A stretch of DNA of 64,000 nucleotides. Source: Streptomyces sp. CC0208 (GTDB lineage: Bacteria > Actinomycetota > Actinomycetes > Streptomycetales > Streptomycetaceae). Position numbers and translations under genes: made by a program. Shown piece by piece: positions 1 to 64,000 of this stretch; the first letter of the stretch is position 1; each line of letters begins with the position of its first letter. The notes under the pieces are model-generated. The model made no database searches. It was not told the DNA's origin and saw only the letters and a list, made by a program, of their open reading frames with translations. The stretch is taken from positions 1,488,001 to 1,552,000 of the forward strand of contig NZ_CP031969.1 in NCBI RefSeq assembly GCF_003443735.1, given 5' to 3'.

Positions 1-453
1 GAGTGCGAGCCACTGTCCCAGGACGTCCAGCAGCGGCCGGTCGCCGAGCATGATCAGGTCCCGGTCGAAGCAGGTGTCGGCGAGCCACGCGGAGAGGGCG
101 TTCGGTTCTGTCCGGCCGGCGAACTCGCAGTCCAGGCTCAGGGTGATGTCACCGCGCGGGGTGGCGAGAACGGCGAACTCGGCCGACGCCAGGGCGAGTC
201 CGTGGTGGCCGTGGGGCAGCCGCAGCTCCCCGGGCGCCACGTCCTGCACGAGCACCGGCACGGGAAGCACCGCCTCGCTCGACTTCAGGTGCAGGGCGAA
301 GCGGCCGAACTCGAACCGGTCGACGAGGCTGCCGAGCGAGGGCTCTCGCGGGTCCAGGGCGCCGCTGAGGCTGAACAGCGCCAGAACACGGGTGGATCGG
401 CGGGTCCCGGAGTCGAGCTCCGCCGTGCCGCCGGCCGTTGTCCCTGAAATCAT
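1..453 (-). CDS. Hypothetical protein, N-terminal part (runs off the window start)
   Basis: An open minus-strand frame covers the first 453 bases and continues beyond base 1, so only about 151 N-terminal residues are visible. The ATG at 453 has GGAAGGA about five bases upstream, which supports this start. The sequence begins MISGTTAGG and contains VLALFSLSGALDP, HLKSSEAVLPVPVL and LDCEFAGRTEPNALSAW; there is no signal peptide or membrane segment in the visible part. I do not recognise the family. Regular high-GC third codon positions and the good ribosome binding site argue that it is a real gene. Confidence 0.7.
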   Translation of the reverse strand, partial: MISGTTAGGTAELDSGTRRSTRVLALFSLSGALDPREPSLGSLVDRFEFGRFALHLKSSEAVLPVPVLVQDVAPGELRLPHGHHGLALASAEFAVLATPRGDITLSLDCEFAGRTEPNALSAWLADTCFDRDLIMLGDRPLLDVLGQWLAL

Positions 454-546
454 CGCGTCCTTCCCACGCCCTGGTTTTCCTCCCCGAGTCCGTCAGCGCG
501 CAGACCGCACCGGACGAGCGGCCTGCGCGAGACGGTGCCTTCGGGT

Positions 547-975
547 TCAGGCCAGCTTCGCGTCCAGCGTGATCGGTACGGCCTTCAGGGCCTGGCTGAC
601 GGGGCAGTTGGCCTTGGCGTCGGTGGCGGCGGCGAGGAAGCCGTCCTCGTCGAGGCCCGGCACGGTGCCCTCGACGGTGAGGTGGATGCCGGTGATGCCC
701 TCACCCGGCTGGAAGGAGACGTCGGCCGAGGTGACGAGCTTGGTGGGCGGGGTGCCCGCGCCGTCCAGGGCGTGCGACAGCGCCATCGAGAAGCAGCTGG
801 AGTGCGCGGCGGCGATCAGCTCCTCGGGGCTGGTCTTGCCGTTGGCGTCCTGGGAGCGCGAGGCCCACGTGACCGGCTGTGCCTCGATGGCACCGGAGGA
901 GTCGAAGTTGACGACACCGCTCCCCTCGAGGAGGTTGCCTTCCCAGACGGTGTGTGCGGAGCGCGTGGTAGCCAC
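547..975 (-). CDS. OsmC-family peroxiredoxin
   Basis: A 142-residue cytoplasmic protein of the OsmC/Ohr superfamily, thiol peroxidases that reduce organic hydroperoxides. The first catalytic cysteine is in AAAHSSCFSMALS and the second in KANCPVSQALK near the C-terminus, the spacing typical of OsmC. Length matches the family (about 140). I chose the GTG at 975 because AAAGGA lies six bases upstream and the protein then begins VATTRSAHTVWEGNL, the usual OsmC N-terminus; an upstream ATG would add an unconserved leader. It is a single gene with no coupled neighbour. Oxidative-stress defence fits the catalase and sigma factor elsewhere in the window. Confidence 0.9.
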   Translation of the reverse strand: MATTRSAHTVWEGNLLEGSGVVNFDSSGAIEAQPVTWASRSQDANGKTSPEELIAAAHSSCFSMALSHALDGAGTPPTKLVTSADVSFQPGEGITGIHLTVEGTVPGLDEDGFLAAATDAKANCPVSQALKAVPITLDAKLA

Positions 976-1039
976 GGTCAGTCCTTTCGTGTGGTCCCGC
1001 TGACGGGGGTGTACGGGAACCATCCGATCACACTACGGC

Positions 1040-2833
1040 TCAGCTCACGCGGAAGACCGGCCCACGTGCGGTGAACGGCAGCCTGGCCCCCTGCGGGATC
1101 AGATAGGCGTGCTCGCGGCGCACCCGCAGCACGTCGCACCAGCCGTCGGTGATCACCAGCACGGGTGCGCTCGCGGGGAAGCCGTCGGCGCGGTGCAGGA
1201 GGTCGATGCCGGGCTGCAGGACGGTGCCGCCTCGGCCGTGCACCCGGACCCGCTCGGCGATCTCGGTCACCGGCAGGTAGCCGGCGTCGTGCGGGGCCGC
1301 GTCGCAGAACACGACCCGGGCGGCGGGGACGTCCCGGGCCTCGGCGTACGAGGCGATGGCGCCCAGTGCCTTGCCGAGCAGGGTGCGGCTCATCGAGCCG
1401 GAGGTGTCCAGGACCACGCCGAAGGTGCAGCGGGCGATCTCCTCGGGCGGGAAGTACCGGCCCGCGCGCGGGATGTCGGGGGTGGAGGACTGGCGGCGCG
1501 AGGGGCGGGCGTAGGACCGCACGGGCTGCGGGCTGGGCACGAACTCGTCGAACCAGCGGGCGAGTTGCGCGTCCCAGGGCAGCGGCGGATGGCTGAGCGC
1601 GCGGATCTCCTCGACCAGACCGCCGGGCAGGAAGCCGCGCTCCTGCCGCTGGTGCAGGTCGAGGCCCTGCGCGAGGCCCCGGCGGTAGAACTCGTCCAGG
1701 TCGACGTAGTCGCGGGGCGAGCCGAGCGGACCGCCGAGGATGTCGCCGACGCCCTTGCCGCGCAGCGTGGCCAGCCGGCGCATGCGGCGCAGGTCGCCGG
1801 CGATGCGGTCGTAGACCTCCTCGGAGGACAGGCCGGTGAGCTCGGGGTCGTGCAGCAGGCCCTCGGGCATGGTGCCGATCCGCATCTCGTTCAGCCAGCC
1901 GTTGATGACGTAGTCGCAGGCGATGTTGAAGAGATAGGGGTCGCGGGTGCCGCAGCGGTCGCCGTGGCGCAGGGCGGCGTGCAGCATCTCGTGGGCGAGG
2001 ACGAACCGCCACTCCTCGTCGTCGAAGCGGCGCAGCGGGTTGATGTAGATCTCGGCGGCCTCGGCGTTGACGGCGGCGATCGCGATGCCGTGGGCGCGGG
2101 CGAGTTCGGCGTCGGCGACCAACTTGATGCCGGCCGCGATGCCGCCGAGCAGCGGATAGGAGGAGACGAACCAGCTCAGGGCCCGCTGCCAGGGGCGCAG
2201 CGTGGGAGCCTCGCCGTCGAGGGAGTCGCGGCGGCCGCCCGCCATGTCCATCGCCGCCGACACGGTCCGGGTCAGGGCGGTGGCGAACGCCAGCTGCCAG
2301 TCGGGCGGCTGGGACCAGCCCGCCCACCTGAGCAGCAGCTGGTCGGGCTCGGGGCCCGCCGTACCGCAGTGTTCGTAGACGGCGGGGATGCCGTCGCGCC
2401 GCCAGCGCGCGGCGAGTTGCTCCTCGTCGCCGTCGGGGTAGGCGGCGGGCAGCTGCTCGGGGGTCCGACCGACGCGGAAGCCGAGCAGGAAGCGGTTGAC
2501 GACGACACAGCGGGCGGCGAGGTCGAAGCGGTCGGGCTGGGTGCGTTCGCCCTTCACTGCCGGGACGTGTCCGAAGCCGAGGTGGAGGACGGCGTGGGCG
2601 AGGGCCCATGCCCAGGCGGCGGGCTCGGCCAGGCGGTCGGGGTGCGCGTGCAGGTCTCCGTCGGAGTCGACGACCACGAGCCCGTCCCGGGGCGCGAACC
2701 GGCACTCCTCCCGGCGGCAGACGTCGAACTCGACGGCCGCGAGCGCCGGGTTGGCGCGCATCAGCCGCATCCCCTCGGCGAACGCCTCGCCCGCGAGGTC
2801 CCGCTTCTTCTTCTTTTCGGGGCTGCGGCTCAC
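1040..2833 (-). CDS. VWA-like domain protein with HExxH metallopeptidase-like domain
   Basis: About 597 residues. After a lysine-rich start (SPEKKKKRD) the first two thirds resemble the putative metallopeptidase domain DUF2201, including the zinc motif HEMLHAALRH. The last quarter is a von Willebrand A-like domain with the MIDAS motif DTSGSMS and a later VLVITDGWCDVL strand. Such proteins work with MoxR-type AAA ATPases, probably as chaperone-like pairs that act on protein complexes; the client is unknown. The GTG start overlaps the stop of the upstream MoxR gene in a GTGA arrangement, which fixes the start and implies translational coupling. Confidence 0.85.
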   Translation of the reverse strand: MSRSPEKKKKRDLAGEAFAEGMRLMRANPALAAVEFDVCRREECRFAPRDGLVVVDSDGDLHAHPDRLAEPAAWAWALAHAVLHLGFGHVPAVKGERTQPDRFDLAARCVVVNRFLLGFRVGRTPEQLPAAYPDGDEEQLAARWRRDGIPAVYEHCGTAGPEPDQLLLRWAGWSQPPDWQLAFATALTRTVSAAMDMAGGRRDSLDGEAPTLRPWQRALSWFVSSYPLLGGIAAGIKLVADAELARAHGIAIAAVNAEAAEIYINPLRRFDDEEWRFVLAHEMLHAALRHGDRCGTRDPYLFNIACDYVINGWLNEMRIGTMPEGLLHDPELTGLSSEEVYDRIAGDLRRMRRLATLRGKGVGDILGGPLGSPRDYVDLDEFYRRGLAQGLDLHQRQERGFLPGGLVEEIRALSHPPLPWDAQLARWFDEFVPSPQPVRSYARPSRRQSSTPDIPRAGRYFPPEEIARCTFGVVLDTSGSMSRTLLGKALGAIASYAEARDVPAARVVFCDAAPHDAGYLPVTEIAERVRVHGRGGTVLQPGIDLLHRADGFPASAPVLVITDGWCDVLRVRREHAYLIPQGARLPFTARGPVFRVS

Positions 2834-3948
2834 CGCCGCGCCTCCACCAGGCGGGGCATGTCCCGGGCGGCCTCGACGAGGAACCAGGAGGGCAGCACCG
2901 GGTTGCCGTCGGCGTCGGAGGCGATGACGGTCTGCGCGACCTCGACGGAGATCTCGGCGAGTTGGACCAGCAGCGACTTGGCGCGGTACGCGGTCTGCCG
3001 GCCGTTCGCCGACATGTGCTCCTTGCTGACCGGGAGTTCCTTGACCAGGCGGCCGCGGAAGGACTCGGCGAGGTAGTAGAGCAGGTCGCGGTCCTCCAGC
3101 CGGTTGGGCCAGCGAGCGTCGCCCTTGATGATCGCCTCGATGCCGAACCGGCTGCGCACGATCTTGACGTAGCCGCAGAACGCGGTGGCGTGCCGGGGCG
3201 TCAGCGTGCCGTGCGCGAGCACCTTCAGGGTCTCCTCGTCGAGGTCCCGGCCGAAGGAGTGCAGCGCGTCGGAGAGCATGTGCCAGGAGCGGGGCGTGGA
3301 GAAGGGCTCCTCGGTCTTCGGCGGCTTGGACCACAGGTGGTCGGGCCGGTCGGTGAGGTGGTCGAGGATCCAGGGGTGGATGCCGTTCTCGGCGGCCCAG
3401 ACCAGCCAGTCCTTCGCGGACGCCTCCAGGTGGACGTGGGTGAGACGGTTGACGAGGGCGGAGGCGATGGGCCGGGCCAGCGCGTTGTCGGTGGCCCGGT
3501 TTCCGGCGCCGATGACGATGGACCCCTTGGGGAGTTCGTAGTCCCCGATACGGCGGTCCAGGATCAGCGAGTAGAACGCCTTCTGCACATCCGGCGTGGC
3601 CGCGTTCAGCTCGTCCAGGAACAGGCAGTACGGCTCGTCACGGGCGATGGACCGGGGCGGGCAGAACACCGACCGCCCGTCCCGGATCTGCGGCACTCCG
3701 ATCAGGTCCTCGGGAGCGAGCTGCGTACCGATCAGGCTCACGCACTCCAGTCCCAGCGACGCGGCGAACGCCCTGACGAGGGAGGACTTGCCGATGCCGG
3801 GGGCGCCCCAGACAAAGACGGGCCGCACGGTGGCGAGGCCGAGGAGGAGGTCGGGGATCTTGGAGGGCGACACGGTGACGGCAGCCTGCAAAGCGGTGGC
3901 TCCAGGGGAGTGTTCGAAAAAGGGCAACTCGAACAGTGTCTGCGTCAC
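2830..3948 (-). CDS. MoxR-family AAA ATPase
   Basis: About 372 residues. Walker A is GAPGIGKSS and Walker B CLFLDELNAA, followed by GAGNRATDNA (sensor 1 region) and a C-terminal lid domain. MoxR ATPases pair with VWA proteins to remodel or activate target complexes, and the next gene encodes just such a protein, overlapping by four bases. The start is uncertain: I took GTG 3948 (VTQTLFELPFF). A TTG nine bases upstream has a weak GGGAAAA about ten bases before it, and the frame stays open further upstream. The repeat element at 3991-4062 lies just upstream, which argues against a much longer N-terminus. Confidence 0.85.
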   Translation of the reverse strand: MTQTLFELPFFEHSPGATALQAAVTVSPSKIPDLLLGLATVRPVFVWGAPGIGKSSLVRAFAASLGLECVSLIGTQLAPEDLIGVPQIRDGRSVFCPPRSIARDEPYCLFLDELNAATPDVQKAFYSLILDRRIGDYELPKGSIVIGAGNRATDNALARPIASALVNRLTHVHLEASAKDWLVWAAENGIHPWILDHLTDRPDHLWSKPPKTEEPFSTPRSWHMLSDALHSFGRDLDEETLKVLAHGTLTPRHATAFCGYVKIVRSRFGIEAIIKGDARWPNRLEDRDLLYYLAESFRGRLVKELPVSKEHMSANGRQTAYRAKSLLVQLAEISVEVAQTVIASDADGNPVLPSWFLVEAARDMPRLVEARR

Positions 3949-3990
3949 GCGAATCAAGCGCAGCTGATTTTCCCAGGGCGACTGGACCCG

Positions 3991-4062
3991 CCTAGGGGCG
4001 CGGGGCTGTATCGAAATGCGGCTCCGCCGCGTGGGCGCGACCAGCCCCCACCGGCCCGCAGA
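3991..4062. repeat. Streptomyces-type intergenic repeat element with hairpin
   Basis: Between the MoxR gene and the phosphodiesterase-like gene is a stretch that reads like an intergenic element I recall from many Streptomyces genomes: GGGGCGCGGGGCTGTATCG, then ATGCGGCTCCGCCGCGTGGG, then CGCGACCAGCC. Its core GCGGC-TCC-GCCGC (4018-4030) is a perfect small hairpin. Such elements usually follow genes and may end transcription. I saw no second copy in this window. That it is a dispersed family is memory, not something shown here. Confidence 0.5.
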
Positions 4063-4069
4063 CAAGCAA

Positions 4070-6145
4070 CTACGCGGCCTTCTCCTCCCGCTCAGTCACC
4101 GGCACTTGAGGACCCCCCGCCTCATCGAGCCACCCCCGCAGCACATCGTGAACCCGCTCCGCCCCGACCAGCCCCTCCGGCGGCGCGGACAGGGCGAGCG
4201 GCGACAACAGGAACGGCTTCCCCTGGGCCCCGCCAAGACCACCGTGCGACCCGATCTGCTCCTCGAAGGCCAGCACCTCCCCCTCCGCGGGGTCGTACCA
4301 GGAGTTGACCATGATGTCGGCGGTGTGCGGAAAGGAGTGCGTACGCCGTACGACATCCGCCGCGCCGGGCCCGAAGTCGGCCAACGGCCCCGGATTCTCG
4401 TCCAGTTGATCCAGCGGGATCTCCGTGCCGAACGGTCCGAGGACCACCCCGCCGTGCTCCTCGCTGCGCACCAGGAGGAAGCCGATGCCGGGATGGTTGG
4501 CGAGGGTGGTCAGCAGGGCCGGGTGCCGCGCGTCCAGCTCCTCCTTGGTCATCCGGTGGTGCACGTCGGGGAAGGAGACAAGGCCGAGGTTGCCGGAGGC
4601 CAGCACGATCGGCTCGGACCCACGGGCGGGCCGGTACTCCTCGCGCTTCTCCTTGCCCGGCCGACGCAGCGCGGCCCGGACGGCGGCGCGGGCCTCGGCC
4701 CCGCTGTGGGTGCGCTCGGCCCTGCGCGGCACGGGCAGCCCGCAGCCCGCCCGGACCAGGTCGCCGAGGGTGAGGCCGTAGCGGGCGCGGAAGGTCTCGC
4801 CGGGGCTCTGGCCGTGGTCGGAGAGGACGACGATCCGGTACGGGCGCGGGGCGTGCTCGGCGACGTTCTCGATCAGCGCGAGCGAGCGGTCCAGGCGCTC
4901 CAGGACCTTCGCGGCGTCGCGGCTGGTGGGCCCGGAGTGGTGGGCGACCTCGTCGTAGGCGACGAGGTCGGCGTAGACGGCCGTACGGCCCGCGAGCATG
5001 TCGCCCATGACGGCGGCGACCACGACATCGCGCTCCACGACGGTCGCGAAGGCCCGGACGAGGGGGTACAGGCCGCCGCGGCCCACCCGGGGGCGCTCCT
5101 TGCGGGTCCGGGCCCGGGTCGACTGGCCGATCTCCCGGCCGACCTCGGCGAAGAAGGACAGGGCGGTGCGCACGGCGTTGGCGGGGTCGGAGAAGTAGGC
5201 GAAGTAGCCGGCCCGGGAGCGGGTCTCGCGGCTGCGGCGGCGGGTGGCGATGGACAGGACGAGGGCCTGTTCCTCGGCGCCGCCGGAGAAGAGGTTGCCG
5301 CGGCTGGCGCCGTCGACGGTGAGCAGTCCGCCGTGTCCCGCCTGCTCCACGGCCCGGTGCTGGAGTTCGACGGCGCTGGTCGGGCGGTTGCAGACCATCA
5401 CCTCGCCGCGGTCCTTCTCGTACCAGCGGAAGGCGGGGACGTCGTGGTTGCTGCCGTGCAGGATGCCGAGCTGGCTGGCGCCGGTCTGGCTGGACCAGTC
5501 GGTGCGCCAGGAGGTGAGCCGGTGGGTGGGGCGCACGGCACGGCCGGGGGTGTCGCTGTGCCCGATCCAGCGGGCGATCGTGGGCATCAGGCCCTTGCCG
5601 ACGGCGGCCAGCAGGACGTCGTGACCGACTCCGTCGAGCTGGAGGAAGACCGTGCCGGGGGTGGCCGGGCCCAGGGGGCCGCCCCTGCGGCGGCGGTCGG
5701 CGAGACGGTACAGGCGGCGCCGGTAGGCCTCGTCGTCGCGCACCGCGAGGGCACCACCGGTGGCGGAGGCGACCGCGGACATCACGGCGGCGACCACGAC
5801 CGCGGTCTCCGGGGCGGCGTCGCCGCGCTCGGCGGGGTTCAGGCGCAGGGCGAGCAGCAGCAGCGCTCCGTTGAGGAAGAAGACGAGCAGCCCGAGCACG
5901 AGGGTCGGGACGAGCAGGAACAGCCGGACGAGCAGCGGCCACACCACGGCCGAGAGCACACCGAAGGCGCCGGCGCCGAAGGCCGCCGTGACCGCGATCC
6001 GGGTCGCGCTGTCACCGGTCGGGGACTGGAGCCGGAAGTCCGGCAGGATGCCCGCCAGCACCAGCATCGTCAGGGTGGAGACGGCCCATACCGTGACGCT
6101 CCGCCCGACCTGACTGGCCACCCGTCGCCAACGCCGCGCACCCAC
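4070..6145 (-). CDS. Membrane-anchored alkaline phosphatase/phosphodiesterase-superfamily protein
   Basis: About 691 residues. The first 140 hold roughly four hydrophobic helices (for example VWAVSTLTMLVLAGILPDF, LLVRLFLLVPTLVLGLLVFF), resembling small actinobacterial holin-like membrane domains. The rest is an alkaline-phosphatase-superfamily domain of the type I phosphodiesterase/nucleotide pyrophosphatase kind: metal site QLDGVGHD, likely nucleophile region SSQTGASQ, further sites AYDEVAHHSG and VVLSDHGQSPG. It probably cleaves a phosphoester at the membrane; the substrate is unknown. GTG 6145 has GAGGT eight bases upstream; GTG 6154 is possible but crowds that site. It appears to be a single-gene unit. 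Confidence 0.8.
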   Translation of the reverse strand: MGARRWRRVASQVGRSVTVWAVSTLTMLVLAGILPDFRLQSPTGDSATRIAVTAAFGAGAFGVLSAVVWPLLVRLFLLVPTLVLGLLVFFLNGALLLLALRLNPAERGDAAPETAVVVAAVMSAVASATGGALAVRDDEAYRRRLYRLADRRRRGGPLGPATPGTVFLQLDGVGHDVLLAAVGKGLMPTIARWIGHSDTPGRAVRPTHRLTSWRTDWSSQTGASQLGILHGSNHDVPAFRWYEKDRGEVMVCNRPTSAVELQHRAVEQAGHGGLLTVDGASRGNLFSGGAEEQALVLSIATRRRSRETRSRAGYFAYFSDPANAVRTALSFFAEVGREIGQSTRARTRKERPRVGRGGLYPLVRAFATVVERDVVVAAVMGDMLAGRTAVYADLVAYDEVAHHSGPTSRDAAKVLERLDRSLALIENVAEHAPRPYRIVVLSDHGQSPGETFRARYGLTLGDLVRAGCGLPVPRRAERTHSGAEARAAVRAALRRPGKEKREEYRPARGSEPIVLASGNLGLVSFPDVHHRMTKEELDARHPALLTTLANHPGIGFLLVRSEEHGGVVLGPFGTEIPLDQLDENPGPLADFGPGAADVVRRTHSFPHTADIMVNSWYDPAEGEVLAFEEQIGSHGGLGGAQGKPFLLSPLALSAPPEGLVGAERVHDVLRGWLDEAGGPQVPVTEREEKAA

Positions 6146-6218
6146 GCCCCGCACACCTCACGTCCCGGCCCGTCGTCGGTGCGGGCGCTGGGACCAGCGT
6201 GTCATACGGGTCGGACAG

Positions 6219-6620
6219 TCAGCGTCCGTCGTAGCCCGCCGTCGGCATCGACAGCCTGCGGTGCACCCTGGCCTTCATCTGGGCGTCGTAGAGGGGCTCG
6301 GCGAAGCCCACCGTCTCGACCCGTACCCCGCGGCGGGCGCACTCGGCGGTGAACTCCTCCACGGAGGACAGGGCGCTCTCCAGGACCCGGCGGCTGGGGG
6401 CCACGAAGAGGTCCCGGCCCGCCCGCACCCCGTCCCACAGCACGCAGTGGTCGGCGCGCAGGCCCCGCACCAGCAGTTCCCGCCGCACGGTGTAGCCCCG
6501 TTCCGCGGCCCAGCGCGCACACATCGCGTGCTGGCTGCGGGAGTCCACCAGGAAGGGATCGGCGTCGAGTTCCTCCAGCGGCGTCAGACTCGCGATCGCC
6601 GTGACACGGACCGCTCCCAT
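6219..6620 (-). CDS. Conserved hypothetical protein, possibly resolvase-like fold
   Basis: A 133-residue soluble protein starting MGAVRVTAIASLTPLEEL. The layout of strands and helices (VTAIASL, SQHAMCARWAAERGYTV, LFVAPSRRVLES, VEEFTAECARRGVRVETVGFAEP) loosely resembles the N-terminal domain of serine recombinases, in which a numbered strand precedes a queue of helices. The catalytic serine context of a true recombinase is not evident and there is no DNA-binding domain, so it is not a recombinase in the ordinary sense. ATG 6620 has a purine-rich GAGGTGAGGGGG leader. It faces away from the MBL gene at 6704 across 83 bases. Confidence 0.65.
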   Translation of the reverse strand: MGAVRVTAIASLTPLEELDADPFLVDSRSQHAMCARWAAERGYTVRRELLVRGLRADHCVLWDGVRAGRDLFVAPSRRVLESALSSVEEFTAECARRGVRVETVGFAEPLYDAQMKARVHRRLSMPTAGYDGR

Positions 6621-6703
6621 GGTGTCCCCCTCACCTCCGGGTTTCGCCGCCGACCCTACTCCAGCCCGTAGGCTTCGGGGAGTCGCGCGAAGGAGGCAAA
6701 GAG

Positions 6704-7477
6704 GTGCCGGTGGAGATCACCTGGTGGGGCCACGCCACCTGCACGGTCACGGATTCGGACGTACGTGTCCTCACCGACCCTCTGTTCGCCCGCCGGCTCG
6801 CGCATCTGCGCCGGCGCCGCGGGGCGGTACCCCCGCCCGAGGCCCGGCGCGCGGACGTGGTCCTCGTCTCCCACCTGCACGCCGATCATCTGCACGTTCC
6901 CTCGCTCGCGCGGCTGGAGCCGGGCACGCGCCTGCTCGTGCCCCGGGGCGCACCTCGCCAGGTGCCGGGGCTGCGCCGGCTCACCGACCTGCGCGTGGAC
7001 GAGGTGGTGCCCGGTGACGAGCGACGCGTCGGCGACCTCCTGATACGCGTGGTGCCCGCCTGGCACGACGGGCGGCGCCTGCCGGTCGGCCCGCACCGCT
7101 CCCCCGCGCTCGGTTTCGTCGTGGAGGGCTCGGCGCGGACGTACTTCGCCGGGGACACCGGGCTGTTCGACGACATGGCCAAGGAGGTCGGGCCGGTCGA
7201 CGTGGCACTGTTGCCGGTCGGCGGGTGGGGCCCGTATCTCGGGGAGGGGCACCTCGACGCGGGGCGCGCGGCCGAGGCGCTGGCCCGGCTGGAGCCGCGC
7301 AGTGCGGTGCCGGTGCACTACGGGACGTACTGGCCGATCGGGATGGACGCGGTACGGCCGCACGAGTTCCACGCTCCGGGCGCGGAGTTCGTGCGGTTGG
7401 CGGCCGAGTTCGCGCCCGGCGTGGACGTGCACCGGCTGGAGCACGGGGAGAGCGTGCGACTGGAGGTCGCACGGTGA
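6704..7477 (+). CDS. MBL-fold metal-dependent hydrolase
   Basis: A 257-residue metallo-beta-lactamase-fold hydrolase. The metal motif HxHxDH appears as SHLHADHLH near residue 65; other ligands are in VPAWHDG, YFAGDTG and PVHYGTYW. The shape (ITWWGHATCTV at the N-terminus) is that of the UlaG/YtnP-like L-lactonase and phospholipase-D-like group; the substrate cannot be read from sequence. GTG 6704 follows AAGGAGG by nine bases. The stop overlaps the start of the DedA gene (GTGA), so the two are translated together, which suggests a lipid- or membrane-related role. Confidence 0.88.
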   Translation: MPVEITWWGHATCTVTDSDVRVLTDPLFARRLAHLRRRRGAVPPPEARRADVVLVSHLHADHLHVPSLARLEPGTRLLVPRGAPRQVPGLRRLTDLRVDEVVPGDERRVGDLLIRVVPAWHDGRRLPVGPHRSPALGFVVEGSARTYFAGDTGLFDDMAKEVGPVDVALLPVGGWGPYLGEGHLDAGRAAEALARLEPRSAVPVHYGTYWPIGMDAVRPHEFHAPGAEFVRLAAEFAPGVDVHRLEHGESVRLEVAR

Positions 7478-8088
7478 CGTGGCTCGCAGCCGCCACCACG
7501 GGGGCGACGCCCGGGGCCGCCGGACAGGCGATCGGGTATCCGACGTTGTTCCTGCTGGTGTTTCTGGGGGCGCTGGTGCCGGTGGTGCCCACGGGGGCGC
7601 TGGTGAGTTCGGCGGCCGTCGTGGCGTTCCATCAGACGGCGCCCCTCTCCCTGCTGTTCGTGTTCGTCACGGCCTCCGCCGCCGCGTTCCTCGGGGACAT
7701 CGCCCTGTACTGGCTGGGGCGGCGCGGGATGAAGTCGAAGAACGGCTCGCGGTGGCTGGAGGCGCTTCGGTCCCGGGCGCCGGAGGAGCGGCTCTCGCAG
7801 GCGCAGGGGAAGCTGGCCGACCACGGGGTGGCCGTCCTCGTGCTGTCCCGGCTGGTGCCGGCGGGGCGGATTCCGGTGATGCTGGCCTGCCTGATGGCCG
7901 AGTGGCCCTTGCGGCGCTTCGTCCGGGGGAATCTGCCGGCGTGTCTGGCCTGGGCCGTGACGTATCAGCTGATCGGGATTCTGGGCGGGTCACTGTTCAA
8001 GGAGCCCTGGCAGGGGGTGGTCGCGGCGGTCGCGCTGACCATCGCGATCAGCACGGCGCCGACGGTGTGGAAGCGGGTCCGCTCCTAG
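7474..8088 (+). CDS. DedA-family membrane protein
   Basis: A 204-residue integral membrane protein of the DedA/SNARE-associated family, thought to scallop or flip phospholipids such as undecaprenyl phosphate. Visible family features are the re-entrant region FLGALVPVVPTGALVSS, GDIALYWLGRRG, and VLSRLVPAGRIPVMLACLMA, the conserved arginine/glycine turn. The GTG start overlaps the upstream MBL stop by four bases. Its TAG stop shares the palindrome CTAG with the stop of the convergent MBL gene on the other strand, so the two convergent genes overlap by their stop codons and no terminator fits between them. Confidence 0.88.
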   Translation: MTWLAAATTGATPGAAGQAIGYPTLFLLVFLGALVPVVPTGALVSSAAVVAFHQTAPLSLLFVFVTASAAAFLGDIALYWLGRRGMKSKNGSRWLEALRSRAPEERLSQAQGKLADHGVAVLVLSRLVPAGRIPVMLACLMAEWPLRRFVRGNLPACLAWAVTYQLIGILGGSLFKEPWQGVVAAVALTIAISTAPTVWKRVRS

Positions 8089-9140
8089 GGGGTCTCCAGC
8101 ACCCGTGAGCCTCCGACGGGCAGATCCCACAGGTCCTCCCGGGCCAGCCCCGCCTTCTCCCACGCCTGCCTGACCCTGGTCAGCGGCTCCAGCACCGGCT
8201 CCGCCGACAGGACGAACGTCGCCCAGTGCATCGGGGCCATCCTCCTCGCGCCCAGGTCCTGGGCCGCTCGCACGGCCTCTTCCGGGTCGCAGTGGACGTC
8301 GCTGAGCCACCAGCGGGGGTCGTAGGCGCCGATGGGCAGCAGGGCGAGGTCGATACCGGGGTAACGCCGGCCGATGCGGGAGAACCAGTGGCCGTAGCCC
8401 GTGTCGCCGGCGAAGTAGACGCGCTGCCCGTCCTGGGCGGTGAGGACCCAGCCGCCCCACAGGGTGCGGCAGGTGTCGGTGAGGGAGCGCTTGGACCAGT
8501 GGTGGGCGGGGACGAAGTCGAAGCGGACACCGCCCAGTTCGGCCGCCTCCCACCAGTCGAGTTCGGTCACCGCGGTGAAGCGGCGGCGGTGGAACCAGCG
8601 GGCCAGGCCGGCCGGGACGAAGACCGGGGTGTCGCGCGGCAGGCGGCGCAGGGTCGGGGCATCCAGGTGGTCGTAGTGGTTGTGGCTGATGACGACCGCG
8701 TCGACGCGCGGCAGGGCCTCCCAGTCGATGCCGACCGGGGTGATGCGCGCCGGGGTGCCGAGGATGCGGCGGGACCAGACCGGGTCGGTGAGGACGGTCA
8801 GGCCGCCGATCCGCACCACCCAACTCGCGTGTCCCGCCCAGGAGACGGCGACCGTGTCGGCGTCGACGGCGGGCAGCGGGCCGGGTGCGTAGGGCAGCTT
8901 CGGGATGTCGGCCAGGCCCTCGGGCCCGGGGCGTACGGCGCCCTCGCGGGCGAAGCGGGCCATGGCCTTCAGACCGGGCAACGGGGCGGTCAGACGGTCG
9001 TGGAAGGACTTCGGCCACACTCTGCGCTCCCCGAGCGGGCGGGGGGCGGCGAGCGGTGGGGACGCGGGCGCGAAAGAGGAGGGGGCCGAGGGCTCGTCGG
9101 CCACTCGCATGCTGGTGGTCGACTCGAACTGCTGCGTCAT
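8085..9140 (-). CDS. MBL-fold hydrolase, NAPE-PLD/RomA-like
   Basis: A 351-residue metallo-beta-lactamase-fold protein of the N-acyl-phosphatidylethanolamine phospholipase D-like group (COG2220). Motifs in order: WAGHASWVVRIGG, the zinc motif ISHNHYDHLD, VPAHHWSKRS, YFAGDTGYGHW and MHWATFVLS. Members hydrolyse phosphodiester bonds or act as metal-dependent lactonases; the precise substrate is unknown. An N-terminal segment of about 45 residues rich in Ser, Ala and Pro is not conserved. The ATG start overlaps the stop of the upstream aminotransferase-like gene (ATGA), which fixes it. A second MBL gene lies 600 bases away on the other strand beyond dedA. Confidence 0.88.
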   Translation of the reverse strand: MTQQFESTTSMRVADEPSAPSSFAPASPPLAAPRPLGERRVWPKSFHDRLTAPLPGLKAMARFAREGAVRPGPEGLADIPKLPYAPGPLPAVDADTVAVSWAGHASWVVRIGGLTVLTDPVWSRRILGTPARITPVGIDWEALPRVDAVVISHNHYDHLDAPTLRRLPRDTPVFVPAGLARWFHRRRFTAVTELDWWEAAELGGVRFDFVPAHHWSKRSLTDTCRTLWGGWVLTAQDGQRVYFAGDTGYGHWFSRIGRRYPGIDLALLPIGAYDPRWWLSDVHCDPEEAVRAAQDLGARRMAPMHWATFVLSAEPVLEPLTRVRQAWEKAGLAREDLWDLPVGGSRVLETP

Positions 9141-10381
9141 CGAGGAGGCTCCCATCGCCGAGCGTCGTCGCGGAGGTCGTCGAAGACCGACTCCAGGGTG
9201 GTCAACGCGCGTTGCACGTGTGGCAGTTCCAACGGCGCGGGTGACGTGAGGCATTCCGCGCGTTCCTCGTCGGATCCGCCGAGCAGGGGGCCGGTCGACA
9301 GCCGCACGCGCAGCGCGCCGAGGTCGTCGCCGAAGCGGTGGCCGCCGGGCGCCGGCATGCCGAGCCGGGCGGTGAGGAAGTCCTCCAGGTCCTGGGCGTC
9401 GCCGACGCCCCGCGCGACGAGCGCGGGCCGCAGGGGGCCGAGGTCGACGTAGAGGTGGCGGCCGGCCCGCGGGGGCCGGCAGAGCGCGCCCGCGCCGACG
9501 ACCACGGAGTGCGCGGCGGCGGCCACGCGCGCGTGGAGGTGTCCTACGGCGGTGCGGTGGGCGGTGACCGGTTCGGGCTCGGTCAGGGCGTGGGCGGCGG
9601 CCGCGGCGACGGGGGCGGCGACGCGGGCGCCGAGGGCGGTCAGGACGTCCAGCACACGCGCGCGAAGGCCGTCGCCGTCGCCGTTCGCCGGGAAGCGGGC
9701 GAAGGCGGCCGGCCATCCGGCCGGGAGCAGGCTGCCGGCCAGGTCGGTGACGACGGTGACCCGGTCGGGCAGCATCTCGGCGGGGCTGAGCCAGACCGTC
9801 TCGCGCGGGGCGTGCACGGTGTCGCGCCAGGTCTCGTCGCTGACCAGGTGCAGGCCCTCCCCCGCGGCGGCCTCGACGGTCTCGTGCAGCACCTCGGGCG
9901 GGGCGACGGTGGCGGTGGGGTCGTCGGCGACGGACAGCACCAGCAGCCGCGGGTCACCGCCCTCGTCGCGCACCCGGCGCACGGTCTCCAGGAGGGCGTA
10001 CGGATCCGGGATACCGCCGCACTCGGCCGGTGTCGCCACATGGAACACGGGTCTGCCCAACAGGCGTGCGTACGGCGCCCACCAGGCGGCACAGGGGCGG
10101 GGCACCAGGACGTCACCGCCGAGCGCGGCGGTGAGGGCGAGCAGCAGGGAGGGGGCGCCGGGGGCGGCGACCACGTGGTCGGGTTCGGCGGGCAGGCCGC
10201 GCCGGGCCGTGTAGACGCAGGCGGCCTCCAGGAGCGGGATGCCGCCACCGACCGGTTCGGCGCGGGGGCGGGCGGCCGCGGCGGCGAGGACGGCGGCGAG
10301 TTCGGGCAGGACGGGCAGCCCGTCGTCGGGCAGCGGAGGGCCGTAGCGGACGGGGCCGTGGCCCTCCGGGTCGGTCCGCAT
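9137..10381 (-). CDS. Aminotransferase-fold protein lacking any lysine (probable pseudoenzyme)
   Basis: A 414-residue protein with the layout of class I/II pyridoxal-phosphate aminotransferases: GAPSLLLALTAALGG, LLVLSVADDPTATVAPPEVL (the NPxNPT-like region) and LVSDETWRD (the PLP-binding Asp region, with Trp where Tyr is usual). The strand that should carry the Schiff-base lysine reads VTDLAGSLLPAGWPAA, with Leu in the lysine position, and the full 414 residues contain no lysine at all. It therefore cannot form the usual internal aldimine. GGAGGTGACC sits directly before the ATG. It is coupled by ATGA to the MBL hydrolase downstream. Folding and a binding role are possible; ordinary transamination is not. 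Confidence 0.8.
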   Translation of the reverse strand: MRTDPEGHGPVRYGPPLPDDGLPVLPELAAVLAAAAARPRAEPVGGGIPLLEAACVYTARRGLPAEPDHVVAAPGAPSLLLALTAALGGDVLVPRPCAAWWAPYARLLGRPVFHVATPAECGGIPDPYALLETVRRVRDEGGDPRLLVLSVADDPTATVAPPEVLHETVEAAAGEGLHLVSDETWRDTVHAPRETVWLSPAEMLPDRVTVVTDLAGSLLPAGWPAAFARFPANGDGDGLRARVLDVLTALGARVAAPVAAAAAHALTEPEPVTAHRTAVGHLHARVAAAAHSVVVGAGALCRPPRAGRHLYVDLGPLRPALVARGVGDAQDLEDFLTARLGMPAPGGHRFGDDLGALRVRLSTGPLLGGSDEERAECLTSPAPLELPHVQRALTTLESVFDDLRDDARRWEPPR

Positions 10382-10537
10382 GGTCACCTCCGTAGGGCGC
10401 TGTCCGGTGACTCGTCCGGTCCGCCGTCTCGTTCTCTCGCGCCTGCCGCGCTCCTCGCGCTCCCAGTACCCACGGCGCCGCCGTCCCATGGGCGCGGGCG
10501 CGGGTTGCGCCTGTCACACGGACCCGAGGTTTCGATC

Positions 10538-11230
10538 TCAGGCGTCCGTCGCGGGAGCCTTGCGGCGCAGCCGGTACACGGCGCCCCCGGCGGCGGCCGC
10601 GATCAGCAGTCCGCCGGTGACCAGGGCGGGCACGGAGTCGCTGAAGGAGCCGCCCTGACCGGCGTGGACGGGTCTCTGGACGGCGGCGGGGTCGCAGCTC
10701 TCGGTGCGCGGCTCGGAGCTCGGCGCGGTGCGCGGCTCGGTCCGCGGCTCGGTGCGCGGCTCGGGACACGGGCGATGGCTGCCTTCGGGGGCGGCGGTAC
10801 CGCGGTTGACGGTGAAGGTGGCACTCCAGGCCTTGCCCGGTGCGCGGTCCGCGGTCGGGCAGGTGCCGTCGACGGTCCACGCCGAGTCGGGGCCGACACC
10901 GCCGGCACCGTCCTGGAGTTCCTGGTCGGCGGAGACGCGCGCGGTGCCGCTGTAGGCGGGGCCGGAAACCTGGTCGTCGTTGCCGGGCACCAGCTGCAAC
11001 CGTACGGTCTGCGACTCGAAGGCCTCCGAGGTGGCGTCGACGGTGGCGGGCGGTGTCCCGGTGCCGGGATCGCAGGAGACGGACACGGTGACGGTGCCGC
11101 CCGGCTGGACACTGCTCGGGCTGACCTCCGCCGCCGGGTCCGCGAAGGCGCTCGGCGCGGCGGCGCCCAGGGTGATCCCGAGCGCGGGGAGGACGAGGGA
11201 CAGGGCCCGGAGACGGGCGGTGCGGCGCAT
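10538..11230 (-). CDS. Secreted, C-terminally anchored protein with EPRT repeats
   Basis: A 230-residue exported protein. It has a signal peptide (MRRTARLRALSLVLPALG, cleaved near SAFADPAAE), an Ig-like beta domain (VQPGGTVTVSVSCDPGTG with a likely cysteine pair), a proline/glutamate hinge made of EPRT units (EPRTEPRTEPRTAPSSEPRT), and a C-terminal membrane helix PALVTGGLLIAAAAGGAVYRL followed by RRK. It is therefore held on the outer face of the membrane with a flexible stalk. There is no LPxTG-type sorting motif. GAAGGAGT lies seven bases before ATG 11230. The function is unknown. Confidence 0.75.
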   Translation of the reverse strand: MRRTARLRALSLVLPALGITLGAAAPSAFADPAAEVSPSSVQPGGTVTVSVSCDPGTGTPPATVDATSEAFESQTVRLQLVPGNDDQVSGPAYSGTARVSADQELQDGAGGVGPDSAWTVDGTCPTADRAPGKAWSATFTVNRGTAAPEGSHRPCPEPRTEPRTEPRTAPSSEPRTESCDPAAVQRPVHAGQGGSFSDSVPALVTGGLLIAAAAGGAVYRLRRKAPATDA

Positions 11231-11335
11231 GGGGTGGACTCCTTCGGCCGACGGCTGCGGGGCCCGTCGTCGGGCGTCGGGGTGTCGACGACGGGACCGA
11301 GGGCACGACGGTCGCACCCACAGCCATCACAGCCT

Positions 11336-11388
11336 GGCCCTCCCCGTCCCGCGCGCGGCCGGAGGCCATTGGCGGGACGGGGAGGGCC
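11336..11388 (-). terminator. Strong terminator hairpin downstream of the sigma factor gene
   Basis: A perfect 17-base inverted repeat, left arm 11336-11352 and right arm 11372-11388 (GGCCCTCCCCGTCCCGC and its complement), with a 19-base loop. It begins 43 bases after the sigma gene stop in the direction of transcription. There is no long T run, as is common for Streptomyces terminators. Confidence 0.7.
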
Positions 11389-11431
11389 GAGTGGGTGACG
11401 CCGGGCGCCCGGGAGGTCCGGCGCGCTGCCG

Positions 11432-12229
11432 TCAGCCGGCCTCGTCCCGCAGGATCTGCTCGCGCATCCGTCCGCAGCAGCGGCTGATCAGCCGGGACAC
11501 GTGCATCTGGGAGATGCCCAGCTGCTCGGCGATCCGGCTCTGCGTCATGTCGCCGAAGAAACGCATGTAGAGGATGGCGCGCTCCCGCTCGGGGAGAGCG
11601 GCCAGCCGGGGCTTGACGGACTCGCGGTCGACGACCGTGTCCAGGGCGGGGTCGAAGGAACCGAGGGCGTCGGCGAGCGAGTAGCCGTCCTCGCTGCCGG
11701 GCAGTTCGGCGTCGAGGGAGAGGGCGCTGAAGCTCTCCAGGGCCTCGAGGCCCACCAGGACGTCCTCCTCGCTCATGCTCGCGTGCTCGGCGATCTCGGC
11801 GACGGTGGGCCTGCGTCCCGGGATGGTCTGGGCGAGGTCCTGGGAGGCAATGCGGACGCGATTGCGCAGGTCCTGGACCCGGCGCGGCACGTGCAGCGTC
11901 CACATGTGGTCGCGGAAGTGGCGCTTGATCTCGCCGGTGATGGTGGGTACGGCGTAGCTCTCGAAGGCGTGGCCGAGGGCGGGGTCGTAGCGGTCGACGG
12001 CCTTGACCAGGCCGAGGGCGGCGACCTGGCGCAGGTCGTCGAAGCTCTCGCCGCGGCTGCGGAAGCGTCCGGCGAGCCGGTCGGCCATGGGCAGCCAGGC
12101 CTCCACGACCTGTCCGCGCAGGGTGTCGCGCTCGGGTCCCGGGGGCAGTGCGGCGAGCCTGCGGAAGGCTTCGGCCGTGTCGGGGGCGTCGTCGTGCGGG
12201 TGGTGCTTCGCGCTCACTGGAGTGGGCAT
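11432..12229 (-). CDS. RNA polymerase sigma factor, SigB/SigF/SigG subfamily
   Basis: A 265-residue group 3 sigma factor. Region 2 contains RGESFDDLRQVAALGLVKAVDRYD and FESYAVPTITGEIKRHFRD, the hallmark of the SigB/F/G group; region 3 follows (VPRRVQDLRNRV, TVAEIAEHASMSEEDV); region 4 ends the protein with MTQSRIAEQLGISQMHVSR as the helix-turn-helix. Streptomyces have many such paralogues controlling osmotic, oxidative and developmental responses, usually held by RsbW-type anti-sigma factors. No anti-sigma gene is adjacent. Promoters matching the SigB consensus lie at 12801, 16708, 19619 and 30767, so some of this neighbourhood may be its regulon. ATG 12229 has GGGAG eleven bases upstream. 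Confidence 0.9.
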   Translation of the reverse strand: MPTPVSAKHHPHDDAPDTAEAFRRLAALPPGPERDTLRGQVVEAWLPMADRLAGRFRSRGESFDDLRQVAALGLVKAVDRYDPALGHAFESYAVPTITGEIKRHFRDHMWTLHVPRRVQDLRNRVRIASQDLAQTIPGRRPTVAEIAEHASMSEEDVLVGLEALESFSALSLDAELPGSEDGYSLADALGSFDPALDTVVDRESVKPRLAALPERERAILYMRFFGDMTQSRIAEQLGISQMHVSRLISRCCGRMREQILRDEAG

Positions 12230-12440
12230 GTGCGTCGCAGCTCCCTAGATGGTGCTCTGGGGTGGACGATCGGCGTGGGGTCCGCGTGCGGACAGATGCG
12301 GCCGCGGCGGCCGGTCGCCGCTCCCACGGACGTGCCTCCGGTCCGAAGCACTGTGAGTGCGCCTGCCCCCGGCCCCGCGGGCCAAACCCCGGTGACTCGC
12401 CGGGCTGCTGCCTGGGCCTTCCGTGTCGGGGAGGTCAGCC

Positions 12441-12607
12441 CGATGCGCCCCTGCCGCCGATCCCCCCGCACGCCACCTGGGATCAGCTGGAGGCCACGGC
12501 CGCGTCCGTCCTCAAGGGCGACGCCGACCGGGCGTCCACGGTGAAGCAGGGGTTCAGGGCGAAGGTGCAGGAGTTCCTGCCGGGGCGGGAGAAGGAGCAA
12601 CCGTCGG
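12441..12607 (+). pseudogene. Remnant of a thiamine-pyrophosphate-dependent oxidase C-terminus
   Basis: In the 324-base gap between the sigma gene and the next small gene, one plus-strand frame reads APLPPIPPHATWDQLEATAA, then SVLKGDADRASTVKQGFRAK and VQEFLPGREK. This looks like the extreme C-terminus of actinobacterial TPP-dependent pyruvate oxidase/acetolactate-synthase-like enzymes, which end in a PPH..W motif and LPGR. No start, no thiamine-binding domain and no upstream body of such an enzyme is present, so it is a leftover of a deletion. The family assignment rests on memory of similar tails and is tentative. Bases 12230-12440 show nothing else recognisable. Confidence 0.4.
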
Positions 12608-12733
12608 CAGGACGGCCGGTTCGAGACCGTCGCCCTCCGGCTCCGGGAGCATCAGTTCCTCGTACCGGCCGAGCGCGAGCACCGCGCCGAGCATGAGGAT
12701 CGGTATGAGCGCGACGAGGACCACCATCGCCAT
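12554..12733 (-). CDS. Small single-pass membrane protein
   Basis: A 59-residue protein starting MAMVVLVALIPILMLGAVLA, one transmembrane helix, followed by LGRYEELMLPEPEGDGLEP and a proline/alanine tail. Short proteins with a helix followed by LGRYEE.ML are common in Streptomyces; their function is unknown. GGGAAGG lies just upstream of ATG 12733; ATG 12727 has better spacing. The tail overlaps the antisense thiamine-enzyme remnant at 12554-12607, so its last residues may have been added when that deletion occurred. Confidence 0.6.
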   Translation of the reverse strand: MAMVVLVALIPILMLGAVLALGRYEELMLPEPEGDGLEPAVLPTVAPSPAPAGTPAPSP

Positions 12734-12800
12734 GTCCTTCCCAAGGGAGGTGCGCGGGGGGGTCGGGAACGGGTCTCCCGGCTTCGGTCCGGCAAACCCT

Positions 12801-12825
12801 GTGTCGGCGTCCGGTCCACGGGTAC
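12801..12825 (+). promoter_or_regulatory. Putative SigB-type promoter of the DUF2795-katE operon
   Basis: GTGT (12801-12804), 15 bases, then GGGTAC (12820-12825), matching the Streptomyces SigB consensus GNNT-N14-16-GGGTAC/T. It ends about 30 bases before the ATG at 12857, leaving a normal leader with a GGAGGGAGA ribosome site. The downstream operon ends in a catalase gene, a typical SigB-class target. Confidence 0.6.
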
Positions 12826-12856
12826 GCGGTGCGGACCCGAAGATCTGGAGGGAGAC

Positions 12857-13243
12857 ATGCAGCGAGGCAGCGACCGGCTGAGCCGCCACCGCGACGACGA
12901 GATGAAGCACGAACTCCAGGGTCTGCTCCGTTCCGGGCATCCCACCCGGACCGAGGAGTGGAACGACCCGGAGCCCACCGCCGACGACGATCCGCAGGTC
13001 TGGGGCGGCCCCGTGGCGCCGGGCAGCGACGGGGCGTCGCTGGAGTCCGTCCGACTGGAGCTGGCGCGGCTCCTGGGCCGCAGCTCGTTCCCCGCCACTC
13101 CCGTGGAGCTGGTGCGGGTGCTGCGCCGCAAGAACGCCCCCGACCCCCTCACCGAGGCGGTGGAGGCACTGCCACGCAAGGAGAGCTACGCCAATGTCCA
13201 GGAGCTCGCGCGGGCGCTGACCCGGACGGAGGGCACCCCGTGA
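12857..13243 (+). CDS. DUF2795 domain protein
   Basis: A 128-residue soluble protein, first gene of a four-gene stress operon. The first 60 residues are charged and disordered-looking; the last 65 form a DUF2795 domain (GRSSFPATPVELVRVLRRKN, then NVQELARALT), a small helical fold common in actinobacteria with no assigned function. GGAGGGAGAC directly precedes ATG 12857. The stop overlaps the start of the CBS gene (GTGA). Expression probably comes from the SigB-like promoter at 12801-12825. Confidence 0.8.
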   Translation: MQRGSDRLSRHRDDEMKHELQGLLRSGHPTRTEEWNDPEPTADDDPQVWGGPVAPGSDGASLESVRLELARLLGRSSFPATPVELVRVLRRKNAPDPLTEAVEALPRKESYANVQELARALTRTEGTP

Positions 13244-13674
13244 CGGCGGAGCTCGTCAGGGACGTGATGACACCCGGTGTGGTGGCCGTCCGCCCGGACG
13301 CCTCGCTGGTCGAGGCGGCGCGGCTGATGCGCGCGCAGGACATCGGCGATGTCGTCGTGGCCGACGGGCAGCGCGTGGTGGGGCTGCTCACCGACCGGGA
13401 CATCACGGTCCGGGCCGTCGCCGACGGCGTCGACCCACAGACGGTGAGCGCCCAGTCGGTGTGCACGCCGGATCCGCTGACGGTCGCCCCCGGCGACCCG
13501 GTGACGCAGGCGGTCGCGCTGATGCGCACGCACGCCGTACGGCGGCTGCCGGTCGTCGAGGACGGTCTGCCCGTCGGCATGGTGAGCCTCGGGGACATCG
13601 CCGAGGCCCGGGACCCGGGTTCCGCGCTGGCCGACATCGTCAGCGCGGATCCGGACGACAGGGGCCTCCTGTGA
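13240..13674 (+). CDS. CBS domain pair protein
   Basis: A 144-residue protein made of two CBS motifs (VRDVMTPGVVAVRPDASLVE with VVGLLTDRDI, then CTPDPLTVAPGDPVTQAVAL with PVGMVSLGDIAE). CBS pairs bind adenosine nucleotides and act as energy or redox sensors; a stand-alone protein like this one usually regulates a partner protein. Its start overlaps the DUF2795 stop by four bases, so the two are made together. The PfpI and catalase genes follow, which suggests a link to stress or stationary-phase metabolism. Confidence 0.85.
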   Translation: MTAELVRDVMTPGVVAVRPDASLVEAARLMRAQDIGDVVVADGQRVVGLLTDRDITVRAVADGVDPQTVSAQSVCTPDPLTVAPGDPVTQAVALMRTHAVRRLPVVEDGLPVGMVSLGDIAEARDPGSALADIVSADPDDRGLL

Positions 13675-13709
13675 GGGAAAAGCTTTCCAAGAAAGGACGT
13701 TGAGTCATC

Positions 13710-14252
13710 ATGCGTATCGCGTTTCTGACCGCGCCCGAGGGCGTCGAGCAGATCGAGCTCACCGATCCGTGGCAGGCGGCGGTGAACGCGGGGCACGAAC
13801 CCGTGCTCGTCTCGACGGAGTCCGGCAAGATCCAGGCCTTCAACCATCTCGACAAGGCGGACACCTTCCCCGTGCAGGAGGTCGTGGGCGAGACGTCCGC
13901 GGACTCCTTCGGCGGGCTGGTGCTGCCCGGTGGGGTGGCCAACCCGGACTTCCTGCGGATGGACGAGAAGGCCGTGGCGTTCGTGCGGGACTTCTTCACC
14001 CAGGGACGCCCGGTGGCCGCAATCTGCCACGCCCCGTGGACCCTCGTGGAGGCGGACGTCGTACGGGGCCGGGTGCTCACCTCCTGGCCGAGTCTGCAGA
14101 CGGACATCCGCAACGCGGGCGGCACCTGGGTGGACGAGCAGGTGAAGGTCTGCGACCACGGGAACAACAAGCTGGTCACCAGCCGCAAGCCGGACGACCT
14201 CAAGGCGTTCTGCGAGACGTTCCTCGACGTGTTCTCCCAGGAGGCCGTCTGA
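13710..14252 (+). CDS. PfpI/DJ-1 family protein
   Basis: A 180-residue member of the DJ-1/PfpI superfamily (type 1 glutamine-amidotransferase fold). The nucleophile elbow is AAICHAPWTLVEA, with the catalytic Cys followed by His as in PfpI and YhbO; LVLPGGVANPDFLR carries the upstream glutamate region. Relatives act as stress-induced proteases, chaperones or deglycases, and which one is debated. AAGGACG lies upstream of ATG 13710. The TGA stop shares a base with the katE start (TGATG), so the two genes are coupled. KatE itself carries a related C-terminal domain. Confidence 0.85.
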   Translation: MRIAFLTAPEGVEQIELTDPWQAAVNAGHEPVLVSTESGKIQAFNHLDKADTFPVQEVVGETSADSFGGLVLPGGVANPDFLRMDEKAVAFVRDFFTQGRPVAAICHAPWTLVEADVVRGRVLTSWPSLQTDIRNAGGTWVDEQVKVCDHGNNKLVTSRKPDDLKAFCETFLDVFSQEAV

Positions 14253-16351
14253 TGGAGTCCGCCGACCGGAAGCAGCGCCAGCGCGAGAGCTTCCACGCCG
14301 ACGACCCGAGCGCCGGGCCGCTCACCACCGACCAGGGCGTCGAGGTGGACCACACCGACGACTCGCTCGCCGCCGGTGAACGCGGTCCCACGCTGATGGA
14401 GGACTTCCACTTCCGGGAGAAGCTCACCCGCTTCGACCACGAGCGGATCCCGGAGCGGGTGGTGCACGCGCGGGGCGCGGGCGCGTACGGCTTCTTCGAA
14501 CCGTACGAGTCCTGCGCCGAGTTCACCCGTGCCGCCTTCCTCCAGGACCCGGCGGTGCGCACACCCGTCTTCGTGCGGTTCTCGACGGTGCAGGGCCCCA
14601 AGGGTTCCGCGGACACCGTGCGGGACGTGCGCGGCTTCGCCACCAAGTTCTACACGTCCGAGGGGAACTACGACCTGGTCGGGAACAACTTCCCGGTCTT
14701 CTTCATCCAGGACGGCATCAAGTTCCCCGACTTCGTGCACGCGGTGAAGCCGGAGCCGCACAACGACATGCCCACCGGCGCCTCCGCGCACGACAGCCTG
14801 TGGGACTTCGTGTCGCTCCAGCCGGAGACCCTGCACGCGATCATGTGGCTGATGTCGGACCGGGCGATCCCGCGCAGTTACCGCATGATGCAGGGCTTCG
14901 GTGTGCACACCTTCCGGTTCGTGAACGCGGACGGCAAGGGCACCTTCGTGAAGTTCCACTGGACGCCGAAGCCGGGCTCCCACTCGCTGGTGTGGGACGA
15001 GGCGCAGGAGTGCCAGGGCCGCAACCCGGACTTCAACCGGGGCGACCTGTGGGACGCCATCGAGGCCGGCGAGTACCCGGAGTGGGAGCTCGGCGTGCAA
15101 CTGGTGCCGGAGGAGGACGAGTTCGCGTTCGACTTCGATCTGCTCGACGCCACGAAACTGATCCCCGAGGAGCAGGTGCCGGTGCGGCCGATCGGCCGGA
15201 TGGTGCTGGACCGCAACCCGGAGAACTTCTTCGCCGAGACCGAGCAGGTCGCCTTCCACACGGCCAACGTCGTGCCGGGGATCGACTTCACCAACGACCC
15301 GCTCCTCCAGGCCCGCAACTTCTCCTACCTGGACACCCAGTTGATCCGGCTGGGCGGGCCGAACTTCTCGCAGCTGCCGGTGAACCGGCCGGTGGCGCCG
15401 GTGCGCAACAACCAGCGCGACGGCTACCACCAGAGCGCCATCCACCGGGGCACGAACTACTTCCCGAACTCGCTCGGCGGTGGCTGCCCGGCCCACGCCG
15501 GGGTCGACGGGAACGCGTTCACGCACTACACGGAACGCGTGGACGGACACAAGATCCGGCGGCGCAGCCCGAGTTTCCAGGACCACTACAGCCAGCCCGC
15601 GCTGTTCTGGAACAGCATGGCCGACTGGGAGAAGCAGCACATCGTCGAGGCGTTCCGCTTCGAGCTGGGCAAGGTGGACGCCCGGGCGGTGCGGGCCCGC
15701 ACGGTCGAGCAGCTCGCGAAGGTGGACGGCGCGTTGGCGGCCCAGGTGGCCCGCGGTGTCGGGGTCCCCGAACCGTCCGGGGGCGAGACGGCGTCCAAGC
15801 TCTCCTCCCCCGCGCTCAGCCTGGAGTCGCAGCGCGGGGACGGCTCGATCCGCACCCGGAAGATCGCGGTCCTCGTCACCGACGGGATCGACGCCGAGCA
15901 GGTGACCTCGGTGCGGGAGCGGCTGGCCGCCGAGGGCGCGATCGTGGAAGCGCTGGCCCCGGTGGACGGGGAGGTGCGGGGTGCCGACGGTGAGCTGTAC
16001 ACCGTCGACCGCGCGCTGCCGACGGTCGCCTCCGTGCTGTACGACGCCGTCCTGCTGCCCGGCGGACCGGCGGGCACGCCGCCCGCGGCCGCCGACCAGG
16101 ACGCGATGCGGTTCGTGCGGGACGCCTACCGGCACGGCAAGCCGATCGGCGCGCTCGGCTCGGGCGTCGGCATCCTGTCGTCGCTGGAGCCGGAGGGGCT
16201 GCGGCTGTCCACTGAGTTCCACCGCGTGGAGGCCGACCACGGCGTGGTGACGGAGACGTCTCCGGGCCCGGCGGGCGAGGAGTTCCTGGACGCGTTCGTG
16301 GCCGCGATCGCCGCGCACCGGCACTGGGACCGGCCACCGACGCGCCACTGA
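14252..16351 (+). CDS. katE: Large-subunit catalase (HPII type)
   Basis: A 699-residue clade II monofunctional haem catalase that dismutates hydrogen peroxide. Distal histidine is in [13 protein letters not shown], distal asparagine in [11 protein letters not shown], and the proximal haem-ligand tyrosine in [14 protein letters not shown]. The C-terminal 165 residues form the flavodoxin/PfpI-like domain typical of large catalases ([29 protein letters not shown]). It starts inside the TGATG overlap with the PfpI gene and is the last gene of the operon; a hairpin follows at 16376-16399. The SigB-like promoter at 12801 probably drives it. Confidence 0.95.
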
Positions 16352-16375
16352 GTCCTTCGGGCATCCCACCGGTGG

Positions 16376-16399
16376 CCTGCTGATCGCGTGATCGGCAGG
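16376..16399 (+). terminator. Hairpin terminator after katE
   Basis: CCTGCTGATC-GCGT-GATCGGCAGG forms a ten-base stem with one wobble pair and a four-base loop, 24 bases beyond the catalase stop. It also lies after the end of the convergent small gene at 16438-16689, so it may serve both. Confidence 0.55.
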
Positions 16400-16437
16400 T
16401 CACCGTCGGCTGTCGGCGTCGGCTGTCGGGGGCCCGG

Positions 16438-16689
16438 TCAGTCCAGCGCCGGTGTCGCCGACTCCCCCGCCTTGCGCTCCCGCGCGCCCTCACGGGTCCG
16501 GCCCGCGGCCACCGTCCGGCGCGGGTTGCGGCGCAGGTACTCGCCCTCGAGGCGGGCCATGCGCTGGTTGTGGGCACTGAGCGCGTCGTTCGAGCCGTGG
16601 AGCAGCGTTTCGTGCCGGGTGCGATGGATCGTCTCCAGCTCTTTCATGAGCTGGTGGTCGTCCAACCGGCTGGGGTCGACTCCGGTCAT
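16438..16689 (-). CDS. DUF6158-like small protein
   Basis: An 83-residue helical protein starting MTGVDPSRLDDHQLMKELET, with IHRTRHETLLHGSNDALSAH and EGEYLRRNPRRTV, a pattern I know from the Streptomyces DUF6158 family; function unknown. I prefer ATG 16689 because family members start MTGV; an ATG at 16719 would add ten residues. It diverges from the ribosome-hibernation-factor gene, and a palindrome CGGGTACCCG lies between the two starts. Confidence 0.65.
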   Translation of the reverse strand: MTGVDPSRLDDHQLMKELETIHRTRHETLLHGSNDALSAHNQRMARLEGEYLRRNPRRTVAAGRTREGARERKAGESATPALD

Positions 16690-16707
16690 CGTGGTGTCCC
16701 GCTCGTC

Positions 16708-16732
16708 GTGTTCGTTCATGTGCTTCGGGTAC
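16708..16732 (+). promoter_or_regulatory. Putative SigB-type promoter of the hibernation-factor gene
   Basis: GTGT, 15 bases, GGGTAC at 16727-16732, the same spacing as the promoter at 12801. The -10 is inside the palindrome CGGGTACCCG. It lies about 50 bases before ATG 16785. Ribosome hibernation under general stress control would make biological sense. Confidence 0.55.
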
Positions 16733-16784
16733 CCGCCCCGCACGCATTACCGCACTGCCCCCGAGCGGCATCCGGGAGGGAAAC

Positions 16785-17888
16785 ATGGATCTCGCTTTCC
16801 TGCATCCACTCTACGAACATCCGGGCCCCTGGGCCTCCGTCTACGTCGACACGTCCCGGCATACGGAGGACACCCCCCACGAACGGCATCTCGCGGCGCT
16901 GGCGGCCTCCCGCGAGCTGTCCGTGCAGGGAGCCGACGAGAAGACCTGCGTGGCCGTACGAGAGGCGCTGGAGGAACTGCGGCACTCGTCCGAACCGCAC
17001 GGCCGGGCCGTCTTCGCCCGGGCCGGCGAAGTCGTCCTGGACCCCCCTCTGACCAGGTCACCCGAGGGCAGCCTGGTCCGCTGGGCCCCGCTGCCGCACA
17101 CCGCGCCCCTGCTGGAGCTGGCCGGCGAGGACCCGCTGTGCGTGGTGGCGTACGTCGACCGCAAGGGCGCCGACTTCGAACTGCGCGGGGCGCTCGTCCG
17201 GCAGGGTGCAGGCACGGTCACCGGCAGGCAGTGGCCCGTCCACCGCACGAGCAGCTCCGACTGGTCGGAGCGGCACTTCCAGCTGCGGGTGGAGAACACC
17301 TGGGAGCACAACGCGGCCGAGATCGCCGACGCGCTGGCCGCTTGCCAGGAGGAGACCGGCGCCGACGTGCTGATCCTGGTCGGTGACGAGCGGGAGAAGC
17401 GGTCGGTGCACGAGCGGCTGCCCAAGGCGCTGCAGGACCGGGTCGTGGAGGCCGAGCACGGCGCCGGGAGCCGGCTGCTCGACGAGGACGTGGAGCGGGC
17501 CCGTGCCGAGTACGTACGGCAGCGCACGGAGCGGGAGCTGGAACGGTTCCTCGCGGCCCGCGCACCGGGCGACGACGGCCGTCCCGGGGCCGTGGAAGGC
17601 GTTCCCGCGCTGGTCGAGGCCGCACGTGAGCACCGTATCGACGAGCTCCTGATCCGCCCGGACGGGCCCGACGCGCACCGCGAGGTGTGGGTCGGCGAGG
17701 ACGCCGACCAGCTGGCGGTCCGCCGTACGGATCTGAAGATCCTCGGTGAACAGAACTCCTGGTCGGCCCGGGCGGACGACGCGCTGATCAGGTCGGCGGT
17801 CGCGACGGGCGCTCCGGCGCTCTCGGTGACCCCGGTGGCCGAGGAGGCGCCGGTGGGCGGCCTGGGCGCTCTGCTGCGCTGGGCCTGA
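16785..17888 (+). CDS. Rv2629/Balon-like ribosome hibernation factor (bacterial aeRF1 family)
   Basis: A 367-residue protein resembling mycobacterial Rv2629 and the bacterial aeRF1-like (baeRF) family. The N-terminal region starts LHPLYEHPGPWASVYVDTSR; the middle RNase-H-like domain has VVAYVDRKGADFELRGALVR and WSERHFQLRVENTWEHNAAE; the C-terminal L7Ae-like part contains VEAAREHRIDELLIRPDG. Homologues such as Balon occupy the ribosomal A site in dormant cells. No GGQ peptide-release motif is present, consistent with hibernation rather than termination. GGGAGG precedes ATG 16785. It is a single gene ended by the strong hairpin at 17899. Confidence 0.8.
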   Translation: MDLAFLHPLYEHPGPWASVYVDTSRHTEDTPHERHLAALAASRELSVQGADEKTCVAVREALEELRHSSEPHGRAVFARAGEVVLDPPLTRSPEGSLVRWAPLPHTAPLLELAGEDPLCVVAYVDRKGADFELRGALVRQGAGTVTGRQWPVHRTSSSDWSERHFQLRVENTWEHNAAEIADALAACQEETGADVLILVGDEREKRSVHERLPKALQDRVVEAEHGAGSRLLDEDVERARAEYVRQRTERELERFLAARAPGDDGRPGAVEGVPALVEAAREHRIDELLIRPDGPDAHREVWVGEDADQLAVRRTDLKILGEQNSWSARADDALIRSAVATGAPALSVTPVAEEAPVGGLGALLRWA

Positions 17889-17898
17889 GACGCTTCGG

Positions 17899-17931
17899 AC
17901 GGGCTCGGTGACCCTCGGTCACCGGGCCCGT
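17899..17931. terminator. Bidirectional terminator between convergent genes
   Basis: ACGGGCTCGGTGACC-CTC-GGTCACCGGGCCCGT: a 15-base stem with one wobble and a three-base loop. It starts 11 bases after the hibernation-factor stop. The stop codon of the convergent ABC-F gene (17919-17921) lies inside the right arm, so it can end transcription from both sides. Confidence 0.8.
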
Positions 17932-19541
17932 TCCACGCGTCGCTCGTCCCACACCGGCTCCGGCGTCTCACGCACCCGCCCGTCCGAGCCGAAGACCAGG
18001 AACCGGTCGAAGGACCGCGCGAACCAGCGGTCGTGGGTGACCGCGAGGACCGTGCCGTCGAAGGCCTCCAGGCCCTCCTGGAGGGCCTCGGCGGACTCCA
18101 GGTCGAGGTTGTCCGTGGGCTCGTCCAGGAGCAGCGCGGTGACGCCCTGGAGCTCCAGCAGGAGGATCTGGAAGCGGGCCTGCTGGCCGCCGGAGAGCCG
18201 GTCGAAGTTCTGCTCGGCCTGGCCGGTCAGTTCGTAGCGGCGCAGCCGGGACATCGCGGCACCGCGGTCCTGGGCGTGCTCCTTCCAGAGGATGTCGAGG
18301 AGGGTGCGGCCGAAGAGCTCGGGGTGGGCGTGCGTCTGCGCGAAGTGGCCGGGCACGACCCGCGCGCCCAGCTTCCACTGCCCGGTGTGCGCCACCGTGG
18401 CGTCCCCCGCCAGCAGCCGCAGGAAGTGCGACTTGCCGGAGCCGTTGGAGCCGAGGACGGCGACGCGTTCGCCGTAGAAGACCTCCAGGTCGAAGGGCTT
18501 CATCAGGCCGGTCAGTTCAAGTCCCGCGCAGGTGACGGCCCTTACGCCGGTGCGGCCGCCCTTGAGCCGCATGGTGATGTCCTGCTCGCGCGGCGGCTCG
18601 GGCGGCGGTCCGGCCTCCTCGAACTTGCGCAGCCGGGTCTGGGCCGCCTGGTAGCGCGAGGACAGCTCATGGCTGATGCTGGCCGCCTGGCGGAGGTTGA
18701 GCACCAGCTTCTTGAGCTGCGCGTGCTTCTCGTCCCAGCGCCGGCGCAACTCCTCGAAACGGGCGAAGCGTTCGCGCCGCGCCTCGTGATAGGTGGCGAA
18801 TCCGCCGCCGTGCACCCAGGCGTCCGCACCGGCGGGCGAGGGTTCCACGGAGACGATCTTCTCGGCGGCCCGCGAGAGCAGTTCCCGGTCGTGGGAGACG
18901 AACAGGACGGTCTTGCGGGTCTCCTTCAGCCGCTCCTCCAGCCAGCGCTTGCCGGGCACGTCGAGGTAGTTGTCCGGCTCGTCGAGCAGCAGCACCTCGT
19001 CCGTGCCGCGCAGCAGCGCCTCCAGCACGAGCCGCTTCTGCTCGCCGCCGGACAGCGTCCGCACCTGCCGGAACTGCGCCTTGTCGTAGGGCACCCCGAG
19101 CGCGGCCGTGGTGCACATGTCCCACAGCGTCTCGGACTCGTACCCGCGCACCTCGGCCCAGTCGGACAGGGCCTGCGCGTACTTCAGCTGGGCGGCCTCG
19201 TCGTCCACGGTCATGATCAGGTGCTCGGCCCGGTCGACGGCCTGCGCGGCCTCCTGGATCCGGGGCGGCGCGACCGACACGAGCAGGTCCCGTACGGTCG
19301 TCTCGTCCCGTACGGACCCCACGAACTGGCGCATCACGCCCAGACCGCCGCTCACGGTGACCGTCCCGCCGTGCGGTTTCAGCTCGCCGGAGATCAGCCG
19401 CAGCAGGGTCGTCTTGCCGGCGCCGTTGGGCCCGACGAGGGCCACCACGGCCCCTTCGCCCACCCGGAACGACACATCGCCGAGCAGCGCCCTCCCGTCG
19501 GGGAGGTAGTACTCGAGATGCGCGGCTTCCAGATGTCCCAT
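17919..19541 (-). CDS. ABC-F family ATPase
   Basis: A 540-residue soluble protein with two ABC ATPase domains and no membrane segment, the ABC-F arrangement acting on ribosomes (translation factors such as EttA, or antibiotic-resistance proteins). Domain 1: Walker A GPNGAGKTTLL, signature LSGGEQKRL, Walker B LLLDEPDNYLD. A charged linker with ELRRRWDEKHAQLKKL follows. Domain 2: GSNGSGKSHFL, LSGGQQARF, LLLDEPTDNLD. ATG 19541 gives the usual MGHLEAAHLEYYLPDG start; an in-frame ATG at 19550 is possible. Whether it gives drug resistance or general ribosome rescue cannot be told from sequence. Confidence 0.9.
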   Translation of the reverse strand: MGHLEAAHLEYYLPDGRALLGDVSFRVGEGAVVALVGPNGAGKTTLLRLISGELKPHGGTVTVSGGLGVMRQFVGSVRDETTVRDLLVSVAPPRIQEAAQAVDRAEHLIMTVDDEAAQLKYAQALSDWAEVRGYESETLWDMCTTAALGVPYDKAQFRQVRTLSGGEQKRLVLEALLRGTDEVLLLDEPDNYLDVPGKRWLEERLKETRKTVLFVSHDRELLSRAAEKIVSVEPSPAGADAWVHGGGFATYHEARRERFARFEELRRRWDEKHAQLKKLVLNLRQAASISHELSSRYQAAQTRLRKFEEAGPPPEPPREQDITMRLKGGRTGVRAVTCAGLELTGLMKPFDLEVFYGERVAVLGSNGSGKSHFLRLLAGDATVAHTGQWKLGARVVPGHFAQTHAHPELFGRTLLDILWKEHAQDRGAAMSRLRRYELTGQAEQNFDRLSGGQQARFQILLLELQGVTALLLDEPTDNLDLESAEALQEGLEAFDGTVLAVTHDRWFARSFDRFLVFGSDGRVRETPEPVWDERRVERAR

Positions 19542-19618
19542 GGGGCGCATTGTCGACGCGCGGACGGGACCAGGGCAAACGCATATCTCCTGCCACCGAG
19601 CAAGCACCCCGGGGGCGG

Positions 19619-19642
19619 GTACCCGGAGAAGCTGCCCGAGGC
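19619..19642 (-). promoter_or_regulatory. Putative SigB-type promoter of the ABC-F gene
   Basis: On the minus strand GCCT, 14 bases, GGGTAC, fitting GNNT-N14-GGGTAC, about 78 bases upstream of ATG 19541. The -10 lies in a GGGTACCC palindrome that could also be read on the plus strand, but there the -35 does not fit. Confidence 0.4.
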
Positions 19643-19776
19643 CCTCACCGTGTACCGGCCGCCGTCCGGGAGCTGATTATCCGTCAGTCCACATGTTAAT
19701 ACTGGGGTCTCACCATGCGACATGCGGGCGTACGGTTCCTGGTATCGACGGACTTGCCGAAAAGGGGAGCTCAGCC

Positions 19777-20610
19777 ATGTCTGGACCACAGGGGAAGCCG
19801 CGGGAGACCGCCGTCTACACACACGGTCACCACGAGTCCGTACTCCGCTCGCACACCTGGCGCACCGCCGCCAACTCGGCGGCCTACCTGCTCGGTTCGC
19901 TCAAGCCCCACATGAAGGTCCTGGACATCGGCTGCGGACCCGGCACGATCACCGCGGACCTGGCGGCCCTGGTCCCGGACGGGCAGGTCACGGGCGTGGA
20001 CCACGCGCCCGGCATCCTGGACCAGGCGCGCGCCACAGCCGCCGAGCGGCATCTGACGAACGTCGACTTCGCGGTCGCCGACGTGCACGCGCTGGACTTC
20101 CCGGACGACACCTTCTGCGTGGTCCACGCCCACCAGGTGCTCCAGCACGTCGGGGACCCGGTGCAGGCACTGCGCGAGATGAGGCGGGTCACCAGGCCGG
20201 GCGGACTCATCGCGGTGCGCGACTCGGACTACGCGGCCATGACCTGGTACCCGGCCTCCGCGGGGCTGGACGACTGGCTGGACCTGTACCGCCGGGTGGC
20301 CCGGGCCAACGGCGGTGAGCCGGACGCCGGCCGGCGACTGAAGTCCTGGGCGCTGCGGGCGGGCCTGACGGACATCACCGCGAGCTCCGGCACCTGGACC
20401 TACTCCACCGCCGAGGAGCGGGAGTGGTGGAGCGGGCTGTGGGCGGACCGCACGGTGGCCTCGGCGTACGCGCGGCGGGCCACCGAGGGCGGCCACGCCA
20501 CCGCCGAACGGCTGCGGGCCGTCTCGGAGGCCTGGCGGGACTGGGGCAGGAAGGACGACGGGTGGTTCTGTGTGCTGCACGGAGAGATTCTGTGCCGAAA
20601 GGAAGTCTGA
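19777..20610 (+). CDS. Class I SAM-dependent methyltransferase
   Basis: A 277-residue UbiE/COQ5-type methyltransferase. The SAM-binding motif I is VLDIGCGPGTITADLA, motif II VTGVDHAPGILDQA, and post-motif elements are FAVADVHALDFPDDTF and VLQHVGDPVQALREM. The acceptor is unknown. AGGGGAG lies seven bases upstream of ATG 19777. The following hydrophobic-protein gene starts 43 bases after it, with a small hairpin in the gap. The 235-base stretch upstream shows no recognisable gene. Confidence 0.88.
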   Translation: MSGPQGKPRETAVYTHGHHESVLRSHTWRTAANSAAYLLGSLKPHMKVLDIGCGPGTITADLAALVPDGQVTGVDHAPGILDQARATAAERHLTNVDFAVADVHALDFPDDTFCVVHAHQVLQHVGDPVQALREMRRVTRPGGLIAVRDSDYAAMTWYPASAGLDDWLDLYRRVARANGGEPDAGRRLKSWALRAGLTDITASSGTWTYSTAEEREWWSGLWADRTVASAYARRATEGGHATAERLRAVSEAWRDWGRKDDGWFCVLHGEILCRKEV

Positions 20611-20616
20611 AACGCA

Positions 20617-20637
20617 CATTCCGGGAAACTCGGAATG
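20617..20637 (+). terminator. Small hairpin between methyltransferase and hydrophobic-protein genes
   Basis: CATTCCG-GGAAACT-CGGAATG, a perfect seven-base stem seven bases after the methyltransferase stop and just before the ribosome binding site of the next gene. It may weaken read-through or mark a processing point. Confidence 0.4.
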
Positions 20638-20652
20638 CAGGAGGTTCAGATT

Positions 20653-20823
20653 ATGATTGCCATCCTGCTCGTTCTGCTTCTGGTGCTGATTCTTTTCGGC
20701 GCCGGTTTCGCGGTGAAGATTCTCTGGTGGATCGCACTGGCTGTGCTCGTCCTGTGGTTGCTGGGGTTCCTGATGCGTGGGACGACATCGTCCGGAGGCA
20801 GGGGTCGTTGGTACAGGTGGTGA
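20653..20823 (+). CDS. Hydrophobic small membrane protein
   Basis: A 56-residue protein that is almost entirely membrane: MIAILLVLLLVLILFGAGFA then ILWWIALAVLVLWLLGFLMR, ending in a glycine-rich RGRWYRW tail. Two helices form a hairpin in the membrane. Proteins like this are annotated only as hydrophobic protein in Streptomyces and, as I recall, are stress inducible and sit beside gvp genes. GGAGG lies eight bases before ATG 20653, which is why I do not use the earlier ATG 20635. It converges on gvpK with 13 bases between the stops. Confidence 0.75.
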   Translation: MIAILLVLLLVLILFGAGFAVKILWWIALAVLVLWLLGFLMRGTTSSGGRGRWYRW

Positions 20824-20827
20824 CGTT

Positions 20828-20847
20828 CCCGGGAACTCATTCCCGGG
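20828..20847. terminator. Hairpin between the hydrophobic-protein gene and gvpK
   Basis: CCCGGGAA-CTCA-TTCCCGGG, a perfect eight-base stem and four-base loop between two convergent genes. The gvpK stop codon (20837-20839) lies in the loop, so it can serve as the end of both transcripts. Confidence 0.55.
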
Positions 20848-21124
20848 GAAGCAACGGCCCCAGCGGCCCGAGGTCCAGGTTCAGGTCCTCGGGCCGCAGT
20901 CCGTACCGCTCGCGCAGTTCGGTCATGCGCTCGTCGAGGAGCATGAGGGTGAGACCGATCCGCTCCTCCTGCTCCTCGCTCAGGTCGCCCTCGTCGAACC
21001 GGCGCAGCGCCTGGCGCTCCATGAGCTGTCGCAGCAGCTCCACGACGGTCAGCACAAGCTTGACCAGGTCACGCTCGACCGTGTCGGGCTCCAGGTCCAT
21101 CCGGTTGCTGCGTCGGGTCGTCAC
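20837..21124 (-). CDS. gvpK: Gas vesicle protein GvpK
   Basis: A 95-residue GvpK, last gene of the gas-vesicle operon. The core DTVERDLVKLVLTVVELLRQ, LMERQALRRFDEGDLSEEQE and ERIGLTLMLLDERM is the conserved GvpK family region. GvpK is needed for vesicle assembly in model systems but its exact task is unclear. The GTG start overlaps the gvpS stop (GTGA), which rules out a longer N-terminus in this frame. The length is near the normal minimum for the family. Confidence 0.92.
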   Translation of the reverse strand: MTTRRSNRMDLEPDTVERDLVKLVLTVVELLRQLMERQALRRFDEGDLSEEQEERIGLTLMLLDERMTELRERYGLRPEDLNLDLGPLGPLLPRE

Positions 21125-21309
21125 AACAACTCCTCCCACGGTGAGGGAACTTGAGCGTTGACCGAGCTGATCAGCGCGTTGAGGTCGATGCGCACGAGGT
21201 CGACGTCCGCGATCCGCAGGGTGATGTCCCCGGTGATGACGACCCCGCCGGCCAGCAGCCGGTCGAGCAGGTCGACAAGGGCCACCTCGCGGCGCTCGAT
21301 GACGGTCAC
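21121..21309 (-). CDS. gvpS: Gas vesicle protein GvpS (GvpA/J family)
   Basis: A 62-residue member of the GvpA/GvpJ family: VALVDLLDRLLAGGVVITGD then ITLRIADVDLVRIDLNALIS. It keeps the two short strands and helices of the GvpA core but is shorter, like a minor structural or nucleating subunit. Coupled at both ends by GTGA overlaps to gvpL and gvpK. Confidence 0.9.
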   Translation of the reverse strand: MTVIERREVALVDLLDRLLAGGVVITGDITLRIADVDLVRIDLNALISSVNAQVPSPWEELL

Positions 21310-22076
21310 GGCTGCTGTTCCTCCCCCGCGAAGGAATAGGCCGCCCAGGGCCCTGTGAGTTCCACCCGCATTCCCGGGAGTTCACCCTTGGTGCGGTCCA
21401 CCATTTCCACGAATTCCTCGGACTCGCCGCGCGGCACGAGATAGGCCGCATTCAGAATGTTCTGTCCGGAGGCTCCGGACAGCGTGGGATTCTGCGGGGC
21501 GTGCAGCCGCGCGTCCTCGGCATATCCGGAAAGCGTTTCGTGCAGCTGGGTCGCGAAGGCCTCCGCCTGCTGCCACATCTCCTCGTGCGAACGCACGCTC
21601 TGCCGCCGCTGCCGCAGATAGTCCCGGCCCGAGACCGGCTTGGCCGGCGTCTCGGCGGGCTCCGCGCGGTCTGGGGCGGCCGTCTCGGCGTACACCTTGA
21701 CGCCCCACTCCACCCGGTCATGAAGCCGGTCGAGGGTGCGCCGGAAGCTTTCCTCGCGTTCCTCGATCATCACGCGGACACCGCTGTCGTCACGGAACAC
21801 GGTGCCGAGCCGGAGCGGCAGCGGGGTGGTGACGACGGTGAGCGCGTCGATCACGCTCTGGTGCGCGCGCACGGTCCCGGTCAGCCAGTCCAGGTCCTCG
21901 AGATGCCTGCGGAGCGGTTCTTCGGCGAAGTCCCGCTCCGGCACATGGCTGACGACGGCCACCAGCCCGTGGTGGTGCAGCAGTCGGGGCGGGTCACCGG
22001 CCACCCCGGCCAGCTGGGCCTGCAACGGGGTGCCGAAGGGGTGGCAGACGGCGTACACGTACCGCAGTCCGGTCAT
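21306..22076 (-). CDS. gvpL: Gas vesicle protein GvpL (GvpL/GvpF family)
   Basis: A 256-residue protein of the GvpL/GvpF family: N-terminal RYVYAVCHPFGTP, the conserved VTTPLPLRLGTVF strand and C-terminal ELTGPWAAYSFAGEE, the typical L/F ending. GvpF/L proteins sit at the growing vesicle tip or act as assembly chaperones. This is the second L/F gene of the operon (gvpF is at 24546-25316), as in other Streptomyces. Overlaps gvpJ by ATGA and gvpS by GTGA. Confidence 0.92.
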   Translation of the reverse strand: MTGLRYVYAVCHPFGTPLQAQLAGVAGDPPRLLHHHGLVAVVSHVPERDFAEEPLRRHLEDLDWLTGTVRAHQSVIDALTVVTTPLPLRLGTVFRDDSGVRVMIEEREESFRRTLDRLHDRVEWGVKVYAETAAPDRAEPAETPAKPVSGRDYLRQRRQSVRSHEEMWQQAEAFATQLHETLSGYAEDARLHAPQNPTLSGASGQNILNAAYLVPRGESEEFVEMVDRTKGELPGMRVELTGPWAAYSFAGEEQQP

Positions 22077-22411
22077 GAACTCTCCTCCTCGGCACGGCGG
22101 CTGGGCTCCAGCTCCTCCAGGCGCGCGAGCCGTTCGCGCAACTCGCTGTTCTCCCGGGCGAGTTCGTCACGGCGGGCGCGGGAGGACAACGCCGGGTCGT
22201 CCTCCCACCAGTCGATCCCCATCTCCTTGGCCTTGTCGACCGAGGCGACGATGAGCCGCAGTTTGATGGTGAGCAGCTCGATGTCGAGCAGGTTGATGCG
22301 GATGTCTCCCGCGATGACGATGCCCTTGTCCAGCACACGCTCCAGGATGTCGGCCAGGTTGGCGCCGCTCCCCTGACCGTAGGGATCCGGGAGCCGGCTG
22401 GGCATGCTCAT
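22073..22411 (-). CDS. gvpJ: Gas vesicle protein GvpJ
   Basis: A 112-residue GvpJ. The GvpA-like core is ANLADILERVLDKGIVIAGD, IRINLLDIELLTIKLRLIVA and SVDKAKEMGIDWW; the remainder is a charged coiled-coil tail (ARENSELRERLARLEELEPS). GvpJ is a minor component thought to shape or start the vesicle tip. The ATG at 22411 overlaps the gvpZ stop; ATG 22405 is two codons on. Confidence 0.92.
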   Translation of the reverse strand: MSMPSRLPDPYGQGSGANLADILERVLDKGIVIAGDIRINLLDIELLTIKLRLIVASVDKAKEMGIDWWEDDPALSSRARRDELARENSELRERLARLEELEPSRRAEEESS

Positions 22412-23529
22412 CGTCGGCTCCCACCCTCCGCGTACTCGTCTTCCTCTTCTTCCTCGGGCACCTCTTCCTCGGACATCTCTTCCTCGTCCTCGGGAGCCTC
22501 ATCCGCGGGAGCCTCGTCCTCGGGCTCCTCCTCCTCGTCGTACTCCTCGTACTCGTCCTCGGGCTCGCCCTCCTCCTCGGGCTCGTCCTCGGTCTCGTAC
22601 TCGGCTTCGGGGCCCTCCTGCTCTTCCTCGTCCTCTTCCTCGGTGCCCTCGGCCTCTTCTTCCTCCGCCACCGCGTCCTCGTGGCTCTTGACGACCTCGC
22701 TGTCCTGGATCTCGCCGCGCCAGCCGTCCTCCGCCTCCCCCTTGAGGGTGATGAAGCGGGCGAAGTTCTTGAGGTCCAGCCGGGCCCGGCGGCCCTGGGC
22801 GCGCCAGATGTTGCCGGTCTTCTCGAACAGGCCCTGGGGGTAGTACTCGATCACCAGCAGGACGCGGGTGAGCTTGTCGGCGAGCTTGTGGAAGGAGACG
22901 ACGCCCTTGGTCGTGCCCTTGGCACCCTCCGACGTCCACTGGATCCGTTCGTCGGGAATCTGCTCGGTGGTGGTGGCCTTCCAGTTGCGGTTGGACCAGA
23001 AGATCTTCATCTGCCAGTCGCTGTGGGTGTCGTCGGCGCGGTTCGCGCTCTTGACGCCCTTCGCGAAGGTGGAGAAGTCCTGGTACTGCGTCCACTGGTC
23101 GTAGGCCGTGCGCAGGTCCACGCCGACATCGATGAACTCGATGATCACCATGGGCTTCTGACCGGACCCGCTCTTGCGCTTGCCCTTGCCGCCGCCGAGG
23201 TTCTTGAAGGCGCCGACCACCTTGTCCTTGGCATGCGAGAAGCCGAGCTCGGCCGCGCTGCGCATGGGCCCCTTGCCCTCGGCGAGCTTGCGGCCGCCGT
23301 CGAGGGCGAGCTTGGCGAAGCCGGGGCTGTTGCCCTCGGCGATGTCGTTGAGCTTGCCGGTGGTCTCGCCGAGCTTGCGGCCGACGCCGACCAGCATGCG
23401 CTGGGCCTGCGCGGAGACGTACTCCTGCAGCTCGGTCTTGAGCCGGTCGGCGGCCTCGCTGTGGGCCATGTCGGTGAGCGGGTTGCTCTTCGCCTTGTCG
23501 GTGGCGTTCCGGGCGGTGTCGGTCATCAC
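22408..23529 (-). CDS. gvpZ: Gas vesicle cluster protein GvpZ, SRPBCC domain with acidic tail
   Basis: About 373 residues in three parts: an N-terminal helical region (LKTELQEYVSAQAQRMLVGV), a basic linker GGGKGKRKSGSG, an SRPBCC/polyketide-cyclase-like domain (VIIEFIDVGVDLRTAYDQWT, AEDGWRGEIQDSEVV) and a C-terminal tail of about 100 residues that is mostly glutamate and aspartate. SRPBCC domains bind hydrophobic ligands, so GvpZ may chaperone gas vesicle proteins; this is inference. It begins with GTG-ATG at the gvpY stop. The acidic tail could pair with the lysine-rich tail of GvpY. Confidence 0.88.
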   Translation of the reverse strand: MMTDTARNATDKAKSNPLTDMAHSEAADRLKTELQEYVSAQAQRMLVGVGRKLGETTGKLNDIAEGNSPGFAKLALDGGRKLAEGKGPMRSAAELGFSHAKDKVVGAFKNLGGGKGKRKSGSGQKPMVIIEFIDVGVDLRTAYDQWTQYQDFSTFAKGVKSANRADDTHSDWQMKIFWSNRNWKATTTEQIPDERIQWTSEGAKGTTKGVVSFHKLADKLTRVLLVIEYYPQGLFEKTGNIWRAQGRRARLDLKNFARFITLKGEAEDGWRGEIQDSEVVKSHEDAVAEEEEAEGTEEEDEEEQEGPEAEYETEDEPEEEGEPEDEYEEYDEEEEPEDEAPADEAPEDEEEMSEEEVPEEEEEDEYAEGGSRR

Positions 23530-24278
23530 TCACCGCCTCCCTTCGGCAGTCGGGCCCGGGTACTCCGGCCGGCCCCCCTGGCCGAGGTCGCCTTCTTGGC
23601 GGCCGTCTTCTTCGCCGTGGTCTTCTTGGCCGCGGTCTTCTTGCCGGCCGTGCGGCCCGGGCTCTGCGCCGCCTTCTTCGCGGGCGGCTTGCGGCCCGGC
23701 TCCTTCTTCGCGGCCGTCTTCTTGGCCGGGGCCTTCTTGGCGGTCTTCTTCGCCGCGGCCGGAGCCTCGTCCCGCTCGTCCTCGTCGGCCTCGGCCTCGT
23801 CGTCCTCGTGCTCGTCCGAGGGCTCCTCGTCCGCCTCGTCGGTCTCCTCGTCCTCGTCGACCTCGTCCGAGGGCTCCTCGTCGGCCTCGGCCTCAGCGGT
23901 CTCCGTCTCCTCCTCGGGCTCCTCGTCCTCGTCGTCGGAGAGGCCCGGCACGTCCGGCGCCACGCCGGAGAGCTGATCACGGACCTCGGCGGTGCGGCCG
24001 TGCAGCCGGTCGGCGATCGCGTCGATCTGCCGCTCCACCATGGCCCCGGAGGCCGCCTTGCCGACGCCTCGCAGGTCCTCGCGGAGCGTGTCGCCTATCT
24101 CCTTGAACTGCGGGTTCTTCAACAGTTGCTGGGAGACCAGATCAGCCACGGCCCGCGGGCTCAGATGCATCCGCTTGCCGGCCACGAGCGTGCCGACGGC
24201 GAACGCCAGTTTCAGTTTCTTCGTGCGCCCGAGGAGATATCCGGCCCCTACGGCGAGGCCCAGTCCTGTTCGGTTCAT
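23526..24278 (-). CDS. gvpY: Gas vesicle cluster protein GvpY with acidic segment and histone-H1-like tail
   Basis: A 250-residue protein. The first 100 residues are helical (MNRTGLGLAVGAGYLLGRTK, LVSQQLLKNPQFKEIGDTLR, AIADRLHGRTAEVRDQLSG). Then come about 75 residues dominated by Glu and Asp, and finally about 75 residues of alternating Ala/Lys (AAKKTAKKAPAKKTAAKKEP), like histone H1 C-termini. Such a split charge layout suggests self- or partner-association. GvpY is specific to actinobacterial gas-vesicle clusters and its role is unknown. The start overlaps gvpG (ATGA). Confidence 0.88.
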   Translation of the reverse strand: MNRTGLGLAVGAGYLLGRTKKLKLAFAVGTLVAGKRMHLSPRAVADLVSQQLLKNPQFKEIGDTLREDLRGVGKAASGAMVERQIDAIADRLHGRTAEVRDQLSGVAPDVPGLSDDEDEEPEEETETAEAEADEEPSDEVDEDEETDEADEEPSDEHEDDEAEADEDERDEAPAAAKKTAKKAPAKKTAAKKEPGRKPPAKKAAQSPGRTAGKKTAAKKTTAKKTAAKKATSARGAGRSTRARLPKGGGE

Positions 24279-24538
24279 CGTGTCGTCCCGTCGCCAGTCC
24301 CCGCGCCACCGCGCAGGCCGATCTCGAGTCGTTCGAGGAGCTCGTCCTCCTGTCGGTCGAATTCCTCCTCATCGATCTCTCCCGCCTCGAGCTGCTCCTC
24401 GAGCCGGGAGAGTTCGGCCCGGACCGTCGCCGGGTCGTAGTAGAGGCGCTCCGCTTCGCTCAGCACCTGCTTGATCACCCAGGCGCTGCCGCGTACCGGG
24501 GCGAACGGCAGCAGCAGCACCTCTCCGATGAGACCCAC
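24275..24538 (-). CDS. gvpG: Gas vesicle protein GvpG
   Basis: An 87-residue GvpG. The family core is LLLPFAPVRGSAWVIKQVLS and LYYDPATVRAELSRLEEQLE with GEIDEEEFDRQEDELLERL, a helical accessory protein for assembly. The start is the GTG at 24538, with GAGTGAGG a few bases upstream, seven bases after the gvpF stop; the open frame upstream of it overlaps gvpF and is not coding. Confidence 0.88.
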   Translation of the reverse strand: MGLIGEVLLLPFAPVRGSAWVIKQVLSEAERLYYDPATVRAELSRLEEQLEAGEIDEEEFDRQEDELLERLEIGLRGGAGTGDGTTR

Positions 24539-24545
24539 GGCCGCC

Positions 24546-25316
24546 TCACTCCTCCGCGTGGTCGATGCCGACCGTGGTGCCCGCCGGTTCCGCCGGGCCC
24601 GGTTCGACGAAGCTGTACGGCGGCAGCGGGCCGTTGACCCGCAGGTCGAGGTGCGGATGGGCCTTGCGCAGCTCGTCCACCGCCTCCAGGAAGGACGCGG
24701 CCCCGTCGCGCTCCACGAGGAAGGACACGTTGGCCAGCCAGCCGGAGGACTCGGGGCCCACGCTGATCGCGTCGGCCAGGGGCTCCAGGGTGCGCTGCAC
24801 CACGTCGGCGTCCTCGGCCTCACGGGCCTTGACCGCGGCCACGACCATCTCGCCGAGCCTGAGGCGATCCTCGTAACTGCCGCCGCCCGCCTGCCGGTTG
24901 GCCTCGGTCATCGCGCGGACTTCCGAGTTGTCGGACATCACGCGGTGCAGTACGGCCTCTTCGTCGTGCGTGGCCTTGACGTTGTACTCGACCTTGCCGT
25001 CGAGGGTCCCCAGGCGCTCCTTGTAGTGCTCCTGGCGTTCCGCGAGCACCCCGGTGACGGTGCCGTCGTCGGGGGCCACGCTGCCGAACCGCATGGGCAG
25101 GATGCAGCCGTCCGCGCCCGCCTCGCTCAGCACGTTCTGGTGGGCGAGGAGGTCACGGCGCTTGGGCCGCAGCCCTTCGGGGGAGTCACTGACGATGGCC
25201 GCCAGCTCGCCCTCCTTGAGCACCCGCACCGGAAGGGCGGGGTTGCCCACCCCTACCAGGTCCTCGGACAGCGCGGGGTGGGAAGCGGCCGTAATGCCGT
25301 ACACGTACGTGCTCAC
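24546..25316 (-). CDS. gvpF: Gas vesicle protein GvpF
   Basis: A 256-residue GvpL/GvpF-family protein: N-terminal STYVYGITAASHPAL, ILPMRFGSV strand, LDGKVEYNVKATHDEE (the conserved E..VK segment) and C-terminal LRVNGPLPPYSFVEP. GvpF binds GvpA and prevents early aggregation in other systems. The GTG start overlaps the gvpA stop, coupling chaperone to shell protein. Confidence 0.92.
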   Translation of the reverse strand: MSTYVYGITAASHPALSEDLVGVGNPALPVRVLKEGELAAIVSDSPEGLRPKRRDLLAHQNVLSEAGADGCILPMRFGSVAPDDGTVTGVLAERQEHYKERLGTLDGKVEYNVKATHDEEAVLHRVMSDNSEVRAMTEANRQAGGGSYEDRLRLGEMVVAAVKAREAEDADVVQRTLEPLADAISVGPESSGWLANVSFLVERDGAASFLEAVDELRKAHPHLDLRVNGPLPPYSFVEPGPAEPAGTTVGIDHAEE

Positions 25317-25738
25317 TCCTCTTCCTCCTTCCGGCGCGAGGACGTCGCCTTGCGGGCTCGCGGCCTGGACTCCGTCTGGCCTTCCTCACGGGCCTGCTTG
25401 AAGGCGCCGGATATGGTCTCGGCGGCCCCGGACAGCGCTCCCTTGGACTTGCCGCGGGCGCCGGACTCGGTGATCTCGCCGACCAGGTCGGGCAGACCGG
25501 GGTCCTTGCGGGGCCCGGCCTCCAGGTCAAGCCGGTTGCACGCTTCGGCGAAGCGCAGATACGTATCGACGCTGGCCACCACGACCCGTACGTCGATCTT
25601 CAGGATTTCGATGCCGACCAGGGAGACCCGTACGAACGCGTCGATGACGAGACCCCTGTCGAGGACCAGTTCCAGAACGTCGTAGAGGCCGCTGGAGCCG
25701 CCTCCGCCACCGCCCTGTTGTGCCGGGACAACGGTCAT
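25313..25738 (-). CDS. gvpA: Gas vesicle structural protein GvpA, long actinobacterial form
   Basis: A 141-residue protein whose core, SGLYDVLELVLDRGLVIDAF then VRVSLVGIEILKIDVRVVVA and SVDTYLRFAEACNRLDLE, is a clear GvpA/J fold, the amphipathic shell subunit. Ordinary GvpA is about 70 residues; this form adds a 75-residue charged C-terminal tail (SKGALSGAAETISGAFKQAR, ending in RRKEEEE), as in other Streptomyces. Such a tail is hard to fit into a normal vesicle wall. AGGAGG lies upstream of ATG 25738. Confidence 0.92.
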   Translation of the reverse strand: MTVVPAQQGGGGGGSSGLYDVLELVLDRGLVIDAFVRVSLVGIEILKIDVRVVVASVDTYLRFAEACNRLDLEAGPRKDPGLPDLVGEITESGARGKSKGALSGAAETISGAFKQAREEGQTESRPRARKATSSRRKEEEE

Positions 25739-25796
25739 GTCGACCGCGCCTCCTTTTCTGTGTCCTGGTGAACGGATGTCTGTGCGGCGGAGCGGC

Positions 25797-26165
25797 CTAC
25801 CGGCCGCCCTGCCTTTGTGCGTCCGAGCGCCCGCGTTCGTAACGGCGAACGCGCCGATAGCCGGTGAGCTGTCCCTCCGGGTCGAGTTCGACCTGGTAGC
25901 TCGCCATGAGGCTCATCGTGTCGGGCACACGGGTCAGCTCGAGGACCTCGATCTCGAGCGCCCAGCCGTCCTCCGTCTGTTCGAAGGACGACACGTTCTC
26001 GGCGGTCATGCCGGTGAGCTCGGCCAGCTGGGCGCGCGCCTCGCGCAGCACCTCCATGGGCTTGGGCCGCCGGTTCTCCGCCACTTTCTCGTCCGTGTCC
26101 TCTTCTGTCCCTTTGCGGGAGTTCCGTGAATCCTGTGATTCGGATGAGTTTTTTGTGTTCGACAT
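25797..26165 (-). CDS. gvpO: Gas vesicle protein GvpO
   Basis: A 122-residue GvpO, first gene of the gvp operon. After a disordered polar start (MSNTKNSSESQDSRNSRKGT) the conserved core is PMEVLREARAQLAELTGMTA, DGWALEIEVLELTRVPDTM and YQVELDPEGQLTGYRRVRRY. GvpO occurs early in halophile and actinobacterial gvp operons and affects expression or assembly. ATG 26165 has GAGGTG just upstream. Only 44 bases separate it from the LigD-polymerase-like gene, so the operon promoter either lies inside that gene or the gvp genes are read through from upstream. Confidence 0.9.
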   Translation of the reverse strand: MSNTKNSSESQDSRNSRKGTEEDTDEKVAENRRPKPMEVLREARAQLAELTGMTAENVSSFEQTEDGWALEIEVLELTRVPDTMSLMASYQVELDPEGQLTGYRRVRRYERGRSDAQRQGGR

Positions 26166-26209
26166 AGCACCTCTCACCTCGGGTGGCCGCTCGTTCCTTC
26201 GCCAAACCT

Positions 26210-27142
26210 TCAAGAGCGCATCAAGGCGTTCAACCTGCGCCGGGCGGGCCCGAGGGCGCGCCTTTTGGCCATGACCCCGGCCCACGGGTTGGTGCGGGCC
26301 TGGTCGACCGCGTCGGCGATGGTCCAGCGGCGGGCGTCCAGACCCGGGTCGTCCAGCTGGGTCCAGGCCATCGGGGTGGCCACGGGAGCCCCGGGTTTCG
26401 CACGGACCGTGAAGGGTGCGACGGCGGTCTGCGCATAGCCGTTGCGCTGAATGTCGAGGTAGAGGCGGTCGCCGCGGTCCTTCTTGCGGGCGGCGGTGGT
26501 GAGCCGGTCGGGGTGGCCGGCGACCAGGGTGTCGGCGACGTCCCTGGCGAACTGACGGACCTCGTCGAACTCGTGCCGGCCGTTGAGCGGCACGATGACG
26601 TGCAGCCCGCGCGAGCCGGTGGTCATCAGCGCCGAGGGCAGACTCAGCTCGTCGAGGAGTTCCCCGAGCAGCCAGGCCGCCTCGCGCACCAGGGCGAAGT
26701 CGTCGTCCCCGGCCGGGTCGAGGTCGAACACCATCCGGTCGGGCTGCTCCACGCTCCCGGCCCGGGACAGCCAGCGATGCAGGGTGAGAGCGGCCTGGTC
26801 GGCGAGGTACAGGAGGGTGGCGGTGTCGTCACAGACGGTGTGACAGACGGTGCCGCCCTCCTTCGTCACCTCGACGCGACCGATCCACTCCGGGTAGGAG
26901 TCCGGGGTGTTCTTCTGCATGAACAGGGGGCCGTCGAGGCCGTCCGGGTGCCGTTCCAGCATCAGCGGACGACCCCGCAGGTGCGGCAGCATGAAGGGCG
27001 CGACGGAACGGTAGTAGTCGACGAGATCGGCCTTGGTGTACTCCTTGGCGCCGTCGCCGCCGGGAAAGAGCACCTTGTCCGGCCGGTGCACCTCGACGGT
27101 GCGCTTGCCCGCGCGTACGGTCCGTACGTCGTCCCCGGTCAC
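26210..27142 (-). CDS. Stand-alone LigD-type polymerase/primase domain protein
   Basis: A 310-residue protein matching the polymerase (PrimPol) domain of bacterial NHEJ ligase LigD, without ligase or nuclease domains. It starts VTGDDVRTVRAGKRTVEVHR with HRPDKVLFPGG, the phosphate-binding region. The divalent-metal motif is MVFDLDPAGDD and the later motif GLHVIVPLNG. Such proteins add a few nucleotides at broken ends with Ku. No ku or ligase gene is nearby. The GTG start overlaps the transketolase stop (GTGA), linking it to carbon metabolism and gvp genes in one transcript. Confidence 0.88.
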   Translation of the reverse strand: MTGDDVRTVRAGKRTVEVHRPDKVLFPGGDGAKEYTKADLVDYYRSVAPFMLPHLRGRPLMLERHPDGLDGPLFMQKNTPDSYPEWIGRVEVTKEGGTVCHTVCDDTATLLYLADQAALTLHRWLSRAGSVEQPDRMVFDLDPAGDDDFALVREAAWLLGELLDELSLPSALMTTGSRGLHVIVPLNGRHEFDEVRQFARDVADTLVAGHPDRLTTAARKKDRGDRLYLDIQRNGYAQTAVAPFTVRAKPGAPVATPMAWTQLDDPGLDARRWTIADAVDQARTNPWAGVMAKRRALGPARRRLNALMRS

Positions 27143-28986
27143 GGCACGATCGCCTGCTCCACCAGCAGCCGTGCGGCGGCCGCGATCGACTCGGCGTCGA
27201 TGCCCGCGGCATGGAGCGACTCCTCGGGCGAGGCCGAGCCGGGCATCGTACGGACGGCCAGGCGCACCAGGCGCGGTACGGGCCGGCCGTCGGTGAAGGC
27301 GTCGAGGACGGCGTCGCCGAGGCCGCCCTCCTCGCGGTGGTCCTCCACGGTCAGCAGGCAGCCGGTGTCCTCGGCAGCCTGGCGCAGGGTGGCCCGGTCG
27401 ACAGGCTTGACCGAGTACAGGTCGACGACCCGGACGCGGATGCCCTCCTGCTCCAGTGCCTCGGCGGCCTTGAGTGCCTCGTGCACGGTGACGCCCGCGG
27501 CGACGAGCGTCAGCCGGTCGCTCTGGGAGAAGCGCAGCACCTTGCTGCCGCCGATCGGGAACTCCTCGTCGGCGCCGTAGATCACCGGGCTCTCGCCGCG
27601 GCCGGTGCGCAGATAGCGGATGCCCTCCAGGTCCGCCATCTGGGCGATCAGGCGGGCGGTCTGGTTGGCGTCGCACGGGTACAGCACGGTGGAGCCGTGG
27701 ATCGCCCGCATCATCGCGAGGTCCTCCAGGCCCATCTGGCTGGGCCCGTCCTGCCCGATGGCGACACCCGCGTGCGAGCCGACCAGGTTGATCCCGGCCC
27801 CGCTGATGGAGGCCATGCGTACGAAGTCGTAGGCCCGGGTGAGGAAGGCCGCGAAGGTGCCGGCGTACGGCACCCAGCCGCGCGCGGCCAGTCCCACGGC
27901 GGCCGCGACCATCTGCTGCTCGGCGATGTAGCACTCGAAGTAGCGGTCGGCGTGTTCCTTGGCGAAGTACTCGGTACGGGTCGAGTCGCCGACCTCGCCG
28001 TCCAGGGCGACGACGTCACCGCGTCCGGTGCCGAGGGCGGCGAGGGCCTGGCCGTAGGCGTCGCGGGTGGCGACTTCCTCACCGGTGTCCCAGCGGGGCA
28101 GGTCGACGTGCCCGGCGCGGACGGCGTGCAGGATGCGGGCGGCGGGCGGGTCCTGCACCTGGACGCGCAGGTCGCGTACGCCACCGAGCTCCTCGATGGC
28201 GTCGTCGGCGTTCTTTAGCGGCTTGCCGTGCAGTCCCTCGCGGTCCTCGATGTCGGCGACGCCCTTGCCCTTGAGGGTGCGGGCGAGGATCGCGGTGGGC
28301 TGGCCCTTGGTGGACGCGGCCTCGCCGTACGCGCGGTCGATGGCGTCCACGTCGTGCCCGTCGACCTCGACGGTGTGCCAGCCGAAGGCCTGGAAGCGGC
28401 GGGCGTAGGCGTCGAGGTCGTGGCCGTGCCGGGTGGGGCCGCGCTGGCCGAGCCGGTTGACGTCCACGATCGCGGTGAGGTTGTCGAGGTGCTCGTGGCC
28501 CGCGTGCTCGGCGGCCTCCCAGATCGAGCCCTCGGCGAGTTCGCTGTCGCCGCACAGCACCCACACCCGGTAGTCGCTGCGGTCCAGCCGCTTCCCGGAC
28601 AGTGCGATGCCGACGCCCACCGGCAGTCCCTGGCCGAGCGATCCGGTCGCCGTCTCGACCCAGGGCAGCTTGCGGGGGGTCGGGTGTCCTTCGAGACGGC
28701 TGTCGAGCTTGCGGAAGGTCAGCAGTTCCTCGTCGTCGACGGCACCGGCCGCCTTGTAGGCGGCGTACAGCAGCGGTGAGGCATGCCCCTTGGACAGCAC
28801 GAAGCGGTCGTTGCCGGGGTGCGCGGGGCGGTCGAAGTCGTAGCGGAAGTGGTTCGCGAGGAGTACGGCCATCAGGTCGGCGGCGGACATCGAGGACGTC
28901 GGGTGCCCGGAGCCCGCGGCGGCCGAGGCGCGCACACTGTCCACGCGCAACTGCTGGGCGAGTTCGACGAGTTCACCGGTGTTCAT
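27139..28986 (-). CDS. tkt: Transketolase
   Basis: A 615-residue single-chain transketolase, moving two-carbon units in the pentose phosphate pathway with thiamine pyrophosphate. The N-terminal half carries RASAAAGSGHPTSSMSAADL, the TPP motif GDSELAEGSIWEA...NLTAIVDVNRLG, and KGHASPLLYAAY; the pyrimidine domain has EVGDSTRTEYFAKEH and YFECYIAEQQMVAAAVGLA; the C-terminal domain ends in LLVEQAIVP. It is shorter than TktA (about 660) and more like the transketolase 1-type seen in animals and actinobacteria, so it is probably a second, stress-linked copy. ATG 28986 follows GGAAGGAGA and overlaps the upstream gene (ATGA). Confidence 0.9.
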   Translation of the reverse strand: MNTGELVELAQQLRVDSVRASAAAGSGHPTSSMSAADLMAVLLANHFRYDFDRPAHPGNDRFVLSKGHASPLLYAAYKAAGAVDDEELLTFRKLDSRLEGHPTPRKLPWVETATGSLGQGLPVGVGIALSGKRLDRSDYRVWVLCGDSELAEGSIWEAAEHAGHEHLDNLTAIVDVNRLGQRGPTRHGHDLDAYARRFQAFGWHTVEVDGHDVDAIDRAYGEAASTKGQPTAILARTLKGKGVADIEDREGLHGKPLKNADDAIEELGGVRDLRVQVQDPPAARILHAVRAGHVDLPRWDTGEEVATRDAYGQALAALGTGRGDVVALDGEVGDSTRTEYFAKEHADRYFECYIAEQQMVAAAVGLAARGWVPYAGTFAAFLTRAYDFVRMASISGAGINLVGSHAGVAIGQDGPSQMGLEDLAMMRAIHGSTVLYPCDANQTARLIAQMADLEGIRYLRTGRGESPVIYGADEEFPIGGSKVLRFSQSDRLTLVAAGVTVHEALKAAEALEQEGIRVRVVDLYSVKPVDRATLRQAAEDTGCLLTVEDHREEGGLGDAVLDAFTDGRPVPRLVRLAVRTMPGSASPEESLHAAGIDAESIAAAARLLVEQAIVP

Positions 28987-30695
28987 GAGTCTCCTTCCGC
29001 GGGGTCCGCGTCAGTGCGTTCGACGGAGCCGGGGCCTTGGCCCGGCTCACCGCCGGGTTGATTCTTGGCAGGCTCGGGGCCCGGCTGATTCTTGGCGGGC
29101 TCGGGGCCCGGCTGATTCTTGGCGGGCTCCGAAGCGGGCTCGTTCCTGGCGGGCTCGGGCGACTGCTCCGGCGACATCCGGTCGGGCGACTCCCACTCAG
29201 GTGACTCCCACTCCACCGGCTCCCGCTCGGGCGACTTCCGGTCGGCCGTCTCGCGTGCCTTCGCCTCCGCGATCACCGCCTCACCCGCGCTCGCCACGAT
29301 CTCCGGCTCCTGTCCGGCCGCGGGCTCGCCCGGCCGCGTCTCACGCTCGGTCGCGGCGCCGGGCCCGGATCGTGCGTCGGCCCTCCGGCGTGGGCCGGGT
29401 GCCTGCGCCAGCTCCGGTGAGGCGGTGTCCAGCGGTACCGCCCAGGACCGTACGAGGCCCAACTGGACGGCCTGGCGCGGGAGTACGGCGTCCAGCAGCC
29501 AGTCGGCGGCGACCCGGACCCGGTTGCCCGGCATCGCGGCGAGGTGGTAGCCGCGGGTGACGGCACCGGCCGCGAGGCCCGACAGCGGGACGCCCAGCGG
29601 GTTGGCCGCGGCCTTCACCCCGCCGAGGTCCACGACAAAGCCGAGGTCCCGGTGTGCGTAGGGGCGGCGCACGCCGGCGCCCAGGGAGGCGGCGACATTG
29701 AGGGCCGCCGTACGGCCCTGCCGCCAGGCATGCTGCGCCGTCATCGGCGTGTACTGGCCCGGGTTGTCCAGATCGGGCACCGCGGCCGCGTCGCCGCACG
29801 CGAACACCTCGGGCCGTCCCGGTACCTGGAGGTTCGGGTCGACGAGCAGCCGGCCGCGCTCCATGGGCAGTCCGAGCGACTCGGCGAGCGGGTCGGGCCG
29901 TACGCCCACGCACCACACGAGGGACCGCGTCGGGACGAACTCGCCGTCGGTCAGCAGCACTCCGTCCGACGTGGCCTCCTTCACGGAGGTACCCATCCGT
30001 ACCTCCACACCCCGTTCCCTGAGCGTGCGGTCGGCGGTGCGGGACAGCTGCGGATCGAGCTCGGGCAGGACCCGCTCCGCGACGTCGAGGAGGATCCAGC
30101 GCGGCCGCATGCCCTTGCGCAGCGGGTGCCTGCGCACCTGGGCATCGGTGAACAGCTGCCCGTGCGCGGCGACCTCGGTGCCCGTGTAGCCGGCGCCGAC
30201 CACGACGAAGGTGCAGCGGGCGGCGCAGGTCTCGGGATCGTCGGCGGCCGCGGCGAGCTCCACCTGACGGGTCACGTGGTCGCGCAGGTACAGCGCCTCG
30301 GGCAGGCCCCGGAAGCCGTGCGCGTGCTCGGCGACGCCGGGGATGGGCAGCAGCTTGTTGATGCTTCCGGCGGCCAGCACCAGCCGGTCGTAGGCGAGCG
30401 TGCCGCGGGCGCCCTCGGGATCGGTGTAGTGGACGGTGCGGCCGTCCAGGTCGATGCCGTCGGCCTCGCCGAGCACCAGCCGCACGCGGGGCAGGGTGTC
30501 GGAGAGGGAGACGGTCACCCGTCGGGGTTCCAGGATCCCGGCGGCGACCTGGGGCAGCAGGGGCAGGTACAGGAAGTAGTCGGTCGGGTTCAGCAGGGTG
30601 ATGTCGGCCTTGCCGCGGGCTTTTCGGGACAGTTCCTTGGCCGTCCGGTACCCGGCGAAGCCGGCACCGACGATCACGATGCGGGGTCGACTCAC
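28983..30695 (-). CDS. Type II NADH dehydrogenase-like FAD oxidoreductase with repeat tail
   Basis: A 570-residue protein. Residues 1-430 are an NDH-2-type NAD(P)H:quinone oxidoreductase: FAD motif IVIVGAGFAGYRTAKEL, NAD motif VVVGAGYTGTEVAA, and the C-terminal FAD contact VFACGDAAAVPDL. Single-subunit NDH-2 feeds electrons to menaquinone without proton pumping. Residues 430-570 are an unusual Pro/Glu/Ser tail with EWESPEWESP and nine-residue repeats EPAKNQPGP, probably extended and disordered. GTG 30695 has GGAGG seven bases upstream. It is the first gene of a thirteen-gene minus-strand run down to gvpK. Confidence 0.88.
   Translation of the reverse strand: MSRPRIVIVGAGFAGYRTAKELSRKARGKADITLLNPTDYFLYLPLLPQVAAGILEPRRVTVSLSDTLPRVRLVLGEADGIDLDGRTVHYTDPEGARGTLAYDRLVLAAGSINKLLPIPGVAEHAHGFRGLPEALYLRDHVTRQVELAAAADDPETCAARCTFVVVGAGYTGTEVAAHGQLFTDAQVRRHPLRKGMRPRWILLDVAERVLPELDPQLSRTADRTLRERGVEVRMGTSVKEATSDGVLLTDGEFVPTRSLVWCVGVRPDPLAESLGLPMERGRLLVDPNLQVPGRPEVFACGDAAAVPDLDNPGQYTPMTAQHAWRQGRTAALNVAASLGAGVRRPYAHRDLGFVVDLGGVKAAANPLGVPLSGLAAGAVTRGYHLAAMPGNRVRVAADWLLDAVLPRQAVQLGLVRSWAVPLDTASPELAQAPGPRRRADARSGPGAATERETRPGEPAAGQEPEIVASAGEAVIAEAKARETADRKSPEREPVEWESPEWESPDRMSPEQSPEPARNEPASEPAKNQPGPEPAKNQPGPEPAKNQPGGEPGQGPGSVERTDADPAEGDS
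29060..29130 (-). repeat. 27-base tandem repeat in the oxidoreductase tail
   Basis: Two full copies and one partial copy of a 27-base unit (GATTCTTGGCGGGCTCGGGG plus CCCGGCT on the plus strand) encode EPAKNQPGP three times. Copies differ at one base (GCAGG against GCGGG). The repeat is in frame, so copy-number changes would alter tail length without breaking the gene. Confidence 0.85.
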
Positions 30696-30766
30696 GGTTC
30701 GCCTCCGGGGCTGTCGCGTACCTCGGGAGCCTTCCGCGTCCCCCTGGCCAGGGCGCCCAAACGCCG

Positions 30767-30790
30767 GTTTCCGCACGGACCGCCGGGTAC
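30767..30790 (+). promoter_or_regulatory. Putative SigB-type promoter of the F420 oxidoreductase gene
   Basis: GTTT, 14 bases, GGGTAC at 30785-30790: the best match to the Streptomyces SigB consensus in the window. It lies about 45 bases upstream of ATG 30836. Confidence 0.6.
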
Positions 30791-30835
30791 TCGGACGAGG
30801 CCCCGCTCATCACGGAACCGCCGGAGGTACCCCCC

Positions 30836-31795
30836 ATGCCCGAATACGGCTATTTCCTGTCGTGCGAGGAGTTCGGTCCCGCGGACCTGGTCGAACAGGC
30901 GCGGATGGCCGAGCAGGCGGGCTTCAGCTCGCTGTGGATCTCCGACCACTACCACCCGTGGAACGACGCGCAGGGCCAGAGCCCCTTCGTGTGGTCGGTG
31001 ATCGGCGCACTCTCGGAAGCCGTGTCCCTCCCCATCGAGACGGCCGTGACCTGCCCGACCGTACGGATCCACCCGGCGGTGGTGGCGCAGGCCGCGGCGA
31101 CCTCGGCCGTGATGACCAACGGCCGGTTCCGGCTCGGCGTCGGCTCCGGCGAGGCCCTCAACGAGCACGTACTCGGCCATGTCTGGCCGCCCGCGCACAT
31201 CCGCCTGGAAATGCTGGAGGAGTCGATCCAGGTGATGCGCCGCCTCTTCACGGGCGAGGAGGTCAACCACCACGGCACGCACTACACCGTGGAGAACGCC
31301 CGCCTGTACACGGTCCCCGACGAGCCCGTCCCCATCGACATCTCCGGCTTCGGCCCGGCGGCCACGGCGCTCGCGTCCCGGGTCGGCGACGGCTTCATCA
31401 CGATGACGCCCGACGAGTCGATGGTGGAGCAGTTCCGCAAGGGCGGCGGGGCCGGCAAGCCGGTCATCGGCGGTACCAAGGTCTGTTACGGCATCGACCG
31501 CGACGAGTGCGTCCGTACGGTACGCAAGCTGTGGTTCAACCAGTTCCTGCCCGGCGAGATGGCCCAGATCCTGCCCTCGCCGCGCCACTTCGAACAGCTG
31601 GAGCCGCTGGTCACCGAGGAGATGGTGCGCGAGAAGGCGGTGTGCGGGGACGACGTCGACGAGCACGTCGCCACGCTGGGCGCGTTCGCCGACGCCGGCT
31701 TCGACCGGGTCTACGTCAACCAGATCGGCCCCGACCAGCGCGGCTTCTTCGACTTCTACCGTACGAAGGTGCTGCCCCAGCTCCAGCAGGGCTGA
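30836..31795 (+). CDS. TIGR03557-type F420-dependent LLM-class oxidoreductase
   Basis: A 319-residue luciferase-like oxidoreductase of the F420-dependent group close to TIGR03557 (related to F420-dependent glucose-6-phosphate dehydrogenase). Family features: EYGYFLSCEEFGPADLVEQA at the start, SLWISDHYHPWND, FRLGVGSGEALNEHVLG and PVPIDISGFGPAAT, where the cofactor phosphate binds. It would transfer hydride with cofactor F420; the substrate is unknown. GGAGG lies ten bases before ATG 30836. It faces away from the NADH dehydrogenase-like gene. Confidence 0.9.
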   Translation: MPEYGYFLSCEEFGPADLVEQARMAEQAGFSSLWISDHYHPWNDAQGQSPFVWSVIGALSEAVSLPIETAVTCPTVRIHPAVVAQAAATSAVMTNGRFRLGVGSGEALNEHVLGHVWPPAHIRLEMLEESIQVMRRLFTGEEVNHHGTHYTVENARLYTVPDEPVPIDISGFGPAATALASRVGDGFITMTPDESMVEQFRKGGGAGKPVIGGTKVCYGIDRDECVRTVRKLWFNQFLPGEMAQILPSPRHFEQLEPLVTEEMVREKAVCGDDVDEHVATLGAFADAGFDRVYVNQIGPDQRGFFDFYRTKVLPQLQQG

Positions 31796-31810
31796 CCGAG
31801 GAGGCTGCAC

Positions 31811-32556
31811 CGCCCGGTCGTCTCGGCGTACACGGTTCCGACCGACGTCCCCGAGGCCGACGGCAGTGCACGACGCGATGTGCCGTTCGGTCCGCAACGC
31901 GGGCCGTCCGGGCATCGCGGGGTGCGCGATCTCAGCCCTCGACATCGCCCTGTGGGACCTGAAGGCCCGCCTCCTGGAACTCTCGCTGGCGCGCCTGCCC
32001 GGCGTCGCCCGCGAACGCGTTCCCGTCTACGGCAGCGGCGGCTTCACGACGTACCACGACACGCATCTGGCCGCGCAGCTCAACGGCGGTCCCCCGCGAC
32101 CTGTCCCGGGTACGCACGGCCCGCGAAGTCATCGGCCCCGAAGCGGAGTTGCACGTCGACGCGAACGGCGCGTACACCTGCAAGCAGGCGGTCCGGGTGG
32201 GCAACGCCCTGGCGGAACTCGGCGTCGGCTGGTTCGAGGAGCCGGTGTCCTCGGACGACCTGACGGGCCTGCGCCTGGTTCGTGACGCCCTCGTCTGCGA
32301 TGTCACGGCCGGTGAGTACGGCTACGACCTGCCGTACTTCGCGCGCATGATCGCGGCCGGCGCGGTGGACTGTCTCCAGGTGGACGCGACCCGCTGCGGC
32401 GGTGTCACGGAGTTCCTGCGCGCGGCGGCGCTGGCCCAGTCCCACGGCCTGGAGATCTCCACCCACTGCGCGCCGCACGCGCACGCGGCGGCCGCGGCCG
32501 CGATCCCCAACATCCGTCACCTGGAGTGGTTTCACGTCCATGTGCGCATCGAGGAC
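31811..32556 (+). pseudogene. Decayed enolase-superfamily (mandelate racemase type) gene
   Basis: Pieces of one enolase-superfamily dehydratase are recognisable: VVSAYTVPTDVPEADG (31817-31862), then in another frame DAMCRSVRNAGRPGIAGCAI to GFTTYHDTHLAAQLNG, then in a third frame RDLSRVRTAREVIGPEAELH, the metal-binding VDANGAYTCKQAVRVGN, WFEEPVSSDDL, VTAGEYGYDL and STHCAPHAHAAAAAAIPN. The start codon, two internal stretches (after PEADG and after AAQLNG) and the C-terminus after VRIED are missing. It is not a working gene. Its position is 15 bases after the F420 enzyme, so it was probably cotranscribed. Confidence 0.85.
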
Positions 32557-32584
32557 AGTCCGGCGCCCCGGTGCTCCCCGCCGC

Positions 32585-33601
32585 TCAGCCCCGGCGGCGC
32601 AGCCCGGAAGTCACCGCGACGCCCAGCGCACCGGCCGCGGCGGCCACGAGCCCCACGCCCATCCGGGCGCGGTTGCGGGAGAACCAGTCCTGCGGGCTCT
32701 TGGACACGGCCTCCTCGTCGAACCGCCCGTGCGCACCGAAGTCGTGCCCGTGCGGCCCGTCCACGGGCGCCCACAGGTTGCCGGGACCACCGTGCTCGCC
32801 CTCTTCCTGCTGTGCCTCGAAGTTGGTGCGGGCGAGATAACGGTCCAGGACCCCGGGCACGACCGCGTTGGCGAGGAGCGTGGCCACCGTGGACCCGCCG
32901 ACCCAGTACTCCCGCCGGCGCGCGTGGGAGGCCGCGTGGACGACCGCGCGTGCGGCCACCTCGGGCTGGTACACCGGCGCCACCGGACGGGCCTTCCCGG
33001 GCATCCGGTTCAACACCCAGTCGAACTGGGGTGTGTTGAGGCCCGGCATCTGCACCATGGTCGTACGGACACCGGTGCCCGAGTGGAGCAGCTCGCACCG
33101 CAGGGACTCGTTGAAGCCCTGGATGGCGTGCTTGGCCCCGCAGTACGCGGACTGCAGGGGGATGCCCCGGTAGGCCAGCGCGGACCCCACCTGCACGATC
33201 GTGCCGCGGTCCCGCGGCAGCATGTGGTGCAGGGCGGCCCGGGTGCCGAACACATAGCCCAGGTACGTCACTTCGGTCACCCGCCGGAACTCGTCCGGGG
33301 TGATCTCGGTGAAGGGCGCGAAGACCCCGGTGAAGGCGTTGTTGACCCAGACGTCGATGTGTCCGTAGGCGTCGACGACCTGCTGGGCGGCGTCGTCGAC
33401 CGCCTTGGGGTCGGCCATGTCGACGCTTACGACGAGCGCCTCACCGCCTGCCTGCCGCACCTCGTCGGCGGCGGCCGCGAGGCCCTCGCGGCCCCGGGCC
33501 AGCAGGGCGACCCGGGCTCCGCGTTCGGCGAAGGCCCGGGCCGTGGCCCGTCCCACGCCGCCACTGGCCCCGGTCACCACGACGACCTTGCCCTGCTTCA
33601 C
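32585..33601 (-). CDS. SDR-family oxidoreductase with C-terminal membrane helix
   Basis: A 338-residue short-chain dehydrogenase/reductase. Cofactor motif TGASGGVGRAT at residues 10-20, NNAFTGVFAPF, catalytic Ser in VQVGSALAYRG and the YxxxK motif as YCGAKHAIQG. The extra 100 C-terminal residues end with the helix MGVGLVAAAAGALGVAVTSG, so the enzyme is probably tied to the membrane. Substrate unknown. GGAAGGAAG lies five bases before GTG 33601. It runs toward the enolase pseudogene. Confidence 0.87.
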   Translation of the reverse strand: MKQGKVVVVTGASGGVGRATARAFAERGARVALLARGREGLAAAADEVRQAGGEALVVSVDMADPKAVDDAAQQVVDAYGHIDVWVNNAFTGVFAPFTEITPDEFRRVTEVTYLGYVFGTRAALHHMLPRDRGTIVQVGSALAYRGIPLQSAYCGAKHAIQGFNESLRCELLHSGTGVRTTMVQMPGLNTPQFDWVLNRMPGKARPVAPVYQPEVAARAVVHAASHARRREYWVGGSTVATLLANAVVPGVLDRYLARTNFEAQQEEGEHGGPGNLWAPVDGPHGHDFGAHGRFDEEAVSKSPQDWFSRNRARMGVGLVAAAAGALGVAVTSGLRRRG

Positions 33602-33637
33602 GTGCGCTTCCTTCCCTGCGTCGCGCACCACCACGCG

Positions 33638-34144
33638 TCAGGCCCGGTGGTGCGGCTGCTCGGGGTCGATGTCGTCCTGCCGCGGCGCGGCGCCCGGCTC
33701 CGGTGTGCCCGGGGTCTCGGGGGCGACGGACGGCATGGGCGGATACGGCGTCCCGAGCCCGCTCGGCGGGGCGGCCACCGGTGCGGCTGCCCCGGCGGGG
33801 CGGTCCGGCACGGCCGCAGCCTCCGTCTCCCGCCCGGCCGTCGGCCGGGACGCGGAGGGCCTGGCCGCACCGCGCAGGGCGTAGGCCAGGGCCCCCAGGA
33901 TCGCGGCGGTGATCAGTGCGGCGGCCCAGTCGGGCAGCCCGAGGGCGAGGGCGAGGCCCACGGCGAGTGCCAGGGCCGCTCCCGCGTACAGCGCGACGGC
34001 GCCGGACGCGGCGTACAGCATGGCGGTACGGCGCTGCTTGCGCGTCTGCTCGCGCAGCTCGTCCCGTACGGTCTCGCGTGCCACCTGCGCCAGCTCGTCG
34101 ACCAGATGCCTGTCCAGATGCTCCAGGTGATCCAAGCGCTCCAT
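33638..34144 (-). CDS. Phage-holin-family (Act-transporter-like) membrane protein
   Basis: A 168-residue protein. It begins with a charged helix (MERLDHLEHLDRHLVDELAQ, then REQTRKQRRT), has two transmembrane helices (AVALYAGAALALAVGLALAL and WAAALITAAILGALAYALRG), and ends in a disordered Pro/Ala tail. This is the actinobacterial phage holin family arrangement (PF07332). It is not linked to lysis genes and its role in the envelope is unknown. The start ATG 34144 is immediately preceded by a GGGTACCC palindrome. Confidence 0.75.
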   Translation of the reverse strand: MERLDHLEHLDRHLVDELAQVARETVRDELREQTRKQRRTAMLYAASGAVALYAGAALALAVGLALALGLPDWAAALITAAILGALAYALRGAARPSASRPTAGRETEAAAVPDRPAGAAAPVAAPPSGLGTPYPPMPSVAPETPGTPEPGAAPRQDDIDPEQPHHRA

Positions 34145-34268
34145 GGCCGCCGGGTACCCGCACGGGCGTGCGCGTAACGCCGGGCCGCTGGTGCGGTACG
34201 GGCGGCCGGGTCGGGAGATCGCGTGAAACGATCTCCGCGGCCCGGCGACCCCAATTAGGCTCGTCCGC

Positions 34269-34619
34269 ATGGACATTCTGGGAACCACGCTGCGTGTCTG
34301 TGTCGACGACCTGGAGGCCGCGGTCGTCTTCTACGAACGGCTCGCGGGCGCCACGGCCCTCCGTTTCGAGCGCGGCGGCGTCCAGGTCGCCGCGGTGGGC
34401 TGTTTCCTGCTGATGAGCGGCCCCGAGGCCGAGCTGGAGGTGCTGCGCAAGGTCGCGGCGACCATCGCGGTCAAGGACGTCGACGAGGCCCACCAGCTGC
34501 TCACCGAGCTGGGCGCCCGGGTCGTCGCGGGACCGGTGCCCACGCCGGTGGGCCGCAATCTGATCGCGATGCATCCGGACGGGGTGGTGTACGAGTACGT
34601 GGACCGCAACGTCACCTAG
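34269..34619 (+). CDS. VOC-family (glyoxalase-like) protein
   Basis: A 116-residue vicinal-oxygen-chelate domain protein: ILGTTLRVCVDDLEAAVVFY at the start, the middle VAATIAVKDVDEAHQLLTEL, and a final NLIAMHPDGVVYEYVDRN. The glutamate of the last strand (VYEYVD) is a usual metal ligand. No Shine-Dalgarno site precedes ATG 34269 and TTAGGCT is only a few bases upstream, so the message may be nearly leaderless. The substrate cannot be told. Confidence 0.8.
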   Translation: MDILGTTLRVCVDDLEAAVVFYERLAGATALRFERGGVQVAAVGCFLLMSGPEAELEVLRKVAATIAVKDVDEAHQLLTELGARVVAGPVPTPVGRNLIAMHPDGVVYEYVDRNVT

Positions 34620-34633
34620 CGGGACCGGCCCCC

Positions 34634-36559
34634 CTACGTCGGCGGCCGCATACGGAAGTCGTAGTGGGCCGGCAGCGGCTCGTCCGGGGAGCTGATCCGG
34701 CTCCACAGGTCGCCGATCGCCTCGGCGCCCTCCCGCAGGTCGGCGACCTCGAAGCCCTCCTCGAAGACGGCCCGGGCCGCGTCGGGCCGTCCCTCGGCGA
34801 GCAGCAGTCCGGCCTCGATCAGCCGGAACCTGCCGCGTGCCCGGATCGCCGGATACAGCCGCTCCCACACGGAACGCGCCTCGGAAGTGCGCCGTGCCGC
34901 GAGCAGCGCCTCCAGCGTCTCGCGACCGAGCGCGGCGGTGGCCGCCGTCCACGTCTCGCCGTCGTCGCGCCGCTCGTGGCACAGGTCGTCGAAGGCGTCG
35001 GCGTACCGGTCGGCGGCCCGCTCCCGATTTCCGGTCTCCTGGTCGGCAACGGCGAGACAGCGCAGCAACGGCCAGCGGGACGGCGCCAGTTCGAGTCCCC
35101 GCTCCCAACTGCGCACGGCCTGCGCGCGGTCCCCCGCGTGCCACTGGGCGACTCCCAGGTGGTACTCGGTGAGCGGGGTGGCGGGCGCGGTCTCCAGCAT
35201 GTACCGCCAGTGCGGGGCGCCCAGGGTGTCCCCGGGCGGCCGTACCCGGCGCGGTTCGGGGAAGGACCCGGTCCGCAGCAGCTCCAGCCAGGGCGCCTGC
35301 GCCTGACCGAGGGTGCTCTCGTCGAAGGGTGTGCCGGGCAGTTTCCAGCCGGCGCGCAGCACTTCGAGGGCGCCCCAGCCCGAGCCGACGGCCAGGGTCT
35401 CGCCGGGTTCGGTGTCGGCGTACGGCCTCCAGGCGGCGTAGGCCGCGTCGACGGCGGCACGCGGCAGTACGGCTGCCAGGCGTGCCTCCGCCTCGGCCGG
35501 CACCGGCGGCGCGCTGAGCGGCCCGTACGCCTCCAGCCACGCCATCTCGCTCTCGGCGTCCAGCCGGACGTGCTCCAGCTGGGTGCGGGCGAGCCCGGCC
35601 TGGATCTCGCAGTAGCCGCCGGTACCGGGTTCGGTGAGCCACTCCTGCCAGCGTCGGCCGCCACCGCCGGTCCCCCACACGAACAGCTTGCGGCCGCGCA
35701 GGAGGTCGGTGGACGTCTGCGCCAGGCCGTGGCCGTCGGGGTCGAGGGCGGCGATCCAGCGGCGCCGGGCGTCGGGCAGGTCGTAGAAGTAGTCGGCGGC
35801 GTACGGGCTGTCCAGGGGGTCCGGCGGGACGGGCACCCGGCGCAGGTGGTGCTCGTGGCCGAACTGCCAGGCCTCCTCGGCCGGGGCGAGCACCCTGCGC
35901 CCCTCGGGGACGGCGATGTTCGACCACCAGTAGGCCGGTACCGGCCGCTCGTGCGGATTGCGGACGCGCACTCCGACGTACAGGAAGTCGGACCCGTCCG
36001 GGAGCCACAGGTCCACCTGGAAGGGCAGGTCGCGCAGCCGCTCCCACTCCCACAGGCGAAGCATCTCTCCGCCGTCGGGGGCGGGCACGCGGGCGGCGTG
36101 CAGGGGTGCGCAGGACAGGGTGGTGTGGCCGGTGGCGCCGATGTTCCACTCGATGCCGCCGGAGAACCAGGCGCCGTTCAGGGCGAAGTTCGCGGGCTGG
36201 AACACCGGGTTGCGGTACAGGAGTTCACGCCCGGTGGCCTTGTGGAGGAGGGAGGCGACCCGGCCGCCGAGACCGGGGAGGACCGTGGCCCTGAGCCGGT
36301 CGTTCTCGATCACGATCGCCTCGAACTCACGGGGTGCGCGCTCTCTGCCGTAGCCGTCCCGGACACGGACCGGCAACAGGCTTCCGAGCTGCCCGTAACC
36401 GGCCTGCCGGGCCATGTCCCGGGGCAGGTCGTCGCGCTCCCGCACGTCGATCCGGTGAACCTCGTGCAGGAGCCGCAGCGGAGGCAGAGGGTTGTCGGGC
36501 CCCAGCGGTGCGGCGGGCAGGGTGAGTACGTCTCGCCGGATCGTCGTCACGATCACCAT
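34634..36559 (-). CDS. DUF5107 domain protein with TPR-like C-terminus
   Basis: About 641 residues. The first 300 form a galactose-mutarotase-like domain (DUF5107): VIENDRLRATVLPGLGGRVA, LLYRNPVFQPANFALNGAWF, SGGIEWNIGATGHTTL. The rest is helical with TPR-like repeats (EYHLGVAQWHAGDRAQAVRS, DQETGNRERAADRYADAFDD). It is a sugar-related binding or processing protein of unknown substrate. I use ATG 36559 (MVIVTTIRR); GTG 36550 is also possible. The convergent VOC gene ends 14 bases away. Confidence 0.8.
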   Translation of the reverse strand: MVIVTTIRRDVLTLPAAPLGPDNPLPPLRLLHEVHRIDVRERDDLPRDMARQAGYGQLGSLLPVRVRDGYGRERAPREFEAIVIENDRLRATVLPGLGGRVASLLHKATGRELLYRNPVFQPANFALNGAWFSGGIEWNIGATGHTTLSCAPLHAARVPAPDGGEMLRLWEWERLRDLPFQVDLWLPDGSDFLYVGVRVRNPHERPVPAYWWSNIAVPEGRRVLAPAEEAWQFGHEHHLRRVPVPPDPLDSPYAADYFYDLPDARRRWIAALDPDGHGLAQTSTDLLRGRKLFVWGTGGGGRRWQEWLTEPGTGGYCEIQAGLARTQLEHVRLDAESEMAWLEAYGPLSAPPVPAEAEARLAAVLPRAAVDAAYAAWRPYADTEPGETLAVGSGWGALEVLRAGWKLPGTPFDESTLGQAQAPWLELLRTGSFPEPRRVRPPGDTLGAPHWRYMLETAPATPLTEYHLGVAQWHAGDRAQAVRSWERGLELAPSRWPLLRCLAVADQETGNRERAADRYADAFDDLCHERRDDGETWTAATAALGRETLEALLAARRTSEARSVWERLYPAIRARGRFRLIEAGLLLAEGRPDAARAVFEEGFEVADLREGAEAIGDLWSRISSPDEPLPAHYDFRMRPPT

Positions 36560-36599
36560 GGAAACCGCTCGGCACCGAGTCGGCCAGAGGAGCTGCCGG

Positions 36600-37499
36600 T
36601 CAGGATTGCGCAAAGGCGTCCACGACGACGTCGGTGAGCAGTGCGCCCGCGGTGCCCTCGGGGTCCAGATCGGGGTCGTAGATGGTGACGTTGAGGCCGA
36701 CGCAGGCGGGGGAGACGAGCAACGGCCTGAGCAGTGCGACGAGTTCGGCGGGCTGGAGTCCGTCCGGGTCGGGGCTGTCGACGGCGGGCATCACGGACGG
36801 GTCGAGGCAGTCGGCGTCCAGGTGCACCCAGAAACCGTCGATCTCCGGGATCTCGAAGGCCTGCGCGGTGGCCCGGGCGAGGGCGTCCGCGCCCCACTCC
36901 CGGAGGTCACCGACGGTCACCACCGGGATCTTGAGGCCGGCGAGTTCGGCCCGGTCCTCCTCGAAGGCGTCGCGGATCCCGAAGAACCGCACGTCCTCGT
37001 CCCGCAGATAGGGCTTCAGCCCCTCCAGATCCGTCAGGTCCTCCTGTCCGCGGCCGGTGCCCAGCGCGACCTCCTCGCCGCCCGCCGCGCCGATCCGGTC
37101 GGAGTTGCCGGGGTGCCGGAAGTCCGGCGAGGCGTCGACAGCGGCGAGGCCGTACCGGCCGATGCGGCGCAGGGCGAGCGAGGCGCCGAGCTGGATGGAG
37201 CAGTCGCCACCGAGGACGACGGGGAAGTCCCCGGCGCGCACATGGCGCTCGATGCGGTCGGCCAGCCTGACCGTGTAGGAGGCGATCGCGGCGGCGTTGA
37301 AGACGCCGTCGCCCTCCTGCCAGTCCCCTCGGTCGTAGCGCGGCGGCACCACCACCCCGCCCTCCAGGGCGTGCAGCCGCTGCACGATCCGCTGCTCCCG
37401 CAGGGCTCCGGCGAGCTTGTAGCAGCCGGGCACGGTACCGGGGGCGGGCGGACGCAGACCGAGGTTGGAGGGGGCGTCCAGCACGACGATATTCCGCAT
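36600..37499 (-). CDS. Arginase-superfamily protein with altered metal ligands
   Basis: A 299-residue protein of the arginase/agmatinase/formiminoglutamase superfamily. Three metal motifs are visible but two differ from the canon: GGDCSIQLG (Cys where GGDH has His) and DASPDF (Ser where DAHxD has His); DADCLDPS is normal. With these changes the two-manganese site may be lost or changed, so hydrolysis of guanidino groups is doubtful. ATG 37499 has GAGG nine bases upstream; the ATG at 37508 is too close to that site. Confidence 0.82.
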   Translation of the reverse strand: MRNIVVLDAPSNLGLRPPAPGTVPGCYKLAGALREQRIVQRLHALEGGVVVPPRYDRGDWQEGDGVFNAAAIASYTVRLADRIERHVRAGDFPVVLGGDCSIQLGASLALRRIGRYGLAAVDASPDFRHPGNSDRIGAAGGEEVALGTGRGQEDLTDLEGLKPYLRDEDVRFFGIRDAFEEDRAELAGLKIPVVTVGDLREWGADALARATAQAFEIPEIDGFWVHLDADCLDPSVMPAVDSPDPDGLQPAELVALLRPLLVSPACVGLNVTIYDPDLDPEGTAGALLTDVVVDAFAQS

Positions 37500-37558
37500 G
37501 CGGATCATCCTCGCCGACGTACAGTCGACCGTCCACGGGGATACGCGAGGGAGCGACA

Positions 37559-37906
37559 GTGAGTGAGCAGCACACCTACCGGGTGATCGTCCGCGGCACG
37601 TGGGAGGGGCTCACCGACGAGGCCCGCGCCCGGCTGCTCGCCGAGGCGGCGGACCATGGCATGGCGAGCATGCGGTTCTGTGAGGAGGGCTCGCTGTCGT
37701 ACGAGCCGGCGCCGCTGAAGCACTTCTCGATGCGCTACATGGTGGTGTCGGACGCGGCGGACGGCGAGGAGATGGCGGGCGCGATCGCCGAGGACCGCGC
37801 GCAGACGGCACTCCGGGAGCTCGGCTACGGCTTCGGCGACCTGAAGTCCACGGTCACGGACCTCGACACCATGAAGATCAACCGGAAGCCCGCATCTCGG
37901 CGGTGA
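37559..37906 (+). CDS. DUF6204-like small protein
   Basis: A 115-residue protein starting SEQHTYRVIVRGTWEGLTDE, with MRYMVVSDAADGEEMAGAIA and LRELGYGFGDLKSTVTDLDTM, matching a small actinobacterial family I know as DUF6204 (assignment tentative). GTG 37559 follows GAGGGAG. Its last 29 bases overlap the convergent GNAT gene. No function is known. Confidence 0.75.
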   Translation: MSEQHTYRVIVRGTWEGLTDEARARLLAEAADHGMASMRFCEEGSLSYEPAPLKHFSMRYMVVSDAADGEEMAGAIAEDRAQTALRELGYGFGDLKSTVTDLDTMKINRKPASRR

Positions 37907-38441
37907 TCGCCCAGCGCTCGTGGTCCCGCCACTCCCCGTCGATGTAGAGCATCTTCGGGGAGAACCCTTCGAGCCGGAAGCCGCAGCTGCGGGCGAGGGC
38001 GAGGGAGGCGGTGTTGCCGGGCTGGGCGTTGATCTCGAGCCGGTGCAGCCGCATCGGGCCGAAGGCGTGGCCGACCATGAGGTTCAGCCCCTCGCGCATC
38101 AGCCCGCGCCCGGCTGCGTGCGCGAAGACGCCGTAGCCGAGGGCCCCGCACTGGAAGCCGCCCTGGACGATGTTGTTGATGTTGATGAACCCGGCGATCA
38201 CCCCGTCGCCCCGCTCGCCGTCCTTCTCACAGACCAGGAAGCCCACCTTGGTCCGGTCCTCGATCAGCCGGCCGGCATAGGCGAGATACGCGCTCTCGCT
38301 GTCCGGCGGGAACAGCCAGGGCTGGTGCAGTTCCTTGCTCTCCCGGGCCCGCGCGGTGAACTCGGCGCCGTCCTCGTAGGTGAAGTGGCGTATGCCGACG
38401 CGGGGGCCCTCGGCGAGGTAGCGGGAAGCGGTGTGCGGCAT
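37878..38441 (-). CDS. GNAT N-acetyltransferase, RimJ/RimL type
   Basis: A 187-residue acetyltransferase. FLVCEKDGERGDGVIAGFIN and GALGYGVFAHAAGRGLMREG form the strand and acetyl-CoA pyrophosphate loop (GRGLMREG), then MRLHRLEINAQPGNTASLAL with FRLEGFSPKMLYIDGEWRDH, the RimJ/RimL ending. It probably acetylates protein N-termini or small amines. It overlaps the convergent DUF6204 gene at its 3' end. Confidence 0.87.
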   Translation of the reverse strand: MPHTASRYLAEGPRVGIRHFTYEDGAEFTARARESKELHQPWLFPPDSESAYLAYAGRLIEDRTKVGFLVCEKDGERGDGVIAGFININNIVQGGFQCGALGYGVFAHAAGRGLMREGLNLMVGHAFGPMRLHRLEINAQPGNTASLALARSCGFRLEGFSPKMLYIDGEWRDHERWAITAEMRASG

Positions 38442-38475
38442 CCTGCCAGCCTAAGACCCGAGTCGACCCTTCTCG

Positions 38476-39399
38476 TCAGCGGAGCGCGGGTTCGTCGAGC
38501 GTCAGCGTGCCCGCTTCGGCGTCGAGTTCGGCGGTCACTCCGAACGGCATGGTCAGCGCCCCCTCGCAGTGGCCGAAGCCGAACTCCTCGACGACCGGTA
38601 CGCCAAGGCCGCCGAGCCGGTCGGCCAGGACCGCTCGCAGCGTGCCGTAGGGCCCGCATCCGGCCCAGGAGCCGAGGGCGATCCCCTGGACGCCGTCCAG
38701 CCAGCCGGTGCGCAGGAGCTGGGTCAGCAGGCGGTCGACGCGGTACGCCTGCTCCCCCACGTCCTCGATCAGCAGCAGTCCGCCCCGGGCACCGGGGCGG
38801 GCGTGCCGCGTGCCGAGGTCGGAGACGAGCAGGCTGAGGCAGCCGCCCAGGGTGAGCCCGCGGGCCCTGCCGGGGGCCAGGGGGGTGCCGCGGGAGGTGA
38901 GGACACGGACGGTCTCCGGGGCGAACAGCGTGGCCCTCAGGTGCTCCTGCGCGACGGTGTTCTTGACGAAGTCGACACCGGCGGCGGCCGGACCGTAGAG
39001 CGTGACCAGTCCCGCCCGGGTGGCGAACGCCTGGTGCAGTGTCGTGACGTCGCTGAAGCCCACGAAGACCTTCGGTCCGGCGGCCCGCATCGCCTCCCAG
39101 TCGAGCAGATCGACGATCCGCTGGGCCCCGTAGCCGCCCCTGGCGCACAGCACCGCGTCCACGGAGGGGTCGCACCAGGCCTGCTGGAGGTCGGCGGCGC
39201 GATCGGCGTCGGCTCCCGCCAGGTAGCCCAGCTCGCCGTGCGTGTCCAGGACATGCGGGGCGACCACGGGGTCGAGGTCCCAGCCGCGCAGGAGGTCGAG
39301 TCCGGCCTGGAGCCGTTCCTCCACGACCGGCCCGCTCGGCGCGACCACGGCCACGCGGGCTCCGGGCGCGAGCCTGGACGGTCGTACGAGTTCCTTCAC
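38476..39399 (-). CDS. LD-carboxypeptidase (peptidase S66)
   Basis: A 307-residue S66 LD-carboxypeptidase, which removes the terminal D-alanine from murein tetrapeptides. The nucleophile serine is in FVGFSDVTTLHQAF; the substrate-side motif is VLCARGGYGAQRIVDLLDW; the catalytic Glu/His pair lies in LLIEDVGEQAYRVDRLL and FGFGHCEGALTMPFG. No signal peptide, so it works in the cytoplasm on recycled peptides. The GTG start overlaps the S9 peptidase stop (GTGA), so the two are coupled. Confidence 0.9.
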   Translation of the reverse strand: MKELVRPSRLAPGARVAVVAPSGPVVEERLQAGLDLLRGWDLDPVVAPHVLDTHGELGYLAGADADRAADLQQAWCDPSVDAVLCARGGYGAQRIVDLLDWEAMRAAGPKVFVGFSDVTTLHQAFATRAGLVTLYGPAAAGVDFVKNTVAQEHLRATLFAPETVRVLTSRGTPLAPGRARGLTLGGCLSLLVSDLGTRHARPGARGGLLLIEDVGEQAYRVDRLLTQLLRTGWLDGVQGIALGSWAGCGPYGTLRAVLADRLGGLGVPVVEEFGFGHCEGALTMPFGVTAELDAEAGTLTLDEPALR

Positions 39400-41381
39400 C
39401 TGGTGAGCTCCAATGTCGGGACGCCGGGCGGGTTGAGCCCGAACACCTGGGCGTACAGGGAGAGTTCGGCCTCCAGTGCGCGGATCATCGTGTCCGCCCG
39501 GCGGAACCCGTGCCCCTCCCCCTCGAAGGCGAGGTAGGCGTGCGGCACCTGCCGTCCCGCGATCCGGGCGAGGAACCGCTCGCACTGCGCGGGCGGGCAG
39601 ATCACGTCGTCCAGGCCCTGGAGCAGCAGGAAGGGCGCGGTGACCCGGTCGGCGTGCTCGACGGGCGAGCGTTCCGTGTACCGTCCGGGGACCTCGGCGA
39701 GCGGTCCGACGAGGCTCTCCAGGTACTGGGACTCGAAGTCGTGGGTCTCCCCGGTGCCCCAGCCGGCCAGGTCGAGGATCGGGTAGACGATGGTGCCGCA
39801 GGCGTAGACGTCGGTCGTGGTGAGCGAGGCGGCGGCGGTCCAGCCGCCCGCGCTGCCGCCGCGGACGGCGAGCCGGTCGCGGTCGGCGGTGTCCTCGTCG
39901 GCGAGGGCGAGCGCGACGGCCGCGCAGTCCTCGACGTCGACCACGCCCCACTGCTCGCGCAACCGGTTGCGGTACTCCCGTCCGTATCCGGTCGAGCCGC
40001 CGTAGTTGACCTCGGCGACCCCGATGCCGCGCGAGGTGAAGTAGGCGATCGAGAGGTCGAGCACGAGGGGTGCGTGGCCGGTCGGTCCGCCGTGCGCCCA
40101 GACGACGTACGGCGGCAGCTCGTCGCCGGGCGCCCGGTACCCGGGGTGGTGCGGCGGGTAGACGTGGGCGTGGATGTCCCGGCCGTCCGGCCCGGTGAAG
40201 ACGCGGATCTGGGGCTCGGGGTAGTGCACGGGGTCGACCGGGTCGTCGTGCTCGGCGCCGATCACCCGGGCCCGGCCGATGGGGGCGCCCCCGCGCGAGG
40301 TTGTTCGAGCGTGGGGGAGGGTGTCCAGCTCCACGACCTCGTAGGCGGTGCGCGGGCTGGCGCCCACGGCGACGATCCGCTCGCCGTGCACCGCGAGGGT
40401 GGGCGCGAACTCGGTCCAGGGACCGGCCGCGTCGACGAGTTCACCGGTCTCCGGGTCCAGGATGCCGAGCGCGGTCGATCCGGTGCCGTGCACCACGGCG
40501 ATCAGACCGTTGTCCAGCGGGGCGAACCAGCGATGCCCGAGCTTCCACAGGGCGCCGCCGAACTCCTCCTCGCGCGGGCAGAGCTGCTCGCCGTCACGGT
40601 AGAGGTTCCACCAGCCGGTGCGGTCGCTCGCGTACAGGAGGCGGCCGTCGGGCGCCCAGTCGGCCTGGGCGATGGACTCCTCGGGGCCGCCGGCCACCGT
40701 GCGGGGCTCCCGGAGCGTGCCGCCCAGGACCTCTGCGACGACCAGTTCCGTGCCGTCCCAGGGCATCCGCGGATGGTCCCAGGCGAGCCAGGCCGCGCGT
40801 GAGCCGTCGGACGAGATACGGGGGCCGGTGACGAACCGGTGGCGGTCGTCGGTGAGTTCGCGCACCGCGTCCCGGTCCTGCACGGCCGAGCCGTCCAGCG
40901 GCACGGCGGCCAGGACCCGGCGGACGTCGGTGGGACCGTCCCCGGTGAACTCCTCCAGGACGCACCACACTTCACCGAGTTCGGATCTCAACTGCGGCTC
41001 CGCCCAGCGCAGTCCGCCACCCACGGGCGAGACCGGCGTGAGGGGGCGCGGCTCACCGCCGGGCTCGTACCGGTACAGCCGCTGGTCGGCGAAGTGCACG
41101 AACACGACGAGCGGTTCGCCGGCCACCACCGCGCCGGCCCAGGGGTGGCCGCCGTACTCGATGACCCGGCTGCGCACGTTCCACGGCGCGGGCAGCACCG
41201 ACTCCTCGGTCCCGTCGGCGTGTCTGCGCACCAGGGTGCGGCGGCCGCCCTCGGTGGGCCGGGGTTCGGTCCACCACACCTCGTCCCCGACGAAGCCCAG
41301 CCATTCGGGGCGCCCGTCGTGCGCGGCGGCGAGCGCCGCGTCGATGGGTGAGGGCCAGGAACCGTATGCCGACGTCTGCAC
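39396..41381 (-). CDS. S9-family prolyl-oligopeptidase-like peptidase
   Basis: A 661-residue peptidase with a beta-propeller N-terminal half (AWLAWDHPRMPWDGTELVVA, ADWAPDGRLLYASDR) and an alpha/beta-hydrolase C-terminal half. The catalytic serine is in RGGSAGGWTA, Asp in LLLQGLDDVICP and His in FEGEGHGFRRADT. It probably acts on dipeptides or short peptides as an aminopeptidase (DPP IV/acylaminoacyl family). GTG 41381 follows GGGGGAG. The LD-carboxypeptidase gene overlaps its end; the M20 gene ends 16 bases upstream. Confidence 0.9.
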   Translation of the reverse strand: MQTSAYGSWPSPIDAALAAAHDGRPEWLGFVGDEVWWTEPRPTEGGRRTLVRRHADGTEESVLPAPWNVRSRVIEYGGHPWAGAVVAGEPLVVFVHFADQRLYRYEPGGEPRPLTPVSPVGGGLRWAEPQLRSELGEVWCVLEEFTGDGPTDVRRVLAAVPLDGSAVQDRDAVRELTDDRHRFVTGPRISSDGSRAAWLAWDHPRMPWDGTELVVAEVLGGTLREPRTVAGGPEESIAQADWAPDGRLLYASDRTGWWNLYRDGEQLCPREEEFGGALWKLGHRWFAPLDNGLIAVVHGTGSTALGILDPETGELVDAAGPWTEFAPTLAVHGERIVAVGASPRTAYEVVELDTLPHARTTSRGGAPIGRARVIGAEHDDPVDPVHYPEPQIRVFTGPDGRDIHAHVYPPHHPGYRAPGDELPPYVVWAHGGPTGHAPLVLDLSIAYFTSRGIGVAEVNYGGSTGYGREYRNRLREQWGVVDVEDCAAVALALADEDTADRDRLAVRGGSAGGWTAAASLTTTDVYACGTIVYPILDLAGWGTGETHDFESQYLESLVGPLAEVPGRYTERSPVEHADRVTAPFLLLQGLDDVICPPAQCERFLARIAGRQVPHAYLAFEGEGHGFRRADTMIRALEAELSLYAQVFGLNPPGVPTLELTR

Positions 41382-41397
41382 GTTCTCCCCCACTTGT

Positions 41398-42702
41398 TCA
41401 GGCCGTTCGCAGGAAGCGGTCGAGTACCCGTACGCCGAAGTGCAGTGCCTCGACGGGGACACGCTCGTCGACCCCGTGGAACAGGGCCTGGTAGTCGAAG
41501 CCCTCCGGGAGCTTCAGGGGCGTGAACCCGTACCCGGTGATGCCCAGGCGGGAGAACTGCTTGGCGTCCGTTCCGCCGGACATGCAGTACGGCACCACGT
41601 GTCCCTCGGGCGCGAACTCCTCCACCGCGGCACGCATGCCGGCGTACGTCGGCGAGTCGACCGGGGCCTGGAGGGCGACCTCGCGATGGCTGAACTCCCA
41701 GTCCACGTCGGGCCCCGTGAGCAGGTCGAGGGTCGCGCGGAACTCGTCCTCGCCGCCGGCCAGACAGCGGCCGTCGACGTAGGCCACGGCCTCCCCCGGG
41801 ATCACGTTGAGCTTGTAACCGGCTTCCAGCATGGTCGGGTTGGCGCTGTTGCGGACGGTCGCCTCGACCAGCTGGGCGGCGGGGCCCAGCTTCTCCAGCA
41901 GCCGGTCCACGTCACTCAGGTCGGTCTCGATGCCGTAGAGCGCGGCGAGTTCCGTAAGGGCCGCGCGGACGGTCGGGGTGAGCCGCAGCGGCCACTCGTG
42001 CTCGCCGATACGGGTCACGGCGGCGGCGAGCCGGGTGACCGCGTTCTCCTTGTTGACCTTGGAGCCGTGCCCGGCCCGGCCGCGCGCGGTGAGCTTGAGC
42101 CAGCCCGTGCCGCGTTCCCCCGCCGCGATCGGGTAGATCTGCCGCCCGGCGCCGTCGTGGAAGGTGAACGCCCCCGACTCACTGATCCCCTCCGTGCAGC
42201 CCTCGAAGAGCTCCGGGTGCTCGTCGGCGAGGAACCCGGAGCCGTCCTCGGCGCTGGCCTCCTCGTCGGCGGTGAACGCGATCACGAGGTCCCGCCGGGG
42301 CCGTACGCCCTGTCGGGCCCAGCCCCGCACCACGGACAGGATCATCGCGTCCATGTTCTTCATGTCGACCGCCCCGCGCCCCCACACGACCCCGTCGCGG
42401 ACCTCCCCGGAGAAGGGGTGCACGCTCCAGTCGGCGGCCTCGGCGGGCACCACGTCCAGATGACCGTGGACGAGCAGGGCGTCCGCCGACGGGTCACTGC
42501 CCTCGATGCGCGCGACGACGTTCGTACGGCCCTTGGTGCGCTCCAGCATCAGGGGCTCAAGGCCCGCCCCGGCCAGCTGTTCGGCCGCGTACTCGGCGGC
42601 GGGCCGCTCCCGGCAGTCGCCGCCGCCCCGGTTGGTGGTGTCGATGCGGATGAGGTCGGAGGTGAACCGGACGACCTCGTCCAGTGCCTGCTGGTCAGCC
42701 AT
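41398..42702 (-). CDS. M20/M25/M40-family metallopeptidase
   Basis: A 434-residue dinuclear zinc peptidase. First ligand HGHLDVVPA, bridging Asp in GRGAVDMKNMDA, catalytic and ligand glutamates in FTADEEASAED; the dimerisation domain follows (ARGRAGHGSKV), and YCMSGGTDAKQF ends the active site. Relatives are dipeptidases and N-acyl-amino-acid amidohydrolases. The ATG at 42702 lies after GGAGGAG and eight bases inside the upstream M55 gene, so expression is coupled. Confidence 0.9.
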   Translation of the reverse strand: MADQQALDEVVRFTSDLIRIDTTNRGGGDCRERPAAEYAAEQLAGAGLEPLMLERTKGRTNVVARIEGSDPSADALLVHGHLDVVPAEAADWSVHPFSGEVRDGVVWGRGAVDMKNMDAMILSVVRGWARQGVRPRRDLVIAFTADEEASAEDGSGFLADEHPELFEGCTEGISESGAFTFHDGAGRQIYPIAAGERGTGWLKLTARGRAGHGSKVNKENAVTRLAAAVTRIGEHEWPLRLTPTVRAALTELAALYGIETDLSDVDRLLEKLGPAAQLVEATVRNSANPTMLEAGYKLNVIPGEAVAYVDGRCLAGGEDEFRATLDLLTGPDVDWEFSHREVALQAPVDSPTYAGMRAAVEEFAPEGHVVPYCMSGGTDAKQFSRLGITGYGFTPLKLPEGFDYQALFHGVDERVPVEALHFGVRVLDRFLRTA

Positions 42703-43528
42703 ACTGCTCCTCCACGGCGGCCGAGACGATGGTGGTGACCGCCTTGAAGGTACGGATTCCCGCGTACATGGTCTCGTTCGTGTACGCCACCTTCCGCGCT
42801 CCGATCCGCCGCACGCCCGGCACCACGGTGGCGGCCATGGCGAGGTGCTCGGCGTCGAACTCGACCGCGATCGTGAACGGCCCCGCCTGTACGGGTTCCT
42901 GACGGACCGCCAGCCGCGCGGCCTCCTTCGCGGCGGCCCGGATGTCGGCGGCCGTGCGGGCCGGCGTACGGCACACGGCCGCGTACCGCGAGACATGGTC
43001 CTTGACGGCGACCTTCAGCGCCTCGGGGGCGTAGCCGAGGGCGTCCTCGCAGGCCACGTCGTCCCCGGTGACGAGGACGACGGGGACGCCGTACTCGGCG
43101 ACCACGTGCGCGTTGAGGTAGCCCTCGCTCGCGGGCACGTCGTTCAGCCACACCCCGGTGATGGAGTTGGCGAGGTAGGTGTGGGCGAGGACGCCCTCCT
43201 GGCCCGCGCCCGCGTGGTAGCCGAGGAAGGCGATGCCGTCGACGTCGCCGTGCTGGACACCTTCGACCATGGAAAGGTCCTTGTGCCGGCCGGTGAGCAT
43301 CTGCGCACGCTCGTCGAGCCGCTCCAGGAGCAGGTTGCGCATGGTCCAGTGGGCCTCGTTGACGAGCACCTCGTCGGCGCCCCCGTCGAAGAAGCCCAGC
43401 ACGGCGGCGTTCACGTCCGAGGTGAACATCGACCGGCACCGCTCCCACTGCGGTGTGCCGGGCAGCACGTCGGCCGGCCAGGTCACGCCGGTGGCGCCCT
43501 CCATGTCGGCGCTGATCAGGATCTTCAT
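42695..43528 (-). CDS. M55-family D-aminopeptidase (DppA-like)
   Basis: A 277-residue M55 peptidase. The known zinc ligands of Bacillus DppA are conserved or nearly so in place: Asp8 and Glu10 in ISADMEGATGV, His60 in NEAHWTMRN, His105 in FLGYHAGAGQ and Glu135 in VPASEGYLNA. DppA removes N-terminal D-amino acids such as D-Ala from short peptides. It is first in a closely packed run M55-M20-S9-S66. ATG 43528 lacks a strong ribosome site (GTGGCG). A palindrome at 43579-43600 lies in the divergent control region. Confidence 0.9.
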   Translation of the reverse strand: MKILISADMEGATGVTWPADVLPGTPQWERCRSMFTSDVNAAVLGFFDGGADEVLVNEAHWTMRNLLLERLDERAQMLTGRHKDLSMVEGVQHGDVDGIAFLGYHAGAGQEGVLAHTYLANSITGVWLNDVPASEGYLNAHVVAEYGVPVVLVTGDDVACEDALGYAPEALKVAVKDHVSRYAAVCRTPARTAADIRAAAKEAARLAVRQEPVQAGPFTIAVEFDAEHLAMAATVVPGVRRIGARKVAYTNETMYAGIRTFKAVTTIVSAAVEEQYG

Positions 43529-43578
43529 GGTTCGCCACGTTACGCGCCGCGGAGGTTTGCGTCGCCCGCGAATGGTGA

Positions 43579-43600
43579 GGTGAGCCGAATGCCGCTCACC
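43579..43600. promoter_or_regulatory. Inverted repeat between divergent peptidase operon and acyltransferase gene
   Basis: GGTGAGC-CGAATGCC-GCTCACC, a perfect seven-base inverted repeat with an eight-base spacer, in the 146 bases between the two divergent starts. Further half-sites GGTGAG (43574) and GGTGAC (43612) flank it. It has the form of an operator, but no regulator gene is next to it. Confidence 0.4.
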
Positions 43601-43674
43601 CCTGCCGCACAGGTGACTCCTGGAAGACGCGTATTCTCCCTCGCGGGTTCCACAGGAGACGGACAGGGAGAAGC

Positions 43675-44790
43675 GTGAGCGAGACCGCACAGCCCGTACG
43701 GCCGGCAGGACGGACGACGGCCACCGCCGCCCCGGGGAACCCACCCGGACGCCCGAAGCAGCGCGACGCGTTCTTCGACAACGCCAAGTACCTGGCGATC
43801 GTGCTGGTGGCCATGGGCCACGCCTGGGAGCCGCTGCGTTCCGACAGCCGGGCCGTCACCGCCCTGTACACGATCGTCTACGCCTTCCACATGCCGGCGT
43901 TCATCATCATCTCGGGCTACTTCTCCCGCTCCTTCGACGCGAGCCCGGCGAAGGTCAAGCGGCTGGTCACCGGGGTCGTCGTCCCCTATGTCGTGTTCGA
44001 GACGGCGTACACCTTTTTCACCCGGTGGTCCGACGGCGTCCCGGACCGCGACATCAGCCTGCTGGACCCGCTGTATCTGACCTGGTTCCTGGCCGCCCTG
44101 TTCATCTGGCGGCTGACCACGCCGATCTGGCGCGCCGTGCGGTGGCCGCTGCCGATCGCCCTCACGGTCGCCGCGCTCGCCACGCTCAGCCCCTCCATCG
44201 GCGACGACCTCGACCTCCAGCGCACCCTGCAGTTCCTGCCGTACTTCGTGCTCGGCCTGTGTCTGCGGCCCGAGCACTTCTCGCTGGTACGGCAGTGGCG
44301 GGTGCGGCTGCTCGCGGTTCCGGTGTTCGCGGGCGCGGTGGTGTTCTCGTACTGGGCGGTCCCGCGCATGGACTATGCCTGGTTCTTCCACCGCGACGCC
44401 GCCGAGCACTTCAGCGTGCCCGCCTGGTACGGGCCGCTGATGACCCTGGCCCTCTTCGGCTGCTCGCTCGTCCTGGTCGCCTGCTTCCTGTCCTGGGTGC
44501 CGGGGCGCCGGATGTGGTTCACGACCCTGGGCGCGGGCACGCTCTACGGCTATCTGCTGCACGGTTTCGTCGTCCAGGCCGGCAACCACGTCGACTGGGC
44601 CGGGCACCGCTGGCCGCACACCCCGCTCGGCGAGGTCGCCGTCACGCTCGTCGCCGGTGCGGTGGTGACCGCGCTGTGCACCGCTCCCGTGCGGCGGGTC
44701 TTCCGGTGTGTGATGGAGCCGCGGATGGAGTGGGCGTTCCGGAAGACCCCGCCCGCGACGAGCGGGGTGCCCTCTCAGGTACGCCGATAG
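43675..44790 (+). CDS. Acyltransferase-3 family membrane protein
   Basis: A 371-residue integral membrane acyltransferase of the OafA/WecH/NodX family. A 30-residue cytoplasmic leader precedes FFDNAKYLAIVLVAMGHAWE, which contains the catalytic histidine region, and about ten hydrophobic helices (FHMPAFIIISGYFSR, PYFVLGLCLRPEHF, YGYLLHGFVVQAG). It probably O-acetylates an extracellular sugar or lipid. GTG 43675 has GGGAG upstream. The substrate is unknown. Confidence 0.87.
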   Translation: MSETAQPVRPAGRTTATAAPGNPPGRPKQRDAFFDNAKYLAIVLVAMGHAWEPLRSDSRAVTALYTIVYAFHMPAFIIISGYFSRSFDASPAKVKRLVTGVVVPYVVFETAYTFFTRWSDGVPDRDISLLDPLYLTWFLAALFIWRLTTPIWRAVRWPLPIALTVAALATLSPSIGDDLDLQRTLQFLPYFVLGLCLRPEHFSLVRQWRVRLLAVPVFAGAVVFSYWAVPRMDYAWFFHRDAAEHFSVPAWYGPLMTLALFGCSLVLVACFLSWVPGRRMWFTTLGAGTLYGYLLHGFVVQAGNHVDWAGHRWPHTPLGEVAVTLVAGAVVTALCTAPVRRVFRCVMEPRMEWAFRKTPPATSGVPSQVRR

Positions 44791-44811
44791 GGCGCGTGCA
44801 CCGCCGGCCCG

Positions 44812-45537
44812 TCAGGCGGTGCGGCCCACCACCCACCACTTCGACGGCAGTTCGATCCGGGTGCCGTCAGCCCGGTACTCGGTGGTGACGAGCGGCAGCT
44901 CCCCGCTCGCCACGATCGTCAGCCCGGCCGCCCCGAGGTACACGGGCACCGCCTCGTCGGCGACCTCGCCGGGGGCGATGCCGTGCGCGAAGATGGGCGC
45001 CAGTTTGGCGGGCGGTCCGTCAGGGCCCTGTGCCAGGCCTACCAGGACGGACTTGGCGGCCTCGGAGAGCTCGACGAGGAAGGCCCGGCCGCGCTCCCCG
45101 ACGAGCGTGGCGATCCCGTCGACCAGTTGCTGCCGGTCCTCGGGCCCGGCCTGGTGCAGCACGCCCCGCATGTAGACGTTGGCGTCCCCGAGTTCGGCGT
45201 GCAGGTTCTCCGGCTCGCTCTTGTCGCAGGCGTCAAGGAGTTGGTACGTCACCTGCCCGTCGGGGTCGGCGTCGCGCGCACGGTCGAGGGCGGCCGCGGA
45301 CAGGTCGACGCCGACGACCTGGGTGAAGTGGGCGGCGAGGAAACGGCTCTGGGTGCCGTTCCCGCAGCCCAGGTCCACGAGCGGCAGCCCGGGATCGGCC
45401 AGCAACGGCTCGAAGTGGGCAAGGTGGACCCCGGCGGTCAGCACCGGCTCCGCGTCCCAGAACACGGCCCCTTGGCGCCCCGGGGCCTCCCGCCAGAAGC
45501 CCTCCCAGGACTCCCGGTACCGACCAGTCACGCTCAT
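44812..45537 (-). CDS. Class I SAM-dependent methyltransferase
   Basis: A 241-residue methyltransferase starting SVTGRYRESWEGFWREAPGR. SAM motif I is LVDLGCGNGTQSRFLA, motif II VVGVDLSAAALDRA, followed by QLLDACDKSEPE and ANVYMRGVLHQ. Relatives act on small molecules. GGGGAG precedes ATG 45537. It runs toward the acyltransferase gene. Confidence 0.87.
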   Translation of the reverse strand: MSVTGRYRESWEGFWREAPGRQGAVFWDAEPVLTAGVHLAHFEPLLADPGLPLVDLGCGNGTQSRFLAAHFTQVVGVDLSAAALDRARDADPDGQVTYQLLDACDKSEPENLHAELGDANVYMRGVLHQAGPEDRQQLVDGIATLVGERGRAFLVELSEAAKSVLVGLAQGPDGPPAKLAPIFAHGIAPGEVADEAVPVYLGAAGLTIVASGELPLVTTEYRADGTRIELPSKWWVVGRTA

Positions 45538-45564
45538 GCCCAACTCCCCAGGATGTGACACAAA

Positions 45565-45582
45565 CCCGCCACACTTGGCGGG
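45565..45582. terminator. Small hairpin between methyltransferase and phosphatase genes
   Basis: CCCGCCA-CACT-TGGCGGG, a perfect seven-base stem. It lies about 100 bases after the stop of the phosphatase gene on the same strand and just ahead of the methyltransferase start, so it could end the phosphatase transcript or act as a control site. Confidence 0.35.
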
Positions 45583-45682
45583 CCAGTACGGTGTATCGCG
45601 CCGGGGTCATGCGGACAAGCGCATGGCGCATTCCTTCACTGCCAGTTCGAGAAACACGCGCCCCCGACGACGAACACGACGC

Positions 45683-48151
45683 TCAGCGACGCGGCAGCGT
45701 CAGTTCGAACCAGACGGTCTTCCCGGCCTTCGTGCGACTCGCACCCCACTCCCGGGCGAGCGTGCTGACCACTCTGAGTCCTCGTCCCTGCTCATCGGTG
45801 GGTCCGGCGCTCAGCAGGTTCGGCAGATCGTGGTCGTCGTCGTCCACCTCGCACAGCAGGGTGTCCCCCCGCACGAGCCGCAGCTCGACGGGCCGGCTGT
45901 GCGAGTGCCGTACGGCGTTGGTGACCAGCTCGCTCACCATGAACTCCGCGCCGTCGGCCAGCTTCGCCAGGCCCCAGTCGCGCAGCTGCTCGCGCACCAC
46001 CGCCCGGGCCCGCGCCACCTCGCCCGGATCGAGGGAGATCCGCCACTCGGCCACGTCGTCCGGCTCGATGCCGCTCAGCCGGACCATGAGCAGCGCCACG
46101 TCGTCCTTGCGTCCGCCCAGCGGGTTGAGGGCACGGATGATCGCGTCGCAGGCGTCGTCCATGGAGGCGGCCGGGTGCGCGGCGGACTCGGTGAGGGTCG
46201 CCAGCCCCACCCCGATGTCCTCACCCCGCACCTCGACCAGCCCGTCGGTGCACATCAGCAGCCGGTCACCGGGCTCCACACGCACGCGTACGGCCTCGAA
46301 GGGCACCCCTCCGACGCCGATGGGCGCGCCGGTGGGCAGGTCCAGCAGTTCACTGCGGCCGTCCGCGGCCCGCACGATCACCGGCGGAATGTGCCCCGCG
46401 TTGGCGAGGTGGAGTTCGCTCGCGATCGGGTCGTAGACGGCGTAGAGACAGGTCGCGAGGTAGGTGTCGCCGAGCCGCTGGGCGAGGTCGTCGAGGTTGC
46501 GCAGCAGCTGGGCCGGCGGCAGGTCGAGCGCGGCCATGGTCTGCACGGCCGTACGCAACTGGCCCATCATCGCGGCCGAGTTGAGCCCGTGCCCCATGAC
46601 GTCCCCGACGACCAGAGCGGTCCGTGCGCCGGGCAGCTTCACGGAGTCGAACCAGTCGCCGCCGACCCGCCCGAGGAGCGTGCCCGGCAGATAGCGGGTG
46701 GCGATGTCGCAGCCCGCCATGCGCGACGGGATGTGCGGCAGCATGCTGTCCTGGAGGGTCTCGGCGACGGACTCCTGGAAGGTGTACATGCGCGCGTTGT
46801 CGAGCACGAGGCCCGCGCGGGCGGCGAGTTCGGCGCCGGTGACCCGGTCCATGTCGTTGAACTCGTCGCGCTCGGGGTGCCGCAGCAGGATCATGAACCC
46901 GAGGACCACGTTGCGGGCCTTCAGCGGGACGACCAGCATGGAGCGGCCGGTGATCAGCGGCCTGATGTCCCGCTTCTCGAACTGCGAGGCGATCGCGTGC
47001 CCCATCTGTTCGCTGATGCGGGGCACGAGGACGGGCTCACCGGTGGTCATGCACTGGAAGAACGGGGTGTGCGCGGGGAACGGCATGGCCTCGCCGACCG
47101 GCACCACGTCGTCCCAGCGGCCGGGTTCGTCGGTGTGTTCCAGGGCCACCCGGTGCCACATGGTGGTGGTGTCCGGAACTCCGTCGGGGAACCCCTCGCC
47201 GGCGACGACCTGTTCGCGCAGATAGGTGCCGGCGACATCGGTGAAGCGGGGCACGACGGCCCTGCTGACCTCGACGATGGTCCGCGACAGGTCGAGCGAG
47301 GTGCCGATCTTCCCGCTGACCTCGTTGAGGAACTCCAGGCGCTCGCGCACGGCGACGTACTCGAGGTCCTCACCCTCGTCCGGTTCGTCCTGCGGCAGCG
47401 GCAGGCCCTCGGCGGCCGCCCGGGCCGCCCGCTCGCGGCGGGCCTTGCGCTCGGCACGCCGGGGCACACCCCAGTCGGGGGTGACCGGCACCCGGTCGTT
47501 CTGGCTGAACTCCAGGACCGGATAGCCCAGTTCAAGAACCTGCGCTGCGATGCGGGCGCTCTCGCCGACGCTCATGCTGGGCAGGATCTCGGGGAGCCGA
47601 CGGGCGAGTTCGTCGGCGCCGGGGAAGTCGGTGTGCAGGGCGAAGGCGGGCGCGATCCGCTCCACGGCCGCACCGGCCTCGTCCAGGTCGAGATCCCGGC
47701 GCAGCCCACCGGCGTCGGCGGCCAGCACCAGCAGCCGCTCCCGGCCCGGGCCCACCAGCGGGTAGGCCCACCACAGGACGTCGACGCGGTTCGCGCCGGG
47801 CACGGTGAGACGGGCGCGGCCGGCGGCCGGGTAGGACAGACCGCCGTCGAGGGAGGACTCGAGATCGGGTCCGAGTCCGTCGTAGGCCGCGTAACCGCCG
47901 TAAGGCGAGGTGTCCTCCTCCTCCGGAAGTGCTCCGGAGACGGGCAGCAGGTCGGCCGCGGAGCGTCCGATGGCCTCGTCCTTGCCGGCGCCGAACAGAC
48001 GGCTCGCACCCCGGCTCCAGTGGGAGACCAGGCCGTCACGGTCCACGACGACCACGGCCAGCGGGACCCGGCCGGCCGCGGCGTGTCCGTCCGCCGCACC
48101 GTTCCCAGCTCCGCGGCTGGGAGGTGCGCCCCTCTCGGTGCCACGGTCCAT
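45683..48151 (-). CDS. PAS-GAF-SpoIIE-HATPase multidomain protein phosphatase
   Basis: An 822-residue cytoplasmic signalling protein. A PAS domain (LAVVVVDRDGLVSHWSRGAS) is followed by a linker, a GAF domain around residues 270-450 (VRERLEFLNEVSGKIGTSLD, LVVPLKARNVVLGFMILLR), a PP2C/SpoIIE phosphatase domain (GRVGGDWFDSVKL, VVGDVMGHGLNSAAMMGQLR, LLMCTDGLVE) and a C-terminal RsbW-like HATPase (FMVSELVTNAVRHSHSR). Such RsbU/RsbP-like proteins dephosphorylate anti-anti-sigma factors and so activate SigB-type sigma factors. GGAGAGAGG precedes ATG 48151. It has no coupled partner. Confidence 0.9.
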   Translation of the reverse strand: MDRGTERGAPPSRGAGNGAADGHAAAGRVPLAVVVVDRDGLVSHWSRGASRLFGAGKDEAIGRSAADLLPVSGALPEEEDTSPYGGYAAYDGLGPDLESSLDGGLSYPAAGRARLTVPGANRVDVLWWAYPLVGPGRERLLVLAADAGGLRRDLDLDEAGAAVERIAPAFALHTDFPGADELARRLPEILPSMSVGESARIAAQVLELGYPVLEFSQNDRVPVTPDWGVPRRAERKARRERAARAAAEGLPLPQDEPDEGEDLEYVAVRERLEFLNEVSGKIGTSLDLSRTIVEVSRAVVPRFTDVAGTYLREQVVAGEGFPDGVPDTTTMWHRVALEHTDEPGRWDDVVPVGEAMPFPAHTPFFQCMTTGEPVLVPRISEQMGHAIASQFEKRDIRPLITGRSMLVVPLKARNVVLGFMILLRHPERDEFNDMDRVTGAELAARAGLVLDNARMYTFQESVAETLQDSMLPHIPSRMAGCDIATRYLPGTLLGRVGGDWFDSVKLPGARTALVVGDVMGHGLNSAAMMGQLRTAVQTMAALDLPPAQLLRNLDDLAQRLGDTYLATCLYAVYDPIASELHLANAGHIPPVIVRAADGRSELLDLPTGAPIGVGGVPFEAVRVRVEPGDRLLMCTDGLVEVRGEDIGVGLATLTESAAHPAASMDDACDAIIRALNPLGGRKDDVALLMVRLSGIEPDDVAEWRISLDPGEVARARAVVREQLRDWGLAKLADGAEFMVSELVTNAVRHSHSRPVELRLVRGDTLLCEVDDDDHDLPNLLSAGPTDEQGRGLRVVSTLAREWGASRTKAGKTVWFELTLPRR

Positions 48152-48283
48152 GGCCCAGGCCCTCTCTCCGCAAGATCTGTGCCGCCTGTTCCACCGTACG
48201 GCGCCGGGCGGTCACGGTGTGCGGCAACACGGGAATTGGCCCGGACCGGATCACCCCGGCGTGCGCCCCGCGCTGACGCACCG

Positions 48284-50632
48284 TCAGTCCCCGTGTCCCA
48301 GCTGGAGATCCCGCTCCGTGCGGCCGCCTCCGGCGACCTGGAGGACGGTGGCGACCGGCGGGTAACCGGCGGCGATGACCGTGTACTCGCCGCCGGCCAG
48401 GTCGCCGAAGCGGAAGGTGCCGTCGGGGCCGGTCGTGAGGGTGTCCACCACGTTGCCGGCGACGTCCAGGAGCGTCACGCGCGCGTCCTCGACGGATCGT
48501 CCGCCCCTGGCCCGCACGGTGCCGCGCAGCACCGCGCCGCCCGCGAGTTCGACGTCCTGGCGGGTCTCCCGGGACGCCCGGACGGTGACCGGAAGCGCCG
48601 CGGGGCGGAACGCGGGCGCGCCGGCGGCGAGGGTGTACTCTCCCGCGACCAGTTCGGTGATGGCGTAGGCGCCCTCCGGGCCGCTGCGGGTGGTGGCGAC
48701 GACCTCGCCGCGCGCGTCGGTGAGGGTGACGGTCGCGTCCGGTACGGGTGCGCCACCGGTGAACACACGGCCGGCGAGCCGTCCGGCGCCGCCGAGGACG
48801 ATGTCCAGGTCGACGGGGCGGTCGCCGATCGTCACGGAGACGGCCTGCGGCTGGTGGCCGCTCGCGGCGGCGATGAGGACGTACGCCCCCGGCCCGGGCG
48901 TCGACAGCGCGAACCGTCCGTCCTCGCCGCTGGCACCGCGCCCGGTCTGCGCCCCGGCGACGTCGATGAGGGTGAGGGCGGCCCGGGGGACGACGCTCCC
49001 GTCGGTGTGCCGCACCGTGCCGCACACCGGGAGCGCGGTGGCGTGCGGCGAACGGGACTGCGGGATCGGGGCGGTCTCCGTGTCGGCGGTGTGGGACACC
49101 AGCGGTTTCTCCTTGAGGAAGAAGGCGATGAGCAGACCGAGGACGAGCACCGGCACGAGGTAGAGGAAGATCCTCGGCATGGCGTCGGCGTAGGCCCGGA
49201 TGTAGCCGTCGCGCAGCGCCGGGGGCAGACCGTGGACGAGCTGCGGGGTGAGGGACTCGGGGTCGGGCAGCCCTTCGACGGTGGGGAGTCGCTGCTGCAG
49301 TGAATCCGCGAGCCGGTGGGCGAAGAGGGTGCCGAAGACCGCCGCTCCGACGCTGCCGCCGATCTGCCGGAAGTAGTTGTTGGCGCTGGTGGCGGTGCCG
49401 AGGTCGGCCGGGCGGACCGAGTTCTGCACGGCGAGCACCAGTACCGGCATCACCATGCCGATCCCGGTGCCGAGGACCGCCATCCAGATGCTGTAGTGCA
49501 GCCGGGGCGTGTCCATCTCCAGGCGGGACAGCAGCCACATGCCGACGGCAGAGAGGGCACTGCCGAGGATCGGCCAGATCCGGTAGCGGCCGGTGTGGCT
49601 GATGAGCTGTCCGGCGACGACGGAGGCGCCGACGATGCCGGCCATCATGGGCAGCATCAGCAGGCCGGACTCGGTGGCGCTCGCGCCGTCGACCATCTGC
49701 AGGAAGGTCGGCAGATAGCCGGCGGCCCCGAAGAGCGCGACCCCGATCACCAGGCCCACCAGGCCCGTGACGTTGAAGACGGAGTCCCTGAACAGCCGGA
49801 GCGGGATGAGGGGTTCGGCCGCGACGTGCTCGGCGACCAGGAAGAGGACGGTGGAGGCCACAGCTCCGGCCCCGAGGCCGAAAATCATCCGGGAGTCCCA
49901 GGCGTACTCGGTGCCGCCCCAACTGGTCAGCAGCACCAGGCAGGTGGAGGCCGCGGCGAGCAGCAGTGCGCCGGGCAGGTCGAGCCGGGGCCGCACCCGG
50001 GGCTTCGGAAGCTTCAGTACGGCGGTGACGACGGCCAGGGTCAGCAGCCCGAAGGGCACGTTGACGTAGAAGCACCACCGCCAGGACAGGTGGTCGGTGA
50101 ACCAGCCGCCGAGCAGCGGGCCCGCGACGGAGGCGAGTCCGAAGGCGGCGCCGATCAGGCCCATGAAGCGGCCGCGCTGCCGGGGCGGCACGATGTCGGC
50201 GATGATCGCCTGCACACCGATCATGAGGCCGCCCGCGCCGACGCCCTGCACCGCGCGGAAGGCGATCAACTGGTCCATGGTCGCGGCCCGTCCGGCCAGC
50301 GCGGAGCCGGCGACGAAGACGACGATCGCGAACTGGAAGACGCCCTTGCGGCCGAGCAGGTCGCCGAGCTTGCCGTAGACCGGCAGTCCGATCGTGGCGG
50401 TGAGCAGGTAGGCGGTGATCGCCCAGGACATCCGGTCCAGGCCGTGCAGTTCACCGACGATCCTGGGGAGTGCGGTGGCGACGATCATCTGCTCCAGCGC
50501 GGCGAGCAGCAGCGCGAGCATCAGCCCGAAGAAGATCAACCGTACCCGGCGCGGGCCGAGTTCGACGGTGGGGGCGGGGGCTTGCGGTGGCGCTTCGAGC
50601 CTTTCCTCGTGCGTCGCAGTCGTCACGCCCAC
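48284..50632 (-). CDS. DHA2-family (14-TMS) MFS exporter with fused carboxypeptidase-regulatory-like repeats
   Basis: About 782 residues. Residues 30-520 are an EmrB/QacA-type drug:H+ antiporter (motif GLPVYGKLGDLLGRKGVF; PPRQRGRFMGLIGAAFGLAS, antiporter motif C around VAGPLLGGWF). Residues 540-782 are three beta-sandwich modules of the carboxypeptidase-regulatory type (LPVCGTVRHTDGSVVPRAAL, LAGRVFTGGAPVPDATVTLT, LRGTVRARGGRSVEDARVTL), each about 80 residues. The last helix is IFLYLVPVLVLGLLIAFFLK. With 14 helices the tail would be cytoplasmic, which is odd for such modules. GTG 50632 has GGGGAG six bases upstream. Confidence 0.88.
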   Translation of the reverse strand: MGVTTATHEERLEAPPQAPAPTVELGPRRVRLIFFGLMLALLLAALEQMIVATALPRIVGELHGLDRMSWAITAYLLTATIGLPVYGKLGDLLGRKGVFQFAIVVFVAGSALAGRAATMDQLIAFRAVQGVGAGGLMIGVQAIIADIVPPRQRGRFMGLIGAAFGLASVAGPLLGGWFTDHLSWRWCFYVNVPFGLLTLAVVTAVLKLPKPRVRPRLDLPGALLLAAASTCLVLLTSWGGTEYAWDSRMIFGLGAGAVASTVLFLVAEHVAAEPLIPLRLFRDSVFNVTGLVGLVIGVALFGAAGYLPTFLQMVDGASATESGLLMLPMMAGIVGASVVAGQLISHTGRYRIWPILGSALSAVGMWLLSRLEMDTPRLHYSIWMAVLGTGIGMVMPVLVLAVQNSVRPADLGTATSANNYFRQIGGSVGAAVFGTLFAHRLADSLQQRLPTVEGLPDPESLTPQLVHGLPPALRDGYIRAYADAMPRIFLYLVPVLVLGLLIAFFLKEKPLVSHTADTETAPIPQSRSPHATALPVCGTVRHTDGSVVPRAALTLIDVAGAQTGRGASGEDGRFALSTPGPGAYVLIAAASGHQPQAVSVTIGDRPVDLDIVLGGAGRLAGRVFTGGAPVPDATVTLTDARGEVVATTRSGPEGAYAITELVAGEYTLAAGAPAFRPAALPVTVRASRETRQDVELAGGAVLRGTVRARGGRSVEDARVTLLDVAGNVVDTLTTGPDGTFRFGDLAGGEYTVIAAGYPPVATVLQVAGGGRTERDLQLGHGD

Positions 50633-50780
50633 GTCCCGCTCCCCTCGTCGCGCCTGACCCGCATTTCCCGCATAAGGCGACAACTACGAGCAAGCGCGAC
50701 GAGTTACGGCACGCCGGAGGGCCGTACGGAGATCCACTCGATCCGGTGACCGAGGGCAACGTCCGCCCGGCACCGGGGAC

Positions 50781-51224
50781 TTACTTCTCGACCTCGGCGG
50801 CGAGCCGGTCGAGGAGGGAGTCGTAGATCCGGCCGAGGCCCTTGGGGGCGAAGGTCTTCTCGAAGAAGCCGCCGATACCGCCGGCGCCCTGCCAGGTGGT
50901 GGTCACGACGACGCGGGACTTGCCCTCGCCGGCCGGGGTGACCCGCCAGGTGGTGACCATGGAGGAGTTGCGGTCCTTCTCGACGAGCTCGCCGTCGGTG
51001 GGCTCGGTGACCTCCAGGAGGCAGTCGCGCACGCGCTTGCTGGTGGCCTGGAGCTTCCAGTGGACGAGGGTGCCCTCGCCGTCGCCGCCCTCGCGCACCT
51101 CGTACTCGCTGAACTGCTCGGGCAGCACCTTCGAGCGCGTGCCGCTGTAGTCGGCGACGGCGTCGAACACCTTCTCCGCGTCCGCCGCGACGATCCGCTC
51201 CGTAGTGGCCTCGACCTGCGCCAT
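50781..51224 (-). CDS. SRPBCC-family protein
   Basis: A 147-residue START-like protein (polyketide cyclase/dehydrase family): VEATTERIVAADAEKVFDAV, YSGTRSKVLPEQFSEYEVRE and VVVTTTWQGAGGIGGFFEKT. These bind a hydrophobic ligand in a helix-grip fold. Function unknown. GGAGGAAG precedes ATG 51224. It diverges from the radical SAM gene, with a LexA-like box in the gap. Confidence 0.85.
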   Translation of the reverse strand: MAQVEATTERIVAADAEKVFDAVADYSGTRSKVLPEQFSEYEVREGGDGEGTLVHWKLQATSKRVRDCLLEVTEPTDGELVEKDRNSSMVTTWRVTPAGEGKSRVVVTTTWQGAGGIGGFFEKTFAPKGLGRIYDSLLDRLAAEVEK

Positions 51225-51322
51225 CGACTTCCTCCAGGACTTCGGGTTCTCGGGTGTTCTCGGGCTGGGGGCAAGCCAACCACCCCCGCCTGCGGGCGCC
51301 CAAATCGGGGTTGCACAGAAAA

Positions 51323-51338
51323 TCGAACAAGTGTTTCA
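51323..51338 (+). promoter_or_regulatory. Putative LexA (SOS) box upstream of the radical SAM gene
   Basis: TCGAAC-AAGT-GTTTCA resembles the actinobacterial SOS box TCGAAC-N4-GTTCGA: the left half-site is perfect and the right differs at two inner positions. It lies 30 bases before the start of a COG1533-type (spore-photoproduct-lyase-like) gene, a sensible place for LexA control. Confidence 0.45.
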
Positions 51339-51368
51339 CTCAAGGGGCAGTGCTACCGAGGAGGCCTC

Positions 51369-52406
51369 ATGCGCTGGGAGAACCTCACCGAGTCCGCGGA
51401 ACACGGACGGGCCGACGCCGCTCTCTTCGGCGCCGACGCGGTGGTCAGCCGTACCTTCGACACACCCGAGTTCGCCGGGATCACGTTCCACGAGATCCGG
51501 GCCCGCTCGATCATCAACCGGGTGCCGGGCGCCTCCCGCATGCCCTTCGAGTGGACGGTGAACCCCTACCGGGGCTGCTCCCACGCGTGTGTGTACTGCT
51601 TCGCCCGCAAGACCCACAGCTATCTCGACCTGGACACCGGTCTCGGCTTCGACTCGCAGATCGTGGTCAAGGTGAACGCCCCCGAGCTGCTGCGCCGCCA
51701 GCTGGGCTCGCGCCGCTGGGCCGGCGACCACATAGCGATGGGCACCAACGTCGACTGCTACCAGCGCGCGGAGGGCCGCTACCGGCTGATGCCGGGCATC
51801 CTCGCCGCCCTGCGCGACCACGCGAACCCCTTCTCGATCCTGACGAAGGGCACACTGATCCTGCGCGACCTGGACCTGCTCCGGCAGGCCGCCGCGGTGA
51901 CGGACATCGGCATCTCGGTCTCGGTCGGCTTCACCGACCCGGAACTGTGGCGCACGGTGGAGCCGGGTACACCCGCCCCGGAGCGCCGCCTGGACGTCGT
52001 ACGGACACTGGGCGAGCACGGCATCGGGTGCGGGGTGCTGATGGCGCCGGTGATCCCGTTCCTGAGCGACACTCCGGCGCAGCTGCGGGCGACCGTGCGC
52101 GCGATCGCCGCCTCGGGGGCCACCTCGGTCACCCCGCTGGTGCTGCATCTGCGGCCCGGCGCCCGGGAGTGGTTCATGGCCTGGCTGAACCGGGAGCACC
52201 CGTATCTGGTACGCCGTTACGAGCGGCTCTACGCGGACGGCGCCTACGCTCCGAAGTGGTATCAGCGCCGGATCACCCGTCAGGTCCATGAGCTGGCCCA
52301 GGAGTACGGCATCGGTCCCACGGGCGCGGGGATGCCCCGGCGGATCCGGGAGCCGGAGCCCGAGGTCGAGCCGATGTCCGAACCTGTCCAACTCACGTTG
52401 ATCTGA
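51369..52406 (+). CDS. Rv2578c/SplB-like radical SAM protein
   Basis: A 345-residue radical SAM enzyme. The cluster motif is CSHACVYC (C-x3-C-x2-C) in NPYRGCSHACVYCFARKTH, about residue 70. The layout matches COG1533 (spore photoproduct lyase-like) and the actinobacterial Rv2578c family. COG1533 is labelled DNA repair photolyase, but function in actinobacteria is not established. GAGGAGG precedes ATG 51369. The C-terminus ends MSEPVQLTLI. The LexA-like box upstream hints at a DNA-damage role. Confidence 0.9.
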   Translation: MRWENLTESAEHGRADAALFGADAVVSRTFDTPEFAGITFHEIRARSIINRVPGASRMPFEWTVNPYRGCSHACVYCFARKTHSYLDLDTGLGFDSQIVVKVNAPELLRRQLGSRRWAGDHIAMGTNVDCYQRAEGRYRLMPGILAALRDHANPFSILTKGTLILRDLDLLRQAAAVTDIGISVSVGFTDPELWRTVEPGTPAPERRLDVVRTLGEHGIGCGVLMAPVIPFLSDTPAQLRATVRAIAASGATSVTPLVLHLRPGAREWFMAWLNREHPYLVRRYERLYADGAYAPKWYQRRITRQVHELAQEYGIGPTGAGMPRRIREPEPEVEPMSEPVQLTLI

Positions 52407-52541
52407 GAGCGTTCGAGCGCATCGGACTGCCCAATCGGGTCAACTATCGTCAGAACAGGTTCTTCCGGGCGCACTTTCCGGGACGATGCGGCAGGGACCG
52501 TGACCCGCGCGGTCCGGAACCCTCCGTCCTGGGAGGACCCC

Positions 52542-54119
52542 ATGAGAAAACGCGCAGCCGTGCTGTGCGGTGCCGCGGTCGTCGTGGCCGGGACCTTCAC
52601 CTCGGTCCCCGCCGACGCCAGCGCCCCTCACACCACACCATCCGTCCACGCCGCGAAGCTCACCTGGAAGAAATGCGGCACCGCCGACTACCCGACGCTT
52701 CAGTGCGCGTCCCTCAAGGTGCCGCTCGATCACGCGAACCCGGGCGGGCAGCAGATCACCCTCGCGCTGTCCCGGGTCCCGCACACCGCGAAGAAGTACC
52801 AGGGCCCCCTGCTGGTCAACCCCGGCGGCCCCGGCGGCAGCGGTCTGACGTTCGCCGGGTTCATCGCCTCGGGCCTGCCCAAGGCCGTCGCGGCCCAGTA
52901 CGACGTCATCGGCTTCGACCCGCGCGGGGTGGGCAAGAGCAAGCCCGCCCTCGACTGCAAGCCGGGTCACTTCAACCCGGTGCGCCCGAACTCCGTGCCG
53001 AGCACACCCGCGATCGAGAGGGCCAACCTCAAGCGCGCCCAGTCCTTCGCCGCCGCCTGCGGCCGGAAGTACGCGAGCGTGCTGCCGTACATCGACACCA
53101 TCAGTGCCGTTCGGGACATGGACTCGATCCGCCAGGCCCTCGGCGCCAGGAGGATCAACTACTTCGGTTACTCGTACGGCACCTACCTGGGCGCGGTCTA
53201 CGCGAAGCTCTTCCCGCACCAGGTGCGCCGCCTGGTCCTGGACTCGATCGTCGACCCGACCGGCGTCTGGTACGACGACAACCTCGCCCAGGACTACGCC
53301 TTCAACGACCGGCACCGCGCACTGATGGCCTGGATCGCCAAGTACGACACCACGTACAAGCTCGGCACCGACCCGGAGAGGATCGAGGCCAAGTGGTACG
53401 CGATGCGGGCGGCCCTCGCCAAGAAGCCCGCGGGCGGCAAGGTCGGCGCCTCCGAGCTGGAGGACACCTTCATCCCGGGCGGCTACTACAACGGCTACTG
53501 GCCCTACCTGGCCGAGGCGTTCGCGGCGTACGTGAACCACAAGGACACCGACCCGCTGGTCGAGGCGTACGAGAACTTCGCCGCCGTCGACGCCTCCGGG
53601 GACAACGGCTACAGCATCTACACCTCGGTGCAGTGCCGTGACGCCTCCTGGCCGCGCGACTGGCGCCAGTGGCAGAAGGACAACTGGGACGTGTACGAGA
53701 AGGCGCCGTTCATGGCCTGGAACAACGCCTGGTACAACGCACCGTGCGCGTTCTGGCCCACGAAGTCGCTGAGCCCGGTGAACATCGCCAACGGCAAGCT
53801 GCCGCCGGTTCTGCTCTTCCAGGCGACGAACGACGCGGCCACCCCGTACGAGGGCGGTGTCACGGTGCACCGGCTGCTGGCGGGCTCCAGTCTCGTCGTC
53901 GAGGAGGGCGGCGGGAACCACGGCGTCACGCTCAGCGGGAACACGTGCCTGGACACGTACCTGGCCACGTATCTGACCGACGGCAAGGTGCCGCGTGGCG
54001 GCGGCGAGGCCGACGCGGTCTGCCAGGCGCTGCCCGATCCGAAACCGCTGACCGCCAAGGCGGCGTCGACATCCTCGCGCGGCGCGGCGCTGCACCGGCT
54101 GCTCGGCTCCCGCGGCTGA
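52542..54119 (+). CDS. Secreted tripeptidyl-aminopeptidase-like alpha/beta hydrolase
   Basis: A 525-residue exported peptidase of the Streptomyces Tap/SlpD/SlpE group. It has a signal peptide (MRKRAAVLCGAAVVVAGTFT, cleaved near ADASA), the oxyanion loop VNPGGPGGSGLTFA, the nucleophile elbow YFGYSYGTYLG, Asp in LLFQATNDAATPY and His in EEGGGNHGV. It removes peptides from the N-termini of extracellular proteins. GGGAGG lies five bases before ATG 52542. It is a single-gene unit. Confidence 0.9.
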   Translation: MRKRAAVLCGAAVVVAGTFTSVPADASAPHTTPSVHAAKLTWKKCGTADYPTLQCASLKVPLDHANPGGQQITLALSRVPHTAKKYQGPLLVNPGGPGGSGLTFAGFIASGLPKAVAAQYDVIGFDPRGVGKSKPALDCKPGHFNPVRPNSVPSTPAIERANLKRAQSFAAACGRKYASVLPYIDTISAVRDMDSIRQALGARRINYFGYSYGTYLGAVYAKLFPHQVRRLVLDSIVDPTGVWYDDNLAQDYAFNDRHRALMAWIAKYDTTYKLGTDPERIEAKWYAMRAALAKKPAGGKVGASELEDTFIPGGYYNGYWPYLAEAFAAYVNHKDTDPLVEAYENFAAVDASGDNGYSIYTSVQCRDASWPRDWRQWQKDNWDVYEKAPFMAWNNAWYNAPCAFWPTKSLSPVNIANGKLPPVLLFQATNDAATPYEGGVTVHRLLAGSSLVVEEGGGNHGVTLSGNTCLDTYLATYLTDGKVPRGGGEADAVCQALPDPKPLTAKAASTSSRGAALHRLLGSRG

Positions 54120-54158
54120 GCGTCCGAGGCTCCTTCGGGGACCGGAACTGTCAGTGGC

Positions 54159-54432
54159 GTGGTCCACCATGGACGCAGTGAGCTGACCAGGATTCCCGCC
54201 CCCGACGGGGTGGCCCCCGCGGCCCAGTACTCCCACGTGGTGCTGGGCCGCGGCCGCTTCGTGGCGGTCTCGGGCCAGGTCTTCGAGAACCTCCGGCGCT
54301 GTCCGGCCGCCGCCGGAGCGACCTTCGACGACGTCCTCAAACTCACCTACTCCGTCACGGACATGGCCCACCTGCCGGCGATCCGAGCGGCCCGCGCCGC
54401 GCACAGAGGCGTTCGCGGTGCTGCGGGAGTAA
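54159..54432 (+). pseudogene. RidA (YjgF) family gene with two internal deletions
   Basis: The family start SELTRIPAPDGVAPAAQYSH and VVLGRGRFVAVSGQ are intact, followed directly by VFENLRRCPAAAGATFDDVL and KLTYSVTDMAHLPAIRAARA. The usual LALDEDG..AQAR stretch (about 20 residues) between GQ and VFEN is missing. After AIRAARAAH the sequence jumps to the family C-terminus, EAFAVLRE then stop, in another frame. The conserved arginine of the active site has been lost with that stretch. Remaining start codon context is poor. Confidence 0.75.
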
Positions 54433-54473
54433 ATCGAAGGCCGTCGGGGGCGGTGGCTGCCTAGGGTGCCGTC

Positions 54474-54924
54474 ATGGACGACCCTCTCCTCATCCGCGAG
54501 ATGACCCTCGCCGACTGCGACCGCGTCGCCGAGATCCGGATCCGGGGCTGGCAGAGCGCGTACCGGGGCCTCATGCCTCAGCCGTTCCTCGACGCGCTCA
54601 GTGTGAGAGAGGACGCCGAGCGCCGCCGGGCCCGGTTCGGGCAGGGCGGCGCCGCCGTGGTGGACCTGGTCGCCGAGCGGGACGGCGAGATCCTCGGCTG
54701 GGCCTGCCACGGCCCCTACCGCGACGGCGACATCCGCACCGAGGACGCCGAGTTGTACGCGATCTACGTGGACCCGCGGCGGTACGGCAGCGGTCTCGGA
54801 CACGCCCTGCTCCAGGAGTCCGTACGCCGCTGCGCGACTGCCGGCCGACGGTGCCGAGGACCCCTACGACGTGGACGGCGTCCTCGTGCCCGAGGTGCGG
54901 TACCTGAAGGACCTGTCCCTGTGA
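54474..54924 (+). pseudogene. GNAT acetyltransferase gene broken by an internal deletion
   Basis: The first 125 codons read as a normal GNAT protein (IREMTLADCDRVAEIRIRGW, AELYAIYVDPRRYGSGLGHA, LLQESVRRC). Then the frame shifts: the next 29 codons in another frame read PADGAEDPYDVDGVLVPEVR, YLKDLSL and stop, which is the expected C-terminus. The strand and helix between, normally something like LWVLKENARARRFYERAGF, are missing. It starts 42 bases after the RidA pseudogene. Confidence 0.8.
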
Positions 54925-54928
54925 CACC

Positions 54929-55504
54929 TCACCTCTGCCGGGGGATCCGCGCGAGCGCCCGCACCGCCGCCTCCGCCAGCGACGGATGCGCGAGAGCCTC
55001 GTGCAGTACGGGTCTGGCCCGGGCGTCGGCCAGCGTGCCGAGCCCCTCCACGCAGGCGAGCGCCACGCGGCGGTAGGGATCGCGCGGGTGCAGTCGGCGC
55101 TCCAGTGTGGTGATGAGGGCGGGCACGGACTCGGGGGCGCGCAGTTCGGCCAGCAGCCGGACCGGGTGCAGGGCGTAGGCGACCCTCAGTTCGTTGGTGG
55201 CGAGGGCGGCGGCCGCGCGGGCCGTGCGCGGGTCGTCGAGCCGCGCGAGGGCGTACGCGGCGGCGGCGCAGCGCGGCGGATCGCGGTGGTTGAGGAGCAG
55301 GACGAGCGACTCGAAGGCCCGGCGGTCCCCGGCGAGGCCGAGCCGGAACGCGGCCAGTTCCCGGGCCCACAACGGCTGTCCGGGTTCGGTGAGCACTCCG
55401 GCCAGCTCGTCCGGGTCCTCGGTCGCCACCAGACGGTCGAAGGCGGCCGACGCTCCCGACTCCCGCCGTAAGCGCTCCGTGAGCGATCGCAACTCTTCGT
55501 CCAT
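54929..55504 (-). CDS. HEAT-repeat protein
   Basis: A 191-residue all-helical protein with four to five HEAT/PBS-lyase-type repeats (GQPLWARELAAFRLGLAGDR, RCAAAAYALARLDDPRTARA, DPYRRVALACVEGLGTLADA, SLAEAAVRALARIP). It has no catalytic motif and is likely a protein-protein interaction scaffold. It begins MDEELRSLTERLRRE. It converges with the broken GNAT gene, four bases apart. Confidence 0.78.
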   Translation of the reverse strand: MDEELRSLTERLRRESGASAAFDRLVATEDPDELAGVLTEPGQPLWARELAAFRLGLAGDRRAFESLVLLLNHRDPPRCAAAAYALARLDDPRTARAAAALATNELRVAYALHPVRLLAELRAPESVPALITTLERRLHPRDPYRRVALACVEGLGTLADARARPVLHEALAHPSLAEAAVRALARIPRQR

Positions 55505-55880
55505 GAACCCGAGGTTAGGCGGCCCGCCCGGGGCGCGGGACGTACATCACAAATCCGGGGGCTGGCGCGCTCGTTACCCACCGGTTAAGCTCAGACGAGC
55601 GAGTTACCCACTCGCGGAACTCCTTGCGGTGGCCTGGTGACGCAGCCGCCGTGAGAGCAGTCGGTTCGGTACCTCAGGTACCACCAGTACGACCCGGCCT
55701 GGGACAGGGCCGGTCGGATCCACCGTTCTCCGGGCCTGTGCAAGGCCTGTGACGACGGCCCGGGCGTGTGCGCTCGCAGCCCGGCAACACCCGCACGCAG
55801 CAGTTCCTCACGCACCCGGTGCGCCCCTCGGCGTACCGGGTCGCGTTCCCAGTCGTCACCCTCATTCCTGGAGTTCCGCG
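55505..55880. other. 376-base intergenic region upstream of the 3-hydroxyacyl-CoA dehydrogenase
   Basis: No gene or RNA is recognisable here. It contains two copies of GTTACCCAC exactly 30 bases apart (55573 and 55603), the second inside the inverted repeat CGAGT-TACCC-ACTCG (55600-55614); a GGTACC-TCA-GGTACC pair (about 55668-55682); and CCGGCC-type hairpin sequence near 55697. The repeats look like sites for a regulator of the downstream gene, possibly the TetR protein at 57847, but this is a guess. Confidence 0.5.
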
Positions 55881-57686
55881 ATGGCCACTCCCCTGTCCGA
55901 CCCCTCTCTGTCCCCTCTCCAGACGATCGCCGTCGTGGGCCTCGGCACCATGGGCACCGGTATCGCCGAGGTCCTCGCCAGGGCCGGCCGCAATGTCGTC
56001 GGCATCGACATCAGCGAGGCACAGACCGCCAAGGCCGTCGCCACCCTGGAGACCGCGACGGCCCGTGCCGTGGAGCGCGGCCGGCTCACCGAGCAGGAGC
56101 GCGCGGACGTCCTCGCCCGCGTCCACGTCTCCACCGACCTGCGGGCGGCTGCCGACGCCGGCCTCGTCATCGAGGTGGCTCCGGAGTCGTACGAGATCAA
56201 GCACCAGATCTTCCGCGAACTCGACGGGATCGTGCGCCCCGAGACGATCCTCGCGACCGGCACCAACGCCCTGTCGGTGACCCGGCTGGCCGCCGACTCG
56301 GCCCGCCCGGAGCGGGTGCTGGGCCTGCACTTCTTCAACCCGGCGCCCGCGATGAAGCTGGTCGAGGTCGTCTCCTCGGTGCTCACCGCCCCGGCGGCCG
56401 TCACCGCGGTCACCGACCTCGCCCTCGATCTCGGCAAGGAGCCCGTCGCGGTCGGCGACCGGCCCGGTTTCGTCGCCGACGGGCTGCTGTTCGGCTACCT
56501 CAACCAGGCGGCCGCGATGTACGAGGCGAAGTACGCCTCCCGCGAGGACATCGACGCGGCGATGCGGCTCGGCTGCGGTCTGCCCATGGGCCCGCTCGCC
56601 CTGCTCGACCTGATCGGCGTGGACACCGCCCGCACCGTCCTGGAGGCCATGTACGCCGAGTCCCAGGACCGGCTGCACGCCCCCGCCCCGATCCTCAAGC
56701 AGCTCAGCGAGGCGGGCCTGACCGGCCGTAAGTCGGGACGCGGCTTCTACACGTACGAGGCTCCGGGCAGCGCGACGGTCGTGCGGGACGCGCTGACACC
56801 CTCGGAGAGCTCCGCGCAGGCCCAGGGCCGCGAGGTCCGTTCCGTCGGGGTCGCGGGCTCCGGGACCATGGCGTCCGGTATCGCGGAGGTCTTCGCCAAG
56901 GCCGGGTACGACGTCGTGCTCGCCGCCCGCAGCGAGGAGAAGGCGCAGACGGCCAAGGCCCGTATCGGCAAGTCTCTTTCGCGCTCTGTCGACAAGGGCC
57001 GCATGACCGCCGAGGCCGCCGCGCAGACCCTGGACCGGATCACCGCGGCGGGCTCCTACGAGGCGTTCGCGGACGTCGACCTGGCCGTCGAGGCCGTCGC
57101 CGAGGACCTGGAGATCAAGCGGCAGCTGTTCCAGGCCCTGGACAAGGTCTGCAAGCCGGGCGCGGTCCTGGCCACCACGACCTCCTCGCTGCCCGTCGTC
57201 GCCTGTGCCCGTGCCACCTCGCGCCCGCAGGACGTGATCGGCATGCACTTCTTCAACCCGGCGCCCGCGATGAAGCTGGTCGAGGTCGTCCGCACGGTCC
57301 TGACGGCCGAGGACGTCCACGCGACGGTCCGCGAGGTCTGCGGCAGGATCAGGAAGCACGCGGTGGACTGCGGTGACCGCGCGGGCTTCATCGTGAACGC
57401 CCTGCTGTTCCCGTACCTCAACAACGCGATCAAGATGGTGCAGGAGCACTACGCGTCGCTCGACGACATCGACGCGGCGATGAAGCTGGGCGGCGGCTAT
57501 CCGATGGGCCCCTTCGAGCTGCTGGACGTCGTCGGCCTGGACGTCTCGCTTGCGATCGAGAAGGTCCTGCACCGCGAGTTCCGCGACCCGGGTCTGGCTC
57601 CGGCCCCGCTCCTGGAGCACCTGGTGGCAGCCGGCTGCCTCGGCCGCAAGACCGGCCGTGGCTTCCGCGAATATGCCCGCCGCTGA
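55881..57686 (+). CDS. Duplicated-domain 3-hydroxyacyl-CoA dehydrogenase
   Basis: A 601-residue protein made of two tandem copies of a 3-hydroxybutyryl-CoA dehydrogenase (about 290 residues each). Copy 1 has VVGLGTMGTGIAEVLARAG and HFFNPAPAMKLVEVV; copy 2 has VAGSGTMASGIAEVFAKAG and again HFFNPAPAMKLVEVV, with FIVNALLFPYLNNAI and GGYPMGPFELLDVVGLD. Both copies keep the catalytic His in HFFNP and the nucleotide loop. It reduces acetoacetyl-CoA in butyrate, PHB or ethylmalonyl-CoA metabolism. GGAG lies seven bases before ATG 55881. The TetR regulator gene follows at 57847. Confidence 0.92.
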   Translation: MATPLSDPSLSPLQTIAVVGLGTMGTGIAEVLARAGRNVVGIDISEAQTAKAVATLETATARAVERGRLTEQERADVLARVHVSTDLRAAADAGLVIEVAPESYEIKHQIFRELDGIVRPETILATGTNALSVTRLAADSARPERVLGLHFFNPAPAMKLVEVVSSVLTAPAAVTAVTDLALDLGKEPVAVGDRPGFVADGLLFGYLNQAAAMYEAKYASREDIDAAMRLGCGLPMGPLALLDLIGVDTARTVLEAMYAESQDRLHAPAPILKQLSEAGLTGRKSGRGFYTYEAPGSATVVRDALTPSESSAQAQGREVRSVGVAGSGTMASGIAEVFAKAGYDVVLAARSEEKAQTAKARIGKSLSRSVDKGRMTAEAAAQTLDRITAAGSYEAFADVDLAVEAVAEDLEIKRQLFQALDKVCKPGAVLATTTSSLPVVACARATSRPQDVIGMHFFNPAPAMKLVEVVRTVLTAEDVHATVREVCGRIRKHAVDCGDRAGFIVNALLFPYLNNAIKMVQEHYASLDDIDAAMKLGGGYPMGPFELLDVVGLDVSLAIEKVLHREFRDPGLAPAPLLEHLVAAGCLGRKTGRGFREYARR

Positions 57687-57810
57687 GCACGTCGGCGACT
57701 GGTTCACCGACGGCGAGGACTGGGGCGGACTGCTCGATCCGGGCAGTCCTCCCCCGCCCGCGAGACCTGGCGGCTCCCCGCCGGCCCGGGGCGGGACAAA
57801 CCCCGGACAC

Positions 57811-57826
57811 GCGCACCAACCTGCGC
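57811..57826. promoter_or_regulatory. Possible TetR operator upstream of the TetR gene
   Basis: GCGCA-CCAACC-TGCGC, a five-base inverted repeat with six-base spacer, 20 bases before the TetR start. TetR proteins commonly bind such repeats in their own promoters. It is short and could be chance in a GC-rich region. Confidence 0.3.
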
Positions 57827-57846
57827 ACATGCAGTACGTTCGGGTC

Positions 57847-58662
57847 ATGCCCCAGCCCGCCAAGTCGTCCCGTACACCAGCCACGCCCGATGCGCCGGAG
57901 AGTGCCGCAGGAAATCGTGCGGCCGCCCAGCGGCTCAAGATGCGCCGAGAGCTGGCCGCCGCCGCGATGGAGCTGTTCTCCACCAAGGGGTACGAGGCGA
58001 CGACCGTCGACGAGATCGCGGCCGCGGCCGGTGTCGCCCGCCGCACCTTCTTCCGCCACTTCCGCTCCAAGGAAGAGGCGATCTTCCCCGACCACGACGA
58101 CACCCTGATCCGGGCGGAGGCCGTGCTGAACGCGGCCCCCGCGCACGAGCACCCGCTCGACACGGTGTGCCGCGGCATCAAGGAAGTCATGAAGATGTAC
58201 GCGGCCCGGCCGGAGATCTCGGTCGCCCGCTACAAGCTGACGCGCGAGGTGCCGACGCTGCGGGAGGCGGAGATCGCCTCGGTGGCCCGCTACGAGCGGC
58301 TGTTCACGCGGTATCTGCTCGGGCACTTCGACGAGCACGCGCACGACGACGACGCGAACGACGACCCCCTGCTGGCGGAGGTCGCCGCGTCGGCCGTGGT
58401 CACCGCGCACAACCATGTGCTGCGGCGGTGGCTCCGGGCCGGCGGGCAGGGGGACGTGGAGGCGCAGCTGGACCACGCCTTCGCGATCGTGCGCAAGACC
58501 TTCGGGACCGGGATCGGGGCGGGCCGCACCGCGACCGCTCAGCCGCCGACCGCCGCGACGGTCTCCACCCAGGGCGAGGTCCTGGTCGCGCTCGCCCGCA
58601 CCGACGCGCCGCTGGACGAGGTCATGCGCACCATCGAGCAGGCACTCAAGGAGCATTCCTGA
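57847..58662 (+). CDS. TetR-family transcriptional regulator
   Basis: A 271-residue TetR regulator. The helix-turn-helix is AMELFSTKGYEATTVDEIAA with GVARRTFFRHFRSKEEAIFP, followed by a ligand domain (VMKMYAARPEISVARYKLTR). The position after the 3-hydroxyacyl-CoA dehydrogenase, as I recall from the S. coelicolor ccr region, suggests it senses a CoA-linked metabolite. An in-frame ATG at 57674, overlapping the dehydrogenase, could start a longer form with an acidic leader (VGDWFTDGEDWGG); the ATG at 57847 is the conventional choice but has a weak ribosome site. Confidence 0.88.
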   Translation: MPQPAKSSRTPATPDAPESAAGNRAAAQRLKMRRELAAAAMELFSTKGYEATTVDEIAAAAGVARRTFFRHFRSKEEAIFPDHDDTLIRAEAVLNAAPAHEHPLDTVCRGIKEVMKMYAARPEISVARYKLTREVPTLREAEIASVARYERLFTRYLLGHFDEHAHDDDANDDPLLAEVAASAVVTAHNHVLRRWLRAGGQGDVEAQLDHAFAIVRKTFGTGIGAGRTATAQPPTAATVSTQGEVLVALARTDAPLDEVMRTIEQALKEHS

Positions 58663-58674
58663 CGTACACGTCAA

Positions 58675-58712
58675 GGGGCCGGTACCGGGAAAACCCGGTA
58701 CCGGCCCCTTTT
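58675..58712 (+). terminator. Perfect rho-independent terminator after the TetR gene
   Basis: GGGGCCGGTACCGGG, AAAA loop, the exact complement CCCGGTACCGGCCCC, then TTTT. A 15-pair stem with a tetraloop and T run, 12 bases after the TetR stop: the best intrinsic terminator in the window. It separates the dehydrogenase-TetR unit from the polysaccharide operon. Confidence 0.9.
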
Positions 58713-58973
58713 CGCGTTCGAAGAAAAGTTTCTCTTCGAACTCTTCGCCAAGGATGCCCCAGCTCCTTCGCGATCTTCACCGAAAATCCCGCTCGTGGTC
58801 CGACGGCATGGCAGGCTTTCCGATCGTCGGACAGAAGACCCACGGGCCCGGGGAGGCCTGCGGTCTCGGCGTGAACACCGGAAAAAGCCTCGGGGAACAG
58901 GGGAATGAGGCTCGGTGCGCGCCCTCACAGTCCTTTCGCCGCCTGCCCGCGGCATTTCTCAGGGGGGATTACC
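58713..58973 (+). promoter_or_regulatory. Leader region of the polysaccharide operon with inverted repeat
   Basis: This 261-base leader is less GC-rich than its surroundings. It contains GTTCGAAGA-N8-TCTTCGAAC at 58716-58741, a perfect nine-base inverted repeat just past the terminator, of operator form, and GCCTC-N15-GAGGC at about 58887-58911. GGAAC (58894-58898) followed 16 bases on by GTG (58915-58917) is one base away from the SigE-type consensus GGAAC-N16-GTC; this is speculative. I see no tRNA or known riboswitch. Confidence 0.4.
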
Positions 58974-60251
58974 TTGTCCTTTTCCACTCCGCCAGCCGTC
59001 GGCATCATCGGGCTCGGCTATGTCGGGCTGCCGACGGCTCTCGCCCTGCTGGAGTCGGGTCTCACGGTCATAGGACTCGACGTGGACGCCGCCCGGCTGG
59101 ACGCCATCCGCGAACACCGTGTCGACCTGGTCCCCGACGACCACCGCCGACTGCGCGTCCACACCGGTGACGGCCCGGGCGCCGACCGGTTCGTCCTGAC
59201 CACCGACCCCACGGCCCTGCGCGCCGCCGAGACGGTCCTGATCTGCGTCCCGACCCCCGTCGACGACCACCTGGTGCCCGACCTGCGGGCGCTGTCCGGC
59301 GCCTGTGCCACCGCCGCGGCCCAGGCGGTCCCCGGACAGACCCTCGTGCTGACCTCGACCAGCTACGTCGGCACCACCCGGGACCTGCTGCTGGGCCCGC
59401 TCGCCGAGCGCGGACTGCGGGTGCCCGAGGACCTGAGCGTCGCCTACGCCCCGGAGCGCATCGACCCGGGCAGCACCGAACACACCCAGAGCACGACCCC
59501 GCGGGTGGTCGGAGGAGTGAGTCCCGAGTGCACCCGACGCGCCGCCGACGTGCTGCGGCGCACCGGCGCCGAGGTGCACGAGGTGCTCTCGCCCGAGGCC
59601 GCCGAGATGACCAAGCTGCTGGAGAACACCTTCCGCGCGGTCAACATCGCCCTGGCCAACGAGTTCGCCACCATCTGCGGGGAGTTGGGCCTGGAGGCCC
59701 TGGAGGTCATCCAGGCGGCGGCCACCAAGCCGTACGGCTTCATGCCGTTCTTCCCCGGTCCCGGAGTGGGCGGGCACTGCATCCCCTGCGACCCGCACTA
59801 CCTGCTGTGGCAGTTGCGCGAGAAGCGGGTCGCCTCGCCGCTGATCGACACGGCGATGACCGCGATCGCCACCCGGCCGCACGCGGTGGTGCAGCGCGCC
59901 CGGGACGTCCTCGCCGACCGGGGTGTGCCGCTGCGCGCGGCCCGGGTGCTGGTGGTCGGGGTGGCGTACAAACCGGGGGTGGCCGATCTGCGGGAGTCGC
60001 CGTCGCTGGAGATCATGGCCGCCCTCGGCGAGTCCGGCGCCGAGGTGGCCTACACCGACCCGCTGATCCCCTCGGTGTCCGTGGGCGGGCGGTGGCTGCG
60101 GTCCGAGCCCGAGCCCGGCGAGCGGGACTGGGACCTGGTGCTGGTCCACTGTGTGCACCCACGGCAGGACCTGTCGTGGATCGGGGACGACGTCCCGGTC
60201 CTGGACACCACCTACCGGCTGCAGGACTTCAAGCACCGGGCGGTGGTATGA
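58974..60251 (+). CDS. Nucleotide-sugar 6-dehydrogenase (WbpA/HasB superfamily)
   Basis: A 425-residue UDP-sugar dehydrogenase oxidising the C6 alcohol of a UDP-hexose to a uronic acid. NAD motif GIIGLGYVGLPTALALLESG at residues 9-28; catalytic cysteine near residue 268 in GVGGHCIPCDPHYLLW. This GGHCIP.DP signature is that of the UDP-GlcNAc/UDP-ManNAc 6-dehydrogenase group (WbpA, WecC) rather than the GFGG.C.PKD form of UDP-glucose dehydrogenases. The start is TTG 58974, with AGGGGGG six bases upstream; earlier in-frame codons lack a site. First gene of a coupled operon (ATGA overlap with the synthase). Confidence 0.88.
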   Translation: MSFSTPPAVGIIGLGYVGLPTALALLESGLTVIGLDVDAARLDAIREHRVDLVPDDHRRLRVHTGDGPGADRFVLTTDPTALRAAETVLICVPTPVDDHLVPDLRALSGACATAAAQAVPGQTLVLTSTSYVGTTRDLLLGPLAERGLRVPEDLSVAYAPERIDPGSTEHTQSTTPRVVGGVSPECTRRAADVLRRTGAEVHEVLSPEAAEMTKLLENTFRAVNIALANEFATICGELGLEALEVIQAAATKPYGFMPFFPGPGVGGHCIPCDPHYLLWQLREKRVASPLIDTAMTAIATRPHAVVQRARDVLADRGVPLRAARVLVVGVAYKPGVADLRESPSLEIMAALGESGAEVAYTDPLIPSVSVGGRWLRSEPEPGERDWDLVLVHCVHPRQDLSWIGDDVPVLDTTYRLQDFKHRAVV

Positions 60252-61744
60252 GCGTCCAGGCCCAGCGGCCCGCCACACCCGGCGGGCCCGAGCCCTCCCC
60301 GTTCGTGCCCGGTCAGCGCGGCGCGCCGCCGGTCGGCCGAGCCCGCCTCACGGCGCTGACCGACCGCATGGACCCGGGCGTACGGCACGCCGCCCGCCGT
60401 CTGCTCGTGGTGATCATGCTGCTCCCGCTGCTGCTGATCCTGGCCCACGAGGCACCCCGGCTGGTCCAGGCCCCCCTGGTCCTCGGGTACGGCTTCCTGG
60501 TCCTGACGGTGACCGTCTCCATGCTGTTCATCGCCTACAGCCGCTACGACGACCCGTCCCGGCGGACGCTGCGTGGGCGCCCCCGTCACCTGGACCGCTT
60601 CCCCGAGCTGCCCGCGCGAGCACGGGTGAGCTTCCTGGTGGCGGTCAAGGACGAGGAGGACGGCATCGAGGCGTGCGTGCGTTCGATGGCCGGGAGCGAC
60701 TACCCGAACCTGCAGATCGTGGTGGTCGACGACGCCTCCACCGACGGCACCCCCGCGGTGCTGCGGCGGCTGGCACGTGAACTGCCCCTGCGGGTGCTCT
60801 ACCTGGAGCACAACGTCGGCAAGAAGCACGCCCTGGTCCGGGCCGCCGAGCTCGCGGACGGGGACATCCTCGCCTTCACCGACTCCGACTGCGTGCTCGC
60901 CCCCGACGCGTTGCGGCGGTGTGTGACCGCGCTGGCGCTGCACCGGGAGCTGGGCGCGGTCAGCGGCCACGCCCGGGCGCTGAACGCCGACGAAAGCGTG
61001 CTGTCCAAGGCCCAGGACGTCTGGTACGAGGGCCAGTTCCGGGTCGCCAAGGCCGCGGAGGCGACCTTCGGGTCCGTCTCGTGCGTGTCCGGGCCACTCG
61101 CCGTGTTCCGCCGGGACGCGATTGTCAACTATCTCCCCGCCTGGGCCGGCGACCGTTTCCTCGGTGGTGAATTCCGGTTCGCCACCGACCGGCAGCTGAC
61201 GGGATACGTCCTGGGCCAGAAATGGAAGGGGCGGAAACTCAAGGCGCAATACGCCGATTCCCCTTTCGTCACCGAGCGGAATCACCCGGAACTGCCGTGG
61301 CGTATCGGCTATGTGCAGTCCGCGAAGGTCTGGACGACCGTTCCGGCTCGATTCAGGCCTTTCATGCGGCAGCAGGTGCGCTGGAAGAAGAGCTTCATCC
61401 GCAATCTGTTCTTCACCGGAACCTTCATGTGGCGGCGCGGGCTCGGTCCTGCGGTGCTCTTCTACGGGCACGTCCTGTGGGTGCTGTGTGCTCCGCTGAT
61501 GGCCGTACGCCACCTGGTCTGGGCCCCGTACCACGGGCTGTGGTTCCTGACCGGGCTGTATCTGGGGGGCGTCCTGCTCAAGGGCGTGGTGTGGGGCCTG
61601 GCCTTCAAGGCGGACAACCCCCGATCCACGCGGTGGCGGTACCGGCCGCTGATGAGCCTGCTGTCGTCGCTGGTGCTGTCCTGGCTGCTGCCGTACTCGC
61701 TGCTGACCATCCGGCGCGGCGTCTGGTCGAGGAGGCTGTCGTGA
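60248..61744 (+). CDS. Membrane glycosyltransferase family 2, hyaluronan-synthase/NodC-like
   Basis: A 498-residue processive GT2. Two N-terminal helices (about residues 50-68 and 75-96), then the catalytic domain: DDASTDG at 161-167, DSDC at 212-215, and the product-binding QQVRW at 375-379, followed by KKSFIRN, very close to class I hyaluronan synthases. Three to four further helices (YGHVLWVLCAPLMAV, LWFLTGLYLGGVLL, LLSSLVLSWLLPYS) form the export channel. It would both polymerise and extrude a glycan. ATGA overlap with the dehydrogenase and GTGA overlap with the next gene. No PilZ domain is visible. Confidence 0.9.
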   Translation: MSVQAQRPATPGGPEPSPFVPGQRGAPPVGRARLTALTDRMDPGVRHAARRLLVVIMLLPLLLILAHEAPRLVQAPLVLGYGFLVLTVTVSMLFIAYSRYDDPSRRTLRGRPRHLDRFPELPARARVSFLVAVKDEEDGIEACVRSMAGSDYPNLQIVVVDDASTDGTPAVLRRLARELPLRVLYLEHNVGKKHALVRAAELADGDILAFTDSDCVLAPDALRRCVTALALHRELGAVSGHARALNADESVLSKAQDVWYEGQFRVAKAAEATFGSVSCVSGPLAVFRRDAIVNYLPAWAGDRFLGGEFRFATDRQLTGYVLGQKWKGRKLKAQYADSPFVTERNHPELPWRIGYVQSAKVWTTVPARFRPFMRQQVRWKKSFIRNLFFTGTFMWRRGLGPAVLFYGHVLWVLCAPLMAVRHLVWAPYHGLWFLTGLYLGGVLLKGVVWGLAFKADNPRSTRWRYRPLMSLLSSLVLSWLLPYSLLTIRRGVWSRRLS

Positions 61745-61860
61745 AGGCCGTTCGAGCCGTCGGGCGGGGGCTGGCCGCGCTGCTGGCCGCGGGCGTCGTC
61801 ATCGCCCTGTATCTGCTGGTGCTGACCCGGGGGAGCTGGCAGCCGTGGACCGCCCTGTGA
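61741..61860 (+). CDS. 39-residue membrane peptide coupled to the synthase
   Basis: A short open frame, GTG 61741 to TGA 61860, encodes VKAVRAVGRGLAALLAAGVV then IALYLLVLTRGSWQPWTAL, one transmembrane helix with positive charges on the inner side and a Trp-rich outer end. Its start overlaps the synthase stop by GTGA and its stop overlaps the deacetylase start, so coupling at both ends argues that it is translated. Small membrane subunits such as PgaD or IcaD accompany other GT2 synthases; this could be a functional counterpart, though there is no sequence resemblance I can claim. Confidence 0.7.
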   Translation: MKAVRAVGRGLAALLAAGVVIALYLLVLTRGSWQPWTAL

Positions 61861-63908
61861 CCGGGAGGCGGTCCCGCCTCACCGCCCGTCTGCGCCGCGG
61901 CACCCTGCGCGGCGCCCTGGCCGCACTGACCGCGCTGGTGCTCACCGTGCCCTTCGTGGTCGCCTGGCGTGTCTACGTCGACCAGCGCAACGTGACCCGC
62001 CAGGTGAGCGTGCCGGCCGCGCACGTCGACGCGGCGACCGCCGCCCGCTGGAAGGCCGTCGGAGCCGGTCTTCCGGAACGCGCGGCGCCGGTGATCCTCA
62101 CCTACCACGACCTCAAGCCGCACAGCGGCAGCCGCTACATCGTGGACCCGGCCGTGTTCGAACGGCAGCTCAGCGCCCTCCGGGCGGCGGGCTACCGCAC
62201 CCTCACCACCGACGAGTTCGTCGCCTACCTGCTCGGCGGCCCGGTGCCGCCGCGCTCGGTGATGCTGACCTTCGACGACGGCACCCACGGCCTGTGGACC
62301 TACGGGGACCGCATCCTCGCACGGCACCGCATGAACGCCGTCTCGTTCCTCATCACCGGCAGGGTGGGCCGGCACCGGCCCTACTACCTGTCCTGGCAGG
62401 AGATCGCCCGGATGGCCCGCTCGGGCCGCTGGGACTTCGAGGACCACACCCACGACCTGCACAGCCGCACCCGGATCGGCCCGCACGGTGAGCTGGGCTC
62501 ACTGCTCGCCCACCGCAGGTACCTCGCCTCCACCGGCCGTCTGGAGAGCACGGACCACTACCAGCGCAGGGTCAGGGCGGACTTCACCAGCTCCCTGGCG
62601 GACTTCGAACGACACGGCCTGCCCCGGCCCAGTCTGTTCGCCTATCCCTTCTCGGAGTCGGCGGACCCGCAGCAGACGTCGTATGTGCGCGACCTGATCG
62701 AGCGGACCTTCGCGGCGGCCCTGACGGACAAGACGTTCGCCCCCGAGCCGGCGGCCCGCAGATCGGCTGTCCACCAGGAGTACCAGCGTCTCGAGGTCTT
62801 CGCGGACACCACCCCCGACGCCCTGCTCGCGCAGGTGGCGGCCCGTACGCCGGTGCCGCCGACGGGTGACCCGCTGCGCTTCCCGGAGCGCTGGACGGGC
62901 ATCAGCTGGAAGCCGCTCGGAAGCACCGACGTGCTCACCGGGAAGGGCTCGGTTTCCGACCACTACGTCTACGGCGCCTACGCTCCGTACGGCGCCGCCG
63001 ACTGGGACCACTACTCGGTCACCGCCGGGCTGACCGCCCTGCCCGCGCGAGGCGGCAGCGCCACGGTGTTCGCGCGGGTCGGCGGGGACGCCACGGTCGG
63101 GGTGCGTGTCTCCCACGGCACCGCCCAGGTGGTCGGCGGCCGGACGCGGAACCGTGTCCTCGCGGAACACGCGCTGACTCCCGGCCCCTCCCACGAGGTC
63201 CGGCTGACCGTGGACGGTGCCCGGACCGAGGCGGTGGTGGACGGCCGCCACCGGTTCACGGTGCCGAACAGCAGCGGGGTGCGCGGCACCGGCGGGATCG
63301 CCCTGGCCCTGTCCCAGGGGGAGACCGGCCCGTCCTGGCCCGCGTTCAGCCACGTGGAGACCGCCCCGCTGCCCGGCTCGCCGGCCGTCGCGGGGCCCTT
63401 CGACGGTCCCGCCGGCTGGACCGACGGGGACGGCCGCCGGGCGCGGGCGGTCATCGGGGCCGGCGGTGTGCAGCCGATCGGCTCGCGCGGCTGGGCCTTC
63501 GCCGCCTACCGGCCCGGCAGCACCGCGCACTGGTCCGGCTACTCGCTGAACACCCGGCTCACAGGCCTGTCGGAGGAGGGGCTGCACAGCTCGGTCGTGG
63601 TGCGCCGGGGCGCCCCGGACCAGCTCACGGTCCGCCTCTCCCGCGGCTGGATCACCGTCCTGTCCGGGCCCGGCGCCCACCCTCGTACCGTGCTCTCCCG
63701 CAAGCTGCCGGACGCCGCGGAGCGGGATGTGCGGGTGTCGGTCGGGCCACGGACCACCGACGTCACCGTCGGTGCCGGGCTGGTGCACACGTCCGTCCCC
63801 GCCGCGGGCGGCACCGGTGGCATCGCGCTCGGCGTCTACCGGCGGTCGGAGGCCCAGCCGTGGCCCGGGTTCGCGGACTGCGCGGTCGACGGAGGGCGTA
63901 CGGCGTGA
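61857..63908 (+). CDS. Anchored polysaccharide deacetylase, PgaB/IcaB-like, with duplicated C-terminal module
   Basis: A 683-residue membrane-anchored enzyme. One helix at residues 20-38 (LAALTALVLTVPFVVAWRV), then a NodB-type carbohydrate esterase 4 domain: TYHDL at 82-86, TFDDG at 138-142, and HTHDLH at 197-202, which together give the metal Asp/His/His set; FAYPFSES is motif 3. The SHTHxLH-type motif is like PNAG deacetylases IcaB/PgaB. Residues 340-683 hold two related beta-rich modules of about 165 residues, both ending GTGGIAL followed by a PSWPAF/QPWPGF segment. GTG 61857 overlaps the upstream stop; GTG 61845 is possible. Confidence 0.88.
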   Translation: MTGRRSRLTARLRRGTLRGALAALTALVLTVPFVVAWRVYVDQRNVTRQVSVPAAHVDAATAARWKAVGAGLPERAAPVILTYHDLKPHSGSRYIVDPAVFERQLSALRAAGYRTLTTDEFVAYLLGGPVPPRSVMLTFDDGTHGLWTYGDRILARHRMNAVSFLITGRVGRHRPYYLSWQEIARMARSGRWDFEDHTHDLHSRTRIGPHGELGSLLAHRRYLASTGRLESTDHYQRRVRADFTSSLADFERHGLPRPSLFAYPFSESADPQQTSYVRDLIERTFAAALTDKTFAPEPAARRSAVHQEYQRLEVFADTTPDALLAQVAARTPVPPTGDPLRFPERWTGISWKPLGSTDVLTGKGSVSDHYVYGAYAPYGAADWDHYSVTAGLTALPARGGSATVFARVGGDATVGVRVSHGTAQVVGGRTRNRVLAEHALTPGPSHEVRLTVDGARTEAVVDGRHRFTVPNSSGVRGTGGIALALSQGETGPSWPAFSHVETAPLPGSPAVAGPFDGPAGWTDGDGRRARAVIGAGGVQPIGSRGWAFAAYRPGSTAHWSGYSLNTRLTGLSEEGLHSSVVVRRGAPDQLTVRLSRGWITVLSGPGAHPRTVLSRKLPDAAERDVRVSVGPRTTDVTVGAGLVHTSVPAAGGTGGIALGVYRRSEAQPWPGFADCAVDGGRTA

Positions 63909-64000
63909 TCCGGCGGCTCGTGCGGCGTCGGCGGGCAGGACTCCTCACCGGGGTCCTGCTCGCCGTGCTGCTGGTGTCGGCGTTCGCGGGCGGACTGACG
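63905..64000 (+). CDS. Start of a further membrane or secreted protein (runs off window end)
   Basis: GTG 63905 overlaps the deacetylase stop (GTGA) and the frame is open to the end of the window. The 32 visible codons give VIRRLVRRRRAGLLTGVLLA then VLLVSAFAGGLT, a positively charged leader and a hydrophobic helix: a signal peptide or anchor. It is clearly the fifth gene of the polysaccharide operon; its type cannot be told. Confidence 0.6.
   Translation, partial: MIRRLVRRRRAGLLTGVLLAVLLVSAFAGGLT

Follow-up and report, generated by a model that had tools for sequence, protein, structure and literature searches.

The window analysed in this study is a stretch of 64,000 nucleotides which forms part of a 9.32-Mb single-contig Streptomyces genome, and the following features were found at the locus of interest:

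8085 to 9140, minus strand: NAPE-PLD-like hydrolase of the metallo-beta-lactamase fold, 351 aa, in ATGA overlap with the next gene (Pfam Lactamase_B_2, 7.1e-49; human NAPE-PLD 4qn9, E 1e-59; HxHxDH motif, SHNHYDHLD, read from the sequence)
9137 to 10381, minus strand: putative pseudo-aminotransferase of fold type I, lysine-free, 414 aa (translation; Pfam Aminotran_1_2, E 3.7e-8; predicted structure and fold match)
9734 to 9736, minus strand: codon of Gly216, the residue which takes the place of the PLP-binding lysine (Lys234 in Thermus AspAT, Lys258 in AspAT; from the alignment and the column counts, with positions reckoned from the ATG at 10381)
10454 to 10507, minus strand: non-coding conserved block, including GGGTAC at 10471-10466; it is a candidate promoter of SigB-family type and lies about 90 nt ahead of the start codon (block search; SigB-type -10 sequences in PMC8346170)

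The coordinates of the initial annotation are right, but the reading frame of the pseudo-aminotransferase occupies the minus strand, between 10381 (start) and 9137 (end of the stop codon); the plus-strand frame over the gene has an internal stop. Named relatives at 94-97% identity are found in Streptomyces canus and S. pseudovenezuelae. An in-frame ATG lies upstream at 10489 and would give a product of 450 aa, likewise lysine-free. Among the relatives, the conserved block holding this ATG stands in each of the three possible frames with respect to the gene (29, 34 and 36 of 99), hence the start codon at 10381 is favoured, and the GGGTAC block was rejected as an N-terminal extension owing to its variable frame.

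Translation has also borne out the complete absence of lysine from the 414 residues. The 37 predicted genes of the window have a mean lysine content of 2.0%, which gives a naive P of 2e-4 for zero in 414. The content varies widely among genes and zero lysines per se is just moderately unusual; a 688-aa predicted protein at 39396-41462 (minus strand) has 1 lysine, so lysine poverty is not rare in the window. Judging from the alignments, the protein is set apart by the coordinated loss of its cofactor-site residues rather than by its zero-lysine count.

The aminotransferase fold proposed earlier for this protein is supported by domain, model and structural comparisons alike, and fold type I architecture is predicted with high confidence. 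Aminotran_1_2 was the sole Pfam match (residues 60-289, above the cut-off), and the NCBIfam matches were all PLP enzymes and all below their cut-offs. The GntR winged-helix N-terminal domain of the MocR/GntR regulators was absent, as Pfam gave Aminotran_1_2 alone for the window protein and for all 24 members of the set A1. The AlphaFold2 model, built from an input alignment of 32 rows of which 8 were lysine-bearing relatives, reached a pLDDT of 91.7 and a pTM of 0.89. In Foldseek and VIA-align it grouped with the aspartate and prephenate aminotransferases, about 350 residues being superposed at an rmsd of about 2.1 A (Z about 40), with an identity of 13-21% to the enzymes of this branch in the top 20 structural alignments. 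In the phmmer search against solved structures, Thermus aspartate aminotransferase was found at E 3e-11 and Gly216 stood opposite its Lys234, in agreement with the replacement of the Schiff-base lysine noticed before.

This replacement is a property of the family. Copies at an identity of at least 59% are present in at least 150 of the 199 sampled Streptomyces genomes, and in the first 50 aligned copies the lysine column was Gly in each row. An earlier split into 174 lysine-less and 9 lysine-bearing sequences had been made by the lysine column itself and would be circular for a statement that Lys never occurs, therefore the neighbouring hydrolase was taken as an independent criterion. The recount covered 192 distinct domains spanning the lysine column, from loci skewed to close relatives because the best matches were what the searches returned. 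The 154 distinct domains with the hydrolase downstream had Gly in 144 cases, Ala in 10 and Lys in 0, whereas the 38 without it had Gly in 21, Ala in 1 and Lys in 16. The 16 sequences with Lys all stem from loci that had been retrieved as relatives, and that hydrolase is beside none of them. Close homologues carrying the lysine, which would have pointed to a local error, were thus not seen among the sequences sharing the neighbouring gene, and a sequence error or local mutation was rejected since the replacement is family-wide. Lysine poverty extends to the other members too: in the aligned part of 163 near-full-length lysine-less sequences, 82 had no lysine, 68 had one, 10 had two and three had three.

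The remaining contacts of the cofactor have largely gone as well, which strengthens the initial interpretation. Sites were assigned by AspAT residue numbering in the 174 lysine-less sequences with the nine lysine-bearing relatives as guide; gapped sequences were left out per column (171 or 169 of 174 counted). In the lysine-less set Tyr70 is mostly replaced by Ala, Ser, Pro or Gly, the Ser and Lys of the phosphate loop mostly by Ala and Pro, and Lys258 by Gly or Ala, with His at this position in none of them. The stacking Trp140 has become Ala or Pro in 164/169, Asn194 Asp in 171/171, Tyr225 Trp in 162/171 and Arg266 Pro in 171/174 (residue 224). At the position of S255 (residue 213) Asp is found in 167/174, whereas the nine lysine-bearing relatives have Gly. 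The phosphate-binding residues of PLP enzymes (Ser/Thr loop, S255 and R266) are therefore missing as a group. The pyridine-nitrogen Asp and the carboxylate Arg are retained, namely Asp222 (D182 of the window protein) in 171/171 and Arg386 (R360) in 174/174, the latter column being Lys in 4/9 of the lysine-bearing relatives. With an acid near the phosphate site and the arginine gone, tight binding of PLP or PMP appears unlikely. The columns of the old pocket had a mean entropy of 0.653 against 0.982 for random columns; the difference was not significant (P 0.075), so no functional pocket is claimed.

In the pairs examined, purifying selection acts on the gene, and its retention by selection, suspected from the beginning, was supported by pairwise dN/dS well below 1 throughout. 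Against close orthologues (12 pairs) the gene had a dN/dS of 0.16-0.38, compared to 0.07-0.23 for the hydrolase, 0.12-0.30 for a nearby sigma factor and 0.15-0.26 for a phosphodiesterase gene (9 pairs). The constraint is weaker than on the hydrolase, which had the lower value in 12/12 pairs, and the pseudo-aminotransferase had the highest value of the compared genes in 9/12. These values argue against a dead gene. Both lineage-wide loss of the lysine and purifying selection, by which lysine-less fold-I pseudoenzymes can be recognised, were thus found in this family.

Since the cofactor residues are lost and selection persists, the protein works probably by binding rather than by catalysis. Our preferred reading, with a probability of about 0.7, is that it is a non-catalytic, cofactor-free descendant of the class I aminotransferases which has been kept for binding. 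Such a protein would neither anchor PLP nor carry out transamination. A small carboxylate might plausibly be bound in the old pocket through the retained Asp182 and Arg360, which by alignment correspond to the Asp facing the PLP nitrogen and the Arg holding the substrate carboxylate in the ancestor, and the effect would be exerted on a partner through the surface or the dimer interface.

The nearest candidate for such a partner is the hydrolase encoded directly downstream. The overlap was confirmed in the sequence (hydrolase ATG at 9140-9138, aminotransferase TGA at 9139-9137), and the ATGA coupling described in the initial annotation is real. The same annotation called the neighbour phospholipase-D-like; this label holds in the NAPE-PLD sense, human NAPE-PLD being the nearest among solved structures. 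Two further genes of the region were noted. Another hydrolase of the metallo-beta-lactamase fold (Lactamase_B_2, E 4.8e-37) lies at 6707-7477 on the plus strand, opposite to the first and in the same conserved gene block, and an ORF at 4073-6154 (minus strand) with Phage_holin_4_2 and type I phosphodiesterase domains is syntenic in many Streptomyces loci. The ORF at 7461-8088, which had no Pfam hit, is presumably DedA-like.

It may be proposed that the protein serves the NAPE-PLD-like hydrolase as a dedicated subunit for regulation or scaffolding, and that the two together act on membrane lipids or on another amide or phosphodiester. This narrower reading is compatible with a pseudoenzyme and accounts well for the gene order: the hydrolase is adjacent downstream on the same strand in 95/99 flanked lysine-less loci (93 under a stricter criterion, with 4/6 exceptions at contig ends) and also follows the gene in both genomes of another genus. 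We nevertheless consider it doubtful, as each gene is found without the other. A hydrolase match at E <= 1e-80 was missing from 30/199 Streptomyces genomes, and 19 of these 30 match the pseudo-aminotransferase at E <= 1e-110. For 16 of the 19 the locus was fetched, chosen because the gene was present; each of the 16 had an intact gene, with no NAPE-PLD-like hydrolase next to it. Median dN/dS in hydrolase-less genomes (0.217; 78 pairs, 13 genomes) was similar to that in genomes having the hydrolase (0.207; 6 pairs, four genomes); three sequences of this comparison show one stop, presumably the true stop inside the alignment. Conversely, in 20 hydrolase-bearing genomes with a weak or diverged match, the gene beside the hydrolase was missing in 3 (G121, G156 and G037), was a fragment beside an intact hydrolase in 2 (G041 and G010) and was present as pieces in several frames in 1 (G180). 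The pseudo-aminotransferase is therefore dispensable in some lineages, and, since selection on it is similar in genomes without the hydrolase, it is more than an accessory of that enzyme. An obligate partnership as the sole role was rejected on these grounds, and the initial explanation of the gene's retention by the coupling is not supported as stated. The two genes form an old neighbourhood and no obligate machine; the function of the pseudo-aminotransferase would be independent of the hydrolase.

The origin of the family was explored with two maximum-likelihood trees, both midpoint-rooted, with 29 and 23 members respectively taken from the 174-sequence lysine-less set (below 80% and below 78% mutual identity, at least 330 columns). 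In the first tree (42 rows, with long-branch warnings and one sequence present under two names, L091/L195) the 29 lysine-less sequences fell on one side of one branch with a support of 100/100 and a length of 0.79. The second tree (41 rows), which adds two orthologues from another genus of the same family and seven more lysine-bearing relatives, again separated the lysine-less sequences by one branch (100/100, length 0.58). The two other-genus orthologues, both of which have Ala at the lysine column, are free of lysine over the aligned part and have the hydrolase gene on their own strand, were sister to the Streptomyces copies. The topology fits one event of loss that preceded the split of Streptomyces from the other genus; alternatively, a transfer between the two may have taken place. 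A plasmid search gave 30 records, all below 60% identity.

The nearest lysine-bearing clade in the second tree holds Streptomyces sequences, one of them from the genome of the window itself:

9062220 to 9063458 of the genome contig (G000:C1; L189:4956-6194): lysine-bearing relative, with an upstream neighbour on the plus strand (L189:3631-4947) and few bases between

This relative has about 41% identity to the pseudo-aminotransferase over nearly the full length. It differs in having a full PLP site (GSK, PSW, DNPTGT, SDEIYRD, GLSKSLALGGWRIG) and another gene context. Its upstream neighbour is, as we take it, KamA-like (lysine 2,3-aminomutase) and the gene that follows the relative presumably acyl-CoA-dehydrogenase-like, a context which is perhaps that of a beta-amino-acid pathway. 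The presence of this lysine-bearing relative, together with the fact that the active sites of fold type I enzymes are built at dimer interfaces, would suit a heterodimer in which the pseudo-aminotransferase is the inactive half beside an active aminotransferase, in the style of SPTLC1 or glycine decarboxylase alpha. We regard such an arrangement as improbable, because the lysine-bearing sister clade (at least 48% identity to the query, with lysine directly observed in five Streptomyces members) occurs in just 24/199 Streptomyces genomes and the relative lies far off, at 9.06 Mb compared to 1.50 Mb for the pseudo-aminotransferase. An obligate heterodimer with this relative is disfavoured for the same reason.

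The retained equivalents of Asp222 and Arg386 could also speak for a protein which is still an enzyme, either dependent on PMP without the lysine, in the manner of ColD or E1, or catalysing without any cofactor. ColD and E1 are lysine-less PMP-dependent dehydratases in which His replaces Lys, whereas the present family has no such His, has lost the phosphate-loop Ser and Lys along with Arg266, and places Asp where the lysine-bearing relatives have Gly, so that catalysis of this kind is quite improbable. A decaying relic without function, to which the losses and truncations in some lineages and the dN/dS above that of the operon neighbour might point, is the least probable reading of all in view of the constraint in each computed pair, the wide occurrence across Streptomyces and the family-specific fixed residues (e.g. 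D154, D213, G216 and P224).

The upstream region offers a lead on the regulation of the gene. When the 300 nt ahead of each of 162 non-identical lysine-less genes were searched, a single block centred on GGGTAC, which is invariant by the construction of the search, came up at 99 sites. In the window the single match above 12 bits was its own copy, which scored 50.7 bits and had itself been used in training; five shuffled windows (mononucleotide shuffles, one strand) reached no more than 4.5 bits. GGGTAY was found in 107/171 upstream regions where 13.8 were expected from shuffles, though a few positions listed in this count are parsing artefacts and, the upstream sequences being related, neither these counts nor those of the block are independent. 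None of 43 further loci (diverged, hydrolase-less, other-genus and lysine-bearing) had the block, the best score being 6.7 bits, hence it is lineage-specific. GGGTAC occurs as a -10 among the promoters recognised by S. coelicolor SigB homologues (PMC8346170). The -35 part of the block fits the published GNNT just loosely. At 11432-12229 lies a gene for a sigma factor with sigma-70 regions 2, 3 and 4, and a catalase and a DJ-1/PfpI gene are nearby. SigB-type stress control in the clade of the window is thus a lead rather than an established result; there, the pseudo-aminotransferase would probably be cotranscribed with the NAPE-PLD-like hydrolase, perhaps from a promoter of this type. A tentative and rather speculative extension is that an ancient fold, freed of PLP, has become a stress protein of the Streptomycetaceae, sensing a small carboxylate on the vacated pocket (Asp182, Arg360 and Trp185), induced through a SigB-type factor in part of the genus and having targets beyond its operon neighbour.

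These observations matter in two respects. With an Aminotran_1_2 match above the cut-off and NCBIfam matches to PLP enzymes, annotation pipelines are likely to label the protein as PLP-dependent, despite the missing defining lysine and the loss of most of the cofactor site. The family, with a lysine-bearing relative present in the genome of the window, also provides a clean natural case of how an aminotransferase fold can lose its cofactor and yet be retained in another function. In open-access literature searches directed at the family or its hydrolase neighbour, no paper on it was found by title or abstract start, two of the result sets being covered by their first 15 of 124 and 15 of 260 entries.

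In comparison to the class I aminotransferases of the AspAT branch (Thermus AspAT 1bjw/1b5o and the prephenate aminotransferases), the fold, the domain order, the pyridine-nitrogen Asp and the substrate-carboxylate Arg are held in common, whereas the pseudo-aminotransferase is without the Schiff-base lysine, the phosphate-binding Arg266, the stacking Trp, Asn194 and Tyr225. Among lysine-less fold-I subunits, SPTLC1 and glycine decarboxylase alpha are classic cases which are inactive and yet retained by selection. They pair with an active paralogue, whereas no conserved paralogue partner was found for the pseudo-aminotransferase, the sister clade being confined to 24/199 genomes. Rv3778c of Mycobacterium tuberculosis is another fold-I-related protein without the PLP lysine, judged likely noncatalytic (PMC12910592). 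It belongs to the cysteine-desulfurase branch, a different subfamily, and is likened here by description. Hence, lysine-less fold-I proteins have precedents, and the pseudo-aminotransferase differs from them by its place in the AspAT class I branch, the completeness of the cofactor-site replacement and its genus-wide range.
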